From contig NZ_LR792632.1 of NCBI RefSeq assembly GCF_902827225.1, positions 1,259,030-1,323,029 of the forward strand: DNA of 64,000 nucleotides. Direction: 5' to 3'. The position numbers were made by a program, and so were the translations under genes. This DNA is from Methanocaldococcus lauensis. GTDB lineage: Archaea; AGJL01; Methanococci; Methanococcales; Methanocaldococcaceae. The notes under the pieces were generated by a model that saw only the letters and a program-made list of their open reading frames with translations, was not told the DNA's origin and ran no database searches. Positions 1 to 64,000 of this stretch are shown here, piece after piece; positions within the stretch are counted from its first letter, which is position 1, and every line of letters begins with the position of its first letter.

Positions 1-288
1 ATCCGATTTAACAACAATTGAAGAATGATACTTGATATCTTCTAAAGACTGTTTAGCACTTTCAATAACCTTTTTTGGCAGTTTATAACCAATGTCTTCA
101 ATATTTTCAATCCCTACTTCAAACTTGTTATCCGAAAATTCAAATATAATTTTATCCTCATATAGTATTATTTCTAACAAGTCCCATTTTATTACTGGTT
201 TTTCTAAGGTTTGGGGAGTAATTAATACTCCCTTACCTGAGAATCTTGCAATTTCCGATGATTTGCCTTCTATACCTTCTATATTCAT
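1..288 (-). CDS. CheF-like protein, N-terminal part (cut by window edge)
   Basis: An open frame reads leftward off the window from an ATG at 288, giving 96 residues starting [26 protein letters not shown] ribosome site lies at 298-294, 5 nt before the ATG; the nearby ATG at 293 runs into a stop at once. The pattern GKGVLITP followed by a tryptophan and a beta-rich stretch resembles the archaeal CheF family (formerly DUF439), which links Che proteins to the archaellum motor. That family call is from memory of the motif and is only moderate. No che genes are seen in the window. It is divergent from guaB. The rightward frame over the same bases has no family features and is taken as a shadow. 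Confidence 0.5.
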
Positions 289-491
289 ATCATTCACCAC
301 AATCATTATAAAAAGTTATTATAGTAATGTTAATGTTTGTTTAAATTAATATTTCAAATTATATTACTTATGATTATTGATGATTGATGAATTATCATTT
401 AACATTTTATATATTTACCTTATGTAATATTAATTAGTATTAATTTAGTAATAAGGAGTTAGGGCTCAATTGTTTATAAAATCACATAAAA

Positions 492-507
492 TAAAGTATA
501 TATAATC
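492..507 (+). promoter_or_regulatory. Probable guaB promoter (BRE/TATA)
   Basis: The stretch AAGTATATATAAT preceded by A/T-rich BRE-like bases lies about 50 nt before the guaB start codon. That places transcription start near 525-530 with a short leader containing the AAGGTGAG ribosome site at 537-544. Assigned by spacing and resemblance to the archaeal TATA box only. Confidence 0.5.
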
Positions 508-538
508 CCTCTCTAAATATAGTTAAAAAGGTTGATAA

Positions 539-2035
<1,497 letters not shown>

Positions 2036-2121
2036 ATCTTTAAATCTTTTAATTAATCTTTTTATATATAAAAACTTAATTTTTTTAATCTAAATCTAAA
2101 ATTATTTTCAAGGGGAGTCTT

Positions 2122-2409
2122 ATGAAGCCAACATTAATATTTTTAGGAATTATTTTAATGTTTATCGGATTCTTTATTATTACTTTGGGATTAATACTAC
2201 CAAGTTCTCAGATACAAGAAAATCAGAATCACGAAAAATATAATAATGAAAATGAAAAAAGTAATGTTGAATATTCTGGAATTATAATGATAGGTCCAAT
2301 ACCAATAGTATTTGGTAATTCTCCAGGGTTAATAATACTCTCTATATTAATAACAATATTAATGATTGTCTGGATATTTCTATTTACTTTGGGTATAAAA
2401 ATAAAATAA
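2122..2409 (+). CDS. Small two-helix membrane protein (TIGR00304/DUF131-like)
   Basis: A 95-residue protein with a hydrophobic segment at about 5-27, a polar Asn/Glu-rich stretch at 33-52 and a second hydrophobic segment at about 68-92. The middle motif GIIMIGPIPIVFGNSPG matches my memory of the archaeal TIGR00304 (DUF131) family, small membrane proteins of unknown function common in methanogens. An AAGGGGAG ribosome site precedes the ATG. It lies 86 bp after guaB on the same strand and may be cotranscribed, although the gap contains T-runs that could end transcription. It converges with birA. No function can be assigned. Confidence 0.75.
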   Translation: MKPTLIFLGIILMFIGFFIITLGLILPSSQIQENQNHEKYNNENEKSNVEYSGIIMIGPIPIVFGNSPGLIILSILITILMIVWIFLFTLGIKIK

Positions 2410-2420
2410 AACTAAAAATT

Positions 2421-3149
<729 letters not shown>

Positions 3150-3228
3150 TCAATTATTCTATAATTTTATTTTTTCAAAATCAAATTTATAAATCTAACT
3201 GTCTTAAAACCTTTAAAGTATTCATTTA

Positions 3229-4812
3229 TTATTCATTCCAAAATTCATTATAAAATAGATCAAAATCTTGATTGTATTTTTTACCTATTTTTAAGGCAAT
3301 TTCAGCCTTAGCTAATTCTCTCCCAAAATATGCGGCGTGATCTAACTTTTTTATTAAATTTAACCTTATTGCAGTTTCATAAATCTCCTTTGGTTTCTTC
3401 CCTCTAATTATTAATGTAGGTTCTCTTCTTTTGTTAAAATATATAGCTACAATCTCTTTATTTTTTCTATCAATTTCTATTTTAAAACTACCTTCGTCTA
3501 ATATTTGTTTTTTATCCTCCTCAGCTTTGATTATTGGAACATTGTATCTATTAAACGTAACTTCCTCATCAAATCTTTTATCTTTATAATTTATTAAATT
3601 AAATCCTAAGTCTTTAGGTAATGAATTTCTCTTTTTAGCTAAAAACATCATTTTTGAGGCTATCTTCAACTCTTTTATAGAGAATTTACATTTTGCACTG
3701 GCCTCAGGAGTAAATAATATATTAGCATTAATTTCAGAGGCTATTGCCGCTAATAATGCATTAACTCCATTACTATCAGCATCAAAAAGTTCAGTAACAT
3801 TTCCTACACCAAAAAATAAAGGTATTTTATTCCTTTTTTTAAATTCTCTACAGGCAATTACACTCTCTATAAAGTTACATCCAAAGTTATTTATTGGCTC
3901 TAAAATAGGATCTGCAACTATTTTTTCTATCCCCTCATAAACTAATTTTTTTATAATCTCTTCTAAGGATTTAATTTTTCCCTCAATAGTTTCTGGAACA
4001 TAGTTTATTTTATAGTTTGTTGGTAAAACAACTACTGCAGTATCAGAATCTTTTAAATAAGGTAGTAATTCATCTAAATTCCCTCCATCAACACTTAAAA
4101 TCATATCTACTCCCAAATTTATTGCCTCTATTAATTCAGTAGTGTTTAATGTATCTACACTAACTGGCTTATCAGTAATATCTCTAACAATTTTTAACAT
4201 ATCCTTAATTTTATCTTTATTATTTTCATTACTGACCATTCCTAAATCTATCATATCAGCCCCACTTTCTAAGTAATATATTACTTTTTCCTCTAATTCT
4301 TTTTCATTTAGCCATGGAGCATGGACTATTTCTCCCAAAACTCTCATTGGGAATTTATCACCAACTTTTAAAGAGCCAATCTTTATATCTCCCTCTCCCA
4401 GTTCTTGCTCTTCTGCTTTTTTTATCTCCTCCTCACATTTCTTTTTAATAATCTCTAAAAGTTGTAAATCAGCATAATCCTTTGTAGAAAGTTTTATTTT
4501 ATCTAAATTTTCTATAAGTAAAGGAAGATCTGAGGCATCTCTTGTAGATTTATAACATTTTATTCCAGTTTCCTCTTCAACTTTCTTTAAATCGTGCCTT
4601 ATCAATCCAGTAACTAAAACAAAATCGTAAATATCTTTTAATTTTTTGCCTAATTTATCTTCTAATTTTTTGATTTCTTTAATTATTAAATTAGGAGTTA
4701 AAAAAGCGGCTACTGATATATTGGCGATATGAACATCAACAAAGTCATATTTTTTTACAGCATTTTTAACTTTTTTTTCTGCCAACTTTCCAGTTATTAT
4801 TAAGATTTTCAT
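3229..4812 (-). CDS. Dihydropteroate synthase-related protein (archaeal long form)
   Basis: A 527-residue protein of the methanogen dihydropteroate synthase-related family (TIGR00284-like as I recall). The N-terminal 150 residues are specific to the family. The middle (about 165-400) is a TIM barrel with pterin-binding-like segments such as GADMIDLGM and VSVDTLNT. The C-terminal 100 residues include a DUF4346-like stretch ending near RELAKAEIALKIGKKYNQDF. A role in pterin or methanopterin metabolism is inferred; it may not be a true dihydropteroate synthase. I chose the ATG at 4812 (MKILIITG) because GGGGATAT sits just upstream. A start six codons earlier would put the ribosome site inside the gene. 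It is divergent from the PAC2 gene. Confidence 0.85.
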   Translation of the reverse strand: MKILIITGKLAEKKVKNAVKKYDFVDVHIANISVAAFLTPNLIIKEIKKLEDKLGKKLKDIYDFVLVTGLIRHDLKKVEEETGIKCYKSTRDASDLPLLIENLDKIKLSTKDYADLQLLEIIKKKCEEEIKKAEEQELGEGDIKIGSLKVGDKFPMRVLGEIVHAPWLNEKELEEKVIYYLESGADMIDLGMVSNENNKDKIKDMLKIVRDITDKPVSVDTLNTTELIEAINLGVDMILSVDGGNLDELLPYLKDSDTAVVVLPTNYKINYVPETIEGKIKSLEEIIKKLVYEGIEKIVADPILEPINNFGCNFIESVIACREFKKRNKIPLFFGVGNVTELFDADSNGVNALLAAIASEINANILFTPEASAKCKFSIKELKIASKMMFLAKKRNSLPKDLGFNLINYKDKRFDEEVTFNRYNVPIIKAEEDKKQILDEGSFKIEIDRKNKEIVAIYFNKRREPTLIIRGKKPKEIYETAIRLNLIKKLDHAAYFGRELAKAEIALKIGKKYNQDFDLFYNEFWNE

Positions 4813-4921
4813 AATATCCCCATTAAACAACTAAATTATTTATAAATATTAAATTACAAAGCTATAAATAAAGATTTGACTAACATAATATAAATAAAAA
4901 TTTGTTGTTTTGGGTGGAAGT

Positions 4922-5623
4922 ATGAAGTTTATTAAAAAGAATGATATTGATTTTGATGAACCAATAATAATAGAGGCATTTCCTGGAACTGGATTAGTTG
5001 GAAGTATCGCCGCCTACCAAATAATAAAAGAATTGAAATTAAAATACTTTGGATACTTTGAAATAGAGGGAATTCCTCCAATAACTACAATTGAAAATGG
5101 GACTCCCTATCCACCAGTAAGGGCTTATGCAAATAAAAATTTAGTTATACTCTTTTCAGATGTAATTATACCACCAAACAGTATTAATAGATTAGCTGAA
5201 TTAATAGTAAAAACTTTTTCAGATAATAAGCCAAAGTTATTCGTTTCACTTGGTGGATTAATTGCTGGGAAATCAGAAAAAGTTTTTGGAATAGCCAACA
5301 AAGAGAAATTATTGGAAAATTTAAAAAATTATGTTGAAATATTTAATTTTGGAGTTTTAGGAGGAATTAGTGGAAATTTATTAATAAAATGTGACGATAA
5401 CGGATTTGACGCTATTGCACTCTTGGCAGAAACTGTAGGAGTTCGACCAGATCCAAGAGGAGGAGCCAATTTATTAGAAGTATTAAATAAAATGTTTAAT
5501 TTAAATGTTAATGTTGAAAGTTTAATCAAAGAGGCAGAAAATATAGAAAACAAACTCAAAGAATTGGCTGAACAACATTTAAAGATGATGTCTAAGAAAA
5601 AGGAATATCCAATGTATATTTAG
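4922..5623 (+). CDS. PAC2-family protein (proteasome assembly chaperone-like)
   Basis: A 233-residue protein of the PAC2 family (COG1938). The hallmark N-terminal segment EAFPGTGLVGSIAAYQII is clear, as are PPVRAY, a Ser-Leu-Gly-Gly loop (FVSLGGLIAGK), GVLGGISG and LAETVGVRPDPR. Eukaryotic relatives chaperone 20S proteasome assembly; archaeal members are assumed to bind proteasome subunits, but their role is not established. The ATG at 4922 is preferred over a TTG at 4910 because GGTGGAAG lies between them. The last 30 residues are charged and helical. Its stop codon abuts a palindromic repeat mosaic. Confidence 0.88.
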   Translation: MKFIKKNDIDFDEPIIIEAFPGTGLVGSIAAYQIIKELKLKYFGYFEIEGIPPITTIENGTPYPPVRAYANKNLVILFSDVIIPPNSINRLAELIVKTFSDNKPKLFVSLGGLIAGKSEKVFGIANKEKLLENLKNYVEIFNFGVLGGISGNLLIKCDDNGFDAIALLAETVGVRPDPRGGANLLEVLNKMFNLNVNVESLIKEAENIENKLKELAEQHLKMMSKKKEYPMYI

Positions 5624-5854
5624 CCCCATAGAGGGGGCGTAGCCCCCTCTATTGGGATACTCCCCCATTAGTTTGTATTTTTATTTCCATAGGGCTCTGC
5701 CCTATTGTTATACGCCGCATAGAGGGAAACCCTCTATTGCTATACTCCCTAACACCTCTGCCTTTGGCAGAGGTGTAAATTTAGGTATCCCAATAGGACG
5801 AAGTCCTATGGTTCGGATACCCGGGATGCATTATCTCGCTTCGCTCGATAATGC
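5624..5854. repeat. Palindromic repeat mosaic A (about six hairpins)
   Basis: The bases directly after the PAC2 stop form consecutive hairpins: AGAGGGGGC/GCCCCCTCT, ATAGGGC/GCCCTAT, AGAGGG/CCCTCT, CACCTCTGCC/GGCAGAGGTG, ATAGGAC/GTCCTAT and GCATTATC/GATAATGC. Most are separated by short linkers of the form TTGGGATAC or GGTATCC. The unit at 5784-5821 is a 38-nt nested palindrome beginning GGTATCCC and ending GGATACC. An 89-codon frame can be read through it but has no protein character. Related elements occur at 11747, 14287 and 19173. GC content is far above the neighbours. Confidence 0.85.
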
Positions 5855-5917
5855 CTCTCAAATTAAATATCTAAGGAAGATAGAAATAATATTTCTATTG
5901 GCTTATTTGGTGAAATT

Positions 5918-6262
5918 ATGAGAGTATATGGAATATTTGGAATTAAAGAGAGTGCTATAAATGAGTTAATAGAAAATCACATAAAAACATTCACTATAAT
6001 AAATGCCTATAACTTAGAAACTTTAAAAAATCTAAAAGAAGGAGATTTTATTTTTATAACATCGACTTTAAAACAGGATTTAAGAAATGGTAGCGAAGGA
6101 GTATTATGTAAGGTTTTAGAAGTTTCAATAATTCCTCAAATTATTACTGGATTTGAAGAGAAGGAAGTAATTGCTGGGAGATTAAAGGTAGAAATGCTGG
6201 GCTTTGCAAAATGTTCTATAACCAATTCTGAATACATTGAAATAAGATTTAGAACATTTTAA
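5918..6262 (+). CDS. DUF473-like hypothetical protein
   Basis: A 114-residue protein that looks like the archaeal DUF473 family: a first half that reads as strand-helix (MRVYGIFGI, then an Asn-rich loop), LKEGDFIFITS, a central GSEGVLCKVLEV and a C-terminal EVIAGRLKVEMLGFAKC. Function of the family is unknown; some members are predicted to fold as small beta-barrels. The ATG at 5918 follows GGTGAAATT. It sits between palindromic mosaic A and the TnpB element, so its old neighbour relation to the PAC2 and helicase genes appears interrupted by two insertions. Confidence 0.65.
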   Translation: MRVYGIFGIKESAINELIENHIKTFTIINAYNLETLKNLKEGDFIFITSTLKQDLRNGSEGVLCKVLEVSIIPQIITGFEEKEVIAGRLKVEMLGFAKCSITNSEYIEIRFRTF

Positions 6263-6458
6263 ATTTTTAGAAATTAGGATTTCATTTTCATTTTATAGCT
6301 ATTTTCTATTGATTTAGCCGTTTAAAACTGTTTAAAAATATATAGACATTGATAGGTAAAGATACTCTTATATCGACAGTTAAAAAAGAAATCTTTTTAT
6401 ACTTTCAAAATAATTCATTATACAAAATACAAAAAGAGATAAAAATTTCGGTGATAAA

Positions 6459-7763
6459 ATGAGGAATAAAATCCCCAACCAAATCGTTCTGGCATATAAG
6501 ATAAATCACAATTATGATTTAAATAATTTTCTAATCGATTTTTTAAATCTATCTCAAAAGGCAGTTGATATTATCTGGAACAATATCCATTGGAAAGAAA
6601 AAGTAGTTAAACATCGGTATAAAATCGGAAATAATTATAAATACTACTCTACCGTTCGGTTAATCCCAGAAATTCCCAAAGATAAAGATTTTAAGAGGGA
6701 GTTAAGGAGAAGATTATTAAACGGTTGGAATTATGCTTCCCATTATATCGATGCGGCTATTAAAGTCGCTTATTCAACAATAGATAGTTGGAAATCGAAT
6801 TATTTAAAGGGATTAAGAAAAAGAATTAAACCAATATTTAAAAGACCCTTCATTAGAGTTAAAACTACTTTAATAAAATACGATAAAAACAAAGGAGAGA
6901 TAAGAATAACGATAAAACCGAGAAAGGAATATTTAATTTTAAACATTAAAGATGAATGGTTTTTCGATAAGGTTAAAGATTGGGAGATTGGAGAAATTAT
7001 TTTGAAGGAGAACTCTGCCTATATAGCTTTCAAACAATCTTTAAACCATTCGAATAGAGAAATAATTGTCGGAGTTGATAGCAATCTAAAATCTCTCGAT
7101 ATATATCATCCAATTGAAGGATGGATTAGAGTTGATTTATCCGAACTCCATAGAATTAAAGAGGTTTATGATTCAATTCTCGATAGATTAAAATCTATTT
7201 ATAAAAAATCTCCTAAACGAATAGGGAAGCTATTGGAAAAATACCTAAATAGAAGAAAAAATCGAGTTAAAGATTTTATTAATAAATTAACTACTCAATT
7301 GTCTCGTTTATTCCATAGTGCTATTTTTATCTTCGAAGACCTAAATAAGTTCAATATGTACGATAAAAATTCGAAATTTCATAGAGAATTAGATAGAACG
7401 AGTTGGAAGAGTATTGCTAAACAGTTAGAATATAAAAGTTTAGTTCTCTATGTAAATCCACACTACACATCAAAAACCTGTCCCGTATGCGGGAGTAAAA
7501 TGGAGTCCCAAGAGGGGCAGGTCGTTTATTGTCCGAATTGTAAAAAATCATTTAATAGACAGTTAGTAGGCTCTTTTAACATCTTTAAAAGAGGGATTAA
7601 ATTAATTAAAAAATTGAAAGGCGGAGTTGGGGTTCCCGTGTCTGGGGCGGAGGTTGATGATATGCTCCCCTATGAACCCAGAGGGGAGGTGAAACTCATG
7701 ACGCCCAATCCCGATGTAGTCTATACCGTCAATCTCAACGGTAAATATTTAAAATGTCTATAA
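6459..7763 (+). CDS. tnpB: TnpB-family RNA-guided nuclease homologue, possibly catalytically dead
   Basis: A 434-residue TnpB (OrfB) protein. The N-terminal 200 residues are the basic, helical wedge/REC-type part. RuvC motif I is GVDSN with Asp207, motif II is FEDLNKFN with Glu293, and the zinc finger CPVCGS...YCPNC is at about 347-363. After it comes FNRQLVGSFNIF, where intact TnpB has a DRDxxGAxNI-type motif; Gln368 is found where the third catalytic Asp is expected, and Asn366 replaces the preceding Asp. The ATG follows CGGTGATAAA. Active relatives cut DNA next to a short motif using a guide made from the element's right end; this one may bind without cutting. The last 45 codons are G/C-rich because they double as right-end RNA structure. 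Confidence 0.85.
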   Translation: MRNKIPNQIVLAYKINHNYDLNNFLIDFLNLSQKAVDIIWNNIHWKEKVVKHRYKIGNNYKYYSTVRLIPEIPKDKDFKRELRRRLLNGWNYASHYIDAAIKVAYSTIDSWKSNYLKGLRKRIKPIFKRPFIRVKTTLIKYDKNKGEIRITIKPRKEYLILNIKDEWFFDKVKDWEIGEIILKENSAYIAFKQSLNHSNREIIVGVDSNLKSLDIYHPIEGWIRVDLSELHRIKEVYDSILDRLKSIYKKSPKRIGKLLEKYLNRRKNRVKDFINKLTTQLSRLFHSAIFIFEDLNKFNMYDKNSKFHRELDRTSWKSIAKQLEYKSLVLYVNPHYTSKTCPVCGSKMESQEGQVVYCPNCKKSFNRQLVGSFNIFKRGIKLIKKLKGGVGVPVSGAEVDDMLPYEPRGEVKLMTPNPDVVYTVNLNGKYLKCL

Positions 7764-7787
7764 TTGTCTATCTTTCTCTACATCGGG
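7621..7787 (+). ncRNA. Candidate omega RNA (right-end guide scaffold) overlapping tnpB
   Basis: The last 140 bases of tnpB and 24 bases beyond it are GC-rich in an AT-rich setting and contain hairpin-forming pieces (GCTCCCCTATGAA against AGAGGGGAG; CCCGATGTAG against CTACATCGGG). In studied TnpB elements this position yields the guide RNA scaffold, with the guide taken from bases just beyond the right end. Here those bases would be the 3' end of the helicase gene. Inferred by position and composition; transcript ends cannot be read from sequence. Confidence 0.45.
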
Positions 7788-9711
7788 AAGACCCCCACTT
7801 AATCATTTCATTATAAACTTCATCAGTTTTTAACAAATTCTCATTACCTATTAAAATCAATTTCCTCTTAGCTCTTGTTATAGCCACATTTAACCTTCTC
7901 AAATCTTTTAAAAATCCAAAATTTTTTGTTCTTACAAATGATATAACAATTGCCTCATTCTCCCTACCTTGAAATCCATCTACCGTATTAACTTCTACAT
8001 CTAAATTATTCTCTTCGAACAACTTTCTCAAAAATCTAACTTGGGCATCGTAGGGAGTAATCACACTTGTAGGAATTTTATACTTCAAAAGTTTTTTAAC
8101 AACTTCTAAAACCTTCTCTGCCTCTTCTATATTGTAGTAAGAAGGAGATTCCTTATCTCTCCTTTCTAAACCATCAACATTTATAAACTGAACTGGAATT
8201 TCATTTATAATATCTCTATCTTCCTCATCAACTTCTTCCTCTTTGACTAAATCCAATAATGTAATGTTTTTAACGCTCTCATCTGCCTTTAATTTATTGT
8301 CATAAAACATTCTATTTGGAAACTCCATAATTTTCTCATTCATCCTATATTGAATTTCCAATATAGATGAAAATTCAGGATATTTTTTTATTAATCTTTC
8401 AAATAAAGTCTTTTTTAATTCATCATTCTCACTTAAAACTGTTGGTGGCAACTGTTTATGATCTCCAGCCATAATTAATTTTTTTCCTTTAACTATTGGT
8501 ATTAAACAGGAAGGCTCCATCGCTTGGCTTCCTTCATCAATAACTACAACATCAAACTCCCATCCTTTTAATATTTCTGAGCCAGCCATTGAGTTTGTTG
8601 CAACAATAACATCTGCCTCACTTAAAATTTCATTTACAATTTTTTCAGTAATATCTTCTAAATTATTGATTATTTTTTTAATTTTTTTATTTCTTATAAT
8701 CCACTCTGCCATACTGATAATTTTTTCTTTAGGAATTCCTCTATAATCTTTTCTTCTCTTAGCTACTTTTAATATCTGTTCATCACTCATTCCCCTTCTC
8801 CATCTTGGAGATGGTTTTAAAAATTTATCTCTATCTTCTTTAATTTCTTTGATTTTTTTTCTTAAAGATAAAATTTCTTGATATTTTTCGTGATTTTCAA
8901 TTAAGTAAGGTAATGAATGTTGAATTAAATCTTTTGAAATTCTTGTAGGATGTCCTATTCTAACAACCTTTAAGTCAGGATATTTTTTAACTAAATATTC
9001 CAAAATGTTATCTGCCGCAATGTTTGAGTCAGCAGTAGCTAAAACCTTATGTTTATTAAATCTAACCTCCTGAACAATAACCTCAGTTAAAGTTCTCGTT
9101 TTTCCAGTTCCCGGAGGGCCATGTATTAAATATAAATCTTTACTTAAAACTGCTTTTTTAACAGCCAACTTTTGAGATTCATTTAAACTTTTATCATAAA
9201 ATTCTAATTCAATATCTTCTCTCAAAGGTTTTTCTGGATGTTCTATACCTAAAATTATATATGCTAATTTATCTCTCTTTTTTGCAAATTCTCTCAAAGC
9301 CTCTTTCATTCTCTTAAATGTAATGTCATTGACATATAAGTCAATTCTAACTCTTTCTTTATAAACCCACTTTGGAACATCTACATCAAAGGCAACATCT
9401 ATAAAGTTTTTTCCTACATAAATGACATTAGCGTATAAATCACTCTCCAAAGGGTTATCTTTACTTATTAAGACAACATCTCCCGGAGATATTTCTGTTT
9501 TAAAGCTTTTTTTTCTACCAAACCTTACAATTGTGCAACCTAAACTTTCTCCTAAGAATTTTCCTTTTAAATTTAAAATAGCCCTTCCTACATTTTCTCT
9601 CTTTTTTCCTAACCTAATTATCTCATTTTTATGAAAATCCATTTCACACTTCCTTTCAATTTCAATTAACTTCATAAACTTCTTTACATACAAATCTATT
9701 AAATTCATCAT
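7768..9711 (-). CDS. UPF1/IGHMBP2-like superfamily 1 helicase
   Basis: A 647-residue DNA/RNA helicase of the archaeal TIGR00376 type. N-terminal beta domain (about 25-120), then helicase motifs in order: Walker A GPPGTGKT (198-205), motif II VVIDEGSQ, motif III AGDHKQLPPT, motif IV QYRMNEKI, motif V TVDGFQGRE and motif VI RRLNVAITRAKR. It should unwind nucleic acid 5' to 3' using ATP; cellular role unproven. GGTGAT is followed directly by ATGATG, so the start may be the second ATG at 9708. The final residues (about RCRER) are encoded inside the right end of the TnpB element, so the natural C-terminus was probably replaced or shortened by that insertion. tnpB and this gene converge with 4 bp between stops. 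Confidence 0.9.
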   Translation of the reverse strand: MMNLIDLYVKKFMKLIEIERKCEMDFHKNEIIRLGKKRENVGRAILNLKGKFLGESLGCTIVRFGRKKSFKTEISPGDVVLISKDNPLESDLYANVIYVGKNFIDVAFDVDVPKWVYKERVRIDLYVNDITFKRMKEALREFAKKRDKLAYIILGIEHPEKPLREDIELEFYDKSLNESQKLAVKKAVLSKDLYLIHGPPGTGKTRTLTEVIVQEVRFNKHKVLATADSNIAADNILEYLVKKYPDLKVVRIGHPTRISKDLIQHSLPYLIENHEKYQEILSLRKKIKEIKEDRDKFLKPSPRWRRGMSDEQILKVAKRRKDYRGIPKEKIISMAEWIIRNKKIKKIINNLEDITEKIVNEILSEADVIVATNSMAGSEILKGWEFDVVVIDEGSQAMEPSCLIPIVKGKKLIMAGDHKQLPPTVLSENDELKKTLFERLIKKYPEFSSILEIQYRMNEKIMEFPNRMFYDNKLKADESVKNITLLDLVKEEEVDEEDRDIINEIPVQFINVDGLERRDKESPSYYNIEEAEKVLEVVKKLLKYKIPTSVITPYDAQVRFLRKLFEENNLDVEVNTVDGFQGRENEAIVISFVRTKNFGFLKDLRRLNVAITRAKRKLILIGNENLLKTDEVYNEMIKWGSSRCRER

Positions 9712-9740
9712 ATCACCATTAAAAATTATTCAAAATTGAT

Positions 9741-11042
9741 TTAAACTAACTCACCTACAATTATATTGTCTTTATTTCTCAAAATTCTCACTTTAACATT
9801 CCTCCCAATCAGACTTTGTTCATTTTTTACATTAATTATTTGAATTACTCTATCTTTAGATACTCCCAAAACTTCTCCTTTAATTCTTCCGTCTAAAACT
9901 ACATTAGCTTTAATAACTTCTCCTACTTTAAAAGGATATGGCAGTCTTTTCCTTCTGTGAGTTCCAAAATCTTTTGGAGTTAATATTAATTTTACATTAA
10001 TCCCCTTTTTTGCATATTCTAACTCATACTTTCTTAACAAATTATAAAACTTCTCAAAATCCCAAACTTTCATTTTTTTTGGTCTTCTACCAAATTGATA
10101 AACTCTACATAACTGGCAACCTAAAATAGGGTCTTTTTTTCCAGTTATTGGATTTATAATATTTTGAGGAATTTTTTTGTCTAATTCAACAGCATAGTCA
10201 ATAACTCTTTTAAATTCTTCATCGTTTATGTTTGGCAACAAAAGAGGAGCAATTAATAAATGAATTTTAGAATTTTTTATATACTCTGCAATGTCTAAAA
10301 TTTTTTCTATTTTATAATCTCTCCTACCAGAGAGCATTTTTGCCATATTTTCATCTAAAGCATTTATAGACAAGTTTATTCTATGCAATCCTGCCTCTTC
10401 TAATTCATCTATTAATTTATAAGTTAATGTAGTTCCATTACTTTGCATTGAAACTATTCCATTACCTTTTTTGTTAATCTCAGATAACTCCTGAACTAAA
10501 TCGACTAAGGGATAATATAAAGAAGGTTCTCCCTGCCCATCTAAATGAGCCTCAATAAATTTATTTTCTTTAAATTCAACTATTTTTTTATAATTTTCAA
10601 TTAAATACTCTAAATTTACATAATAATCATTTTTTCTGGTTTTTGAAAACTCTCCTTCATCAACAGAACAAAATATGCAGTTTAAATTACAACCACAATG
10701 TCCTCTAACCTGTATTATATTTCTTCCTCTCTCAATCAATCCAAAGGCAGTATGCCCAATCAAAGGGATTGGCTCATTTATATATATAGTTCTCCTTTTT
10801 GTTATCTTACTCTTCAAATTATTGGCAATACTGTAAGAGATTAAGTTTAAAATTCCAACTTTTATATTCTCTGCTCTTTTTGGATGGGCGTTAATTTTTA
10901 TTATTGAATTTTCAATTTCAACCTCATTGTAGGGAATATCAACTTTAACTTCATAAATTTTATTGATTTCTAAAATTAAAGTATTTCCAATGTTTTTAAC
11001 ATCAGTAATCATCCTATATTTTGATAGATCTAAAATTACCAT
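9741..11042 (-). CDS. Radical SAM protein with C-terminal TRAM domain
   Basis: A 433-residue radical SAM enzyme. The 4Fe-4S motif CxxxCxxC appears as CNLNCIFC near residue 123, preceded by RGHCG. A SAM-site region follows with EAHLDGQGEPSLY and MQSNGTTL. A further Cys pair (GCQLC) lies near 295. The last 65 residues read as a TRAM RNA-binding domain (FKVGEVIKANVVLDGRIKG to VGELV), which suggests RNA, perhaps tRNA or rRNA, as substrate; the reaction is unknown. Start ATG at 11042 is preferred over an upstream TTG because GTGAGAT sits 2 nt before it. It lies 29 bp upstream of the helicase gene and is probably in one transcript with it. Confidence 0.87.
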   Translation of the reverse strand: MVILDLSKYRMITDVKNIGNTLILEINKIYEVKVDIPYNEVEIENSIIKINAHPKRAENIKVGILNLISYSIANNLKSKITKRRTIYINEPIPLIGHTAFGLIERGRNIIQVRGHCGCNLNCIFCSVDEGEFSKTRKNDYYVNLEYLIENYKKIVEFKENKFIEAHLDGQGEPSLYYPLVDLVQELSEINKKGNGIVSMQSNGTTLTYKLIDELEEAGLHRINLSINALDENMAKMLSGRRDYKIEKILDIAEYIKNSKIHLLIAPLLLPNINDEEFKRVIDYAVELDKKIPQNIINPITGKKDPILGCQLCRVYQFGRRPKKMKVWDFEKFYNLLRKYELEYAKKGINVKLILTPKDFGTHRRKRLPYPFKVGEVIKANVVLDGRIKGEVLGVSKDRVIQIINVKNEQSLIGRNVKVRILRNKDNIIVGELV

Positions 11043-11202
11043 AATCTCACACAATATTTTAAATATTTACATTAATGAAAATAATGTTATAAATTTTAAC
11101 TACAAAATACAAAAAATTTTATCTAAAAAATAAAACCCAATTAACTTTTTAAATTTTAATTTTGAAAAAATAGAACAAACTAAAAAATTAAAATTACAAA
11201 GA

Positions 11203-11290
11203 TGGTGCGGGGGACGGGATTTGAACCCGCGAACCCCTACGGGACCAGACCCTCAATCTGGCGCCTTTGACCTGGCTTGGCGACCCCCGC
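11203..11290 (-). tRNA. tRNA-Leu (anticodon GAG)
   Basis: On the minus strand the 88 nt fold as a class II tRNA. The acceptor stem is GCGGGGG/CCCCCGC, the anticodon arm is CAGA-TTGAGGG-TCTG with GAG anticodon, and a long variable arm (TCCCGTAGGGG) is followed by the T-loop GGTTCAAATCC. The 3' CCA is encoded at 11205-11203. The long variable arm plus GAG identify leucine. It is divergent from tRNA-Met. Confidence 0.96.
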
Positions 11291-11317
11291 TCTCTATTAG
11301 GAAATTTTATTTTATAA

Positions 11318-11356
11318 CATTTATATATAAACCTTACGCCGAAAAATATATATATG
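11318..11356. promoter_or_regulatory. Divergent promoters of the two tRNA genes
   Basis: Two TATA-like stretches lie between the tRNAs. TTTATATATAAAC at 11320-11332 is spaced about 30-40 nt from the Leu gene on the minus strand, and AATATATATATGAG at 11345-11358 about 40 nt before the Met gene. This 100-bp gap thus seems to hold two back-to-back promoters. Positions are by spacing only. Confidence 0.5.
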
Positions 11357-11390
11357 AGTTATGGATATTGGCTATATTGGTATCTTATGT

Positions 11391-11502
11391 GCCGAGGTGG
11401 CTTAGCTGGTTATAGCGCCCGGCTCATACGGATATCCCAGGCATAAAGCCTGGGTCCTGGGAAACCGGGAGGTCGAGGGTTCGAATCCCTCCCTCGGCAC
11501 CA
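11391..11502 (+). tRNA. tRNA-Met (CAU, elongator type) with an intron
   Basis: Acceptor stem GCCGAGG (11391-11397) pairs with CCTCGGC (11492-11498); CCA is encoded at 11500-11502. The anticodon stem CCCGG (11418-11422) pairs with CCGGG (11465-11469), with loop CTCATA|A. The 35 nt at about 11429-11463 interrupt the loop one base 3' of the anticodon, the canonical archaeal intron site, and contain the hairpin CCCAGGC/GCCTGGG. The splicing endonuclease would recognise the bulge-helix-bulge formed across the junctions. Elongator Met and Trp tRNAs are the usual intron carriers in this genus. Confidence 0.95.
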
Positions 11503-11723
11503 TTTATTTTATTTTATATCATTATATTCGTTAATTTGAGTATTAGAATATAACAATAAAACAAGAAGAAACACTAAAATATCTAAAAAAATTAAGGAGT
11601 TCTAAATAAATATCTTATTCTTAAATCCAATTGAAGAGACTATAATGCCACAGAAGAGTTATTTAGTATGGAATGCTATAAAAAGAGTTTTATAATTTTT
11701 ACATTATGGTCCCATTCGTATTT

Positions 11724-11999
11724 GTTTCCATCCTTGTTTTAATAAACCCATAGGAGGGTTCCACCCTCCTATTGGTATACCTCCCATATTAAGCCTGCTT
11801 TTTTAATTTAGGGTATAGGGCATAGCCCTATGGCCATAGAGGGCAGAGCCCCCTATTGGTATACCCCCAGAGTATTCTATTTTTTATTTGTTATTCCTTA
11901 TTTTAATGGACTAAGTATTCAAACCCATATAGAAGATGAAGAAAATGATAATTGGAATCAAAGTTTCCATCCTTGTTTTAATGGACTAACGATTCAAAC
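11724..11999 (-). CRISPR. Decayed CRISPR remnant (three partial or whole repeats, one clear spacer)
   Basis: A 37-nt repeat starting GTTTCCATCCTTGTTTTAAT and ending ATTCAAAC is complete at 11963-11999. A degenerate copy is at about 11888-11924 and a 5' half at 11724-11743. The whole and degenerate copies enclose a 38-nt spacer-like segment (11925-11962). The half copy and the degenerate copy are separated by palindromic mosaic B. Read on the minus strand the repeat ends in GGATGGAAAC, the usual 3' handle of archaeal type I/III repeats, so the remnant was probably transcribed leftward; a TATA-like CTATATAAATC at 12034-12044 fits a leader on the right. The repeat differs from that of the array at 13101. 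Confidence 0.65.
11747..11868. repeat. Palindromic repeat mosaic B (three hairpins)
   Basis: Hairpins CATAGGAGGGT/ACCCTCCTAT with linker TGGTATACC, then TAGGGC/GCCCTA, then ATAGAGGG and CCCCCTAT followed by TGGTATACC. This is the same architecture as mosaic A. It sits inside the decayed CRISPR repeat tract, right after the first 20 nt of a repeat copy, which suggests insertion into a repeat. Confidence 0.75.
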
Positions 12000-12106
12000 A
12001 CTACCAACTATTGCTTATTCTATATTCAAACTCCTATATAAATCTTTCTTTTAACACTCGATTTTTCTGACTGCCTGATTATCAAAGTATTTATAAGAGT
12101 AAGAAA

Positions 12107-12292
12107 GGTTGTGCAATAATTTTATAAATACAATACACAACCACAAACAAAAATCTCAATAATTAAAAGTTATTTTATATCTTTAAAAATAAAATCAAAC
12201 TTAAAACACATAAAATAAAAACAAACAATCAAAATCTCTAAAAAATCTAAATTTTAATCAGAAAAAATTAGTAATACTTTTTACTAATTTTC
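12107..12292. other. Two AT-rich stem-loops of unknown role
   Basis: GGTTGTG at 12107-12113 pairs with CACAACC at 12136-12142 across a 22-nt loop. AAAATTAGTA at 12265-12274 pairs perfectly with TACTAATTTT at 12283-12292 across 8 nt. They lie between the decayed CRISPR and the MIP18 gene. They could be terminators, protein-binding sites or parts of an old CRISPR leader. Nothing in the sequence decides between these. Confidence 0.4.
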
Positions 12293-12391
12293 TAGTACCA
12301 AATCCAAACAACCCCTTTATAAAAGCAAGAAAGTAAAATTAATATTATTAATATGCATATTAAAAAAGTTAATAAAAATAAAATAGTTTAT

Positions 12392-12682
12392 TTACTTTTT
12401 ATCTTCTTTTAACATTTCATTAATCTCTTTTTCCATAATGTGCCCTTCTACTATAACATCAACATTTTTAACTCCTTCTAAGGATTTAACAGCATCTTTT
12501 GCTTGAAATGCCATTGCCATAACACTCATACAGGCAGGATTAGTTGGAATTAATTTAAATTTAACATTTCCTTCTTCATCAACTTCTAAATCTCTAACTA
12601 AGCCCATATCTACAATACTTATTCCCATGTGTGGGTCTGCAACTGTTTTTAGAGCCATTATAACATCTTCTTTAGTAACCAT
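12392..12682 (-). CDS. MIP18-family (DUF59) iron-sulfur cluster assembly protein
   Basis: A 96-residue single-domain MIP18/PaaD-like protein. Family signature seen: DPHMGISIVDMGLVRDL near residues 17-33 and a reactive Cys in the TNPACM motif near 48-53. Relatives (SufT, Cia2/Mip18) help deliver or assemble Fe-S clusters; methanogens usually hold several copies. An AGGTGTAATT ribosome site precedes the ATG. It is monocistronic, lying between the CRISPR remnant and the CRISPR array, and is probably the nearest housekeeping anchor of this accessory block. The substrate is unknown. Confidence 0.88.
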   Translation of the reverse strand: MVTKEDVIMALKTVADPHMGISIVDMGLVRDLEVDEEGNVKFKLIPTNPACMSVMAMAFQAKDAVKSLEGVKNVDVIVEGHIMEKEINEMLKEDKK

Positions 12683-13100
12683 AATTACACCTCATTTTTT
12701 ATTTTTAATTTATGGATACCCTTATAAATATTTTATTTGGGTTGTTTTAATGTTTTAAATATTGTGGAAAATATAAAGATTTCTTTTAAACTATTATGTA
12801 AGTATTATCTCATTTTATATACCTTTTTATATAATTTAAAATTTATTCATAATAATAAATACCAAATCTTGGAATTTTTTAGGAAAGATGATAATAAATC
12901 ATAAAAAAATTAAATTTTTCTTATTATATATTAAAATTCTATAAATATTTAGAATTATCATAATAATTTTTTGATATTTTTATTATTTTGTAACAAAAAT
13001 TTTAGAATTTACCGAAAGTCGTTATTACTTTTAAAATATATGTAAATGTAGAAATCTATGGATTTTTATGATACTAAAAATAAAATTAAAAATTTAAATA
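12683..13100. other. AT-rich gene-free stretch at the distal side of the CRISPR array
   Basis: About 420 bp of very AT-rich sequence with many stops in all frames and no GC-rich patch of the kind that marks structured RNAs in this genome. The first part holds the promoter of the MIP18 gene (minus strand). The rest flanks the first repeat of the array on the side predicted to be leader-distal. I see no gene in it. Confidence 0.6.
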
Positions 13101-13901
13101 TTTCCATCCCCTTAGGGGTCTGATTTTAGACGCTCAAACCAGAACAGAAGGAGAAGTATTTTTAAGAAAATTTCCATCCCCTTAGGGGTCTGATTTTAGA
13201 CTGCGTGTTGTCATTTTACGAAGATGAAAAAAGATACATAGAAATTTCCATCCCCTTAGGGGTCTGATTTTAGACACGATATTTTCAGATAAGCCATAAT
13301 AACCTTGAATTCTTTCCATCCCCTTAGGGGTCTGATTTTAGACGATAAAAAAACTCACATCGAGGCGATAAAACTGCATGAAAACGTCTTTCCATCCCCT
13401 TAGGGGTCTGATTTTAGACTTACTAATTGACTTTGCTTTTTCAGATTTTATGGCACTCTTTCCATCCCCTTAGGGGTCTGATTTTAGACAAAAATGAAAT
13501 CTTAGAAATTGGTGTATCTGACGGCTTTCCATCCCCTTAGGGGTCTGATTTTAGACGTTTTTTTATATGCAAATTCTTTTTTGTATATTGAACTTCTTTC
13601 CATCCCCTTAGGGGTCTGATTTTAGACAGTTTTGTAATAAATAAAGAACATTTTCTGATGTCTTTCCATCCCCTTAGGGGTCTGATTTTAGACTATCAGT
13701 TCCCATTGCATAACCTAATATATCATCAACCTTTCCATCCCCTTAGGGGTCTGATTTTAGACAGTTACTGTTTGTGGATGGTGTTACTGGAAAAGTGTCT
13801 TTCCATCCCCTTAGGGGTCTGATTTTAGACAATTTCAACAGATAATCTTAACGAAAAAGTTCGGAAATACTTTCCATCCCCTTAGGGGTCTGATTTTAGA
13901 C
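13101..13901 (-). CRISPR. CRISPR array, 12 repeats and 11 spacers, no cas genes nearby
   Basis: Twelve 31-nt repeats begin at 13101, 13171, 13245, 13313, 13389, 13459, 13526, 13597, 13663, 13732, 13800 and 13871; spacers run 35-45 nt. Each repeat contains the palindromes CCCCTTAGGGG and GTCTGATTTTAGAC. The base before the repeat is A in the first three copies and C in the other nine. Read on the minus strand the repeat ends in GGATGGAAAG or GGATGGAAAT, the usual 3' handle, and resembles the genus repeat containing AAAATCAGACC. That places the leader to the right and makes the A-type repeats the oldest, leader-distal ones. The repeat cores are identical over all copies, so the array looks maintained. 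Confidence 0.97.
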
Positions 13902-14021
13902 AGGGCATAATTTTTTGATATTAAGGTCTAAAATTACTTTATTATGCTTCTTTGTTAGGGGGTTATAGTTCGAAGGGTCAATAACCCTTGTTATTTATAT
14001 ACCTCCGAACTTATATATAAA
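13902..14021 (-). promoter_or_regulatory. Predicted CRISPR leader and promoter
   Basis: To the right of the last repeat, a TATA-like TTATATATAAAC (14011-14022, read on the minus strand as GTTTATATATAA) would start transcription near 13985, about 85 nt before the first transcribed repeat. The leader transcript could fold a hairpin between 13960-13966 (GGGTTAT) and 13981-13987 (ATAACCC). The remaining bases to 14286 are AT-rich without a gene. The orientation is inferred from the repeat's GGAAAG end. Confidence 0.5.
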
Positions 14022-14286
14022 CTTTTCTATTTTTATTTATTTGCTTAAAAATCCTTTAAATTTTTATTATTAACTTATTTATCTGGGAAAATTGAAGATA
14101 AAAATAAATTACCAAAATCTCCTAAAAATCTCAATAATTTAATAAACTTAATTATTCAAATTAATCAAAATAGACGACCCTCCAAAATTTAATAAAATCC
14201 CATAAAATTTAAAAATATTAAATTAAAATCCTCTAAATTAAAAAATAAAATTTTTTAGCGAGAGAGGGTAAATTATGAAAAAGGGA

Positions 14287-14448
14287 CATTGCTTCCTTTA
14301 GGAAGCAATGCATCGGGAGTATCCCGAACCATAGGGCTTCGCCCTATTAGGATACCCAAAATTAAACAAAAAATGCAAATATTCGGAGGTATTCCGAACC
14401 ATAGGGGGTGAAACCCCCTATGGAGCAATAGAGGGTATCCCTCTATGC
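14287..14448. repeat. Palindromic repeat mosaic C, overlapping the argF stop codon
   Basis: Hairpins in order: CATTGCTTCC/GGAAGCAATG, CGGGA/TCCCG, ATAGGGC/GCCCTAT followed by TAGGATACCC, CGGA/TCCG, CATAGGGGGT/ACCCCCTATG, and ATAGAGGG/CCCTCTAT. The design (ATAGG-type stem plus GGTAT or ATACC linkers) matches mosaics A, B and D. The last hairpin supplies the final codon and stop of argF. Confidence 0.8.
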
Positions 14449-15357
14449 TTTAAATATAAATTTAAATACTCCTTTTTGAACATGTAATCTATTTTCTGCC
14501 TCATCATAGACAACTGAATGTTCTCCATCAATTACATCGTCAGTTATTTCAAGTCCTCTATTTGCTGGAAGACAGTGCATAACGATTACATCATCTTTGG
14601 CATACTCTAATAATTTATTATTTATTTGGAATGGAGGAAATACTTTTAAAACTTCCTCTTTATTTTTCTCATCACCCATACTTACCCAAACATCAGTATA
14701 TAGTATATCAGCATCTTTTGCGGCATCTATTGGATCGTTAGTTAAAGTTAAAGAACCTTCTCCGTACTCTTCAATAATTTCTTTTGCCTTTAATACTACT
14801 TGGGCATTAGGCTCATAACCTTTTGGTGTTCCCACATATATATCCATTCCTACTAAGGCAGAACCTAAAATTAAAGAATTACATACATTATTTCCATCTC
14901 CTAAGTAAGCAATTTTTAATCCTTTAAATTTTCCCTTATATTCTTTTATTGTCATTAAATCAGCCAATATCTGACAAGGATGAGCCAGATCACTTAGTGC
15001 ATTTATTACTGGAACTGACGAATACTTAGCCATCTCCTCTAAATCTCTATGCCTATAAACTCTTGCCACAATTGCATCTACATATCTACTCATAACCCTT
15101 GCTGTATCTTTTATTGACTCCTTCTTTCCTAAATGTATCTCATTTTGATTCATTATTAAAGGATGACCTCCTAACTCATAAACAGCAATATCAAAACTCA
15201 TTCTTGTTCTTGTTGAGGGTTTTTCAAATAATATTGCCACACTCTTACCATCTAAAACTTTTTCGTGTTTTCTTCTATTTTTTTTAAAATATATTCCATA
15301 GTCAATAATTTTCAATACATCCTCCCTACTCAAACAATCTAAGTCCAAAAGATGCAT
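14443..15357 (-). CDS. argF: Ornithine carbamoyltransferase
   Basis: ArgF condenses carbamoyl phosphate with ornithine to citrulline in arginine synthesis, as a cytoplasmic trimer. The 304-residue protein shows the carbamoyl-phosphate motif STRTR (48-52), HPCQ (near 125), the ornithine-side loop DVWVSMGDE and HCLPANRG near the C-terminus, all intact. An AGGTGATATA ribosome site precedes the ATG. The stop codon TAG and the last residue are supplied by the flanking palindromic mosaic C, so the very end of the protein may have been reset by that element. It is monocistronic, divergent from the methyltransferase gene. Confidence 0.96.
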
Positions 15358-15528
15358 TATATCACCTAAGATAAAATATTACATAACAAACTAAACATTA
15401 TAAATGTGCTTAAACATTGAGACTATACTATTTAATTTATGTTTTATGATTAAATTTTATTAAATTTTATTTATAATTGGAGATTAATATTTTAATTTAA
15501 ACAAAGTTATAAACATTTTGGTGATACA

Positions 15529-16128
15529 ATGCACTATTTTTCTGAATGCCCTACTACAAAATCAGAAATTAAAATTATTGAAGATATATTAAGAGGCAAA
15601 AAATTGAAATTTAAAACTGACTCTGGCGTTTTTTCTCATAGTAAGGTAGATAAAGGAACTAAAATTTTGATTGAAAATGTGGAAGTTAATAAAGATGATA
15701 ATATCTTAGATTTGGGTTGTGGTTATGGAGTTATTGGAATATCTTTGGCTGACGAAGTAAAGTCAGTTACGATGGTAGATATAAATAGGAGGGCTTTAAA
15801 ATTAGCTAAAGAAAATATAAAGTTAAATAATTTAGAAAATCACAATATAAAAGTTATTTACAGTGACTTATATGAAAATATTAAAAACTGTAAGTTTGAT
15901 AAAATTATAACCAACCCTCCAATAAGAGCTGGGAAGGAAGTCCTTCACAGAATTGTTAAAGAAGGCAAGGAGATGTTAAAGGATAGAGGAGAGCTTTGGG
16001 TAGTTATACAGACAAAACAAGGAGCTAAATCATTAGCAAAATTTATGGAAGAAGTCTTTGGAAATGTTGAAACAGTTACTATAAAAGGAGGTTATAGAGT
16101 TTTAAAATCTGTAAAGAATTTAAAGTAA
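15529..16128 (+). CDS. Class I SAM-dependent methyltransferase (RsmC-like small domain)
   Basis: A 199-residue Rossmann methyltransferase. Motif I is ILDLGCGYGVIGI (about 60-72), motif II ends in VDINRRAL, and the catalytic NPP(I) motif is TNPPIRAG (about 125-132). That NPP signature is typical of N-methyltransferases acting on nucleobases (RsmC/RsmD-like) or on glutamine. Length and layout match a structurally studied Methanocaldococcus methyltransferase (MJ0882, from memory). The substrate is probably RNA, not shown. GGTGATACA precedes the ATG. It converges with the DHH gene, 12 bp apart. Confidence 0.88.
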   Translation: MHYFSECPTTKSEIKIIEDILRGKKLKFKTDSGVFSHSKVDKGTKILIENVEVNKDDNILDLGCGYGVIGISLADEVKSVTMVDINRRALKLAKENIKLNNLENHNIKVIYSDLYENIKNCKFDKIITNPPIRAGKEVLHRIVKEGKEMLKDRGELWVVIQTKQGAKSLAKFMEEVFGNVETVTIKGGYRVLKSVKNLK

Positions 16129-16140
16129 TTTATAATAATT

Positions 16141-17547
16141 TTATAAATTGTTTAAAGCTATATCAATATATCTTATAAATTCTTTTTTGTTATTGGGGAT
16201 GTATGCACCAGAGGCAAATTTATGCCCTCCTCCACTACCGTCAACTTTTTCAGAAGCGTATTTTATTGCTTTAGCTAAATTTACATTATCTGCAAAACAT
16301 AAAAGTCTTGGACATCTTGCAGAGACCTTATAGCCGTTATCATCCTCTGTTATAGCAAATATTGGCTTCATCCAATCTACTTCTTCAATAGAATAGCTCA
16401 TTCCAGCAACAATTCCAACAATATTTGGCATAATCTTATCAGTTTCAAAGTATTGAAATTTATCTTTTTTAACTATTTCAACTTCATTCTTTACATGTTC
16501 TAATGCCTCTCTTAAATTATTCCTATGTTTTCTCAAATTTGAAAGCATTCTACTATAATATTTTCCTCTATCTCCCATTAAGACATTTAAGGCAGTTTCA
16601 TAATCACCATATCTTGAGCAAGCATTTATGCATGTTGAGAATTCCTCTAAGTCTCTTAATGGAGAGCCAAATTCTTCAGATTTAAATTCATAAACCTCTC
16701 CAAATATAACTTTTGGAACATATGGAGCCCAGTGATTTGGAACATAGTTTAAACATTTAATTAAAAGTTCATTTCCAATAATTTTTTTGTATTCAAAAGG
16801 TATTTCAGCCAATCTTATCGTTGGATCTATATTTATGTCGTATTTTTTATTTATATAGTGAATGTATTTGATAACTCTTGAGTCATTATTTAATAAATCA
16901 GTCCTAATATCGCTCCAATATCTCATAGAAACAAATAGAGGACGAGTTTGCCTACCATAAAATTGTAAATCCATATATTTTTTAATATCTCCAGCAAATA
17001 TAGCATCTGCCAATATAATTTTATTTAACCCAGTTAATTTACCTTCAATGTTTTGTATATCTCCAACAGCCCCTAAAACTGCATATTTAGCCAAATCAAT
17101 CCAGTTGTTGTTAATAGTTTTTGCAAATAAATATGAAACTCCCGCCCCGCAAATTTCTCCCCCACTCTTTCCTATAGTTATTGGATTTATATGTATAATA
17201 TTCTTAGGAATCTTAACTTCTTCAGGTTGGTGATGGTCTAATATTATAATATTTTTTTTGTAATTTATCTCTTCAATTTTCTCAGTAATCATTTTTAACT
17301 GTCCACTTCCCAAATCAGCAAAAATTACTAACTCATAATCTTTAAATGGAATAGTATCGATAGTTTCTAATGTTATTTGCTTTAAAAACATAAAATCAGC
17401 ATCTAACTGCAATCTTTCAGATAGTTTTTGTAAAATAACCCTTGATGTAAGTCCATCTGTATCTATGTGAGTAATTATCAATATTTTGTTGTTTTTGTTT
17501 TGTTCTAATACTTTAGTTCCTTTCTTTAATTCAATCCAATCTTTCAT
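16141..17547 (-). CDS. DHH-family phosphoesterase / RecJ-like exonuclease
   Basis: A 468-residue DHH protein. Metal-binding motifs: [11 protein letters not shown] (25-35), FADLGSGQ (about 76-83), DHHQPEE (about 101-107) and GAVGDIQN. The C-terminal DHHA1 domain carries [13 protein letters not shown] near 440. Archaeal relatives are RecJ-like single-strand exonucleases, some bound to the GINS replication complex, others acting on RNA; which one this is cannot be read here. GTGATACT precedes the ATG. It sits 79 bp downstream of secD's other side with no operon partner evident. The archaeal RecJ-like proteins differ greatly in length, so the subfamily is left open. Confidence 0.88.
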
Positions 17548-17626
17548 AGTATCACTGAAAAAGTAATTTCTGTAAATTTTAAAATCTCAAATAAATAAAA
17601 AAGAGTTAAGAGATTAAAATTTTAAT

Positions 17627-18811
17627 CTAAAATTTTTTAAACATCTCCTCAATAATTCTTGCAAACGCAGGTCTTGTTATAAATATTCCAATTAAAACTC
17701 CTGCAATTGTTGTTATAGCAAAACCTTTTAACATACCTACTCCAAGCACGAATAAAGGAAGCATTGCTGCTATTGATGTTGCCGCCGAGGCAAATATTAT
17801 AAAGAACGCCCTCTTGATACTTGCTTTTATTTTTCTACCTTTTAATGTCTCATCTGTTATAACTATTTGGTTATCTACTCCGGTACCAACAGCCGCAATA
17901 ATACCTGCAATTGACGGAATATCTAATTTCCACTTAATTAGAGATGCAAATCCTAATATAATAATTATCTCTGAGATACATGTTATTAAAATTGGAATGG
18001 CAATTTTTATCTGTCTATATCTTATACCAACTATTATACCAACTGCAACAAATGCCAATAATAAGGCAATAAATGTTCCTTTTAAAAACTCTTTACCAAA
18101 TTCTGGAGAAACTACATAAGTATATTCAACATTTAATTTTACAGGTAAGGCTCCAGATTTTAATGCTGTATATAAAACCATAGCTTCGTCTTTTTCCTCC
18201 TTAGTAGGAGGATATTGCCCAAGAGTAATAACCTGCTGAGGATGTGGTCTTCCATCAGTTAAACCTGGAGATAATACTGGTGCAGAGATTAACTTTCCAT
18301 CGAAGTATATATATACTTTGTGATATGCCTTTCCTTTGGCAATTTCAGCAAATTTCTTAGCTGCATCCAAAGATAATTCAAACTGCACACCATAAGCCCA
18401 TCCAGATTCTGTAGGAACTTTAGTTGGAGGATATACATTTTTAACATCTTTCCCAGTATATACTGTTACATTGTCAATTTTTGCTATTAAAACCCCTTGA
18501 TGTTTAAGTATTTTAATTATTCTATCAGTATCTGAACTTTTAGGTATTATAACAACTATTTCATCATTACCTCTTGGATACACTACAACATTACTCAGAC
18601 CATTAGCATCCAATCTTTGTTTAATAATATTTACAGTTAATTGCATTTCTTGATCGTTCATAGGTCTATCTGACTTTAAAACAATAACTGTTCCACCACT
18701 TAAATCAACTCCAAACTGTAGCCCGTTAAATGCTATAAGAAATATTGAGATTGTAAGAGATAATATTAATAGTAGTATTTTTCTATCTTTCAGTAGTTTT
18801 TTAATATCCAT
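17627..18811 (-). CDS. secD: Protein translocase subunit SecD
   Basis: SecD assists Sec-dependent protein export, probably using the ion gradient with SecF. The 394-residue protein has an N-terminal transmembrane helix (about 10-28), the SecD signature FGVDLSGGT (about 34-42), a large extracytoplasmic domain (45-230) and five C-terminal helices with AAVGTGVDNQIVI in TM4. Start ATG at 18811 is used because GGTGG (18821-18817) lies 5 nt upstream; a GTG at 18820 would overlap it. In most archaea secF adjoins secD. Here no secF is found on either side (a SemiSWEET gene lies divergent and a DHH gene downstream). Confidence 0.95.
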   Translation of the reverse strand: MDIKKLLKDRKILLLILSLTISIFLIAFNGLQFGVDLSGGTVIVLKSDRPMNDQEMQLTVNIIKQRLDANGLSNVVVYPRGNDEIVVIIPKSSDTDRIIKILKHQGVLIAKIDNVTVYTGKDVKNVYPPTKVPTESGWAYGVQFELSLDAAKKFAEIAKGKAYHKVYIYFDGKLISAPVLSPGLTDGRPHPQQVITLGQYPPTKEEKDEAMVLYTALKSGALPVKLNVEYTYVVSPEFGKEFLKGTFIALLLAFVAVGIIVGIRYRQIKIAIPILITCISEIIIILGFASLIKWKLDIPSIAGIIAAVGTGVDNQIVITDETLKGRKIKASIKRAFFIIFASAATSIAAMLPLFVLGVGMLKGFAITTIAGVLIGIFITRPAFARIIEEMFKKF

Positions 18812-18885
18812 TATTTCCACCTATCTTAAACTATATAACTGTAAGTTTTTATTTATATTCGGCTTATAAAATGATGGTGATAATT

Positions 18886-19170
18886 ATGGATAATCTTATT
18901 GACATTTCAATTATTGGATACATTGCTGGAACTTTAACGACCTTTGCCTCTCTACCTCAACTAATAAAATCTTTGAAAGAGAAAGATATGAGTAACATCT
19001 CATTGACATTTGTAATAACATTTACTACTGGATTATCTCTTTGGTTAGTGTATGGAATATTAAGAAATGATTATCCAATAATAGTATTTAACATTTTATC
19101 TTTAATGTTTTGGATACCTATAACTTATTTAAAAATAAAGGATACTCTGAAGAAAAGAAAACTTAGTTAG
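18886..19170 (+). CDS. SemiSWEET-type (PQ-loop) transporter with rebuilt C-terminus
   Basis: A 94-residue three-helix protein of the MtN3/SWEET family: TM1 about 5-25 ending with the PQ motif (SLPQLIKSL), TM2 about 36-57, TM3 about 62-82. Bacterial SemiSWEETs form dimers that move sugars; the substrate in archaea is unknown. Start ATG at 18886 is preferred because GGTGATAATT lies directly before it. The last codons (IPITYLKIKD...) occur a second time after a palindromic element 44 bp downstream, just before the next gene, so this end was duplicated. Confidence 0.82.
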   Translation: MDNLIDISIIGYIAGTLTTFASLPQLIKSLKEKDMSNISLTFVITFTTGLSLWLVYGILRNDYPIIVFNILSLMFWIPITYLKIKDTLKKRKLS

Positions 19171-19253
19171 CAGGTATAGCAATAGGACGAAGTCCTATGC
19201 TTGAGATACCTATAACCTATTTAAAAATAAAAGATGAACTTAAAAAAAAGAAA
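19113..19253 (+). repeat. 49-bp direct repeat flanking a palindromic element
   Basis: The segments 19113-19161 and 19205-19253 match at about 42 of 49 positions, each starting GATACCTATAAC. The first copy encodes the SemiSWEET C-terminus; the second encodes the same peptide (IPITYLKIKD) but has no start and ends at the phosphatase gene. The 38-nt palindromic element D lies between them and its last GATACC is the start of copy two. Confidence 0.85.
19173..19210. repeat. Palindromic element D (single 38-nt unit)
   Basis: A nested palindrome: GGTAT at the left end, ATACC at the right end, core ATAGGAC-gaa-GTCCTAT. It has the same length and the same core as the unit at 5784-5821 in mosaic A, differing only in the linkers. 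This is the simplest copy in the window and defines the unit. Confidence 0.85.
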
Positions 19254-19274
19254 AAAATTATGAGATGGTCAGTT

Positions 19275-20039
19275 ATGAAATGGGATGAAATTGGAAAAAA
19301 TATTGCTAAGGAAATTGAGAGTTCAATATTAAAGTATTTTGGGAAAAAAGAGAAATCTTATGTTGTTGGAAAATCTCCGAGTGGTGATGATACAGAAATT
19401 TTTGATAAAATAAGTGAAGATATTGCCTTAAAGTTTTTGAAACCTTTGAATGTAAATATTGTTAGTGAAGAAATTGGAATTATAGATAATGGTAGTGAAT
19501 GGACTGTTGTTATAGACCCAGTTGATGGTTCATTTAATTTTATAAATGGAATTCCATTCTTTGCCTTTTGTTTTGGGGTTTATAAGAATAATAAACCTTA
19601 CTATGGATTAACATATGAATTTATAACTAAAAGCTTTTATGAGGCATATTATAAAAAAGGAAGTTATTTAAATGGAGAAAAAATTAAAGTTAAAGAATTC
19701 AACCCTAATGACATAACTATAAGTTACTATCCTAATAATAAAACAGATATTAATAAATTAAGAGATAAAGTTAAAAGAGTTAGAATATTTGGGGCATTTG
19801 GTTTAGAGATGTGTTATGTGGCAAAAGGTTCCTTAGACGCTGTTTTAGATATAAGACCAAAAGTTAGAGCAGTTGATATTGCCTCCTCATATATAATATG
19901 TAAGGAGGCAGGAGCATTAATAACTGACGAAAATGGAAAAGAACTTAAATTTAAATTAAATGCAACAGATAGATTAAATATTATTGTAGCAAATAGTAAG
20001 GAAATGTTAAATATGATATTGGAAACATTACAAAAATAA
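19275..20039 (+). CDS. suhB: Inositol-1-monophosphatase / fructose-1,6-bisphosphatase (SuhB family)
   Basis: A Mg2+-dependent phosphatase acting on inositol monophosphate and, in characterised archaeal members (MJ0109-like), also on fructose-1,6-bisphosphate. The 254 residues show the metal site EEIG (about 63-66), DPVDGSFNFI (about 80-89) and the C-terminal RAVDIASSYIICKEAGA. I start at ATG 19275 (MKWDEIGKN) because it matches the family N-terminus. Longer in-frame starts read through the duplicated SemiSWEET tail and palindromic element D. The insertion separated the gene from its former upstream partner, and no good ribosome site is left, only GATGGTCAG. It converges with pyk. Confidence 0.9.
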   Translation: MKWDEIGKNIAKEIESSILKYFGKKEKSYVVGKSPSGDDTEIFDKISEDIALKFLKPLNVNIVSEEIGIIDNGSEWTVVIDPVDGSFNFINGIPFFAFCFGVYKNNKPYYGLTYEFITKSFYEAYYKKGSYLNGEKIKVKEFNPNDITISYYPNNKTDINKLRDKVKRVRIFGAFGLEMCYVAKGSLDAVLDIRPKVRAVDIASSYIICKEAGALITDENGKELKFKLNATDRLNIIVANSKEMLNMILETLQK

Positions 20040-20045
20040 AATACT

Positions 20046-21395
20046 TTAGATATATTCAACTTTCACAGTGTTTGTTTTCTTCTTACCTATTGGATGTCCT
20101 AAGGTAACTATATAAATCCCACTCTTAATTTCTCTTTTTGCAATATCTCTACAGGCATTTATTATGTTTTCTATATCGTTAAATTCTTCCATTAAACAAC
20201 TATTTACTCCCCAAACTAATCTTAGTTTTCTTATAGTTTTTAAGTTTGGCGTTGGAGCTATTATTTTACTATTTATCCTCAATTTTGATATAATCTTTGC
20301 AGATCTTCCAGAATATGTGGGAGTTATGATTAATTTACAGTTTAACTTTTTATAGAGTTCATAAACAGCGTATGCTAAACCTTCATCAACACTTTTAACT
20401 TCTAAGCAAACTCTATCCCCAAACTCTTCATAGTGTTTATCAGCAACTTCTGCCACTTTATTTAAAACTTTTATAGCCTCTATTGGATACTTTCCAATGG
20501 TAGTTTCATTAGACAGCATTAAGCAGTCAGTTCCATCATATATGGCATTAGCAATGTCTGTAACCTCAGCTCTCGTAGGATATGGATTGTGAATCATAGA
20601 ATCCAATATCTGCGTGGCAGTTATTGACAAAATTCCGTATTTATTGGCAATTCTTAAAATGTTTTTTTGTTCTATTGGAATTCTTTCTATTGGAACCTCA
20701 ACTCCTAAATCTCCTCTTGCTACCATCAATCCATCACTAACTTTTCCTATCTCTTTAACATTTTTTAAACCTTCCTTAGTTTCTATTTTTGATATTACTT
20801 CACAATCTCCTTTATATTCCTCTATAATATCCTTTAACTCCTTAACATCATCCTTATTTCTAACAAATGATAAGGCGATATATTCAAAATCTTTTTCTAC
20901 AGCAAATTTTATATTCCCCCTATCTTGTTTATCAATTATTGGCAATTCTATTTTTGTATCTGGAAGATTTACACCCATTCCCTCCTTAATCTCTCCACCA
21001 ACAATTACAACTGCAATTATCTTATCATTTTCATTTTTTTCTACTTTCAATTTAACTTTCCCATCGTTTATTAGAATAAAGTGTCCTTCATCAATTGTAT
21101 TTATATTATAATTAAGCTCTATATCTCCATTTTTACCAATAACTATTTTATCCCTTTCTTTTAATATCTTATTTTTTAATCTGACTTTTTTTACTCTAAT
21201 CTTTATTCCCTTCAAATCCATAACTTTGGCGATGTTATTTTTTTCCAATATATTCAAAAACTTTTCACAGTAGTCTTTTGTAGAGTGAGACATATTAAAT
21301 CTAACTCCATCTATTAAATTTATTGCCTCATTTAATCTACTTTCTAAAGAAGGACCCATTGTTACTAAAATTTTAGTTTTCCTACAGTTTTGCAA
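20046..21395 (-). CDS. pyk: Pyruvate kinase
   Basis: Converts phosphoenolpyruvate and ADP to pyruvate and ATP at the end of glycolysis. The 449 residues hold the family motifs: TKILVTMGPS at the N-terminus, RFNMSHS, the active-site SKIETKEGL, MVARGDLGVEVP and NETTIGKYP, with the C-terminal domain (about 340-449) complete. Start is taken as TTG at 21395 because GGTGA (21405-21401) lies 5 nt upstream; a GTG at 21407 would contain that site. It is monocistronic and ends 6 bp from the converging phosphatase gene; both enzymes serve sugar-phosphate metabolism. Confidence 0.95.
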   Translation of the reverse strand: MQNCRKTKILVTMGPSLESRLNEAINLIDGVRFNMSHSTKDYCEKFLNILEKNNIAKVMDLKGIKIRVKKVRLKNKILKERDKIVIGKNGDIELNYNINTIDEGHFILINDGKVKLKVEKNENDKIIAVVIVGGEIKEGMGVNLPDTKIELPIIDKQDRGNIKFAVEKDFEYIALSFVRNKDDVKELKDIIEEYKGDCEVISKIETKEGLKNVKEIGKVSDGLMVARGDLGVEVPIERIPIEQKNILRIANKYGILSITATQILDSMIHNPYPTRAEVTDIANAIYDGTDCLMLSNETTIGKYPIEAIKVLNKVAEVADKHYEEFGDRVCLEVKSVDEGLAYAVYELYKKLNCKLIITPTYSGRSAKIISKLRINSKIIAPTPNLKTIRKLRLVWGVNSCLMEEFNDIENIINACRDIAKREIKSGIYIVTLGHPIGKKKTNTVKVEYI

Positions 21396-21418
21396 GTTAT
21401 TCACCACATAAGTTTATT

Positions 21419-22093
21419 TTATTCATAAGATACTATCTTCCCATCTTTCATTTTTATAATTCTTGATGCATATTTAGCCAAATCTTTGTCGTGAGTTACC
21501 ATAATGATTGTAATTCCTTTTTCATTTAGTTCTTTTAGCAAATCCATAACAATTTTTCCACTTTTACTGTCCAGGTTTCCAGTTGGCTCATCAGCAAAAA
21601 TTATCTTTGGATTGTTTGCCAAAGCTCTTGCTATAGCCACTCTCTGCTGTTGCCCACCACTCAACTGGTTAGGATAATGATATATCCTCTCTGCCAATCC
21701 AACCATTTCAAGTAGTTTTTTAGCCCTCTTTCTTCTATACTTCTTATCTTTCTCATCAAGAATCATTGGCAATTCCACATTTTCAAGGGCTGTTAGTGTT
21801 TTTATTAAATGAAACTGTTGAAATATAAATCCACTTATTTTCCTTCTAAAAATAGCTCTTTCATTCTCATTCATCAATGTAGTTTTTTTTCCTTTTATAT
21901 AAACCTCCCCCCTTGTAGGCACATCTAAAAGCCCTAAAATGTTTAAAAGTGTGGATTTTCCACAACCACTTGGTCCCATTATTGCTACAAACTCTCCCTC
22001 GTTAATGGAAATATCAATTCCTCTTAACGCGTAGGTTTTTGCCTCTCCACTCCCATAAATTTTCCAAATATTTCTACCCTCTATTAATGCCAT
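21419..22093 (-). CDS. ABC transporter ATP-binding protein (MacB/LolD type)
   Basis: The ATPase half of a MacB-like ABC system. 224 residues with Walker A GPSGCGKST (about 40-48), Q-loop FIFQQFHL, signature LSGGQQQR, Walker B IIFADEPTG and the H-loop MVTHD. It is the same subfamily as the well-studied MJ0796 dimer. Its ATG overlaps the stop of the upstream permease (TAATG), so the two are translationally coupled and form one complex. Transport substrate is unknown; in this family lipoproteins, peptides or envelope stress functions are possible. Confidence 0.94.
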   Translation of the reverse strand: MALIEGRNIWKIYGSGEAKTYALRGIDISINEGEFVAIMGPSGCGKSTLLNILGLLDVPTRGEVYIKGKKTTLMNENERAIFRRKISGFIFQQFHLIKTLTALENVELPMILDEKDKKYRRKRAKKLLEMVGLAERIYHYPNQLSGGQQQRVAIARALANNPKIIFADEPTGNLDSKSGKIVMDLLKELNEKGITIIMVTHDKDLAKYASRIIKMKDGKIVSYE

Positions 22094-23280
22094 TATTCTC
22101 CCCTCAATGTCTCAATTGGATTTAATTTTGCCCCACTTCTTGCTGGGAAATATCCGCTAATAACTCCAACAACAAAAGAGAATATTAAAACCCCAATAAT
22201 TAATTCCCAAGAAATCCAAGCATTAACCATTAAATAACCTTGCTTATGGGCTATAACTTCAACTATTTTTGCAAAAATAATCCCTAATATCAATCCAATG
22301 ATTCCTCCAAATAGTCCTAAAAATCCAGATTCAACGACAAAAATTGCTAATATATCTCCTGTTTCTGCCCCCAATGCCTTTAAAATTCCAATATCCTTCC
22401 TTCTCTCTAAAATGCTCATGTGCATTGTATTTGAAATTCCAACAGCCCCCACAAGTAATGAAATTCCAGCAACTCCTGAAACAAATAAAGTAATAACTCC
22501 CAAAATTCCTCCAACTGTCTCTGCCAACTGTTCTGCTGTTAAAACAGAGAAATCTTCATCTCCAAGAGATTTTTTTAATGCTTCTTTAACATCTTCTGCG
22601 ACTTTATTTATATTTATTCCCTCTTTCACAGTAACCATAATAAAGTTATACTTATCTTTATTACCAAAAAGTTCTTCTCCAACTTTTAGAGGGATTATGA
22701 CACTATCATCATCCTGTTGATTACCTATCTGTTTCAATATTCCAACGACTTTAAACTTTTTCTCTTTAATCTTTATCGTATCTCCAACTTTAATTTCCCT
22801 ATCAAACATATTATGGGCAGTTCCATAACCAATAATGCACTTATATTTATCATTATCACTTAACCATCTTCCAGATTCAAGGTCATATCCACTATCCAAA
22901 TAAACTTCCTTTAAAGTTGAAGGTTTAGAATAATAACAAGAAACATATTTTTTCTCTCCATTAAATTCAATATCTACTCCCCCATACCAACCATATAAAA
23001 CTTCTTTTACTCCCTTAATGTTTTTAATAGCCTTAACTTCTTTATCACTAAAATAGTGCGTTGGAGGAACACCAAACTGCTTAAATGGGAGAATTGTTAA
23101 TTTATTTGCTCCCATTTTCATCATTTCCTCGTGGATGTAATTTTGAACACCATATCCTAAAGAAATTAAACTCACTATGGCCATTACTCCAATAACAATC
23201 CCTATTATTGTTAATAAACTTTGAGTTCTTTTTTGTTTCATATTTTTCCAAGCAAAGGATATAATATCAACTGTCTTCAT
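22093..23280 (-). CDS. ABC transporter permease (MacB/FtsX type)
   Basis: A 395-residue permease with one N-terminal helix (about 20-42), an extracytoplasmic MacB-PCD domain (45-265) and three C-terminal helices forming the FtsX domain (about 270-385). Conserved features include MKQKRTQSLLTIIGIVIGVM, the coupling segment MSILERRKDIGILKALGA and the ending PARSGAKLNPIETLRGE. It partners with the downstream ATPase, which it overlaps by 1 base. A GGTGAAAAATT ribosome site precedes the ATG. The promoter must lie in the gap shared with the divergent CARDB-like gene. Confidence 0.94.
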   Translation of the reverse strand: MKTVDIISFAWKNMKQKRTQSLLTIIGIVIGVMAIVSLISLGYGVQNYIHEEMMKMGANKLTILPFKQFGVPPTHYFSDKEVKAIKNIKGVKEVLYGWYGGVDIEFNGEKKYVSCYYSKPSTLKEVYLDSGYDLESGRWLSDNDKYKCIIGYGTAHNMFDREIKVGDTIKIKEKKFKVVGILKQIGNQQDDDSVIIPLKVGEELFGNKDKYNFIMVTVKEGININKVAEDVKEALKKSLGDEDFSVLTAEQLAETVGGILGVITLFVSGVAGISLLVGAVGISNTMHMSILERRKDIGILKALGAETGDILAIFVVESGFLGLFGGIIGLILGIIFAKIVEVIAHKQGYLMVNAWISWELIIGVLIFSFVVGVISGYFPARSGAKLNPIETLRGE

Positions 23281-23310
23281 AATTTTTCACCTAAAACAAA
23301 CCACATTTTA

Positions 23311-23358
23311 AAAATAATATATACTACTACGTTATAATAAAAATAATATATACTATTA
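23311..23358. promoter_or_regulatory. Direct repeat at the divergent ABC / CARDB-like promoters
   Basis: AAAATAATATATACTA occurs twice, at 23311 and 23340, 29 bp apart, in the 96-bp gap between two divergent genes. Each copy contains a TATA-like ATAATATATA. They may be two promoters or one promoter with a repeated factor site. Assigned by inspection only. Confidence 0.4.
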
Positions 23359-23376
23359 AGAAATGAGGTGTTTTCA

Positions 23377-24567
23377 ATGAAATTAAAATATTTCTTCATA
23401 CTAATATTTGGATTAATTTATTTATTATCTCCAATTAATTGCATTCAAATAGATAAACCTCAATATGAGCCATTAAAAATACATCCTGGAGATGATGTAG
23501 ATTTATGGATTAAAATAACTAACAATAATTATAATAATGAAGTTAAAAATATAATTGTTAAAATCTCACCTCATTATCCATTTGAGTTAAGACAAATACA
23601 TCCTACTATAGGAAAGGCAGAAATATCTCATTTAAATCCTGGTGAAAGTGATATTGTTTATTTCAAACTACATGTTAATGAAAATGCTCCTTCAGATAAT
23701 TATAGGATTGATATTACTGTTAATTATGACGAAATTTATAATAAAGGTAGTGATGATGAGAGATTAATTCATTATAATATCACTAAAGTTTATTATTTGC
23801 CAGTTTATGGAATTGCAAAATTTCAAATCATAATAGATAATAATTCAATATCTCCTTCAAAATCAAAAACAATAACAATAAGATTAATAAATGAAGGAAC
23901 TGGAAATGCAAAATATGTAAGTATAAATTTTTTTGGAAATAACAAAATAAATGTTTTAGGAAGTGGAAATTATTATATTGGATTTTTAAAGGCAAAGTGT
24001 GAAAGAGATATTCCTATAACAATATATGCAGTTCCTGAAATTGAGAATGGAATTTATACAATATACGCAAATATCAATTGGATAGGTGATGACGGAATCT
24101 TTTACAATTTCTCAACACCAATAAACATAAAGGTTGTTAAAAAAATCTATAAAAATCAGCCATTTATATATTTAGATGATGTTGATTTTAAAGATGATAG
24201 CTATGAAGTAACTATTGGTGTTGCTAATAGAGGAATGTCAAAAATGAGACACTGTGTTTTAACATTAAATGTAAATGGAAAAAACTACACAAAATATGTA
24301 GGAGATTTGGATGAAGATGACTATGATACTTTAGTGTATACTTTATATGATGTAAATGGAACAGTTCCTTTAAATGTATTTTTAAATTATTTTGATGATT
24401 ATCAAAATGAATATACAGTTTCAAAAACATTCATTGTAAATTTTGAGCATAAAGAAGTTAAAGAGAATAATTATTGGATAATTGGAATTCTTATAATCTT
24501 TGGCATATTATTGATAATATATTATTTAAGAAAAAGAAGGAAAAGAGAAAGTTTTGAAGAATTATAA
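23377..24567 (+). CDS. Secreted, membrane-anchored protein with CARDB-like domains
   Basis: A 396-residue protein with a signal peptide (about 1-22, ending in INC), an extracellular part of about 340 residues with repeated beta-sandwich traits, a C-terminal membrane helix (about 367-384) and a short basic tail (RKRRKR). The segments around residues 30-140, 150-250 and 265-350 each open with features of CARDB/NEW1-like domains (for example KIHPGDDVDLWIKITN and NNSISPSKSKTITIRLINEG). Such proteins often serve envelope functions. ATG at 23377 follows GAGGTG. It is divergent from the MacB-type pair and may act with it, a guess from position only. Confidence 0.75.
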   Translation: MKLKYFFILIFGLIYLLSPINCIQIDKPQYEPLKIHPGDDVDLWIKITNNNYNNEVKNIIVKISPHYPFELRQIHPTIGKAEISHLNPGESDIVYFKLHVNENAPSDNYRIDITVNYDEIYNKGSDDERLIHYNITKVYYLPVYGIAKFQIIIDNNSISPSKSKTITIRLINEGTGNAKYVSINFFGNNKINVLGSGNYYIGFLKAKCERDIPITIYAVPEIENGIYTIYANINWIGDDGIFYNFSTPINIKVVKKIYKNQPFIYLDDVDFKDDSYEVTIGVANRGMSKMRHCVLTLNVNGKNYTKYVGDLDEDDYDTLVYTLYDVNGTVPLNVFLNYFDDYQNEYTVSKTFIVNFEHKEVKENNYWIIGILIIFGILLIIYYLRKRRKRESFEEL

Positions 24568-24720
24568 AATTAAAATATTTTTCTTATATTTTTTCTAAGA
24601 ATCACAAATCCTAAGATATATATACCTTTACCTTAATTTTATTGTTCTAAATAAGGAAGGTTGTTATGATAAAAATTTAATAATAAGGATGTGTAAAAAA
24701 TATAAAAATATGTGATTCCA

Positions 24721-25506
24721 ATGCTATTGAATAAAAGTAAAATAGAAGTTATTGAACAATTTATTTATATTTTAGAAATTTTAGATATGTATGCAAAAGA
24801 AGGGAGTGATGAAAAAGCAATTATAAGATTAATGTTAGATTATCTTGAAAAAGGGAATGTTTTAGATGAAGATATTATTCCAATAAGTAATAAAATCTTA
24901 GAAATTGCTAAAAAAGTTGGAAGTTATGATTTAAAAAGAGAGATTAATTTATGGCTATTTGGCGAAAAGAAAAAACTAACAAAGTCACAAAAAAATAAAA
25001 TAAAAAAACTCATTGAAATTTTGGAGTATTTAAAAAACTACATAGAAAAAAAACCTTATAAGTCTTATGAAGATACTCATTTATTAAATTTGATTTATTT
25101 AAAAATATTAAGACTCGATGAAAATATCTTCTTAGATTATAATTCAGAAGTTAGAAGTTTGTTAAATATTGCATTTAGAGCTGGAGATTATGAGTTAAAA
25201 AATGAAATAGAACTTTTACTAACTGGAAGAAAAAGAAGGAAATTAACTGAGGAATTTATACAAAAGAGAGTGGCAATTATTGGAATCTTAGAAAAGGTTA
25301 AAGAGTTTATAGAGAAAAAAGAATTTAAATCATCTTTTGATTATGAGGCACTTTTTTTAATAAATTTGAAAATATATAGGATTGAACAGGGAATTTTAAA
25401 GAGCTACGATGAAGAGATAGACTCTATTTTAAAAATTGCAAGAAAAGTAGGAAATTATAAGTTAAGGGAAGAAATAATTTTATTAAAAGAGAGTATAAAA
25501 AATTAA
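24721..25506 (+). CDS. Hypothetical protein made of three alpha-helical repeats
   Basis: I do not recognise a named family. The 261 residues are helical, charged and without Cys. Three tandem units of about 85 residues are visible; each ends with a similar block: ILEIAKKVGSYDLKREINL, LLNIAFRAGDYELKNEIEL and ILKIARKVGNYKLREEIIL. The second and third units are preceded by IEILEYLKNYIEKK and IGILEKVKEFIEKK. No signal peptide or membrane helix. Start ATG 24721 follows GTGATTCC; a GTG nine bases earlier would include that site. It is flanked by a CARDB-like gene upstream and convergent thi4 downstream. Possibly a scaffold or adaptor. Confidence 0.7.
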   Translation: MLLNKSKIEVIEQFIYILEILDMYAKEGSDEKAIIRLMLDYLEKGNVLDEDIIPISNKILEIAKKVGSYDLKREINLWLFGEKKKLTKSQKNKIKKLIEILEYLKNYIEKKPYKSYEDTHLLNLIYLKILRLDENIFLDYNSEVRSLLNIAFRAGDYELKNEIELLLTGRKRRKLTEEFIQKRVAIIGILEKVKEFIEKKEFKSSFDYEALFLINLKIYRIEQGILKSYDEEIDSILKIARKVGNYKLREEIILLKESIKN

Positions 25507-25509
25507 ATA

Positions 25510-27344
<1,835 letters not shown>

Positions 27345-27427
27345 AAACTTCCCCCAAAAGTTATTATTTACAAAACTAAAAAACTAAAATAAAAATATTA
27401 AAAATAAAAAATAAAACAAATATTTTA

Positions 27428-27856
27428 TTATTTTAATCCTTCTGTTTGCATATTTTCAATGTATTTTTCAATAACTTTTGGAGAAACTCTTGTTTGGATT
27501 CCTAATCTCTCTAATATTATGTTGTTTAATATAGCTTTAAGTATCTCCTTACCTTCTTTTGATTCTGTAATTTCATTTAGTTTTCTCGTAGTTGCAGGAG
27601 ATTTTAATTTTTTTAAAACTTGGGCTATCTCTTCCTCTGTAATTCTCCCTTTTTTCTTTTGAAAGATTTCATCCGCTATTTTGTAAAGTTTGTCAATATC
27701 AAACGGTAAATATTCAACAATTTTGTTTAAAACAGTCTCATCTATCGATGCTAATAATCTCGCTATTTCAATATTTTCAGTATTTTCATCTATTTTTATT
27801 TTTTTTACTACAAACCAATTTTTGTGTTTTGCTATAAATTCAATTTTATCATCCAC
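27428..27856 (-). CDS. DUF2666-like hypothetical protein
   Basis: A 142-residue cytoplasmic protein, mostly helical. The opening IEFIAKHKNWFVVKKIKIDENT and RLLASID match my memory of the archaeal DUF2666 family, whose role is unknown. No Cys and no membrane segment. GGTGAGAGTG precedes the ATG. It follows the ribosomal and RNA-processing cluster by 73 bp on the same strand and could be its last gene, or be read from its own promoter. Confidence 0.6.
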   Translation of the reverse strand: MDDKIEFIAKHKNWFVVKKIKIDENTENIEIARLLASIDETVLNKIVEYLPFDIDKLYKIADEIFQKKKGRITEEEIAQVLKKLKSPATTRKLNEITESKEGKEILKAILNNIILERLGIQTRVSPKVIEKYIENMQTEGLK

Positions 27857-27929
27857 ACTCTCACCAAAATAAAACTTTTAAAATAGAGATAAAATAAAAG
27901 CAAAAATAATTAAAAAAATAAAAAAAGAT

Positions 27930-28160
27930 TTAAGCAGTAATTAGTTTCTTTAATATAGGATCAGTAACATCCTCAGGACTGATTTCTTCGATATTTAAAA
28001 TCTTTATTCTTGATCTTTTAACTTTGTATCTTCCACCAAATTCTGAGTATAGTATTTCTAAGGCATGTTCTGGTTTTAAAGCTCTATACTCCTTTCTAAA
28101 TATCATAGGCTCTCCTTTTTTTAAAAATATTTTTCCAGTAATTCTATATATTTTAGCCAA
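27930..28160 (-). CDS. rpl18a: Large subunit ribosomal protein L18Ae (LX)
   Basis: A 76-residue archaeal L18Ae/LX protein of the large ribosomal subunit. AKIYRITGKIFLK, the FRKEYRALKPEHALE segment and YKVKRSRIKI identify it. I start at TTG 28160 because GAGGTGGG lies 4 nt upstream and the family begins with M-AKIYRI. A frame extended to 28187 would place that site inside the gene. It is the sixth gene of the cluster, 30 bp after pcc1. Confidence 0.93.
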   Translation of the reverse strand: MAKIYRITGKIFLKKGEPMIFRKEYRALKPEHALEILYSEFGGRYKVKRSRIKILNIEEISPEDVTDPILKKLITA

Positions 28161-28190
28161 ATAACCCACCTCCAAATATTTATTCAACTC

Positions 28191-28433
28191 TTATTCTTTA
28201 CAAATATTATAAATGTTTTGTGCTACTCCAATCCATCTTAAATATGAATAGATAGATGCCTTTAATATAGAAATGTCTTCTGCTTCAACATTTATTTTTA
28301 TAACATTTTTATTTATTTCCATCGTAGCCTTAGATTTTATTTGAGAAGATATATGTTCTAAAAATATAGATTTATAAATAATTTCTGCCTCTTCCTCTGA
28401 ATCAAACTCTAATATTAACTCAAAATAATTCAT
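28191..28433 (-). CDS. pcc1: KEOPS complex subunit Pcc1
   Basis: An 80-residue Pcc1-like protein. The KEOPS complex (Kae1, Bud32, Cgi121, Pcc1) makes N6-threonylcarbamoyladenosine in ANN-decoding tRNAs; Pcc1 is the dimerising subunit. The layout LEFDSEEEAEIIYKSI, then a beta hairpin and a helix with ISILKASIYSYLRWI, is the family pattern. It lies 12 bp after the Brix gene in the translation cluster. Confidence 0.85.
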   Translation of the reverse strand: MNYFELILEFDSEEEAEIIYKSIFLEHISSQIKSKATMEINKNVIKINVEAEDISILKASIYSYLRWIGVAQNIYNICKE

Positions 28434-28445
28434 AAAAATCCCTAA

Positions 28446-28961
28446 TTATTTATCATAGAGTCTATCAAATAATTTAATAGACTTTACTCTAATTAAAGGT
28501 CCTATTTTTACTCTATCTTTGTAGAATTGAAGGGCAAACAAATATTTAGGATCTTTCTCTAACTTTAATGTTATGTTACTGTCTTCATCAATATTTAAGT
28601 GTTGAAATAAAAATTCATTATAGATTTCATAATATTTTTTAAAATCTTCATTATTTTGTAATTCCCTACTAACTCTTATTTTTATTCCATCGTTATTGTA
28701 TATCTTTTCTCCACAAATCTCTCTCTGTAATTTAACAGAAATAAAACTTGATAGCCTTCTATTATTTTCAACATCATAAACTACTAATGTCCCAGGATTC
28801 GCTTTAAATTCCCCAATTAACAAAATATGTTTATCCATTTCAAATAATTCTTTCAAAGATAGTTTCCCTCTCTGAATATATGGTAGATTTAAAGTTCTTT
28901 CTAAATCCCTAACGAAGCTTCTTGTTCTTTGAGAGGGTTTTCTTGAAGTTGTAATTATCAT
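28446..28961 (-). CDS. Brix-domain ribosome biogenesis protein
   Basis: A 171-residue single-Brix protein, the archaeal counterpart of eukaryotic Imp4/Brx1/Rpf factors that bind pre-rRNA. It begins [20 protein letters not shown], the family N-terminus, and includes [12 protein letters not shown] and a C-terminal [28 protein letters not shown] precedes the ATG, overlapping the end of rpoP by spacing of 1 base. Expected role: ribosome assembly. Confidence 0.9.
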
Positions 28962-28962
28962 T

Positions 28963-29103
28963 TTACCTCGCCTTTACATGTTTAACTACTTTTGGTCTAA
29001 GTTTAACTAATATTTTATAACTACAATATGGACATCTTGCTCTGTTACCTAACTCTTCAAATTTAATAATTTTTTTACAGTTTAAACATTTATATTCTAC
29101 CAT
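28963..29103 (-). CDS. rpoP: RNA polymerase subunit P (Rpo12)
   Basis: A 46-residue zinc-ribbon subunit of archaeal RNA polymerase. Both Cys pairs are seen: YKCLNCKK and ARCPYC, followed by the basic tail [15 protein letters not shown]. The start is ATG 29103 (MVEYKC): GGGATG sits just before it, and the longer frame to 29193 runs back through the L37Ae stop region with no conservation. It lies between rpl37A and the Brix gene, as in many euryarchaea. Confidence 0.93.
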
Positions 29104-29170
29104 ACGCATCCCAGAAAAAATTATTATTTGTAATTTAGAAATAATTAGAAATAAAAATATTTTAGGGAAT

Positions 29171-29449
29171 TTATTCCTCTTTTCTATCAACAATTCTTCT
29201 TATAGCCTTCATAACTGCCTTACCTGCTCCTGTCTCTGGAGTATAAGCCCCTCCAGCTATTTTAGCCCCACATTTATCGCAAACCCATATTGATGTTGAG
29301 GCTCTCTTTAATTTTGGGAATCCACAAACTGGGCACTTATATTTCTTTTTTGCTTTAACTTCTACATCTCTAACTCTAACTCTTATCTTTAAACCATATC
29401 TTGGTCCAAATCTTCCTGCAGGTCCTACCTTCTTAGTGTGACTGAACAT
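29171..29449 (-). CDS. rpl37A: Large subunit ribosomal protein L37Ae
   Basis: A 92-residue zinc-finger ribosomal protein. The finger CPVCGFPKL...WVCDKC (about 38-60) is intact, with the family start [18 protein letters not shown] and the end [19 protein letters not shown] precedes the ATG. It follows the SBDS gene by 17 bp in one transcription unit. Confidence 0.95.
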
Positions 29450-29466
29450 ATTTTTTCACCTCTCTA

Positions 29467-30174
29467 TTATTCACTGTATTTTTTAACTACTTTTGTTTGA
29501 ACATTTCCTTTAGTTATTTTGTTTAGTTGAGCGTAAAACTCTGCCTCAATACCACTTGGAATTTCAATCAATACAATTAAAGAGCCATCTGGTTGCCATT
29601 CTTCCTGTTTAACAGCTCCAAATTGATACAATACATTGTATGCCTTAGAAGCATATTCAGGAGGTATTTTAACAGCAATATCTCTTTTTTCAAACCTGAT
29701 TGGTAAAAGTTTTTTAAGCTTTTTGACAATTTCAGGAACTTGCTCTTCAGCACTTTTGTAAATATCAATATTAATTTTCAATTCCTCCATAGCTTTTTCA
29801 ATTCTATGTGGAGGATGAGGAGTGTCAGTTTGTGGGTTTATAGTGTTTCTACTAATTATAGTAATAATTTGCCTTTTTTTCTGTTCTCTAAGTTCTTCTC
29901 TTTGTTTAGCAGTTAATTGAACATTACCTTTTAATATAATTTTTTTTGCAATTTCTTTAACATCAGTAGTTCCAAAGACTTTTGATAAAAGTTCTTCAGG
30001 AGCCTTTTCTCCCTTATTTGCATCTTTAAATATAACATCTATGGCTAAAAGTTCATCCATATCAACATTTTGACCTTCTTTAAGTTTAGCGGCTAAGTAA
30101 GGATCTACTAAAATTTCGAATTTTTCACCGTGTGATGTATATCTTGCAATAACTGCCTTTTCTAAGGACACCAT
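29467..30174 (-). CDS. sdo1: Ribosome maturation protein SDO1/SBDS
   Basis: The 235-residue SBDS orthologue. Three domains: FYSH-like N-terminal domain (1-90) with [18 protein letters not shown], a helical middle (about 95-165, including [19 protein letters not shown]) and the C-terminal ferredoxin-like domain (about 165-235). It works with EF-2-type GTPases to free new large subunits of eIF6. First gene of the cluster, with GAGGGATATT before the ATG. In many archaea exosome genes follow at this position; none do here. Confidence 0.94.
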
Positions 30175-30478
30175 AATATCCCTCTCAACATTATATAAAT
30201 GTTTCGGATTAGATATTTAGATTATTATATTATTGTTTATTATTATTATCTTTTTTAACCTCACATTCATAATATTCTTTTAAACATTTGATAATAGTAT
30301 ATACTATTTCAATGATAACTTTAAAAATATTTTTATAATCTTTAAACATTATAAAAATATGCATATCCCCATTAAAATGTGATGATTACAGGATATATTA
30401 GGTTATACGATGTTTTAAATAGCAATCAATATGAATTAAAGTAAATATGTAAGAATTATTTTTAATAATCGTGGGACT
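30175..30478. other. Intergenic region between SBDS and pth2
   Basis: About 300 bp, AT-rich, between divergent genes. It should hold the promoter of the six-gene translation cluster (TATA-like ACATTATATAAATG at about 30190) and that of pth2. Nothing else is recognised; there is no GC-rich patch suggesting a structured RNA. Confidence 0.5.
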
Positions 30479-30826
30479 ATGAAAATGGTTGTAGTTATAA
30501 GAACTGACTTAGGAATGGGAAAGGGTAAAATGGTAGCACAAGGAGGGCATGCAATAATAGAGGCTTTTTTAGAAGCACAGAGAAAGAATCCAAAGGCTGT
30601 TGAAGAGTGGTTAAGAGAAGGGCAAAAAAAGGTTGTGGTAAAAGTAAATTCAGAGAAGGAACTTATAGAAATTTACAATAAAGCGAAAAGTGAAAATTTA
30701 CCTTGCTCAATAATTAGAGATGCAGGGCATACACAGTTAAAGCCAGGAACTTTAACAGCAGTTGCTATAGGACCAGATAAAGATGAAAAAATTGATAAAA
30801 TTACAGGACATTTAAAACTTCTATAA
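30479..30826 (+). CDS. pth2: Peptidyl-tRNA hydrolase (Pth2 type)
   Basis: Pth2 releases peptides from peptidyl-tRNA that dropped off ribosomes. The 115-residue protein has the family signatures [18 protein letters not shown] with GGHA following, [20 protein letters not shown] and the ending [10 protein letters not shown]-type segment ([14 protein letters not shown]). Length is typical. The ATG follows GTGGGACT, a weak ribosome site. Monocistronic; it converges with the SelU rhodanese gene. Confidence 0.95.
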
Positions 30827-30843
30827 ATATTAATTTTTAGTTA

Positions 30844-31524
30844 TTATTTTTTAATTTTATCTTTTGCGTGTTTATATGCTTTAAATCCTCCTATTAATCT
30901 TTTTACATTAAATCCTAATAGTTGCAAAATTAAAGCCATTATCTGACTTCTCATCCCTCCTCTCGCACAAAAAACAACAATTAATTTATTTTTATCAAGT
31001 TTCTTACTTTCATTTAAGATTCTAATCAATCTTTTTTTAAAGATTTCAATGCCTAAATCTATTGCTCTATCTTTTCCTTCCTCTTTATAAACTTTCCCTA
31101 TTAAGGCATGTTCTTCATCTAAAAATAATGGAATGTTTATTGCTCCTGGAATCGTCTCATTTTTATATTCTCTTGGACTTCTAACATCAACTATAATTAT
31201 ATTTTCATTATTTTCCATTAATTTTAGAAGTTCATTAACGGTTATTGCATTTTTAACAAATTCACTTCCAATAGTTTTTAAAAACTTATTTATGTCTATC
31301 CTTTCAAAATAAATATTATAATCTTTAAATTGCTTTACTCCTACTTTTTTATCTTTTAAAAACTCCTTAGATTCTTTTAGTATAAATGAGGCCAATTCTC
31401 CTTCAATTTTTCCAGCCAATATTTTTTTACCGTTTGTTATCATTTTTCTACCGTCATTCAAAACTATACACAAAACAACATCCTCTGTAAAAGTTATTAA
31501 CCTCGCTAAAATCTCCTCGTCCAT
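30844..31524 (-). CDS. selU: Split tRNA 2-selenouridine synthase, rhodanese part (SelU-N)
   Basis: The rhodanese half of the enzyme that replaces sulfur with selenium at U34 of certain tRNAs using selenophosphate. In bacteria (YbbB/MnmH) it is fused to a P-loop half; in Methanococcales it is known to be split into two genes. Here residues about 95-226 are the rhodanese domain, with [11 protein letters not shown] and the active-site loop [11 protein letters not shown] (Cys near 195), the GGMRS form being diagnostic. The first 90 residues are an extra domain I cannot name. It follows the P-loop partner by 8 bp. Confidence 0.88.
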
Positions 31525-31532
31525 ATTTTCAC

Positions 31533-32189
31533 TTATATTATGTTATGTTCTTTTAGTTTTTCTCTTATAAATTCGTCTATAATCTTAGCTGATTTTTTTA
31601 CATCTTCATTATATACAATTAAGTCTGGCTTTATTTTTTTTACATTTCTTAAATAATGCTCCCTATATAACTTTTCCTCAATCAATTTTGCCGCTTCAAG
31701 ATATTCATCTTTTTTTATAAGTTCTATTATTTTTTCAATATTTTGAATCATTTCGGGCTTTTTAAAACTATCCTTTAATATTAAAAACTTGTTTATTAAA
31801 ATTTTTTTTTCTACATCATTTTTTGGTTTGTAAATTGACACCAATCTTTTTATTTGGCAATCATAAGGGCAGTCAATTAATATTTTGTAAGTGTAATTAT
31901 TAATATCTGCCAATAACTCTGGAATCTTTAATTTTCTTTCTCCCCCTATCTTTCTACCTTCGTATTCAACAACTGCATAGCCAATTTGTTTTGCTTTTTC
32001 AATCTCTTTATTTATGAGCTCATCAAACTCTTCTTGGCTTCTCATACTTAAGTGATATAAATCGCCTAAAATACTACCTCTTGTTCTTGCAATTTCCTCA
32101 ATATCAATAACAGGATGGTGTTTTTTCAATTCTTGTAAAATTTCTGTTTTTCCACAGCCAGTTTTTCCAAACAATCCAAAGATAATCAT
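31533..32189 (-). CDS. selU: Split tRNA 2-selenouridine synthase, P-loop part (SelU-C)
   Basis: A 218-residue P-loop protein matching the C-terminal half of bacterial SelU. The nucleotide loop is [14 protein letters not shown] (about 5-18); the family-specific [22 protein letters not shown] (positions about 36-57) mirrors the HRGS...PSQ...FE motif of the fused enzyme. The region EYEGRKIGG is the Walker-B-like part. GGTGAAATT precedes the ATG. The partner rhodanese gene lies immediately downstream, so the two halves are made from one message. The pair implies selenium use in this organism. Confidence 0.87.
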
Positions 32190-32271
32190 AATTTCACCAA
32201 AAATATATTTAACATATGATAAAATAACATAGGATAAAATTTAGAAAAATAACAAAAATTGCTTTTAATAT

Positions 32272-34287
32272 TTATTTTTTAACTATCTCGCAACCTCCTG
32301 GAGGTAGAACTCTTAAAATATCTTCATCATCTATATCATAATCTTTAAATATCTCTTTAAGTTCTTTAACTACTTTTCCTTTCTCTTTATTTCCTGGTTT
32401 TAATAAAACCCACTTAATAAAACTTTTTTGCAATGTTTTTGGTGGGGCAGTAGTTACTTTTAAATCATTATCATATTCAATAATTCCAATCCCTAATTCT
32501 AATGGAGTATTCCTGAAATAATTCTTTTTACCTCTAATAACAAATGCCCCTCTTTTTAAATACTCTCCACTTTCAGCAGTTTTTGATATTTGCTCTGGCT
32601 TAACCCAATATGTGTCCATAGCACCATATCCTAATTTCCAAGCCTTTGAATGCGAAACTGAAAATTTAGCCACTTCTTCCAATGTCTCTTCATCAACCTC
32701 TCTACCGTTTGTTTTTATTACAGTGAATGGAGCCCCCTGTATGTCAGCGTGGAATACTATGTCATCCTTATCTGTATATTTTTTGATTATTATTTCATTT
32801 GTTATAGCATCTTTTCCAGCAATTACTAAAAATCCATTAATTACTGTCCATTTAAACTTCTCATACCATTTTCTTTCTTTTCTTACTTTTTTCTTCATCT
32901 TTAAACTTTCTTTTTCTTTTAGTTCTTTATCACTCTTCTTTTTAAGTTCTTCTATCTTCTTCTTAGTTAGTTCAATTGCCTTCTCTATTCCCTCTATCTT
33001 ACTTCTAAGTTTTTTAGATTTTTCATAATATCTCTCAGCATTTTCAAATGCATTCTTTCTTATATCTAAAGAAACTCTCTCCTCTATAACTTTATCATCA
33101 ACCTCTGACTTTAATCTAAGAATTATCTCCCCAGAGTTTTCATTTATATTTTCAATTAAACCTAATATTGGATGATCTCTATTTTCTTTAATTATTTTCT
33201 TTATTCTTGCCCAGTCCATTTTTTCTCTTGCCTTTCTTATAGTATTTAATAACTCTTCAACAATTTGATAATTTGCATATATTAAATCCCCCTTAATTTG
33301 ATTCTTTTCAGATTCTTCTTTATATTTATTTAAAGTTTCTAACTGTCTCTTTAATATATTCTCCTGTCTCTCAATTTCTCTCTCAATTTTTGATTTTTCT
33401 TTTTTAATTTCAACACTAAATAAAAATTTGGCAAAGTAGTCATCAACTGCCTCTAAAAAACTATTATAGTATTTTTTCTCTAAATCTTGATACTTTTTTA
33501 AATCAATTGGCACTACATCAAAATATTCTCCATCCTTTAAAACAATTTGTGGCTTTCTGTTATTAAAAATTTCATTAAATAAATTTTTAGATGTTTCAAA
33601 GAGTTTTTTAATCTCTTCTTCACTTAAATCTTTCTTTTTCTTATCAATTCCTGCCCTTTCACAAATTTCCTCTGCATATAATCCTCCAATTCCAAAAACT
33701 CTTGATATTAATCTAACACATTCAACATCTTTATTCTCTAAAAAGTAATCTTTAAAAACTTCATAGGCAATAGAAAAATCTAAATTGTAAGGATTTAATG
33801 GCTTTTGTGGAGGAAATTTATATTTTTCCTTAGGAACAATATTTCTCGTGCTCCATCTCTCAATTCTTAAAGGCAATATAATAACATCTTCACTATTTAG
33901 TAAAATAATATTCCCTTCTCCAAATAACTCTGCAATTAACTTATAAACTTCTCCTTTAACTTCAAAGTGGAATATTACAATTCTATCAAAATTTACCTGC
34001 TCAATTTTAATTATTTTGGCATTTTTTAGATATTTTCTTAACAGCATTGCAAAAGATGGTGGTAGTTTTGGTTTTTCTCTCTCATAGTTAGTTAAAGTTA
34101 TGTATTTATATTTACCAACACTTATAACTACTTCTCTACTACCACCCTCTGGAGCGTGTATTTTTAATATTAACTCTCTATTTTGCTCGTTGTCAATTAA
34201 AAATGCTTTATCTAATCTACCATTAATTAGGCTTTGTAATTCATTTACAATACAACATACATCTACATTAGTTATTTCAGTTTTCAT
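32272..34287 (-). CDS. rqcH: Ribosome rescue protein RqcH (NFACT)
   Basis: The 671-residue archaeal Rqc2/NEMF homologue that binds stalled large subunits with peptidyl-tRNA and helps tag the nascent chain. Domains: NFACT-N (about 1-220, with MKTEITNVDVCCIVNEL and GEGNIILL), a helix-hairpin part, a long coiled coil (about 290-470, rich in KE) and NFACT-R (about 475-590) with FHADIQGAPFTVIK and SHSKAWKLG; the C-terminal part has VTTAPPKTLQKS. GGTGATATT precedes the ATG. Monocistronic. Confidence 0.94.
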   Translation of the reverse strand: MKTEITNVDVCCIVNELQSLINGRLDKAFLIDNEQNRELILKIHAPEGGSREVVISVGKYKYITLTNYEREKPKLPPSFAMLLRKYLKNAKIIKIEQVNFDRIVIFHFEVKGEVYKLIAELFGEGNIILLNSEDVIILPLRIERWSTRNIVPKEKYKFPPQKPLNPYNLDFSIAYEVFKDYFLENKDVECVRLISRVFGIGGLYAEEICERAGIDKKKKDLSEEEIKKLFETSKNLFNEIFNNRKPQIVLKDGEYFDVVPIDLKKYQDLEKKYYNSFLEAVDDYFAKFLFSVEIKKEKSKIEREIERQENILKRQLETLNKYKEESEKNQIKGDLIYANYQIVEELLNTIRKAREKMDWARIKKIIKENRDHPILGLIENINENSGEIILRLKSEVDDKVIEERVSLDIRKNAFENAERYYEKSKKLRSKIEGIEKAIELTKKKIEELKKKSDKELKEKESLKMKKKVRKERKWYEKFKWTVINGFLVIAGKDAITNEIIIKKYTDKDDIVFHADIQGAPFTVIKTNGREVDEETLEEVAKFSVSHSKAWKLGYGAMDTYWVKPEQISKTAESGEYLKRGAFVIRGKKNYFRNTPLELGIGIIEYDNDLKVTTAPPKTLQKSFIKWVLLKPGNKEKGKVVKELKEIFKDYDIDDEDILRVLPPGGCEIVKK

Positions 34288-34384
34288 AATATCACCAATG
34301 ATTTAATTATTTGAAAATAAAAAAATCTTGAAATTGACTTTGTTTCAAATAAAATGAATCAAAGGAAATAATTTTTTGAATATT

Positions 34385-35473
34385 TTAATTTTCATTCTCA
34401 GTTTTTAAATAAACTGTGTATGTTGGAAATGCAAATTCTAAACCTTCCTTTTCAAATTCTCTTTTAATTTTTAAATTAATATCATCAACTGTCTCTATAT
34501 ATCTTTGATAACCATTGTATTTAGTATTTTTAATATAATAAACAACTTGAATATTTAAACTCCAATCACCATACTCTTTAAAATAAACTGTTATTGGTTC
34601 ATTTTCAACATTTGGATGCTCCAATAAAATTTTTTTAATTATTTCCTTTGCTTTAATAATCTCATCCGCCGTTGTATTATAAGTTAGTCCAATAGTCATT
34701 GTAACCTTCCATTTATTTTTTGATGGAGTAGTTTGGATTATATCATCTATTAACTTAGAGTTTGGAACTACGATAATAGAGTTATCTACAGCTCTAATTT
34801 TTGTGCTTCTTATTCCAATATCTTCAACAATTCCCATTCCACCGCTAAAATTAATCCAATGCCCTATTTTAAAAGGTTTATCAGTTAATATTATCAATCC
34901 AGCAATTAAATTTGAGACATAATTTTGTGATGCCAGTGCAAATGCTAAACCTCCAATACCTAAACCGGCAAGGAGTGTCTTTATGTCATATCCTAAATTA
35001 CTCAAAATAAGCATTAATCCAATGAACCATATAAATAGTCGAATGGATTTTTTTATTAATATTATAACTTGCTCATCAACTTCCATCATTGTTTTTTTAG
35101 AAATAGTATCTGCTAAGTATCTTTCAACTAATTCAGAGATAAATTTATCAAAGAAAATTACAACACATAATATAAATGCAACCAAAATTCCTCTATCAAT
35201 ATATAACTTTATAGATGGTGGTAAATAGATGAAAGATATTCCTAAATATAATCCTGATAAAATAATACCAATGGCTATTGGTAAAGATAAAGCCCTTATA
35301 ACGATTTCATCTAATTCTAATACTTTCTTCTTACTAAGTTTATCTGCAATTCTCTCAATTAAAGCTCCAATATACCTTCCAATAAGTAATGAAAAAAATA
35401 TTGATAAAAAGCATAATACATAGTTTATAATAGAGTTATGTATTATTATATCATTTATTATCTGAATTACCAT
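34385..35473 (-). CDS. mscS: MscS-family mechanosensitive channel
   Basis: A 362-residue channel of the MscS family, opening under membrane tension. Five hydrophobic segments are seen at about 13-35, 65-85, 92-112, 145-165 and 170-190; the pore helix carries GLGIGGLAFALASQNYVSN, then the beta domain with IGHWINFSGGMGIVEDIG and IVVPNSKL. The C-terminal domain is complete. Length fits the larger of the two channels known in this genus (MscMJLR, about 361 residues), though I cannot confirm the subgroup. AGGTTG precedes the ATG. Confidence 0.92.
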   Translation of the reverse strand: MVIQIINDIIIHNSIINYVLCFLSIFFSLLIGRYIGALIERIADKLSKKKVLELDEIVIRALSLPIAIGIILSGLYLGISFIYLPPSIKLYIDRGILVAFILCVVIFFDKFISELVERYLADTISKKTMMEVDEQVIILIKKSIRLFIWFIGLMLILSNLGYDIKTLLAGLGIGGLAFALASQNYVSNLIAGLIILTDKPFKIGHWINFSGGMGIVEDIGIRSTKIRAVDNSIIVVPNSKLIDDIIQTTPSKNKWKVTMTIGLTYNTTADEIIKAKEIIKKILLEHPNVENEPITVYFKEYGDWSLNIQVVYYIKNTKYNGYQRYIETVDDINLKIKREFEKEGLEFAFPTYTVYLKTENEN

Positions 35474-35584
35474 ATTTACAACCTAATATAGTACCTATAA
35501 CATTCCGAAGATAATTACAATAATTTAGTATTTGAACCTTACTGTATATAGATAAAGTTGTTAAATTAAAATTTTTGTGATACT

Positions 35585-37663
35585 ATGGACAGAGAAGAAT
35601 TTTTAAAGCATTTGAAAAGAGGAGAGTATAATAAATTAGCAAATCTTATATATAAAGATAAATATTATTTAACATATTTAGATGAAATTTTTAATAGTAA
35701 TAACAAAGATGACATTAGAAGAGGTTTGTTAATTTTAAAACGACTAAATAATGAAATAATTGAAAGATACTTATATTATATTCTTAGAGGATTGAACGAT
35801 AAGAGAATGATAGCAAAAATTTCAGAGGAGATTTTAATAAAATACAGTAATAAAGAAACCATAGAGGAAGCATTATTAGAAATATCCAATAAACAACTAA
35901 GTGACAGAATAATATATCTATTTATTGAAAATATTGGGCAGAGTATGTTTTTAAAATCTATTTTAAAATATACAAAAACTGACAGTGTTGAAGAAAGTTT
36001 TAAAGTTTTACTAAAAAATTACAATTCAGAGGAGATTTTAAAAATATTATGTAATAAACTTTATTCCCAAAATAAAAAAGAAAAAGAATTTGCTTTAAAT
36101 ATTTTATTAAATATTGTTGATTCATTGGATGAAAACCAAAGAAATATTTTGAGAAAATATTTAAATATATTATTGTTGGGGGATGACAGTAAAAAACTCT
36201 ATAATAAATTTAAACAACTATTTGATAAGTTAAATATAGAAATTAATCATAACAAAATAGATATAATGTCTCTTTTAAAGTCAGATGGAAAAAAGGCGTT
36301 AAATTTAATTTTGAGAGAGAATATAAAGATTCCCAGTAGTTTTTACAATAGAGAATTTTTAAGAGAGTTTTTATATGGAAAAGATGAGGATAGGCAATTT
36401 ATTGGTGTTAAATTAATATCTTTAATGAACGATACAAAAAATAAGGTTGAATTACTCTTCAAATTTTTAAATTATGGTTATGGAAAGGCAAAAACAGCAT
36501 CTATAAAAGAACTTAAAAAAATAGCCAAAAATGATGAAGATTTAAGGAATTTTATTGAAACTAAGGCATTAAAATATGCTAAAAAAATGGATTTAAGTTT
36601 AAAAATATCTTCTTTAAGGATTTTAAAAGAGTTTAGTAGGAGAGATTACCTACCATTTTTAATAAATGAGCATAGTAGGTTGAGAGATTTAATTCTTACA
36701 TTGGATGAAGAAAAGTATATGGGCGGATTTAGGCATATGTTAATGATAGAAAATGAAATAAAAAAATGTAAAGTAGCAATGGATTTAATTGAAGAAATCG
36801 TGGCAGAGATTTGCTTAAAATATGAGATTCATTATAGTAGTTTAAGGTTGTCAGAAAAACTCGGCTATGAATTTTACAAAACTATTGCAAATATTGGCTC
36901 TAAAAATTTAAATTTAATAAATATCTATGAACTTTTAAGAGATGTTATGTATAATGGAGAACTTATAGTTTATTTAACTGAAATTGTTTCCAACAATAGT
37001 AATGAAATAAATGATGAATTAGCTGAGGAAATATTAAAAGTTGTTGAAAATGTAGAATTAGAAAATAAAGATGTTTTAAATGCTAATAAAATTATAATAT
37101 ATTCCTCATTAAATAGAATTGATAAAATTGGAGAAATAATAAATATGGCTGTTGGTTATAGTTCAAAGTTGGCATTTATAACTGCAATAAAAAAACTTAT
37201 TGATAACAATATGCTAAATGATGAAAAAATAAAGTTAATAATCCCAAAAATTGCTGAGATGCTATATGACTCTAAGAAGTTAAGGTTAATGGCTTTAGAA
37301 TTTTTTGAAAAGTATCCTAATGAAATCGTTATCCCAATAATTTTAAATGAGATTGAAAAAAATAAATGCAACAATAGAGAGTATAAATTGATGATGAACA
37401 TTATAACAAATGCTATATTTAAATATCCTCATACAATTAATAAGTTGAAGAATCTACTAAATACTGATAAAAGAAATATATGCTTAAAAATTATGCTAAA
37501 AGTTAGTGAAAAGATGCCAGAACTTTTAAGGGATTATATTTATATATTAGCATCTCAATATACATTATCAGATGATGAAGACAAAAAACTGATAACAAAA
37601 ATCTTAAAAAACATTACTACTGAAAATGAAAGGAAAATTTTAAGACCAATAATAAAAATTTAA
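35585..37663 (+). CDS. Large alpha-helical repeat protein (HEAT-like), unknown role
   Basis: A 692-residue soluble protein made almost wholly of amphipathic helix pairs, rich in Lys, Glu, Ile, Leu and Asn, with no signal peptide or membrane segment. Helix-turn units of 35-40 residues recur, suggesting a HEAT/ARM-like superhelix; no exact repeat can be aligned by eye. GTGATACT precedes the ATG. Twelve base pairs downstream lies a Toprim gene on the same strand, so the two probably share a transcript and maybe a complex. Confidence 0.75.
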   Translation: MDREEFLKHLKRGEYNKLANLIYKDKYYLTYLDEIFNSNNKDDIRRGLLILKRLNNEIIERYLYYILRGLNDKRMIAKISEEILIKYSNKETIEEALLEISNKQLSDRIIYLFIENIGQSMFLKSILKYTKTDSVEESFKVLLKNYNSEEILKILCNKLYSQNKKEKEFALNILLNIVDSLDENQRNILRKYLNILLLGDDSKKLYNKFKQLFDKLNIEINHNKIDIMSLLKSDGKKALNLILRENIKIPSSFYNREFLREFLYGKDEDRQFIGVKLISLMNDTKNKVELLFKFLNYGYGKAKTASIKELKKIAKNDEDLRNFIETKALKYAKKMDLSLKISSLRILKEFSRRDYLPFLINEHSRLRDLILTLDEEKYMGGFRHMLMIENEIKKCKVAMDLIEEIVAEICLKYEIHYSSLRLSEKLGYEFYKTIANIGSKNLNLINIYELLRDVMYNGELIVYLTEIVSNNSNEINDELAEEILKVVENVELENKDVLNANKIIIYSSLNRIDKIGEIINMAVGYSSKLAFITAIKKLIDNNMLNDEKIKLIIPKIAEMLYDSKKLRLMALEFFEKYPNEIVIPIILNEIEKNKCNNREYKLMMNIITNAIFKYPHTINKLKNLLNTDKRNICLKIMLKVSEKMPELLRDYIYILASQYTLSDDEDKKLITKILKNITTENERKILRPIIKI

Positions 37664-37675
37664 AGAAAGATTGTT

Positions 37676-38065
37676 ATGAGAAGGGACGAATACTTTGAGA
37701 GGTTGTTGGAAGTCATAGAAGAGTTAAAGATAGAGGCAGAAGAAAAGCCAATAATTGTAGAAGGAAAGAGAGATGTTGAAAGTTTAGAAAAGTTGGGAGT
37801 TGAGGGAACATTCATTGTAATAGCAAAAACTCCTATTTATTTAATAGCTGATGAACTTATAAGAAAGGGAATAAAGGAAGTTATCTTATTAACTGACTTT
37901 GATAGAAGAGGTAGAATGTTAGCTAAAGCCATAATTGAAGAGTTTAGATATAGAGGAATTAAGGTAAATACAAAAATTAGGCAAGAAATATTTATATATA
38001 CAAATAGTGGTATTAGAGATATTGAAAGTCTATTCTCCTATGTAAATAAAAGAAGTCTGTTTTAA
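37676..38065 (+). CDS. Small Toprim-domain protein
   Basis: A 129-residue single Toprim domain. The fold's acidic motifs are present: PIIVEGKRDVESL (Glu at about 27) and LLTDFDRRGR (DxD at about 81-83, with a further Asp/Arg pattern). Small archaeal Toprim proteins (UPF0292-like) resemble the catalytic part of primases, topoisomerases and RNase M5, but their substrate is unknown. The ATG overlaps no gene and lacks a strong ribosome site, so translation may be coupled to the upstream helical gene 12 bp away. Confidence 0.85.
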   Translation: MRRDEYFERLLEVIEELKIEAEEKPIIVEGKRDVESLEKLGVEGTFIVIAKTPIYLIADELIRKGIKEVILLTDFDRRGRMLAKAIIEEFRYRGIKVNTKIRQEIFIYTNSGIRDIESLFSYVNKRSLF

Positions 38066-39007
38066 TTATACACTCTCTAACATATCCTCTTCACTTAAAC
38101 CCTCTAATTCAATCATATTTTTTAATCTTTCAGTTATGATGTTTAGGCATTTATCAACTGTTTCACTGATTTTTATATTCTCAATTACTGGTACTCCTTT
38201 CTTTTTTGCAGTTTCAACCATATATTCGTTTATTATCCTTATAATTTTAAAATATCTTAAATATCTTTCAGTAGGTCTGCTTGATACTCTACCTCTTGCA
38301 TAAAATCTCATTTTGTGTAATTTCTCATCATAGATTGTTAGCATAATAAAAATAATATGAGGATTTTCTAAATAATTATCTTTTAAAAGTGTTGGAACTA
38401 AGTGAGTCCCTTCAATAATTACACTCTGCCCTTCGAGTAAGCATCTATTTATAACTCCCTCAACACCAGTTAATACAGCTTCAGAATGTCTCTCAAAACC
38501 TTTTATATATTTAGTTTTGTTATCTTCTTCATAATTATCTTTTAAAACTTTCCAAGCTGTATAACTTGACTCGTAAAGTGTTGGTATTAAATCTCTTGAA
38601 ATTACTTTTCTCATAACCTCTCTTATTGAATCTGTCCCTATTACACTCGATATTCCTAACCTTGATGCTATTTCAAATGCAATTGTAGAAGTACCTACAC
38701 CACTAGCTCCGCCTATTAAAATAACTATTGGTCTTCTACCTAAAACCATTCTCCAAAGTAAATATTTTTTAGCAACTTCATCATAATTTTTTGATATTAA
38801 ATAGTAATAAACTCTTCTTCTAAGTTCTGCCTTATCAATAACTTTAATATTCTCTTTTTTAAGCATTTCATATATGTCCCATGCTATTCTATATGCAATA
38901 CTTGGTTTTAAACCTGCCGCCATTAAAGACCTTGCAAGGATACCCTTTGAAAATGGCATTTCATAGGATTTTCCTCTAACAACTATATCATTTTGCAAAT
39001 CCATCAT
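38066..39007 (-). CDS. pgk2: 2-phosphoglycerate kinase
   Basis: Phosphorylates 2-phosphoglycerate to 2,3-bisphosphoglycerate, the first step to cyclic 2,3-diphosphoglycerate, a thermoprotectant of hyperthermophilic methanogens. The 313 residues have an N-terminal ATP-cone-like region (about 5-95, with [17 protein letters not shown]) and a P-loop kinase domain with [11 protein letters not shown] (about 100-110), [10 protein letters not shown] and [14 protein letters not shown] is followed by ATGATG, so the start may be the second ATG at 39004. Third gene of a tight operon with a DUF2100-like and a TIGR00300 gene. Confidence 0.92.
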
Positions 39008-39019
39008 TCCACCAAAATT

Positions 39020-39679
39020 TTAGTCTAAAATTTCATCAGCCTCTATTTTTTCAGCATTGTAAAGTTTTTTAGCCCTTAAATATAATAATTCGTCTTTTTC
39101 ATCATTAACTACTACATAAACTTTATTTATATTGTAATTTTTAATAAATCTCTCAATATTTTTCTTAGTAATTTCAATTTTTTTCTTTAATCCTTCTAAC
39201 GCATTTTCTGGAATCCCTATCTTCCTCATATCCTCTATATCTAACATTCCCTCAGTGCAAACAACCTTTAAATTAGGATTTTTATTTTTTAATTTTTTGA
39301 ATAGTTTTTTATTTGAGACAATATATAAGGCATCTTCACTAATCTCTTTCTCCTCTAACTCAAACCCAAAGTTAGATAAAACTCTATTAAGATGTTCTTG
39401 GCATTTTATAATTAATTTACAAAATTCTTTAGCCTCATCTTCATTCAATTCATGCTTCGGAGCTTTTTTATATAAAAAATCATCTGCCTCCAATAGTTGA
39501 TAAATTGCCTTTTTAAACTCTTCAACATTTATTTTTCCAGGCTTTGCATCTTTGTAAGAGATTTTTGAATGCCTATCAATATTTATTTTGTCTGGCTTTT
39601 CCTCTATCTTAACTTTTTTTAGTTTTGATATTGTACATATCCCCTTTCTTATTAATTCTTTTGAGTATTTATCTCTCAT
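39020..39679 (-). CDS. DUF2100-like hypothetical protein
   Basis: A 219-residue soluble protein, helical, with a Lys/Glu-rich end. I place it in the methanogen DUF2100 family from memory of its gene neighbourhood (between a TIGR00300 gene and 2-phosphoglycerate kinase) and of the segment [17 protein letters not shown]. The C-terminal half has an alternating pattern ([19 protein letters not shown]) like a Rossmann-type or Toprim-like core. Its ATG overlaps the stop of the upstream gene by 4 nt, and it precedes 2-phosphoglycerate kinase by 12 bp. Function unknown. Confidence 0.7.
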
Positions 39680-40947
39680 TGTCTCCCCTTATCTTTATCT
39701 TCTTTTTCTTTCTCTAATTTTTCCAACTCTTCAACTAACATTGGTAAAAAGACACCAATATCTGTAACTATTCCTAATGCCTGAGAAGTTCCTCTATCCA
39801 TCAATTTTGTAACTACTGCTGGATTTATATCAACGCAGATAGTTTTAACCCATGAAGGTAATAGGTTCCCTGTAGCTATTGAGTGTAACATCGTAGAGAG
39901 CATTAAAACCATATCCTTTCCTTTTAATAGTTCTCTCATTTTTTCTTGTGCCTTAACAACATCTGTAATTACATCTGGTAAGGGACCGTCATCTCTAATA
40001 CTACCTGCCAATACATAGGGAACATTATTTTTTATACATTCGTACATAACCCCCCTATTTAAAATACCCTGCTCAACAGCATCTTTTATACTTCCTGCCC
40101 TCATTATAACATTTATAGCCCTTAAATGATGACTATGCCCTCCTGGAACACTCTTTCCAGTTTTTAAATCTACTCCTAAGGAAGTTCCATACAAAACACT
40201 CTCTATATCATGAGTTGCTAAGGCATTTCCAGCAAACAGTGCCTGAACATAACCCATTCTTATTAATTTAGCTAATGCCCATCCTGCACCTGTGTGTATA
40301 ATTGCTGGTCCTCCAACTACAACAATTCCTCCTTTTCCTGTCTTTCTATACTTTTCTCTAATTTCATACATTTCTTTTGCTATCCTCCTAATTATTGTCT
40401 CTTTTGGCTTTTCTGAGGAAGCCTCTGATTTCATAAATTCAAATAATCCGCCAGATTCTCTTGGCTTTTCTGGTGGAATTACTCTAACTCCTTTATGGCC
40501 AACAACAACTAAATCTCCTTTTTTAATATTTCTAATTGTTTTTACTTCTGCTCTCATTTCGTCAGGATAAACTACAATAGCTCCATCCATTTTTTGATTC
40601 TCTACCTCTATCCACTTTCCTCTAAATCTAATAAAGGTTTTGTGATTGGTTGTTGAATAAAATCCCTCTGGTAAAACCATATCCTTTTCAGCAGGTTGTA
40701 ACTCAACTTCTTCAATTTCAGGAATCTCAGCCCCTAAATCCTTTAATTCGCTTAAAATTTCATCTACATGTTTTTCGTCCTTACCAATAACCAATATTTT
40801 TGCATAACTTGGATCAGTCTTTCTCTTACCAATTTCAAATTCTAAAACTTTGTAATCTCCGCCCATTTCTAAGATTTTATCAAAAACTTTAGGTAAAATT
40901 AAACTATCAATAATATGTCCCTTTAATTCAATTTCTCTCATAAACAT
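39676..40947 (-). CDS. TIGR00300-family protein, probable ornithine cyclodeaminase (archaeal type)
   Basis: A 423-residue protein of the TIGR00300 (LOR/SDH-like) family. The N-terminal domain (about 1-100) is followed by [21 protein letters not shown] and an NAD-binding C-terminal part with [20 protein letters not shown] and [14 protein letters not shown] member from Methanococcus has been reported to turn ornithine into proline and ammonia; I rely on memory for that. If so, it competes for ornithine with ArgF encoded at 14.4 kb. AGAGGGAT precedes the ATG; MREIEL six bases later is an alternative start. First gene of the operon with DUF2100 and 2-phosphoglycerate kinase. Confidence 0.82.
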
Positions 40948-41098
40948 AATAAATCCCTCTTGTTATTTTTAAATTAATAAAAAGTAATTATTGTCAAACT
41001 AATATTTTAACCATCTGTTTTTATAGTTAAATCCAAATATTTAAATTATTATATAACAAAAATTAATATAAAAATAAACTAATAACTAATAAAATTAA

Positions 41099-42394
41099 TT
41101 ATAATAAAAATTCCTCTATTTTTTCTGATAGAGTATCAAATATCCAGTTAAATTTATTATCGTCCTTTTCTAATAAAGTTACTCTAAATCCGTTAAGTTG
41201 TGAGCAGAAAGATGTTAGAGGAACTACACAGATTCCAGTAGATGCTAATAAATAATATACAAATTTTTTATCAATATTTACATTTTTTGTATAGGAATCT
41301 ATAAATTCTTTCAATTTTTCATTTTTTATTTTTATTGAGTTGTTTCCATTTAAATACTTATCTTCGAACACTATAGACATATAAAATGCTCCATTTGCCT
41401 TATTTGCTATAATTCCATCAATGTCTTTTAATTTTTTATATGCAGTATTTGATCTCTTCTCATAAAACTTATTTCTCTCATTTATGTATTTTTTATAATT
41501 TTTATGACCCATAATTTTTGGAATAGCCATTTGTGGTAATGTGGTAGAACAAACTTCTATTAATTTGGATCTATAAATACTATCAACATATTTTTTAAAT
41601 TCCTCATCTTTGTCGGCGTTGTAAATTTCAATCCATCCACATCTCGCTCCAGGCCAAGGAATTTCCTTAGATATTCCTTTTAAAGATATTCCACAAACAT
41701 CGTCTATAATTTCACATAATGAATAATATTTTTTTCCATTATAAACTAAATTACAGTATATTTCATCGCAAATAATAAATAAATCATATTCATTTGCTAA
41801 ATCAACTATATTATCTAAAATTTTTTTTGGATATACTGCTCCTGTTGGGTTATCAGGATTTATTATCAAAATTCCACTAACTGCTGGATTATACTTAATT
41901 CTCTTTTCTAAATCGTCAATGTCTGGATACCAATAGTTGTAAGGGTCTAAAAAGTAAGTTACTGGTGGAGAACCTGCATGTGAACCTTCAGCTGAGGAAT
42001 GTGTTGAATATGATGGAGATGGGTTTATAACTCTAACCTGCCTCTTCAATAAACTATAAATCTTTGCTATAGCATCACCTAATCCATTAAAAAATATAAT
42101 ATCCTCTGCTGTAATTTGAACTCCTCCTTTTTTATTTGTCTGCTCTGCTAAAAATTCTCGTGTTTCTAATAACCCCTTAGTAGGACAGTATGCATAAGAT
42201 TCATCATTTTTAACAATTTCAACTATAATATCTTTAATCCAATCTGGAATTTTTTCTCCCTTTGCTACTGGATCTCCAATATTTTCCCAAGTTATATTTA
42301 TTCCAAACTTTTCTATTTTTTTTGCTATATCTACAATCTCTCTAATTTCATAACTTAACTCCTTAGCTCCTACATCTATTATTGGATTTCTCAT
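41099..42394 (-). CDS. Pyridoxal-phosphate aminotransferase, class I/II
   Basis: A 431-residue fold-type I aminotransferase. Seen: the phosphate loop region FFNGLGDAIAK, NPSPSYSTH, the Asn/Asp of the PLP site NPDNPTGAVYP and CDEIYCNL, the Schiff-base Lys in LKGISKEI (SxSK-like, about residue 237) and the final Arg in FRVTLLEK that binds carboxylate. Substrate specificity cannot be read; AlaT/AspC-like activity is likely. It stands 151 bp upstream of the TIGR00300 operon on the same strand and may be cotranscribed. Confidence 0.9.
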   Translation of the reverse strand: MRNPIIDVGAKELSYEIREIVDIAKKIEKFGINITWENIGDPVAKGEKIPDWIKDIIVEIVKNDESYAYCPTKGLLETREFLAEQTNKKGGVQITAEDIIFFNGLGDAIAKIYSLLKRQVRVINPSPSYSTHSSAEGSHAGSPPVTYFLDPYNYWYPDIDDLEKRIKYNPAVSGILIINPDNPTGAVYPKKILDNIVDLANEYDLFIICDEIYCNLVYNGKKYYSLCEIIDDVCGISLKGISKEIPWPGARCGWIEIYNADKDEEFKKYVDSIYRSKLIEVCSTTLPQMAIPKIMGHKNYKKYINERNKFYEKRSNTAYKKLKDIDGIIANKANGAFYMSIVFEDKYLNGNNSIKIKNEKLKEFIDSYTKNVNIDKKFVYYLLASTGICVVPLTSFCSQLNGFRVTLLEKDDNKFNWIFDTLSEKIEEFLL

Positions 42395-42575
42395 AGTTTC
42401 ATCTCATAAAATGGAACTCTATTTTTTGTAAATTATTGGATGATTCTCCAATTTATAGTTTTGATATATAAACTTTATCCTTAAAATAGAACTCCTTTTT
42501 TATAGAGTCAAATTAATATAAATAACTGTTTAAAATAAAATAAAGATTTAAGAATTTAATGATTGTGGTGAAAAT

Positions 42576-43484
42576 ATGACTAAATGTAAATTTTGCAATA
42601 AGGAAAGTTATGTAAAATTAAAATCTCCAAAAATTCACTTATGTAAAGAGCATTTTATTGAATATTTTGAAAATAAGGTTGAAAAGTCCATAAAAAAATA
42701 TAATATGCTAAACAAAGATGAAAAAATTTTAGTATCTGTCTCTGGTGGAAAGGATGGACATGCTGCTGCATGGGTTTTAAAAAAATTAGGATATAACATT
42801 GAATTATTTCATATAAATTTAGGAATTAAAGGATTTTCTGAAAGTTCTCTAAAGGCCGTTGAGGAGTTGGCAAAAAAGTTAAATGTTCCTTTACATATAA
42901 TTAATTTAAAAGATATTACTGGAAAAACTTTAGAAGATATAAGAGGAAAAAAATGTTCAATATGTGGGATAACTAAAAGATATTTAATGAATAAATTTGG
43001 TTATGAACATGGATTTGATGTTATAGTTACAGGACATAATTTAGATGATGAAGTATCATTTATTTTAAATAATATTTTAAATTGGAACATTAGATACTTA
43101 GCTAAGCACGAGCCAGTTCTTCCAGCTCACGATAAGTTTTTAAAAAAAGTTAAAATATTTTTTGAGATAGAAGAGGATTTAATTTTAAAGTATGCTGAGG
43201 CAGAAAATATTCCATTTACAACAGTTAAATGTAGATTTGCAGAAAAGGCAATAACTTTAAAGCATAGAGAATACTTCAATGAATTAGAAAAATTAAGACC
43301 TAATATAAAGTATCAATTTTTAGCTGGCTATATGAAAAATAGGCGTATTTTTAAATGCGAAGAAGATGAAAATTTTGAATTTAGAGAGTGTGAAATTTGC
43401 GGAATGACTTCTGCTGGAAGAATTTGCTCGTTTTGCAGAGTGTGGAAATTGTATAAAAATAAAAATAAAAGTAACAGCAAATAA
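42576..43484 (+). CDS. tRNA 2-thiolation-type adenylase (TtuA/Ncs6 family)
   Basis: A 302-residue ATP-pyrophosphatase of the TtuA/Ncs6 (TIGR00269) group, which adenylates tRNA uridines and swaps oxygen for sulfur. It has an N-terminal zinc finger (CKFCNKE...HLCKEH), the PP-loop [11 protein letters not shown] (about 54-64), the cluster/catalytic cysteines in KKCSICG (about 125-131) and [11 protein letters not shown] (about 217-227), GHNLDDE, and a C-terminal zinc finger [16 protein letters not shown]. All likely ligands are present. GGTGAAAAT precedes the ATG. The genus has more than one member; which tRNA this serves is open. Confidence 0.88.
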
Positions 43485-44168
43485 TTATTTAAAAGCACTC
43501 ATTAATGTCCATGCCTCTTTTCCACTTATAAAAGCTCTATTAACTAACCTCTTAAAAATAATTTTACAAAGTTCTTTTTTATGCTCAGGAATTTTTTCAT
43601 TTTTATCTATAAATTCATTAAACTTTTTTATTAACAATTCCTTATCTTCTTTTGAAGCCTCCCTCATTTTTATATCTAAAAATCTATTTTCAACTTTTTT
43701 TGTATAAATTTCATATAAAATAACTGCCACAGCGTGAGATAAATTCATTATTGGATATTTTTCAGATGTAGGAATAGAAACTAATAAGTCACATTTATCA
43801 ATTTCTTCATTTCTTAATCCGTCATCTTCTCTACCAAAAACAATTCCTATATTTCCTTTAATTTCTAAAATTTTATCTGCCAATTCTTTTGGAGTTATAG
43901 GAACCCTTTTTAAATTTCTATCACCTCCTCTTGCTCCTGAAGTAGCAATAACAAAATCTAAATCTTTTATTGCATCGTCAAAACTTTCATAAAATTTAGC
44001 ATTGTCCAATATTTCTTTTGCATGAACAGCCATCATATATGCCTCATCATTTATAATATTTCTATTTCCAACTATTCTAAGATCTTCAAAATCAAAATTC
44101 ATCATAACCCTTGCAATACTACCAACATTTCCACTGTATTTAGGATTTACTAAAATAACTGAAATCAT
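43485..44168 (-). CDS. trmJ: tRNA 2'-O-methyltransferase TrmJ-like (SPOUT)
   Basis: A 227-residue SPOUT methyltransferase with a deep trefoil knot. The TrmJ/TrmH pattern is clear: VILVNPKYSGNVGSIARVMMNF (positions about 4-25), VIATSGARGG, GIVFGREDDGLRNEE and IPTSEKYPIMNLSHAVAV. In Sulfolobus TrmJ methylates C32 of tRNA; a like role is inferred. The last 70 residues form a helical tail. It is the third gene of a short operon after an HTH protein (6 bp) and a Nob1-like gene. Confidence 0.88.
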   Translation of the reverse strand: MISVILVNPKYSGNVGSIARVMMNFDFEDLRIVGNRNIINDEAYMMAVHAKEILDNAKFYESFDDAIKDLDFVIATSGARGGDRNLKRVPITPKELADKILEIKGNIGIVFGREDDGLRNEEIDKCDLLVSIPTSEKYPIMNLSHAVAVILYEIYTKKVENRFLDIKMREASKEDKELLIKKFNEFIDKNEKIPEHKKELCKIIFKRLVNRAFISGKEAWTLMSAFK

Positions 44169-44174
44169 TATATA

Positions 44175-44549
44175 TCACTTCATTGACTTTTTTAATTTAT
44201 AATAGTGATATTCTACTGTCTTTAAATTTAACCCAGTAATTTTCGCAATTTCTTCTGGCTTTTTATCTAAATACTTTTTAATAATTTTATCTACATTTGT
44301 AGGTCTTCCAGTCTTTGGAGCTATAGGAATTACTTCAACATCTACTCCTTCCAATGCCTTTATAATTTTCTTAGAAGACCTTTTATACTTTGACTTTGGT
44401 AAATATATCTTTTTAGGCTCGCAATTCTCTAACAATGCTATTGCTACATCTCTATCTAACTCTAAATTAATATAAATTTCATCTACATTTTCACAGTTTT
44501 TAATTTTCTCAATTAGTTCTTCTTTTGTTTTAGCCCTTAACTCTTTCAT
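44175..44549 (-). CDS. Small HTH-containing protein (putative regulator)
   Basis: A 124-residue protein of unknown family. The N-terminal 75 residues show alternating strand/helix with charged loops, followed by GRPTNVDKIIKKYLDKKPEEI and a likely helix-turn-helix (ITGLNLKTVEYHYYKLKK) at the C-terminus, resembling sigma-like or GntR-like winged motifs. DNA binding is plausible from this and unproven. It sits between the Nob1-like and TrmJ genes at 8 and 6 bp, so it belongs to an RNA-maturation operon and might instead contact RNA. Confidence 0.65.
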   Translation of the reverse strand: MKELRAKTKEELIEKIKNCENVDEIYINLELDRDVAIALLENCEPKKIYLPKSKYKRSSKKIIKALEGVDVEVIPIAPKTGRPTNVDKIIKKYLDKKPEEIAKITGLNLKTVEYHYYKLKKSMK

Positions 44550-44557
44550 AATTTATC

Positions 44558-45064
44558 CTATTTTTTCCTTTTTTTATTCTTTGATAATCTTGATTTTACC
44601 ATTTTTCTTTTTAATGGACTTCCACAAATCTCACAGACATCTTCATCAAAATCTATGGGATACATTTTTTTACAACCTTCACAAACCTTTCTCCAAACAA
44701 AATTTTTATTTGTTGGTTCGTAAATTATTCCTCTAACATCAATATTTAATTTTTTTGCCACATTTTGAATTCCGTAATCGTCAGTATATAATATTCCCTT
44801 TAACTCCAACGCCAACGCTAAAATGCTAATATCTTCTTTAGATAAATTATCTCCTGTCTTTTTAACAGTATCTTCAACTATCTTTATATATTCTTTACTT
44901 GGAATTTTTATTTTTAGTTTTCCTAAATTTAAACTTTGGTCAACAATAACCTTCATTGACTCGACTTCTTCCAAAACTTCTGGAGTTATATAATGCTCTC
45001 CTTCTTCTATAACTGGATTATATCCGTGAATTATTGCTGAGGCATCTAATACTTTAACTTTCAT
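44558..45064 (-). CDS. nob1: Nob1-like PIN-domain ribosome maturation nuclease
   Basis: A 168-residue PIN domain plus zinc ribbon, the Nob1 arrangement that makes the 3' end of 16S rRNA. PIN acidic residues: VLDASAIIHG (Asp6), EVLEEVES, LSKEDISILALAL and ILYTDDYGIQN. The zinc ribbon is CEGCKKMYPIDFDEDVCEIC, then a basic tail. I use the ATG at 45064 (MKVKVLDASA), with TGTGGAA upstream; the 12 residues before it in the longer frame look non-native. First gene of the operon with the HTH gene and trmJ. Confidence 0.88.
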   Translation of the reverse strand: MKVKVLDASAIIHGYNPVIEEGEHYITPEVLEEVESMKVIVDQSLNLGKLKIKIPSKEYIKIVEDTVKKTGDNLSKEDISILALALELKGILYTDDYGIQNVAKKLNIDVRGIIYEPTNKNFVWRKVCEGCKKMYPIDFDEDVCEICGSPLKRKMVKSRLSKNKKRKK

Positions 45065-45197
45065 GGTTCCACATTCTAAATAGCATAAAATAATACACAC
45101 TTAAGCTATAATCTATATATAAAACTCAGCTATTGCATTATATAATTATTAAATTTATAAATAAAAAATAAATTATACATTAAAAAACGGTGAGAAA

Positions 45198-46211
45198 TTG
45201 GTTTTATGTGCAAAGGTCTATGCCAAAGAAGGAGAAAAAACCAGAAGATTATTGTTAGAAAACAAATTGTTAAATAAAAATTACAAAATAGTAAAGGAGG
45301 GAGATTTTTTATACATTCCATTAAATGAAGAGAATTTAAAGAATATTAATTTAAAAGATTTGATTCCAAATATTGAAATAGTTGAAAAAGATATAAAGAA
45401 AAAAGAGATTAAAAGAAAACCAAGTTTTAGAGAAGTTATATCAAAAAGATTTAGAAAAGAGATTGATGAGGGATTAATTGCTTTATCTTATGATGTTATT
45501 GGTGATTTAGTAATTTTACAAATATCTGATGAAATTGATGAAAAAACGAGAAAGGAGATTGGAGAAATTGCATATAAATTAATTCCATGTAAAGGAGTTT
45601 TTAGAAGAAAAAGTGAAGTTAAGGGAGAGTTTAGAGTTAGAGAGTTGGAGCATTTAGCAGGAGAGAATAGAACTCTAACACTACATAAAGAAAATGGCTA
45701 TCGCTTATGGGTTGATATTGCGAAGGTTTATTTCTCTCCAAGATTAGGAGGGGAGAGGGCAAGAATAATGAAAAAAGTTTCTTTAGATGATGTGGTTGTT
45801 GATATGTTTGCTGGAGTTGGACCATTCTCAATTGCATGCAGAAACGCTAAAAAAATCTATGCCATAGATATAAATCCAGATGCCATAGAACTTTTAAAAA
45901 GAAATATAAAGTTAAATAAATTGGAGCATAAAATAATACCTATATTGAGCGATGCTAAAGATGTTGATGTTATGGGAAATAGAGTTATAATGAATTTGCC
46001 AAAATACTCCCATAAATTTATAGATAAAGCATTAGAAATAGTAAATGAGGGAGGAGTTATACATTACTATACAATTGGCTCTGATTTTGACGAGGCAATA
46101 AAGTTATTTGAAAAAAAATGTGATTGTAAAGTATTAGAAAAGAGAATTGTCAAAAGTTATGCTCCAAGAGAGTATGTTTTAGCTTTAGACTTTAAAATTC
46201 TTAAAAATTAA
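45198..46211 (+). CDS. trm5b: tRNA (guanine-37-N1)-methyltransferase Trm5b
   Basis: Trm5 methylates N1 of G37 next to the anticodon, preventing frameshifts. The 337 residues have an N-terminal D1 domain (1-65), a D2 OB-like region (about 70-165) and the D3 Rossmann domain with VDMFAGVGPFSI (about 198-209), AIDINPDAI and the NLP catalytic motif (MNLPKYSH), followed by YAPREYVLALD. Start is the TTG at 45198: GGTGAG lies 3 nt upstream and the next residues (VLCAKVY) match the family. It is followed 23 bp later by rfcL. Confidence 0.93.
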   Translation: MVLCAKVYAKEGEKTRRLLLENKLLNKNYKIVKEGDFLYIPLNEENLKNINLKDLIPNIEIVEKDIKKKEIKRKPSFREVISKRFRKEIDEGLIALSYDVIGDLVILQISDEIDEKTRKEIGEIAYKLIPCKGVFRRKSEVKGEFRVRELEHLAGENRTLTLHKENGYRLWVDIAKVYFSPRLGGERARIMKKVSLDDVVVDMFAGVGPFSIACRNAKKIYAIDINPDAIELLKRNIKLNKLEHKIIPILSDAKDVDVMGNRVIMNLPKYSHKFIDKALEIVNEGGVIHYYTIGSDFDEAIKLFEKKCDCKVLEKRIVKSYAPREYVLALDFKILKN

Positions 46212-46234
46212 AAAATAAAGTTTAGGGATAGTTT

Positions 46235-47746
46235 ATGTTAAGTTGGGTGGAAAAGTATAGACCAAAATCATTAAAAGAAGTTGTTGGAAATGAAAAAGTC
46301 AAAGAAAAATTAAAAGGTTGGATTGAAAGTTATTTAAAAGGAGAAAAACCAAAACCAATTTTGTTGGTAGGACCTCCAGGATGTGGAAAAACAACTTTAG
46401 CTTATGCTTTGGCAAATGATTATGGATTTGAAGTTATTGAATTGAACGCGAGTGATAAAAGGAGTGGTTCAGTAATAAAAAAAATTGTAGGGCATGCGGC
46501 TACTTCATCTTCAATCTTTGGGAAGAAATTTTTAATTATATTGGATGAAGTTGATGGTATTTCAGGAAAAGAGGATGCTGGAGGAGTTTCTGAGCTAATA
46601 AAGATTATAAAGAAGGCAAAGAATCCAATAATTTTAACTGCTAATGATGCCTATGCCACATCAATAAGAAATCTTCTACCTTATGTTGAGATAATCCAAT
46701 TAAACCCGTTAAATAAAACGTCTGTCTATAAAGTTCTAAAAAAGATAGCTGAAAAAGAGGGGCTTGATGTGGATGATAAGACATTAAAAATGATTGCCCA
46801 ACATTCAGCTGGAGATTTGAGAAGTGCAATAAATGACTTAGAGGCTTTAGCTTTGTCTGGAGATTTAAGTTACGAAGCTGCCCAAAAACTTCCAGATAGG
46901 AAAAGAGAGGCAAATATATTTGATGCTTTGAGGATTATTTTAAAAACTACTCACTATGGGATAGCTACAACTGCATTGATGAATGTAGATGAATCACCAG
47001 ATGTTATAATTGAATGGATAGCTGAAAATATTCCAAAAGAGTATGAAAAGTTAGAAGAGGTGGAGAGGGCTTTTGAATATTTATCTAAGGCGGATAGATA
47101 TTTAGGTAGAGTGATGAGAAGACAAAACTACGGCTTTTGGAAGTATGCAACGACATTAATGACTGCAGGAGTTGCCCTATCAAAAGATGAGAAATATAGA
47201 AAATGGACACCATACAGTTATCCAAAGATTTTTAGGCTATTGACACAAACAAAGGCAGAGAGGGAGATATTAAATAAAATATTAAAGAAAATTGGAGAAA
47301 AAACACATACTTCATCAAAGAGGGCGAGATTTGATTTGCAAATGCTCAAAATTTTATCTAAAGAAAATCCATCTGTAGCAGCTGATTTAGTTGATTACTT
47401 TGAAATAAAGGAGGATGAGTTAAAAGTTTTAGTAGGAGATAAATTAGCGTCTGAAATATTAAAAATATTGAAAGAAAAGAAAAAATTAGAAAGAAAAAAG
47501 AAAAAAGAGAAAGAGAAATTAGAGAAAGAAAAGAAAAAAGAAGAGCAGCTAATTATACAACCTAAGGAAGTTAAAGAAAAAGAAGAGATAAAAGAAGTAG
47601 AGAAAGACATTAAAGAAGAAACTAAAGAAAAAATAGATGAAAAACCAAAAGTTGAAGAAGAAAAAGAAACTAAAAAAGAGAAAAAGAAAACTAAGAAAAA
47701 AGAAGAAAAAGGAAAACAACTAACGTTAGATGCTTTCTTCAAATAA
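46235..47746 (+). CDS. rfcL: Replication factor C large subunit
   Basis: The large subunit of the clamp loader that opens PCNA on primed DNA. 503 residues: AAA+ domain with Walker [12 protein letters not shown] (about 45-55), Walker B IILDEVDG (about 106-113) and sensor 1 ILTAND; a helical collar domain (about 230-390); then a Lys/Glu-rich tail (about 405-490). The very end QLTLDAFFK is a PCNA-interacting peptide. It follows trm5b closely. In M. jannaschii, from memory, the next gene is polB; here an AAA-ATPase pseudogene is inserted between. Confidence 0.95.
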
Positions 47747-47820
47747 ATTTATTTAGGAGTTTTGCAAATATATTTTTTATAGTATATTATTTAAATATTT
47801 AATAAATTGCAAACTTTAAA

Positions 47821-49091
47821 TTATAAGTTATTTAACAGACACCATTTCCAAAATGGAATAATTTTAACTTTAATATCTTCTTTAATAACATCTTCATAAT
47901 CAAAAGTTATTAAAATTAAGTTATTACAATTTAACTTTTTTCCAATTTTAACAAATTTTTTAACTTCTCTATCATAATTATCAAAGTTTAAATCATAACA
48001 AACATTTATTAGACATTTTATTTCGTCATTCTCTTTAATTAAAAAATCAACCTCTCCTATTGTGTCTTCGTAATAAAATATGTTTTCATTTTCGACAAAA
48101 CCTCTCCTTCTCAGTTCAACGAAAACAGCATTTTCCAAATACTTTCCCTTATCCATCGAATGTTTAATGTCAAAAATTCTAATAAATCCATTATCAATAA
48201 TATATGGTTTAGATAAACTTTGATTTATCTCCTTCAAACTGTAAGAGAACTTTTTTAATGGAAAAACAAAATAACAATCATTGAGATACTCTAAATACTC
48301 ATATAACGTATTTTTACTGACTTTTATTCCTATTGATTTGAAATAATTAACTAACTTATTTATAGAGACCTTTTTTGTATGATAGTTGATTAAAAATTTA
48401 ATAAAAAGTTTCAATATTTGGATATTTTTTATTTTATGTCTCTCCACAATATCCCTAAATATGATTGTCCTTAAATACTCCCTCAGAATTTCTTCTCTAT
48501 TTTCTTCTTCCATAACAACCTCTGGAAAACTCCCATAAGTTAAATAATCATCCAAATACTTTAAAATTAACACCTTCTCTTGCTCAGTCAATATTTCATC
48601 AAACTCAAAGCCCTTAAATCTTAAATATTCCTTAAATGATAAAGGAAATAACTCCACGCTTAAACTTCTACCTCTTAATTGTGTAGCAATTTCCTTTGAT
48701 AATAATTTAGAAGATGAACCAGTTAAATAAACATTATGTCCCTCCCTCTCAACTAATCTTTTTATAACAATTTCCCAATTTTCAACTTCTTGTATTTCAT
48801 CAAAAAAGAAAGTTATCTTCTCATTTGGATACATTTCTTTACCCACTTTTACAATTTCTTGGAGAGTTTTGATAGTTGGTGGAAAAATTCTATCATCATC
48901 TAATGGGAAGAATATGGATTTTTCTGTTTTTTTAAATAAATCAAAAAGTAATGATGTTTTCCAGACCTTCTAATTCCAATAATAGATATTACTTTATTAG
49001 TTTTAGGTAATTTTATATCTCTTGGAATCAGATGCATTTCTCTTTGTTGGTATTCTTTAATAATCGCTTTTATGATGTCTCTTTCATCCAT
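47821..49091 (-). pseudogene. AAA_14/DUF4143-family ATPase with a one-base frameshift in the Walker A motif
   Basis: Two adjoining frames make one gene. The first (49091 to about 48957) encodes MDERDIIKAIIKEYQQRE and ends GIRRSGK; the second, from there to 47821, encodes TSLLFDLF, FFDEIQEVENWE (Walker B), TGSSSKLL, LRGRS and, in the C-terminal DUF4143 part, EVDFLI. Adding one A to the run of four at 48957-48960 rejoins them as GIRRSGKTSLLFDLF. The restored product is about 423 residues, normal for this family. It is an accessory gene often linked to mobile or defence regions. As written the ATPase cannot be made whole; it is a pseudogene, a shifted gene, or a sequencing error. Confidence 0.85.
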
Positions 49092-49093
49092 TC

Positions 49094-49146
49094 TTTCCCT
49101 ATTTATAGGGAAATATTATATAATTATTTCCCTATATATAGGGAAA
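49094..49146. promoter_or_regulatory. Twin 20-bp palindromes before the AAA ATPase gene (probable operators)
   Basis: Two near-identical palindromes, TTTCCCTATTTATAGGGAAA at 49094-49113 and TTTCCCTATATATAGGGAAA at 49127-49146, lie immediately upstream of the ATPase start codon, with centres 33 bp apart (about three helical turns). The second is perfect and contains a TATA-like core; the first has one mismatched pair and reaches within 2 nt of the ATG. Spacing on one DNA face suggests cooperative binding of a dimeric repressor over TATA box and start site. Confidence 0.7.
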
Positions 49147-49195
49147 GATATTTAATGTTTATGATTACCTACCGAACTGTTTAAAACCAAACATC

Positions 49196-52100
49196 TTATT
49201 TAAAAAACTTATCTAAAGTTAATTGAGCTCCTTCTTTCTTTAACTCATTTTTTGAAACTCCTACAGCCTCCATAATTCTCAAAACTGGAGGTAAAATTTG
49301 GTTATCTATATAATAATTTACATCTACATCATCAATATCTACTTCTTCTGGAAGCTTTGCTCTCTCACTTATAGATTTAGTTCCTTTAACTATTATATAG
49401 CCAATAATGTCTCCGACTTTAATTCTCTTCCCTTCTCTCATCAATTTCTTAGCAATTTCAACATGTGGGGCTGTGGTTTTATACTCCTTAGGGTCTTTTG
49501 TTAGTTGAGTATAAATTATTAAATCTTCTTTTTTTATTTTTCCTTCTCTTAAATCTTTAATAACTTCTTGAATTATTTTTTTAGCTTTTTCTATGTTACC
49601 TTCAACTAATAATGCCTCTAAAACCTTTTTTTGAGTAATCTTTGCTATGTTAGACCAATCTCTTCTAATATATTCAAGACCTTTAATTGTAATTTTCCCA
49701 TTCTCATCAATTAGGGCGTATTTCTTTTTAGTAACGAAGATACCTCTTTTAAAGTATCCTTCAAACTCTAACTCCATAGTTCCAGGCAGTTTTGAATTTA
49801 TGTATTCAACAAATTCTAATGCTTTTTTTATTACCTCATCTTTGCTAATTTTTTCTTTCCAAATTGCATAGAAGCCGTCAGTATTATGAACTAAAATTCC
49901 ATTCGCAAAGAATCTATGTGTTTCCTCAACTTCAATATCATAAACATAGTCATTGTAGTCAATTTCTTCTACTTTTATAACTCTAACTAAATCAAAATCA
50001 AGACCAAAGAAAGTTGATTTATATTTGCTGTTTGGTTTTAAATGATTCATAAGCTTTTTTTGCTTTCTTTCAATTAAAAAACCTATTCTTTTAGCGAATA
50101 ACCACTTATTTTTAATGAATATATGCATTAAATATGTCCCACTATCTTTAAATATGGAGTGTGAAATTCCTACAAGCCATAGAAGTTCTCTTATACTTTT
50201 TAACAGTTCCTCATTAATGTTCGTTAGCCTAACATCCGGATTTCCTCTTTTTATTATTATACTACCCTCTGCACTGAAAAGACCTCTTAAAAACGCTTCA
50301 ATATATCTTCTTCTTAATTTGTATAAAAACTTTGGAATTATCTTTCTACCACTCTCATCTTTAAATACTCTCATAAACTTTACTAACTTCTTGCTCAAAA
50401 TTTTAATATCTCCCTTTCTATTTACATAGTAATATTTAATAACTCCTGCCTTTTTAAGAGGTTCTAATATTTTATTAACTATTTCCTCCTTATCAACTCC
50501 TGCTGACAAATGTAAGTAATATTTTGCACTATTTGTATTACCTCCCCAACTACCGTCTCCTATCAACAATCCAATTAACTCCCAAAACTTAACTCCTATA
50601 TCTATAGCACAATCATTATCTTTTATTAAAGCCCCATTTAGAGTTATTAAAGACTTAACAGTTTTTCCGATTTCTCGTGGTTTAATTTCTATAAACCTTT
50701 CTCCAATTTTTTTCAATTTTTTTATAGATTTTGTATTTAAGTAGCCAATTAGTGAATGGTCTTCGGTAACATCTATATACCAACTATTTGTAATCCATAC
50801 TCTATACATCTTTTTTCTTGCTAAATGTCTCATGATATATGGAACTTTTTTCCATACTAATCTACCATTATCATCTAATGTTAGTGCCTCAACATCTTGT
50901 AAAGTGCAATATTCTTTATCTCCAAGTTTATATTCAACATTCTTGAATAACTCTTTAATTTTTGTAAATTTTATTTCTCCTTTCTCTCTAATTATTATTT
51001 CCGAATCTCCAGAAACACTGTCCGCATAGATTACTTTAAATCCAAATTTTTCTGCCTCTTCTATTGTTTGCTGTATATACTTCCTACCTAAGTATGTAAC
51101 AATTTCTGCACATTCCTTACTGTAAAATCTTGCTCTTGGATATGCTAAATAACCATAATGACTGTTGTGAGCATATATATTATTAACTAAAAAGTTCTCA
51201 TTTTCTTTTACACTTAAATCATAAACATAGCCGTTATATTCAAACTCTTCAATACTTTTAACTTTATCGAGCATTAAATCTTTATCAAATAGATAGTTGC
51301 GTGTATTTGGAGGGATTACAGTTAATCTATAACCTTTATTTTTAACTGGTGTGAATCTTGTAGGAATTCCCACTAAGTTGAACAACAACATTAACTGATA
51401 TAGATATTCTTCATCCTTAGCCATAAATGTTAATGGCTCTTTAAATTTGTTTTTCTTTGCTATAATGAAGCCCTCTATAAAACTTCTTATAACACTTTCT
51501 TTAGCCAAAAATAACTCTTCTGGAATGCGTTTTTTAGTATCTTTTCCTTTATCCCCAAATTTAAAGATATACTTTAACAATAGATAAACTATCTTTTTTT
51601 CCATCCTCACTTTATCCTTAGAGATACTACCAGAACCAAAAACTTCCCTAAATATCTCTAAAACCTTCTCTTGATGCTCAGGAATTGATTTATAAACTGC
51701 CACTTCGTAAATAATGTAGTCATCTTGTATAATCTTGGATAATACCCCCCTTGGGATGAAAACTCCTAAGAACTTTGCCAACTTTTCATCTAACTTTAAA
51801 AGTGCATCTAACTTTTCAGAGTATGCTCCAATTTCACAATCTTCAAATTCTTTGTCTGGTAAGTTTAATATGAAATCCTTTATTTTTAAATAAGGAATTA
51901 TTACATATTTTTTTCTAAAATTCCCATATTTTAAAAATGTCTCAACATACTTTTTATAAATGGCAAATTTCTTTTTATCTAAGATTTTGATGGTGATTTT
52001 GTCAATCTTTGAATATTTTTTATATGTTTTATATGTAATTAAATTAAGTTCGTTTAAATATTTTAAACTGTCAGTATATACTTTATCAAACTCTTTATTT

Positions 52101-54151
52101 TCTATACTTTCAATAGTTTTTATTAATTTAATGAAAAACTCTTTATCTTTGTATTTCCATATGTGAATGTTTTTAATCTCTTCCTCATCAGCATCAACTA
52201 ATCCTTTTGGGATGTTTATATATATCTCTTTATTGGCAGATATTAATTTTTTTGGAACCACAATTAAATCTCCAACCTTTATTTCGTTACCTTTAACGCA
52301 TACAATTCTTCCATTTTCATATTTAAATAAACTATGACCTTCAGTTATTTTTATCGTTCTTCCAGACCTCAACCTTATTTTATATGCCTTCCCAGAATAT
52401 TTATGTCTTATTAACGCTTTAACCTTGTTTATAGAACTTTCTTTACTCTCTATATTAAAGGAGAATGTTTTTAAGGTAATGGATTTTATATTTGACAAAT
52501 TTAGGATTCTACTATTTCCACGGACTTTAATTTTCCTTCTATATCTTTTGATAAGTTTATCTATATATTCTCCAATCTTTACAACTTTACATTTCTCATC
52601 ATTTTCTATAATAGTTAAATATTCATCTGGTAAGATACTATTAGCCAAAATCTTTAAAGATTGTTGCTCATAATTTAGTAATTTATATTCCTCATCTTCT
52701 TTATTTAGTTGTTTCATTTTTTTCTTAATATTTATTCTTCTCTCAATTAAATTCCTCAAAGTTTTTGGAATTAAACCCTCTCTTTTTTTACAGAACCAAT
52801 GTCCTAATATTTTTTCACTTTCATCTTTGCAACATTCACAGTCCAATGTATCAGGGCTTATATTATAGGAAATTATTATAGAAGGATACAAACTTCTGAA
52901 GTCCATTGATATTATATCCTCAAATATTCCCTTTTCTGGTTCTTTGACATAACCTCCTTCGTATGTAGTTAATAAACGCCTTCTATATTCTTCATCATCT
53001 GGCTTATTTGGAACTATCATATTCTCTTTAAATGCATTTTTCATTAATAAGTATTCAACCATCTGCCCAGAAGTCATTCTTGTAATCTCAAATGGTGTTT
53101 GATTAACTATTCTTGAAAACATCACTTCCAAGGGGAAGAAATAATTTCCTACTTTGTATGTGTATTTAGCATCCTGTAAGGAATATTCAATTAATGTTTT
53201 ATCGTTATTTATCCAATAATTTGCAATATCTTTGTGTGAAATCTTCAACTTCTTAATTCCAAATAGATTATAGACGACATCTTCCAATGTGTATTTTGTT
53301 AATTTTAGCAATCTTCTTGAAATTGGATATAAATCAATATGAACTCTTCCAGGAATATAACTTCTATATTCCATTCCTCCTCTTTTTATCTTTATTTCTT
53401 CATTTTCCTTTCCCAACTCAATTTTTATGTTGTATAATTTAGCCCTCTCTTTTAAGTAAGGGAAATCAAAGTTATCTCCGTTGTAAGTGTAGATAATGTC
53501 ATATTTTTTTAATGTTTCAATTATTTTTTTAATTAACATTTTTTCATTTTCAACAACTTCAATATTTGGATGGTCAAATTCTTTATAGGTAATAACTTTT
53601 CCTCCATTTTCATCCCAAAAACTTGCCATTAATATAGGATCTCTCTCTGGATCTGGCTCAGTGTCTCTATTATAAACTTCAATATCAAAAGCTACTGCTT
53701 TTAATTTAGGGATCTCTCTACTTACTGGTTTATTATTTTCAAAATTCCAATATGTCATAGGAATAATATCTTTATCAATTAAATATCTCTTAGCAAAAGG
53801 AATATCATGCTCGTAAATTTCTTTAACAATTTCACAATCTTTAACTTTTCTAAGTTTCGGAACTTTTTGTGGATGAGTGGCAATAATTTTTATAACTTCT
53901 TTTTCTTTTTTGAATATCTTTTTTTTAACTACTTTAAAATCTTCAACAAATTTTAATAAATCATTTTTTAAAAGGAAATCTTTTATAGTTTCAATATCCT
54001 CATAATCTATCTTATCTTTATTCAATTCAACATAAAAGTATGGTTTAAAATCTCTATCCTTTAATATAGAATTAGTGAAATAAAGGTAGATTATGGCTTT
54101 ATCATCAACAGTTTTGTATGTATTGTCTATTAATGCATCTATTTTTTCCAT
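49196..54151 (-). CDS. polB: Family-B DNA polymerase with two inteins
   Basis: Replicative/repair polymerase precursor of 1651 residues; after splicing of two inteins the enzyme is about 780 residues. Extein 1 (1-504): 3'-5' exonuclease motifs AFDIEVYN and YNGDNFDFPYL, polymerase motif A DFRSLYPSI, and the start of motif B (QQSLKILAN). Extein 2 (997-1044): SHYGYLAYPRARFYS to VIYAD. Extein 3 (1424-1651): TDGFYAIW (motif C rejoined as YADTDG), YIRRDWS, ending with the PCNA peptide QLTLDKFFK. I start at ATG 54151 because GGGGATGG lies just before; a longer frame to 54217 has a non-native N-terminus. MoeA's stop is 34 bp away on the upstream side. Confidence 0.96.
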   Translation of the reverse strand: MEKIDALIDNTYKTVDDKAIIYLYFTNSILKDRDFKPYFYVELNKDKIDYEDIETIKDFLLKNDLLKFVEDFKVVKKKIFKKEKEVIKIIATHPQKVPKLRKVKDCEIVKEIYEHDIPFAKRYLIDKDIIPMTYWNFENNKPVSREIPKLKAVAFDIEVYNRDTEPDPERDPILMASFWDENGGKVITYKEFDHPNIEVVENEKMLIKKIIETLKKYDIIYTYNGDNFDFPYLKERAKLYNIKIELGKENEEIKIKRGGMEYRSYIPGRVHIDLYPISRRLLKLTKYTLEDVVYNLFGIKKLKISHKDIANYWINNDKTLIEYSLQDAKYTYKVGNYFFPLEVMFSRIVNQTPFEITRMTSGQMVEYLLMKNAFKENMIVPNKPDDEEYRRRLLTTYEGGYVKEPEKGIFEDIISMDFRSLYPSIIISYNISPDTLDCECCKDESEKILGHWFCKKREGLIPKTLRNLIERRINIKKKMKQLNKEDEEYKLLNYEQQSLKILANSILPDEYLTIIENDEKCKVVKIGEYIDKLIKRYRRKIKVRGNSRILNLSNIKSITLKTFSFNIESKESSINKVKALIRHKYSGKAYKIRLRSGRTIKITEGHSLFKYENGRIVCVKGNEIKVGDLIVVPKKLISANKEIYINIPKGLVDADEEEIKNIHIWKYKDKEFFIKLIKTIESIENKEFDKVYTDSLKYLNELNLITYKTYKKYSKIDKITIKILDKKKFAIYKKYVETFLKYGNFRKKYVIIPYLKIKDFILNLPDKEFEDCEIGAYSEKLDALLKLDEKLAKFLGVFIPRGVLSKIIQDDYIIYEVAVYKSIPEHQEKVLEIFREVFGSGSISKDKVRMEKKIVYLLLKYIFKFGDKGKDTKKRIPEELFLAKESVIRSFIEGFIIAKKNKFKEPLTFMAKDEEYLYQLMLLFNLVGIPTRFTPVKNKGYRLTVIPPNTRNYLFDKDLMLDKVKSIEEFEYNGYVYDLSVKENENFLVNNIYAHNSHYGYLAYPRARFYSKECAEIVTYLGRKYIQQTIEEAEKFGFKVIYADSVSGDSEIIIREKGEIKFTKIKELFKNVEYKLGDKEYCTLQDVEALTLDDNGRLVWKKVPYIMRHLARKKMYRVWITNSWYIDVTEDHSLIGYLNTKSIKKLKKIGERFIEIKPREIGKTVKSLITLNGALIKDNDCAIDIGVKFWELIGLLIGDGSWGGNTNSAKYYLHLSAGVDKEEIVNKILEPLKKAGVIKYYYVNRKGDIKILSKKLVKFMRVFKDESGRKIIPKFLYKLRRRYIEAFLRGLFSAEGSIIIKRGNPDVRLTNINEELLKSIRELLWLVGISHSIFKDSGTYLMHIFIKNKWLFAKRIGFLIERKQKKLMNHLKPNSKYKSTFFGLDFDLVRVIKVEEIDYNDYVYDIEVEETHRFFANGILVHNTDGFYAIWKEKISKDEVIKKALEFVEYINSKLPGTMELEFEGYFKRGIFVTKKKYALIDENGKITIKGLEYIRRDWSNIAKITQKKVLEALLVEGNIEKAKKIIQEVIKDLREGKIKKEDLIIYTQLTKDPKEYKTTAPHVEIAKKLMREGKRIKVGDIIGYIIVKGTKSISERAKLPEEVDIDDVDVNYYIDNQILPPVLRIMEAVGVSKNELKKEGAQLTLDKFFK
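49883..51019 (-). other. Intein 2 in polB (motif C site), intact-looking LAGLIDADG endonuclease
   Basis: Precursor residues 1045-1423 (379 aa), inserted inside YAD|TDG of motif C. Begins SVSGDSEIII, ends GILVHN, next residue Thr. Block B is TEDHSL. LAGLIDADG blocks are LIGLLIGDGSWGG and LRGLFSAEGSIII with the catalytic acids present, so a homing nuclease for this site is likely active. Confidence 0.93.
51164..52639 (-). other. Intein 1 in polB (motif B site), decayed homing endonuclease
   Basis: Precursor residues 505-996 (492 aa). Begins with Ser (SILPDEYLTIIEN) and ends IYAHN, followed by Ser of motif B (SHYGY). Splicing blocks look intact: block B TEGH, C-terminal His-Asn, next residue Ser. 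The LAGLIDADG blocks are damaged: LGVFIPRGVL has Arg in place of the catalytic acid and IEGFIIAKKN lacks Asp/Gly. It should splice but is unlikely to home by itself. Confidence 0.92.
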
Positions 54152-54250
54152 AACCATCCCCACTTTGTATATTTTTAAGTAAAATTTAAACAATAGGGGA
54201 ATTATTTTTATCTTCATTAAATATGTTTAATACTCAAAACTATGAACCAT

Positions 54251-56116
54251 TTAATTTTCCCATATAACCTCTCCACAATTTTCTGGCTTTTCAAATGGCA
54301 ATTTAACTTTTTTTAAACCTTCAATAAATTTCTTTACATCTTCATCATTAAACCTTTCCTTTCTAATTAAAAAATCATAATGCTCATCTGCTAACTTTAT
54401 AAATCCTAATCCATACTGTTCTGCAACTGTCTTTATCCCTAAACCAATATCTGCCTTTTTCATTGCCACTGCTGTAGCAACTGCTGAATGTGTCTTTGCC
54501 TCTATGTTGTATCCTTTAATCTCTTTTGGATTAATTTTATTTTCTTTTAAAAACTTATCAAACAATATTCTCGTCCCAGAACCTTTATTTCTATTTATAA
54601 ACTCCAAATTATATATATTTTTCAATATGTCCTCAATAGTTTTAAAGTTGAATTCTTTCCTAAACATAAAACCCTGCTCTCTAATATACCCTCTAACCAA
54701 AACTGCATCTTTTACATTGTATCTCTCTAAGAATGGAATATTATATTCGTTGGTTTTCTCATCCAATAAATGGATTCCTGAAATATCTGACTCTCCTCTT
54801 TTTATTGCCAACAATCCTCCTAAGGAACCAACATTTATTGTCTTTGCCATTAAATTAGTTTCTTTTAAAATTAAGTCAATTCCTATACAGTGACTACCAA
54901 TAATATTTAGTCCAACTTTAACATCTCCAAATAAATATACATTAACTTCTTCATTCTCTAAGATTTCTTTATTCTCCTCTACAACAATGTATCCATCCGC
55001 CTCTGATAGAGATGTTATTGCTCCACTACCCTTAGTTATTGGATATGCTGAATATCCATTTTTATGCTTAACCAAAATAACTGGTAAGTATTCAACTCTA
55101 CCCTTAGCAGATATGTATCTTAAAGGAAACTTCGCCTTTACAACATTTTTTTTGTCACCAAAGAGAACATCAAATATTGTTAAGCATGATGTAGGATATC
55201 CTGGCAATCCGACAATTAATTTATTATCAATTTTTCCAATTATTGTTGGCTTTCCCGGCTTTATCTTTATTCCATGAATTAAAATCTCTCCACCTAATTC
55301 TTTAATAGCAGTTTCTGTTAAGTCTCCGACTCCCGCTGAAGTTCCCCCACTCAATAAAATTATGTCGCATTTTTTTAATGCCTTTTTAATTTTTTCTTTT
55401 AAATCTTCTACATCATCCTTAGATATTCCAAAAAATTCAAAATCATATCCGAGATTTTTTATATATGATGCCAATGTATATGTATTGATATCGTAAATTT
55501 TTCCAAATTTTAATGGCTCTCCTGGACTTATAAGTTCGTTGCCAGTTGAGATAATTCCAAATTTTAATTTTTTATAAACTTTAACTTTGTTTCTACCAAT
55601 TGCCGCTAAAACTCCTATATCTCTTGGAGTCAATTTAGTGTTTTTTCTTAAAACTAATTCACCAGTCATTATATCTGAGCCAGTGAATTGAATATTTTCC
55701 ATAGGAGGGACTGCCTTGTATATTAAAACTTTGTTATCTTTTTTTTCAGTGTATTCAACCATTACAACTGCATTAGAACCCTTTGGAATTACTGCCCCAG
55801 TTGCTATTTCTACACATTCTCCATTTTTTATTTCTATATCTTTAATTTCTCCTGCCTTTAATGAGTCAATTATTTTCAATTCTATTGGATTATTTTCATC
55901 TGCCTCATAAGTGTCTTCTGCCTTAACTGCATATCCATCCATCTTTGCTCTATCGTAAGGTGGAATATCAACATCAGAAAATACATCTTCAGCCAAAACT
56001 CTACCAATGGCGTTAAATAAATCAACCTCTTCAATCTCATTTTTTAATTTATCTATATAATTATTTACTATAAATTTTGCTTCATCAATACTATGTAATT
56101 TTAAATATCTTCTCAT
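54251..56116 (-). CDS. moeA: Molybdopterin molybdotransferase MoeA with C-terminal substrate-binding-like domain
   Basis: MoeA inserts molybdate or tungstate into adenylated molybdopterin. 621 residues: MoeA domains (about 1-400) with [45 protein letters not shown] and [10 protein letters not shown]; then a periplasmic-binding-like (LysR-substrate/ModE-type) domain at about 410-610 with [10 protein letters not shown] and [13 protein letters not shown]. This fused form is normal in methanogens; the extra domain may sense the oxyanion. It starts 1 base after the stop of cofC. Formylmethanofuran dehydrogenase is a likely user of the cofactor. Confidence 0.94.
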
Positions 56117-56117
56117 T

Positions 56118-56774
56118 TTACTCCCTCCTTATTATAAATCTACCAGCAGATGAATGCTTTGGCTCCACAGTAATCCCTAAACTCTCTAAATATTTTTTTG
56201 TAAAAGAGGAATCTCCGTGTATAAATATCTCCCCCAAATCTTCTGGAGTATTAATATCAACTGAAATTAAAAAAGAGTCATAAATATAGTATTTTAAATT
56301 TCTCTTTTTTGCCTCTTCTAAGTGTTTTAAAAAGCTAAAACCCTCATATTTCATTTCAATCAAATTCTTCGATTTTAAATATAACAAATTAGTTCCTCCT
56401 CCTCTTGATGGGGCAATAATTAAGTCATAATGTTTAGATAGATTTAATATATCTTCAATATGCTTTTTATTAATTAAAGGAACATCTGCGGGAATAATAA
56501 TAACTTCCTCATCGTCTATTTCTTCAAATGCCTGCTTTATTGCATTATTTAATCCTTTATATTTTTCTTTTATCATTTGGGCGTTTAACTCATTTTTAGC
56601 AAAATTTAGGATTTCCTCATCCTTACTAACAACTACTATGTCTAAACCTTCTAAGGCTCTTTTAATATCTTTGAGCATATTAAATAATAAGTTTTTTCTC
56701 TCTTCGTCATTTAAAAATTCTGATAGTCTGGTTTTTAAAGAGTTTATTGGAGATATTGGAATTATAACTTTCAT
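56118..56774 (-). CDS. cofC: 2-phospho-L-lactate guanylyltransferase
   Basis: CofC makes lactyl-diphospho-guanosine for coenzyme F420 synthesis. 218 residues with a nucleotidyl-transferase fold: [20 protein letters not shown] at the start, [11 protein letters not shown] (metal/GTP site) and [14 protein letters not shown] 56774 is preferred, with GGGTGAGAT upstream, over a start 11 codons earlier that overlaps the MBL gene. It is followed at once by moeA (stop at 56118, start at 56116). Confidence 0.93.
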
Positions 56775-56787
56775 TATTATCTCACCC

Positions 56788-57411
56788 TTACAAAAATAAC
56801 TTAGCATAACTAAAAGCCATTCTATCCCCTACATCACCATGCCCGGGATATATCTTATCTATATTTTTCTCATATGCTATTCTTTCCAACTTATTTATAG
56901 AATTCCTCAACTCTATAATATTTCCAGTAGGTAAATCCCATCTTCCTATACCATAAGAAAAAATAGTATCTCCAGTTATTAAACTATCTTTATATATTAT
57001 TGAGATTGAGCCATAAGTATGTCCTGGAGTTCTTATAACTTCCAAATCATATTTTTTTAATTCTTCCTCAATTTCAGATAGTGGAATTATTTCTCTTGGA
57101 GGTTTAAGGTCTCTTCCAAATAAAGATGAAGCTGTAACTTTATCTCCACTTTTTAAATGTTTAACTTCTTTATCCTCTATCACTGTTGGACAGTTAAAAT
57201 ATTCCTCAACTAAGTAATTTGCAGATGTATGGTCATAATGACAGTGAGTATTTATAATTAAGTCAATATCTTTTATGCCATATCTTTTTAATTCATCCAT
57301 TAATATGCTAAAATTTTCTTCAATCCCCGGATCGATAAGAATATTTTTATTTTTAGTTTTTATTAAGTAAGAGTTTGAACTGTATCCATATCCATTAAGT
57401 TTTAAAATCAC
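56788..57411 (-). CDS. MBL-fold metallo-hydrolase (glyoxalase II-like)
   Basis: A 207-residue metallo-beta-lactamase fold protein. Zinc ligands are seen in THCHYDHTSAN (HxHxDH at about 57-62), TPGHTYGS (about 134), GDTIFSYG (about 154) and YPGHGD (about 196). No extra domain, so it is a small hydrolase of unknown substrate, perhaps a thioester. GGTGGGAATGTG precedes the ATG. It is 13 bp upstream of the cofC start and follows UPF0148 by 14 bp in a run of small genes on this strand. Confidence 0.9.
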   Translation of the reverse strand: MILKLNGYGYSSNSYLIKTKNKNILIDPGIEENFSILMDELKRYGIKDIDLIINTHCHYDHTSANYLVEEYFNCPTVIEDKEVKHLKSGDKVTASSLFGRDLKPPREIIPLSEIEEELKKYDLEVIRTPGHTYGSISIIYKDSLITGDTIFSYGIGRWDLPTGNIIELRNSINKLERIAYEKNIDKIYPGHGDVGDRMAFSYAKLFL

Positions 57412-57425
57412 ATTCCCACCGCTAA

Positions 57426-57782
57426 TTATTTAATTTTCTTAAAGATTTTAATTAAAATATATAATGCTTCTCCGATTTCTTTAATTCTATTAATTTCATT
57501 TTCATTTTTTAATCTCTCTCCCAAGTAATTAATTTTTTCCTTTATTATTTCTTCAATATTTACATCTACTTTTTTATCCTCTTTATCTTTTTGAGTAGTT
57601 AATTCTTTTTCTTTATCCTTAGTTTTTATCTCTTCCTCTTTAATTCTTTCACATACAGGGCAGTATATTTTTCCATTCTTTTCAAATAGAGGATAGCCAC
57701 ATTTTTGACAATGTTTTGAGAGCATTTTACTACCTTTCAATAATTCATTTGATAAGATTTTTATAAATTCATCCTCTTCCAT
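57426..57782 (-). CDS. UPF0148 zinc-finger protein (Sjogren/scleroderma autoantigen 1-like)
   Basis: A 118-residue protein with an N-terminal helix, a zinc finger CQKCGYPLFEKNGKIYCPVC (about 25-44) and a long charged helix/coil rich in Lys/Glu. This is the UPF0148 pattern, related to human SSSCA1; function is unknown. Start ATG 57782 follows GGTGAGAGTT. It overlaps the end of the upstream radical SAM gene by 14 nt, so they are likely cotranslated. Confidence 0.82.
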   Translation of the reverse strand: MEEDEFIKILSNELLKGSKMLSKHCQKCGYPLFEKNGKIYCPVCERIKEEEIKTKDKEKELTTQKDKEDKKVDVNIEEIIKEKINYLGERLKNENEINRIKEIGEALYILIKIFKKIK

Positions 57783-58629
57783 AACTCTCACCAAATAGTT
57801 TCATTAAAAATTCTCTTGCAAAACATTGATTACTTTTTACCTTAGGTAATTCTATATTATCTTTATTTATATTTCCTAAACATTTAAACCCTTCCAATGT
57901 AGGGCATAAATAAACATCTCCATATTCATTAACAAATAGCAAATCTCCAGAGTTTAAATAGCAATATTTATTTTTATCTCTTTTTTGTAAATTTTTTATA
58001 TAGATTGGATAACTTTTTAATTTATTTAGTATGTTGTTAAATTCCTCAAAATTTGGCATTAACTTTAAATGCTCTTTTTTTGTTACCTTTAATACATCAA
58101 AACTTATACTTTTTACGCCAAATGCAATTAGGTATTTAACAAAATCCTCCAAATATGGTAAATTTTTATTTGTAACAACTGTTGTTATTCCAAAAGGAAC
58201 ATTATAAGATTTTAAAATATACATTCCTCTCAATGTGTCTAAGGTTGATGATTTTCCATCTTTATAAGGTCTCAAAATATCATTTATCTCCAATCCATCA
58301 ATACTAACTCCAACTTTTATATTAAGTTCCTTGATTTTTTCTGCCATTTCTTCAGTAATTAAAGTTCCATTGGTTTGAATTGCATATTCAATTTTAAAGT
58401 CATTGTATTTGTTATTACAATACTCAACAACTTTTTCAATTAAATTAAAATTTAATAGGGGCTCTCCGCCAGTAAATTGTATTTTTAGTTGATTATCTAA
58501 ATTTGTTAAATAGTTTATAGCGTTTTTGGCTGTTTTAAAATCCATATCTTTATTATTTTTATTGTTAGCATAGCAGTAAATACATTTTAAATTACATCTA
58601 TTCGTTACTTTCAATATCAAATACTTCAT
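57769..58629 (-). CDS. Radical SAM protein with SPASM-like C-terminal cysteines
   Basis: A 286-residue radical SAM enzyme. Cluster motif CNLKCIYC (about 12-19), then FTGGEPLLN, QTNGTLI and VSIDGLEINDILRPYKDG. Further cysteines near 225-275 (YCYLNSG, YLCPTLEGFKC, NQCFAREF) may bind a second cluster as in SPASM-type maturases. Its target could be a peptide, but no short peptide gene with a Cys pattern is seen nearby. I use ATG 58629, with GGGGATATA upstream; the longer frame to 58749 is not conserved-looking. First gene of the run UPF0148-MBL-cofC-moeA. Confidence 0.85.
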   Translation of the reverse strand: MKYLILKVTNRCNLKCIYCYANNKNNKDMDFKTAKNAINYLTNLDNQLKIQFTGGEPLLNFNLIEKVVEYCNNKYNDFKIEYAIQTNGTLITEEMAEKIKELNIKVGVSIDGLEINDILRPYKDGKSSTLDTLRGMYILKSYNVPFGITTVVTNKNLPYLEDFVKYLIAFGVKSISFDVLKVTKKEHLKLMPNFEEFNNILNKLKSYPIYIKNLQKRDKNKYCYLNSGDLLFVNEYGDVYLCPTLEGFKCLGNINKDNIELPKVKSNQCFAREFLMKLFGESYGRG

Positions 58630-58744
58630 TATATCCCCTATTTGTAAAAATTTTTTATAATAATTTTTTGTTATTAGTTTAAAATTATTTCGACAACTGC
58701 CTATACGCACAAAATACCTACATAAATACAAATAAAAACGAATA

Positions 58745-58853
58745 CACAAAAAAAATATATTTGCCTAATAATACAAATTTAAAATGAGCCGAGGATCGTG
58801 TGGGGGCGTTGTAAAGGGGTTATTTTCAAAGTTTAGTATAATTAAATATTTTA
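58745..58853 (+). promoter_or_regulatory. Archaellum operon promoter and GC-rich leader
   Basis: A TATA-like AAAATATATTTGCC lies at about 58753-58765, giving a start near 58788. The leader to the first archaellin ATG (58865) then contains the unusual G-rich stretch GAGCCGAGGATCGTG followed by TGGGGGCG and AAGGGG, within otherwise AT-rich DNA. A second TATA-like AGTATAATTAAATATT is at 58836-58851. Leader structure or an RNA-binding site is possible; not shown. Confidence 0.45.
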
Positions 58854-58864
58854 GGTGATAAGGG

Positions 58865-59503
58865 ATGAAAGTATATGAGTTTATAAAGGGTAAGAGGGGG
58901 GCAATAGGTATAGGAACCTTAATAATCTTCATAGCAATGGTATTAGTTGCCGCTGTAGCAGCAGCTGTCTTAATCAATACAAGCGGATTCCTCCAACAAA
59001 AAGCTATGGCTACCGGTAAGGAAAGTACTGAACAGGTCGCCAGTGGTTTAATGTGTACAGGTGTAACTGGACATAAAAATAGCAATGGCTTAGATAGAAT
59101 TGCAATATATATTACTCCAAATGCGGGAAGTGCTCCAATTGACTTAAAGCAGGTAAAGATATTCTTAACATATGATGGTAAATCAGCTGTACTTAACTTT
59201 TCAAAAGTTACATCAGAAACCGAAGGTTCTGGAGATATATTTAATGTTAATGATTGGAATAGTGCAGATAATAGCTCATTTGTTGTAGGAATTATTCAAG
59301 ATGCTGATAAGTCCTTAGAAAGTGGGGTTATTAATAAAGGGGACATTGCTGTACTACTAGTGAATGTATCTGCAGTATTTGGGGGAGAAATTCCTACAAG
59401 AGAGGAAGTTACTGGAAAAGTCGTTCCAGAGTTTGGAGCTCCTGCTGTTATTGAATTCACAACCCCTGCAGCATATACCGATGAGGTATTTGAATTACAA
59501 TAA
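58865..59503 (+). CDS. flaB1: Archaellin FlaB1
   Basis: Structural subunit of the archaellum filament. The 212-residue preprotein has a type III (prepilin-like) signal: [12 protein letters not shown] before [10 protein letters not shown], cut by FlaK, then the hydrophobic helix ending near residue 35. The body contains likely N-glycosylation sites (for example NSS), and the end [17 protein letters not shown] is the family C-terminus. GGTGATAAGGG precedes the ATG. First of four archaellin genes in the operon. Confidence 0.96.
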
Positions 59504-59531
59504 ATCTTAATGATATTTTAGGTGATAAGGG

Positions 59532-60251
59532 ATGAAAGTATATGAGTTTATAAAGGGTAAGAAGGGGGCAATAGGTATAGGAACCTTAATAATCTTCATA
59601 GCAATGGTATTAGTTGCCGCTGTAGCAGCAGCTGTCTTAATCAATACAAGCGGATTCCTCCAACAAAAAGCTATGGCTACCGGTAAGGAAAGTACTGAAC
59701 AGGTCGCCAGTGGTTTGAAAATAATTGAAGTAAAAGGCTATCATGATGGTTCTAAAATTAAGCAATTAGCAATCTTTATCTCACCAAATGCGGGAAGTAC
59801 TCCAATTGACTTAAAGCAGGTAAAGGTTATGTTAAATAATGGAACTAAAAAGGTTGTTTTATCCTACAATAATACATATTACGAAGACGATACTAATGGG
59901 ACAACTAATATCTTTAACTATAACGATATAGAAACTGCCACTACAGAAACATCTGATGCATGGGCATATAACAATGGTACTGGAGGAGTAAAATATTTAC
60001 CAGCAAATAATTTTGGAATAATAGTGATTCAAGATGCTGATGGTTCATGCCAAAAGGACACTCCTGTAATAAACAAAGGAGATATTGTCGCATTAACAGT
60101 AAATACAGGTATTGATGGTATACACTTAGGATTACCTGTAAGAACAAAAGTTACTGGATCAGTCGTTCCAGAGTTTGGAGCTCCTGCTGTTATTGAATTC
60201 ACAACCCCTGCTAGCTACTTAAGTTCTCAGTATGTTATTGAATTACAATAA
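59532..60251 (+). CDS. flaB2: Archaellin FlaB2
   Basis: A 239-residue archaellin with the same N-terminal 60 residues as FlaB1 (one Lys/Arg change: KGKKG) and the longest variable middle of the first three; it holds several Asn-X-Thr/Ser sequences (NGT, NNT) for glycosylation. The end is [18 protein letters not shown]. It lies 28 bp after flaB1, with GGTGATAAGGG again before the ATG, and is expected to be a major filament subunit. Confidence 0.96.
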
Positions 60252-60326
60252 ATTCTTAACTTAACTTAATTAAAATTATTTTTAATTATCAATAATTTCC
60301 CAATCAACATATGTAGGTGATAAGGG

Positions 60327-60983
60327 ATGAAAGTATATGAGTTTATAAAGGGTAAGAGGGGGGCAATAGGTATAGGAACCTTAATAATCTTCATAGCAAT
60401 GGTATTAGTTGCCGCTGTAGCAGCAGCTGTCTTAATCAATACAAGTGGATTCCTCCAACAAAAAGCTATGGCTACCGGTAGAGAAAGTACTGAACAGGTC
60501 GCCAGTGGTTTACAGACACTTCAAGTAGTAGGTATTCATAATAATAATAACATAACAAATCTTGCGATCCTTATCTCACCAAATGCGGGAAGTGCTCCAA
60601 TTGACTTAAAGCAGGTAACAGTTATGCTAACAAATGGTAAGAAAAAATCTATATTAAGATATAACGATACTAGAAAATTCAGTGATATAACATCAGGAGG
60701 AGATGTTTCAAATATATCATTATCTGCATGGAATGTTAGTGAGGGTCAGTTTGGAATAATAGTGATTCAAGATGCTGATGGTTCATGCCAAAATGATACC
60801 CCTGTAATAAACAAAGGAGATATTGTCGCATTAACAGTAAATGCAACAGCTAATGGATTAGGATTAGAACCTAGAACAAAAGTTACTGGATCAGTCGTTC
60901 CAGAGTTTGGAGCTCCTGCTGTTATTGAATTCACAACCCCTGCTAGCTACTTAAGTACACAGACAGTTATAGAACTTCAGTAA
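60327..60983 (+). CDS. flaB3: Archaellin FlaB3
   Basis: A 218-residue archaellin, N-terminal segment identical in design to FlaB1 and FlaB2. The block [24 protein letters not shown] is shared with FlaB2 almost base for base, evidence of recent exchange. Glycosylation-type sequences (NDT, NIS) occur in the middle. It follows flaB2 after 75 bp that include a T-rich tract and a fresh ribosome site. Confidence 0.95.
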
Positions 60984-61058
60984 CTTTTTAAATTTTTAAT
61001 TTTTTATAAATTTTTATAAATATTTATTTAGTGTTATGGATTTTGAGGTGAATATACT

Positions 61059-61745
61059 ATGTTATTACTAAAGTTCATAAATAAAAAAAGAGGAGCGATT
61101 GGTATAGGAACTCTTATTGTTTTTATTGCTTTAGTATTAGTTGCTGCAATAGCAGCAGCAGTCATTATAAATACTGCAGGTAATCTACAACAAAAAGCAT
61201 CAAGAGTGGGGGAGGAGAGTACGAAACAGGTTGCAAGTGGAGTTCAGGTATTAAAAGTTGAAGGATATGCTCCAAATAAAAGTGACATTGGGTGTTTGGC
61301 AATATTAGTAACCCCCAATATTGGAGATGAAATTGATTTGTCCTCAACAATAGTTACCTTATCTAATGGACATAAAAAAGTTTCTTTAATATATTCAGGA
61401 GTATTAGCTGACTGTGCAAATAATGGGACTAAAGATTTATTTGGATCAGATAATTCAAATTTAAAAAATTTCTGGAGCTCGTTATCAGGTGCTCAATCTA
61501 ACAATAATGTAACATTTGGAATTATAGTATTACAAGATGGCGATGGTTCTTTAAATGACACATTACATCCTACAATGAACTTTGGAGATAAAGTAGTAAT
61601 AGCTATTAACTTATCAGCTATTGAAATGCCAATACATCCAAGAGAAAAAGTTTCTGGGGAAGTTATCCCAGAATACGGAGCTTCAGGAATTATTGAATTT
61701 ATAGCACCATCATCATTTAATGAAAATGTTGTAGAGCTACAATAG
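61059..61745 (+). CDS. flaB4: Divergent archaellin FlaB4 (FlaB3-type of M. jannaschii)
   Basis: A 228-residue archaellin that differs throughout from the first three: N-terminus [12 protein letters not shown] then [13 protein letters not shown], middle without the shared blocks, end [18 protein letters not shown]. In relatives such a distal divergent archaellin builds the curved hook-like part near the cell. GAGGTGAATATACT precedes the ATG. No base-level conversion with flaB1-3 is seen, so it evolves separately. Confidence 0.93.
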
Positions 61746-61782
61746 TTATATAGGCAATCATATTTATAAAAAGGTGACATTT

Positions 61783-62366
61783 ATGGGTCTAAAAAATCTT
61801 TATGCTCCCATAAAAAATAAATTATCTAACCTTAAATTAAAAAAAAACACGATGAGTCTGTTAAAACTCTTGAAGAAGAATCTCTTGAAGAATTAAACGA
61901 TGATAAGATTGATGAACTTGAGAGAAATTTGAAAGAGTTAGGAGAAACTGTTGAAAATTTAATAGCAAAACTTAATGATATAGAATCTAAACTTCCAAAA
62001 TTTGAATCTTCAATAAATAATTTGAGAAAAGAAAATGAAAACATAAGAGTAGAGCTTGATAAAATTAATGAAAGCTTACAAGATATAATGGCTCTTTATG
62101 AAGTAGTATCTAATCAAATTAATCCATTTATCGGTGTTTCAAAGATAACAGCTACAAGTTTAGAAAAACTTGAAAGATTAGAATCTGAGTATAAACGATT
62201 AAAGAAAACGATTGATGAATTAACTAATGATTTGGTAATATTAGGTTCCTTATATTTAACTCAACTAAATATAGATCTAGATAAAATTATTGAAGAGGTA
62301 TTAGAAGAAGATATTATAAAGGCAATGTCCGGAGAGGATACCCATGATACAAAAAACAATGAATGA
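61783..62366 (+). pseudogene. flaC: Archaellum accessory protein FlaC, with a one-base frameshift
   Basis: FlaC is a cytosolic accessory protein of the archaellum motor (cytosolic ring with FlaD/E). The ATG at 61783 (after GGTGACATTT) opens a short frame, MGLKNLYAPIKNK, that stops after 36 codons. The body (HDESVKTLEEESLEELNDD and on to NNE) is in another frame. The switch falls on a run of nine A's at 61839-61847; ten would join them into a protein of about 194 residues, the normal size. The body has coiled-coil character and a FlaC/D-like centre. Alternatively translation restarts at the ATG at 61929. flaD begins inside its last codons. Confidence 0.85.
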
Positions 62367-63330
62367 AACATCTCATTCATCAAACCCTGTATTTTCTGAC
62401 GAGGATTTTCTCACAGAAGACGAAATTGAAGAATATTTAAACAATCTTAAACCACCATTACCTTCCTTTGTTGTAATATTAATAAAGAATAATCTAAGGG
62501 GAAAAAGAGTTACTAAAAGGCAGTTAGAAAAAATCGTTGAAAGAATTAGAGAGGTCCTATCTAAAGGAAGAGTAGATAAATCTGAAGAGCTAAATAAAAA
62601 ACTTCAAACTCTTGAGCAGAAACTTGATACAATAATGAAACTCACCACCCGAGTATTTTCAACTAAAGTTTCAGAAAAAATTGAAAACACTTCTAAAAAG
62701 TCTGATTTAATTACGATTGAAAAACCTAAAGAGAATTGGGAAATTAAAGAAGAGATTGATAAAATTGAAGTAATAAAAAAACCTGTAAAAAAAGAAATTA
62801 CAGAAAAAATTGACGAAACTAAAAAAGAAATATTAGAAAGTAAAAAAGAGGATATTAAAAAAGTTGAGGGGATATTTAAAGAAGATATTAAAGAAAAAGA
62901 GCAAAAACCATTAGAAATTCCTGAAGAGGGTGTTTATATGCAAGCCACTGTTGAAAAAGAAAAATATTATAGATTAAATGATATTCCTGAAGATGCTGTC
63001 TCAACAACATTAGTTTTTAAATGGTTAGAATTTTTAATAAGCAAGTGTGGAATTACTAATTTACCAGATATTTTAGATTATTATAATGAGATTGGATGGA
63101 TATCTGATAAAGTTATATTAAAACTTTTGAGATTTGCTAAAAATATGAAAATAATAATAAATACAGAAAATATAAAACCTAAAGATAAATTATCGCCAAG
63201 TGATCATATTATGTCACTATTATACATTGAAAAGCTTGCTGGTAGACCTGTAAATTCAGAAGTCCTTGAAATGTTAGAAATAGAAATTAGAAGAATAAAA
63301 AAATGGGCTGAGGGATTACAATTAATATAA
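62344..63330 (+). CDS. flaD: Archaellum accessory protein FlaD
   Basis: A 328-residue protein. The N-terminal 75 residues (DEDFLTEDEIEEYLNNL, LIKNNLRGKRVT) and a Lys/Glu-rich linker (about 80-195) precede the FlaD/E domain (about 205-328) with LNDIPEDAVSTTLVFKWLEFL, DILDYYNEIGWIS and SDHIMSLLYIEKLAGRPV. It links the motor to signalling in related archaea. An internal ATG at 62938 (MQATVEKEK) could yield a shorter form, as known for FlaD of Methanococcales. It overlaps flaC by 23 bp. Confidence 0.92.
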   Translation: MIQKTMNETSHSSNPVFSDEDFLTEDEIEEYLNNLKPPLPSFVVILIKNNLRGKRVTKRQLEKIVERIREVLSKGRVDKSEELNKKLQTLEQKLDTIMKLTTRVFSTKVSEKIENTSKKSDLITIEKPKENWEIKEEIDKIEVIKKPVKKEITEKIDETKKEILESKKEDIKKVEGIFKEDIKEKEQKPLEIPEEGVYMQATVEKEKYYRLNDIPEDAVSTTLVFKWLEFLISKCGITNLPDILDYYNEIGWISDKVILKLLRFAKNMKIIINTENIKPKDKLSPSDHIMSLLYIEKLAGRPVNSEVLEMLEIEIRRIKKWAEGLQLI

Positions 63331-63348
63331 ATAATGAGGTGAAATATT

Positions 63349-63750
63349 ATGGATTCAATGGCTTCAATATTAGAAGTACACAAACCTACTAAGTTAGAAG
63401 ATATTCCAGAAGAGGATTCTATTGCAATTATTTTGGCATTAAAGTGGTTAGAATACTTATGTGAAAGAATAGGTACTGAAAATGTTCCTGATGTGTTAGA
63501 ATTCTACTATATGATAGGATGGTTAGGAGAAAAAGCATTATCTAAATTGTTAAAATTTTTAAAGGGAATTAAAGTTGATGAAGAAAATGTAATTGACAGA
63601 TCTGGAAAACTAAATATAACAGACCATATTGTATCATTGTTATTTATTGAAAGGCTAAATGGAAAACAAATATCTATAGAGTTATTGGATAAAATTGAAT
63701 GGGAACTAAGAAAAATTAAAAAGGGGGCTGAACAGTTCTATGGGATTTAG
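63349..63750 (+). CDS. flaE: Archaellum accessory protein FlaE
   Basis: A 133-residue protein equal to the FlaD C-terminal domain: LEDIPEEDSIAIILALKWLEYL, DVLEFYYMIGWLG and TDHIVSLLFIERLNGKQI align with FlaD. It probably forms a complex with FlaC/FlaD at the motor base. GAGGTGAAATATT precedes the ATG at 63349; the gene follows flaD by 18 bp and overlaps flaF by 11 bp. Confidence 0.93.
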   Translation: MDSMASILEVHKPTKLEDIPEEDSIAIILALKWLEYLCERIGTENVPDVLEFYYMIGWLGEKALSKLLKFLKGIKVDEENVIDRSGKLNITDHIVSLLFIERLNGKQISIELLDKIEWELRKIKKGAEQFYGI

Positions 63751-64000
63751 TTCAGTTGTAGGTACTACAATAATGATTATTGCATTGCTTATATGTGGAA
63801 TGTACCTCTATACTACAATAGATAATCATTATGAAAGGATTTATGAATCGTATAATATTTATTATTCCCATATACAAGACAAACTAAACGAGAAATTAAT
63901 AATAACAAAAGTAGTAAGTTCAGGATATCAAACAAATATAACAATCTATAATAATGGGTCTGTAGTGGTTGAACCGCAAAAATTTACAATAATTTTTGAT
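63740..64000 (+). CDS. flaF: Archaellum stator-type protein FlaF, N-terminal part (cut by window edge)
   Basis: From an ATG at 63740, inside the last codons of flaE, 87 codons stay open to the window end. The product begins MGFSSVVGTTIMIIALLICG with a membrane helix at about 7-27, then a soluble part with TNITIYNNGSVVVEPQKFTI, like the beta-sandwich of FlaF that anchors the archaellum to the S-layer. Gene order after flaE supports the call. Confidence 0.85.
   Translation, partial: MGFSSVVGTTIMIIALLICGMYLYTTIDNHYERIYESYNIYYSHIQDKLNEKLIITKVVSSGYQTNITIYNNGSVVVEPQKFTIIFD

Follow-up and report, generated by a model that had tools for sequence, protein, structure and literature searches.

Probable insertion of a palindromic element with long target duplication at the end of a SemiSWEET gene in Methanocaldococcus lauensis

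At the junction between a SemiSWEET-type gene and a suhB-like gene in Methanocaldococcus lauensis, a small, non-autonomous palindromic mobile element was probably inserted into the last SemiSWEET codons, duplicating its target. Filled sites of the element family carry the target DNA from the element 3' end onward twice, and empty sites carry it once. Insertion favours a TT...AAA motif, the duplication is long and variable, and the 3' end of the insert is fixed (CTATGG or CTATGC). The window analysed here is the whole stretch of 64,000 nucleotides, and its genome is referred to as G000. Comparisons within the genus used genome searches and the sequence stretches around the matches; G005 (Methanocaldococcus sp. 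SG1) belongs to the same species as the window genome. The features of the junction are the following.

18871-19170, + strand: SemiSWEET-type (PQ-loop/MtN3) gene, an ORF whose last codons are the duplicated target
19109-19161, + strand: left (first) target copy, inside the SemiSWEET gene, beginning at the family target motif TTTGGA
19162-19172, + strand: stretch between the left copy and the hairpin, with the end of the SemiSWEET frame and its stop codon TAG (19168-19170)
19173-19200, + strand: palindromic element core GGTATAGCAATAGGACGAAGTCCTATGC, a match to family model R1, with its 3' end at CTATGC
19201-19253, + strand: right (second) target copy, running on into the ancestral SemiSWEET gene end
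19275-20039, + strand: inositol monophosphatase-family gene (suhB-like; PF00459, E = 3.4e-34)

The SemiSWEET gene matches PF04193 (E = 4e-10) and PF03083 (E = 1.5e-7) and has orthologues in 14 of 14 genus genomes. The original prediction described two imperfect 49-bp copies around a palindrome, and these copies (19113-19161 and 19205-19253) indeed match at 40 of 49 positions, each encoding IPITYLKIKD; a 57-nt version of the repeat, counted from ATG, shows 79% identity between the copies. The palindrome itself, placed at 19173-19210, was also borne out, with a folding z of -5.1 for single-stranded DNA and 0 of 200 shuffles equally stable. Its 3' boundary, however, is better placed at 19200, at the end of CTATGC, than at 19210, given the family-wide position of the right copy described below. 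With this boundary, TTGAGATACC (19201-19210) corresponds to TTTGGATACC of the gene (19109-19118), from which it differs by two changes. The element scores 54.6 bits against the family model (E about 5e-12), and an Rfam search returned no RNA family at the element, the matches in the window being tRNAs and CRISPR repeats only. The stretch at 19162-19172 may be the end of the left copy after divergence or, alternatively, belong to the 5' part of the insert. The left copy is the new SemiSWEET C-terminus, and the right copy kept the old spacer before suhB, whose start is conserved in relatives and is displaced 104 nt from the SemiSWEET stop codon.

The family was described by a covariance model built from 11 copies, with matches counted at E <= 0.1 and rough E-values. 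On this basis, there are 49 matches in the genome of the window, 10-59 in most other genus genomes, one in G012 and none or marginal ones in G008 and G003, and the element is present in 12-13 of 14 genus genomes. G000, G001, G002, G004, G005, G006, G009, G010 and G011 have 24-59 copies each. In the other family of the order, 1 of 22 genomes has a match, which is single and weak. The family is mobile across the genus. Among 120 distinct copies, standard pairing is kept in 98% of the cells at the nine pairs of the model, and changes on both sides of the stem were observed 78 times versus 20 in shuffles; the underlying alignment was fitted to the same family model, which favours the pairing result somewhat. 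Copies are modular, with a 3' hairpin GGTATnnCAATAG...CTATGG or ...CTATGC that is usually preceded by a second hairpin of several types. Some copies run from CCATAG to CTATGG (L122, L006), and many have a different 5' hairpin. The 5' boundary of the insert appears variable, and its 5' side is less regular than the 3' side. Further family units in the window are listed below.

5615-5822, cluster of model matches: 5615-5661 (- strand), 5708-5746 (- strand), 5784-5822 (+ strand)
11737-11781, - strand: family unit with its CTATGG end directly before a CRISPR-type repeat
14318-14459, model matches: 14318-14356 (- strand), 14422-14459 (+ strand)

Several units exactly abutting CRISPR repeats (window:11737-11781; L086-L090, L097-L104), in which CTATGG is followed by GTTTAAAATCAGACC or a variant of it, are found across many G000 and G005 arrays, where the element may belong to a repeated segment at the array ends. 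In G001, a composite of ~280 bp that starts with CCATAG and has ACCACAGAGTTATTATT on either side (L114:1874-2182) sits between a hisA-like gene and an acetyltransferase-like gene. The inverted pair of L114, the one pair examined for an autonomous parent, encloses a hisA-like gene only.

The junction with suhB differs between relatives. A single SemiSWEET gene end without the element, which the original prediction had proposed to look for, was found in G001, G002, G007, G011, G012 and G013, while the gene end is present twice, together with the element, in G000, G005 and G009. In G004, a related element that differs in its loop is accompanied by a second copy of the SemiSWEET end of its own. 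Elements at the same site in G004 and in the G000 group stem either from one old event common to both, followed by losses, or from more than one hit at this site. In G010, a close relative of G000, the element lies reversed between the same junctions (L012:1458-1496), and the second copy is partly decayed. This element is identical to that of G000 at 33 of 38 positions when flipped and at 20 of 38 when unflipped. Hence, inversion of the palindrome in place is the simplest reading that the sequence of G010 suggests. A duplication lacking its element, which had been named as counter-evidence, exists in a weak form only: G006 has a remnant of a second SemiSWEET gene end and no recognisable element, and we read this as decay rather than an independent cause. 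The gene downstream of SemiSWEET is not suhB in G003 and G008. The two genes were also thought to have overlapped before the insertion. They do overlap in G001 and G012, but in G005 and G009 the older gene end is still preserved in the right copy; its stop codon lies 11 nt ahead of the suhB ATG, an arrangement similar to that of G011. Thus, the genes were probably close but non-overlapping in this lineage before the insertion.

Similar duplications were found at many other units of the family. In a first flank test, 59 of 114 distinct copies showed a left-right match of at least 14 versus 4.5 expected when flanks were mismatched between copies. In a second test of 113 copies, a wider left flank was used and the right copy had to begin at or a few bases from the element 3' end. 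An anchored duplication (score of at least 16) was present in 45 of the 113 copies, and 1.5 were expected from mismatched flanks. The tested copies are mostly best-scoring matches and some are orthologous across genomes, so that not all of them are independent events. About half of the family copies have no detectable duplication, and many of these, though not all, are inner units of composite elements. The targets include CRISPR repeats, the ends of protein genes, the 3' ends of tRNAs and a gene start along with its ribosome site; the CRISPR repeats were excluded from the length and motif statistics because they are already repetitive.

Five further genes were compared across the genomes. The end of nob1 is duplicated in G004 only (score of 43; others at most 13), as is the end of flpA (18.5; others at most 11). 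The start of nikR is duplicated in G006 only (26.5; others at most 10.5), the end of a radical-SAM gene in G001 and G011 only (24 and 30.5; others at most 10) and the end of hypD in G007 only (51; others at most 13.5). Second copies of these five genes thus score 18.5-51 in genomes that bear the element and at most 13.5 elsewhere, and in each genome with a duplication the element lies between the copies. The loose flag EL gave chance matches and was left out of this comparison. At the six compared genes including SemiSWEET, the duplication is found together with the element, and the other genomes have a single copy; only decayed copies depart from this pattern. Both the empty sites in relatives and the duplications at other units support insertion with a long target duplication, one of the two origins proposed for the SemiSWEET repeat. 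The cleanest case is hypD in G007, where the outer copies are identical at 78 of 78 positions and 0 bases are shared beyond the junction; in the close relative G013, whose gene is 97% identical to that of G007, the site is empty and single-copy. The hypD end of G007 (L076:1312-1606) has three gene-end copies in total, and the diverged inner one lies inside the insert, after a short additional hairpin, CTTTTTCTAAAAG. This third copy is not accounted for by a single simple insertion. Elements with duplicated tRNA 3' ends occur at L007, L060, L082 and L110, e.g., CCCACCAATCCTTAAATAG, and in G009 (L081) the right copy of a duplicated tRNA 3' end has been lost.

Of 52 non-CRISPR right copies, 26 begin at the very base that follows CTATGN, and most others are at most 5 bases off. 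In non-CRISPR cases, the alignable duplication is 17-70 bp long with a median of 36 bp, in an alignment window that ended at 70; the overall range is 17-78 bp, with 78 bp being exact at hypD. The position where the target copy begins is marked by TTnnnAAA with A/T in front, a motif that is weak yet clear; its information content exceeds that of all 2000 random draws. G occupies position -1 before the target copy at 8 of 35 sites, a frequency near background.

This arrangement bears on the order of events. Tandem duplication of a gene end might have come first, with the element landing between the copies later or arising from the duplication. The element-less remnant in G006 would fit such a course, but in dozens of targets unrelated to one another the second copy begins directly at the element 3' end or only a few bases from it, and no relative has an intact element-free duplication at the six compared genes. 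We therefore regard this course as extremely unlikely. An improbable alternative is the template switch that the original prediction had put forward alongside insertion, in which a nascent strand leaves the gene end, copies an element elsewhere, returns upstream at GATACC and copies the gene end again. The final layout would be identical, and GATACC does occur both within the gene and on the 3' side of the palindrome. However, in the closely related CTATGC elements next to tRNA genes (L110, L082, L007), CTATGC is followed immediately by the target copy. On this comparison, GATACC was rejected as the element's own end and is most plausibly target sequence, and a switch at this word is thus not supported. 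Moreover, inserts end at the fixed word CTATGG/C with a preferred target motif, and the bases ahead of the target copy show no match to the element end, as the count of G at position -1 illustrates. Other copies join directly after CTATGG/C without shared bases, and the hypD junction has 0 of them, although the additional gene-end copy in the hypD insert is what a template switch could leave behind.

Insertion of a mobile element thus remains the preferred reading, and the fixed 3' end, the preferred motif, the long, variable duplication and the lack of microhomology together point to an enzymatic nick, a distant break and fill-in. An enzyme would nick one strand at the TT...AAA motif, the element 3' end would be joined at this nick, the second strand would be opened 20-80 nt away, and gap filling would copy the DNA between both strand openings. 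Through this copying of the target, one of the copies preserves the gene end that was hit. Later changes at this locus are the apparent inversion in place of the element in G010 and the decay of the right copy there. The same geometry is known from target-primed reverse transcription of LINE/SINE-like elements, with a fixed 3' end, a sequence-preferred first nick and a distant second nick. The motif on the 3'-end side, the variable duplication length and the variable 5' part of the insert fit this route. LINE-type insertion, as far as described in PMC6895275, shares with the present family the fixed 3' end, the preferred first nick and the long, variable duplication, which reaches 126 bp for R9. 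However, a search for a reverse transcriptase (RVT_1, PF00078) found it in 0 of 14 genus genomes, with the control search positive in 3 of 14 known genomes. Target-primed reverse transcription is hence a very unlikely source of the duplications. Tentatively, and with some doubt on our part, the enzymatic insertion outlined above might represent an unrecognised, reverse-transcriptase-free mechanism of DNA mobility in archaea that places hairpin elements with a fixed 3' end at a TT...AAA motif and duplicates 20-80 bp of target via distant second-strand cleavage, copying gene ends instead of destroying them.

Eukaryotic LINE-type insertion is characterised by long target duplications whose length varies. 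Their occurrence with tiny archaeal hairpins and no detectable reverse transcriptase points to an insertion mechanism that, as far as the literature search showed, is undescribed. The duplication accounts for elements landing in gene ends (protein genes, tRNA genes and start codons) without destroying them and for elements shifting gene ends and spacers. Furthermore, empty and filled sites in close relatives make the mechanism directly testable. A genetic system is available for M. jannaschii (PMC6616113).

Several known systems resemble the family in part. Like prokaryotic MITEs, it is short, non-coding and present in many copies, with a target duplication and, in some full-length copies, possible inverted repeats (CCATAG...CTATGG). 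Typical MITE duplications are short and of a fixed length for their transposase, whereas those of the present family are variable and span 17-78 bp. REP/BIME elements also form small hairpins and composite arrays. The Y1 transposase of REP/RAYT systems (IS200-type, PF01797) was found in only 2 of 14 genus genomes, one copy with stops, while the element is present in 12-13 of 14. The only intact Y1 transposase in the genus set lies at G006:C1:1030333-1030686 (L195), and the copy with stops is in G013. YPAL/RU-2 of Yersinia is a palindromic element with variable duplications of 3-26 bp in the account given in PMC2229807; by description, its host is unrelated and its duplications are shorter than those of the present family. 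Palindromic repeats with coding potential, termed MJRE, are reported from M. jannaschii (Suyama, Lathe and Bork, 2005, as cited in PMC2229807 and PMC2996958). Compared by description only, in the form in which MJRE are summarised by these citing papers, both are palindromic, repetitive and hosted by Methanocaldococcus. The present family is a palindromic multi-copy repeat of Methanocaldococcus and likely belongs to MJRE. Long target duplications are not mentioned in the passages citing the 2005 work and are not known to be described for MJRE. A search for long, variable duplications with archaeal palindromes found nothing relevant in the literature outside the content of Suyama et al. (2005), and such duplications of an archaeal palindromic element appear to be new.

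A 280-aa ORF starts from the ATG at 19197, at the element 3' end, and would extend suhB N-terminally (window 19197-20039). We considered whether the element supplies the suhB start codon and rejected this, since the frame stays open only in G000, owing to a homopolymer whose length differs by one A in G005 and G009. A true N-terminal extension of suhB is unlikely, and the ORF at 19197-20039 carries a risk of a misannotated suhB start.
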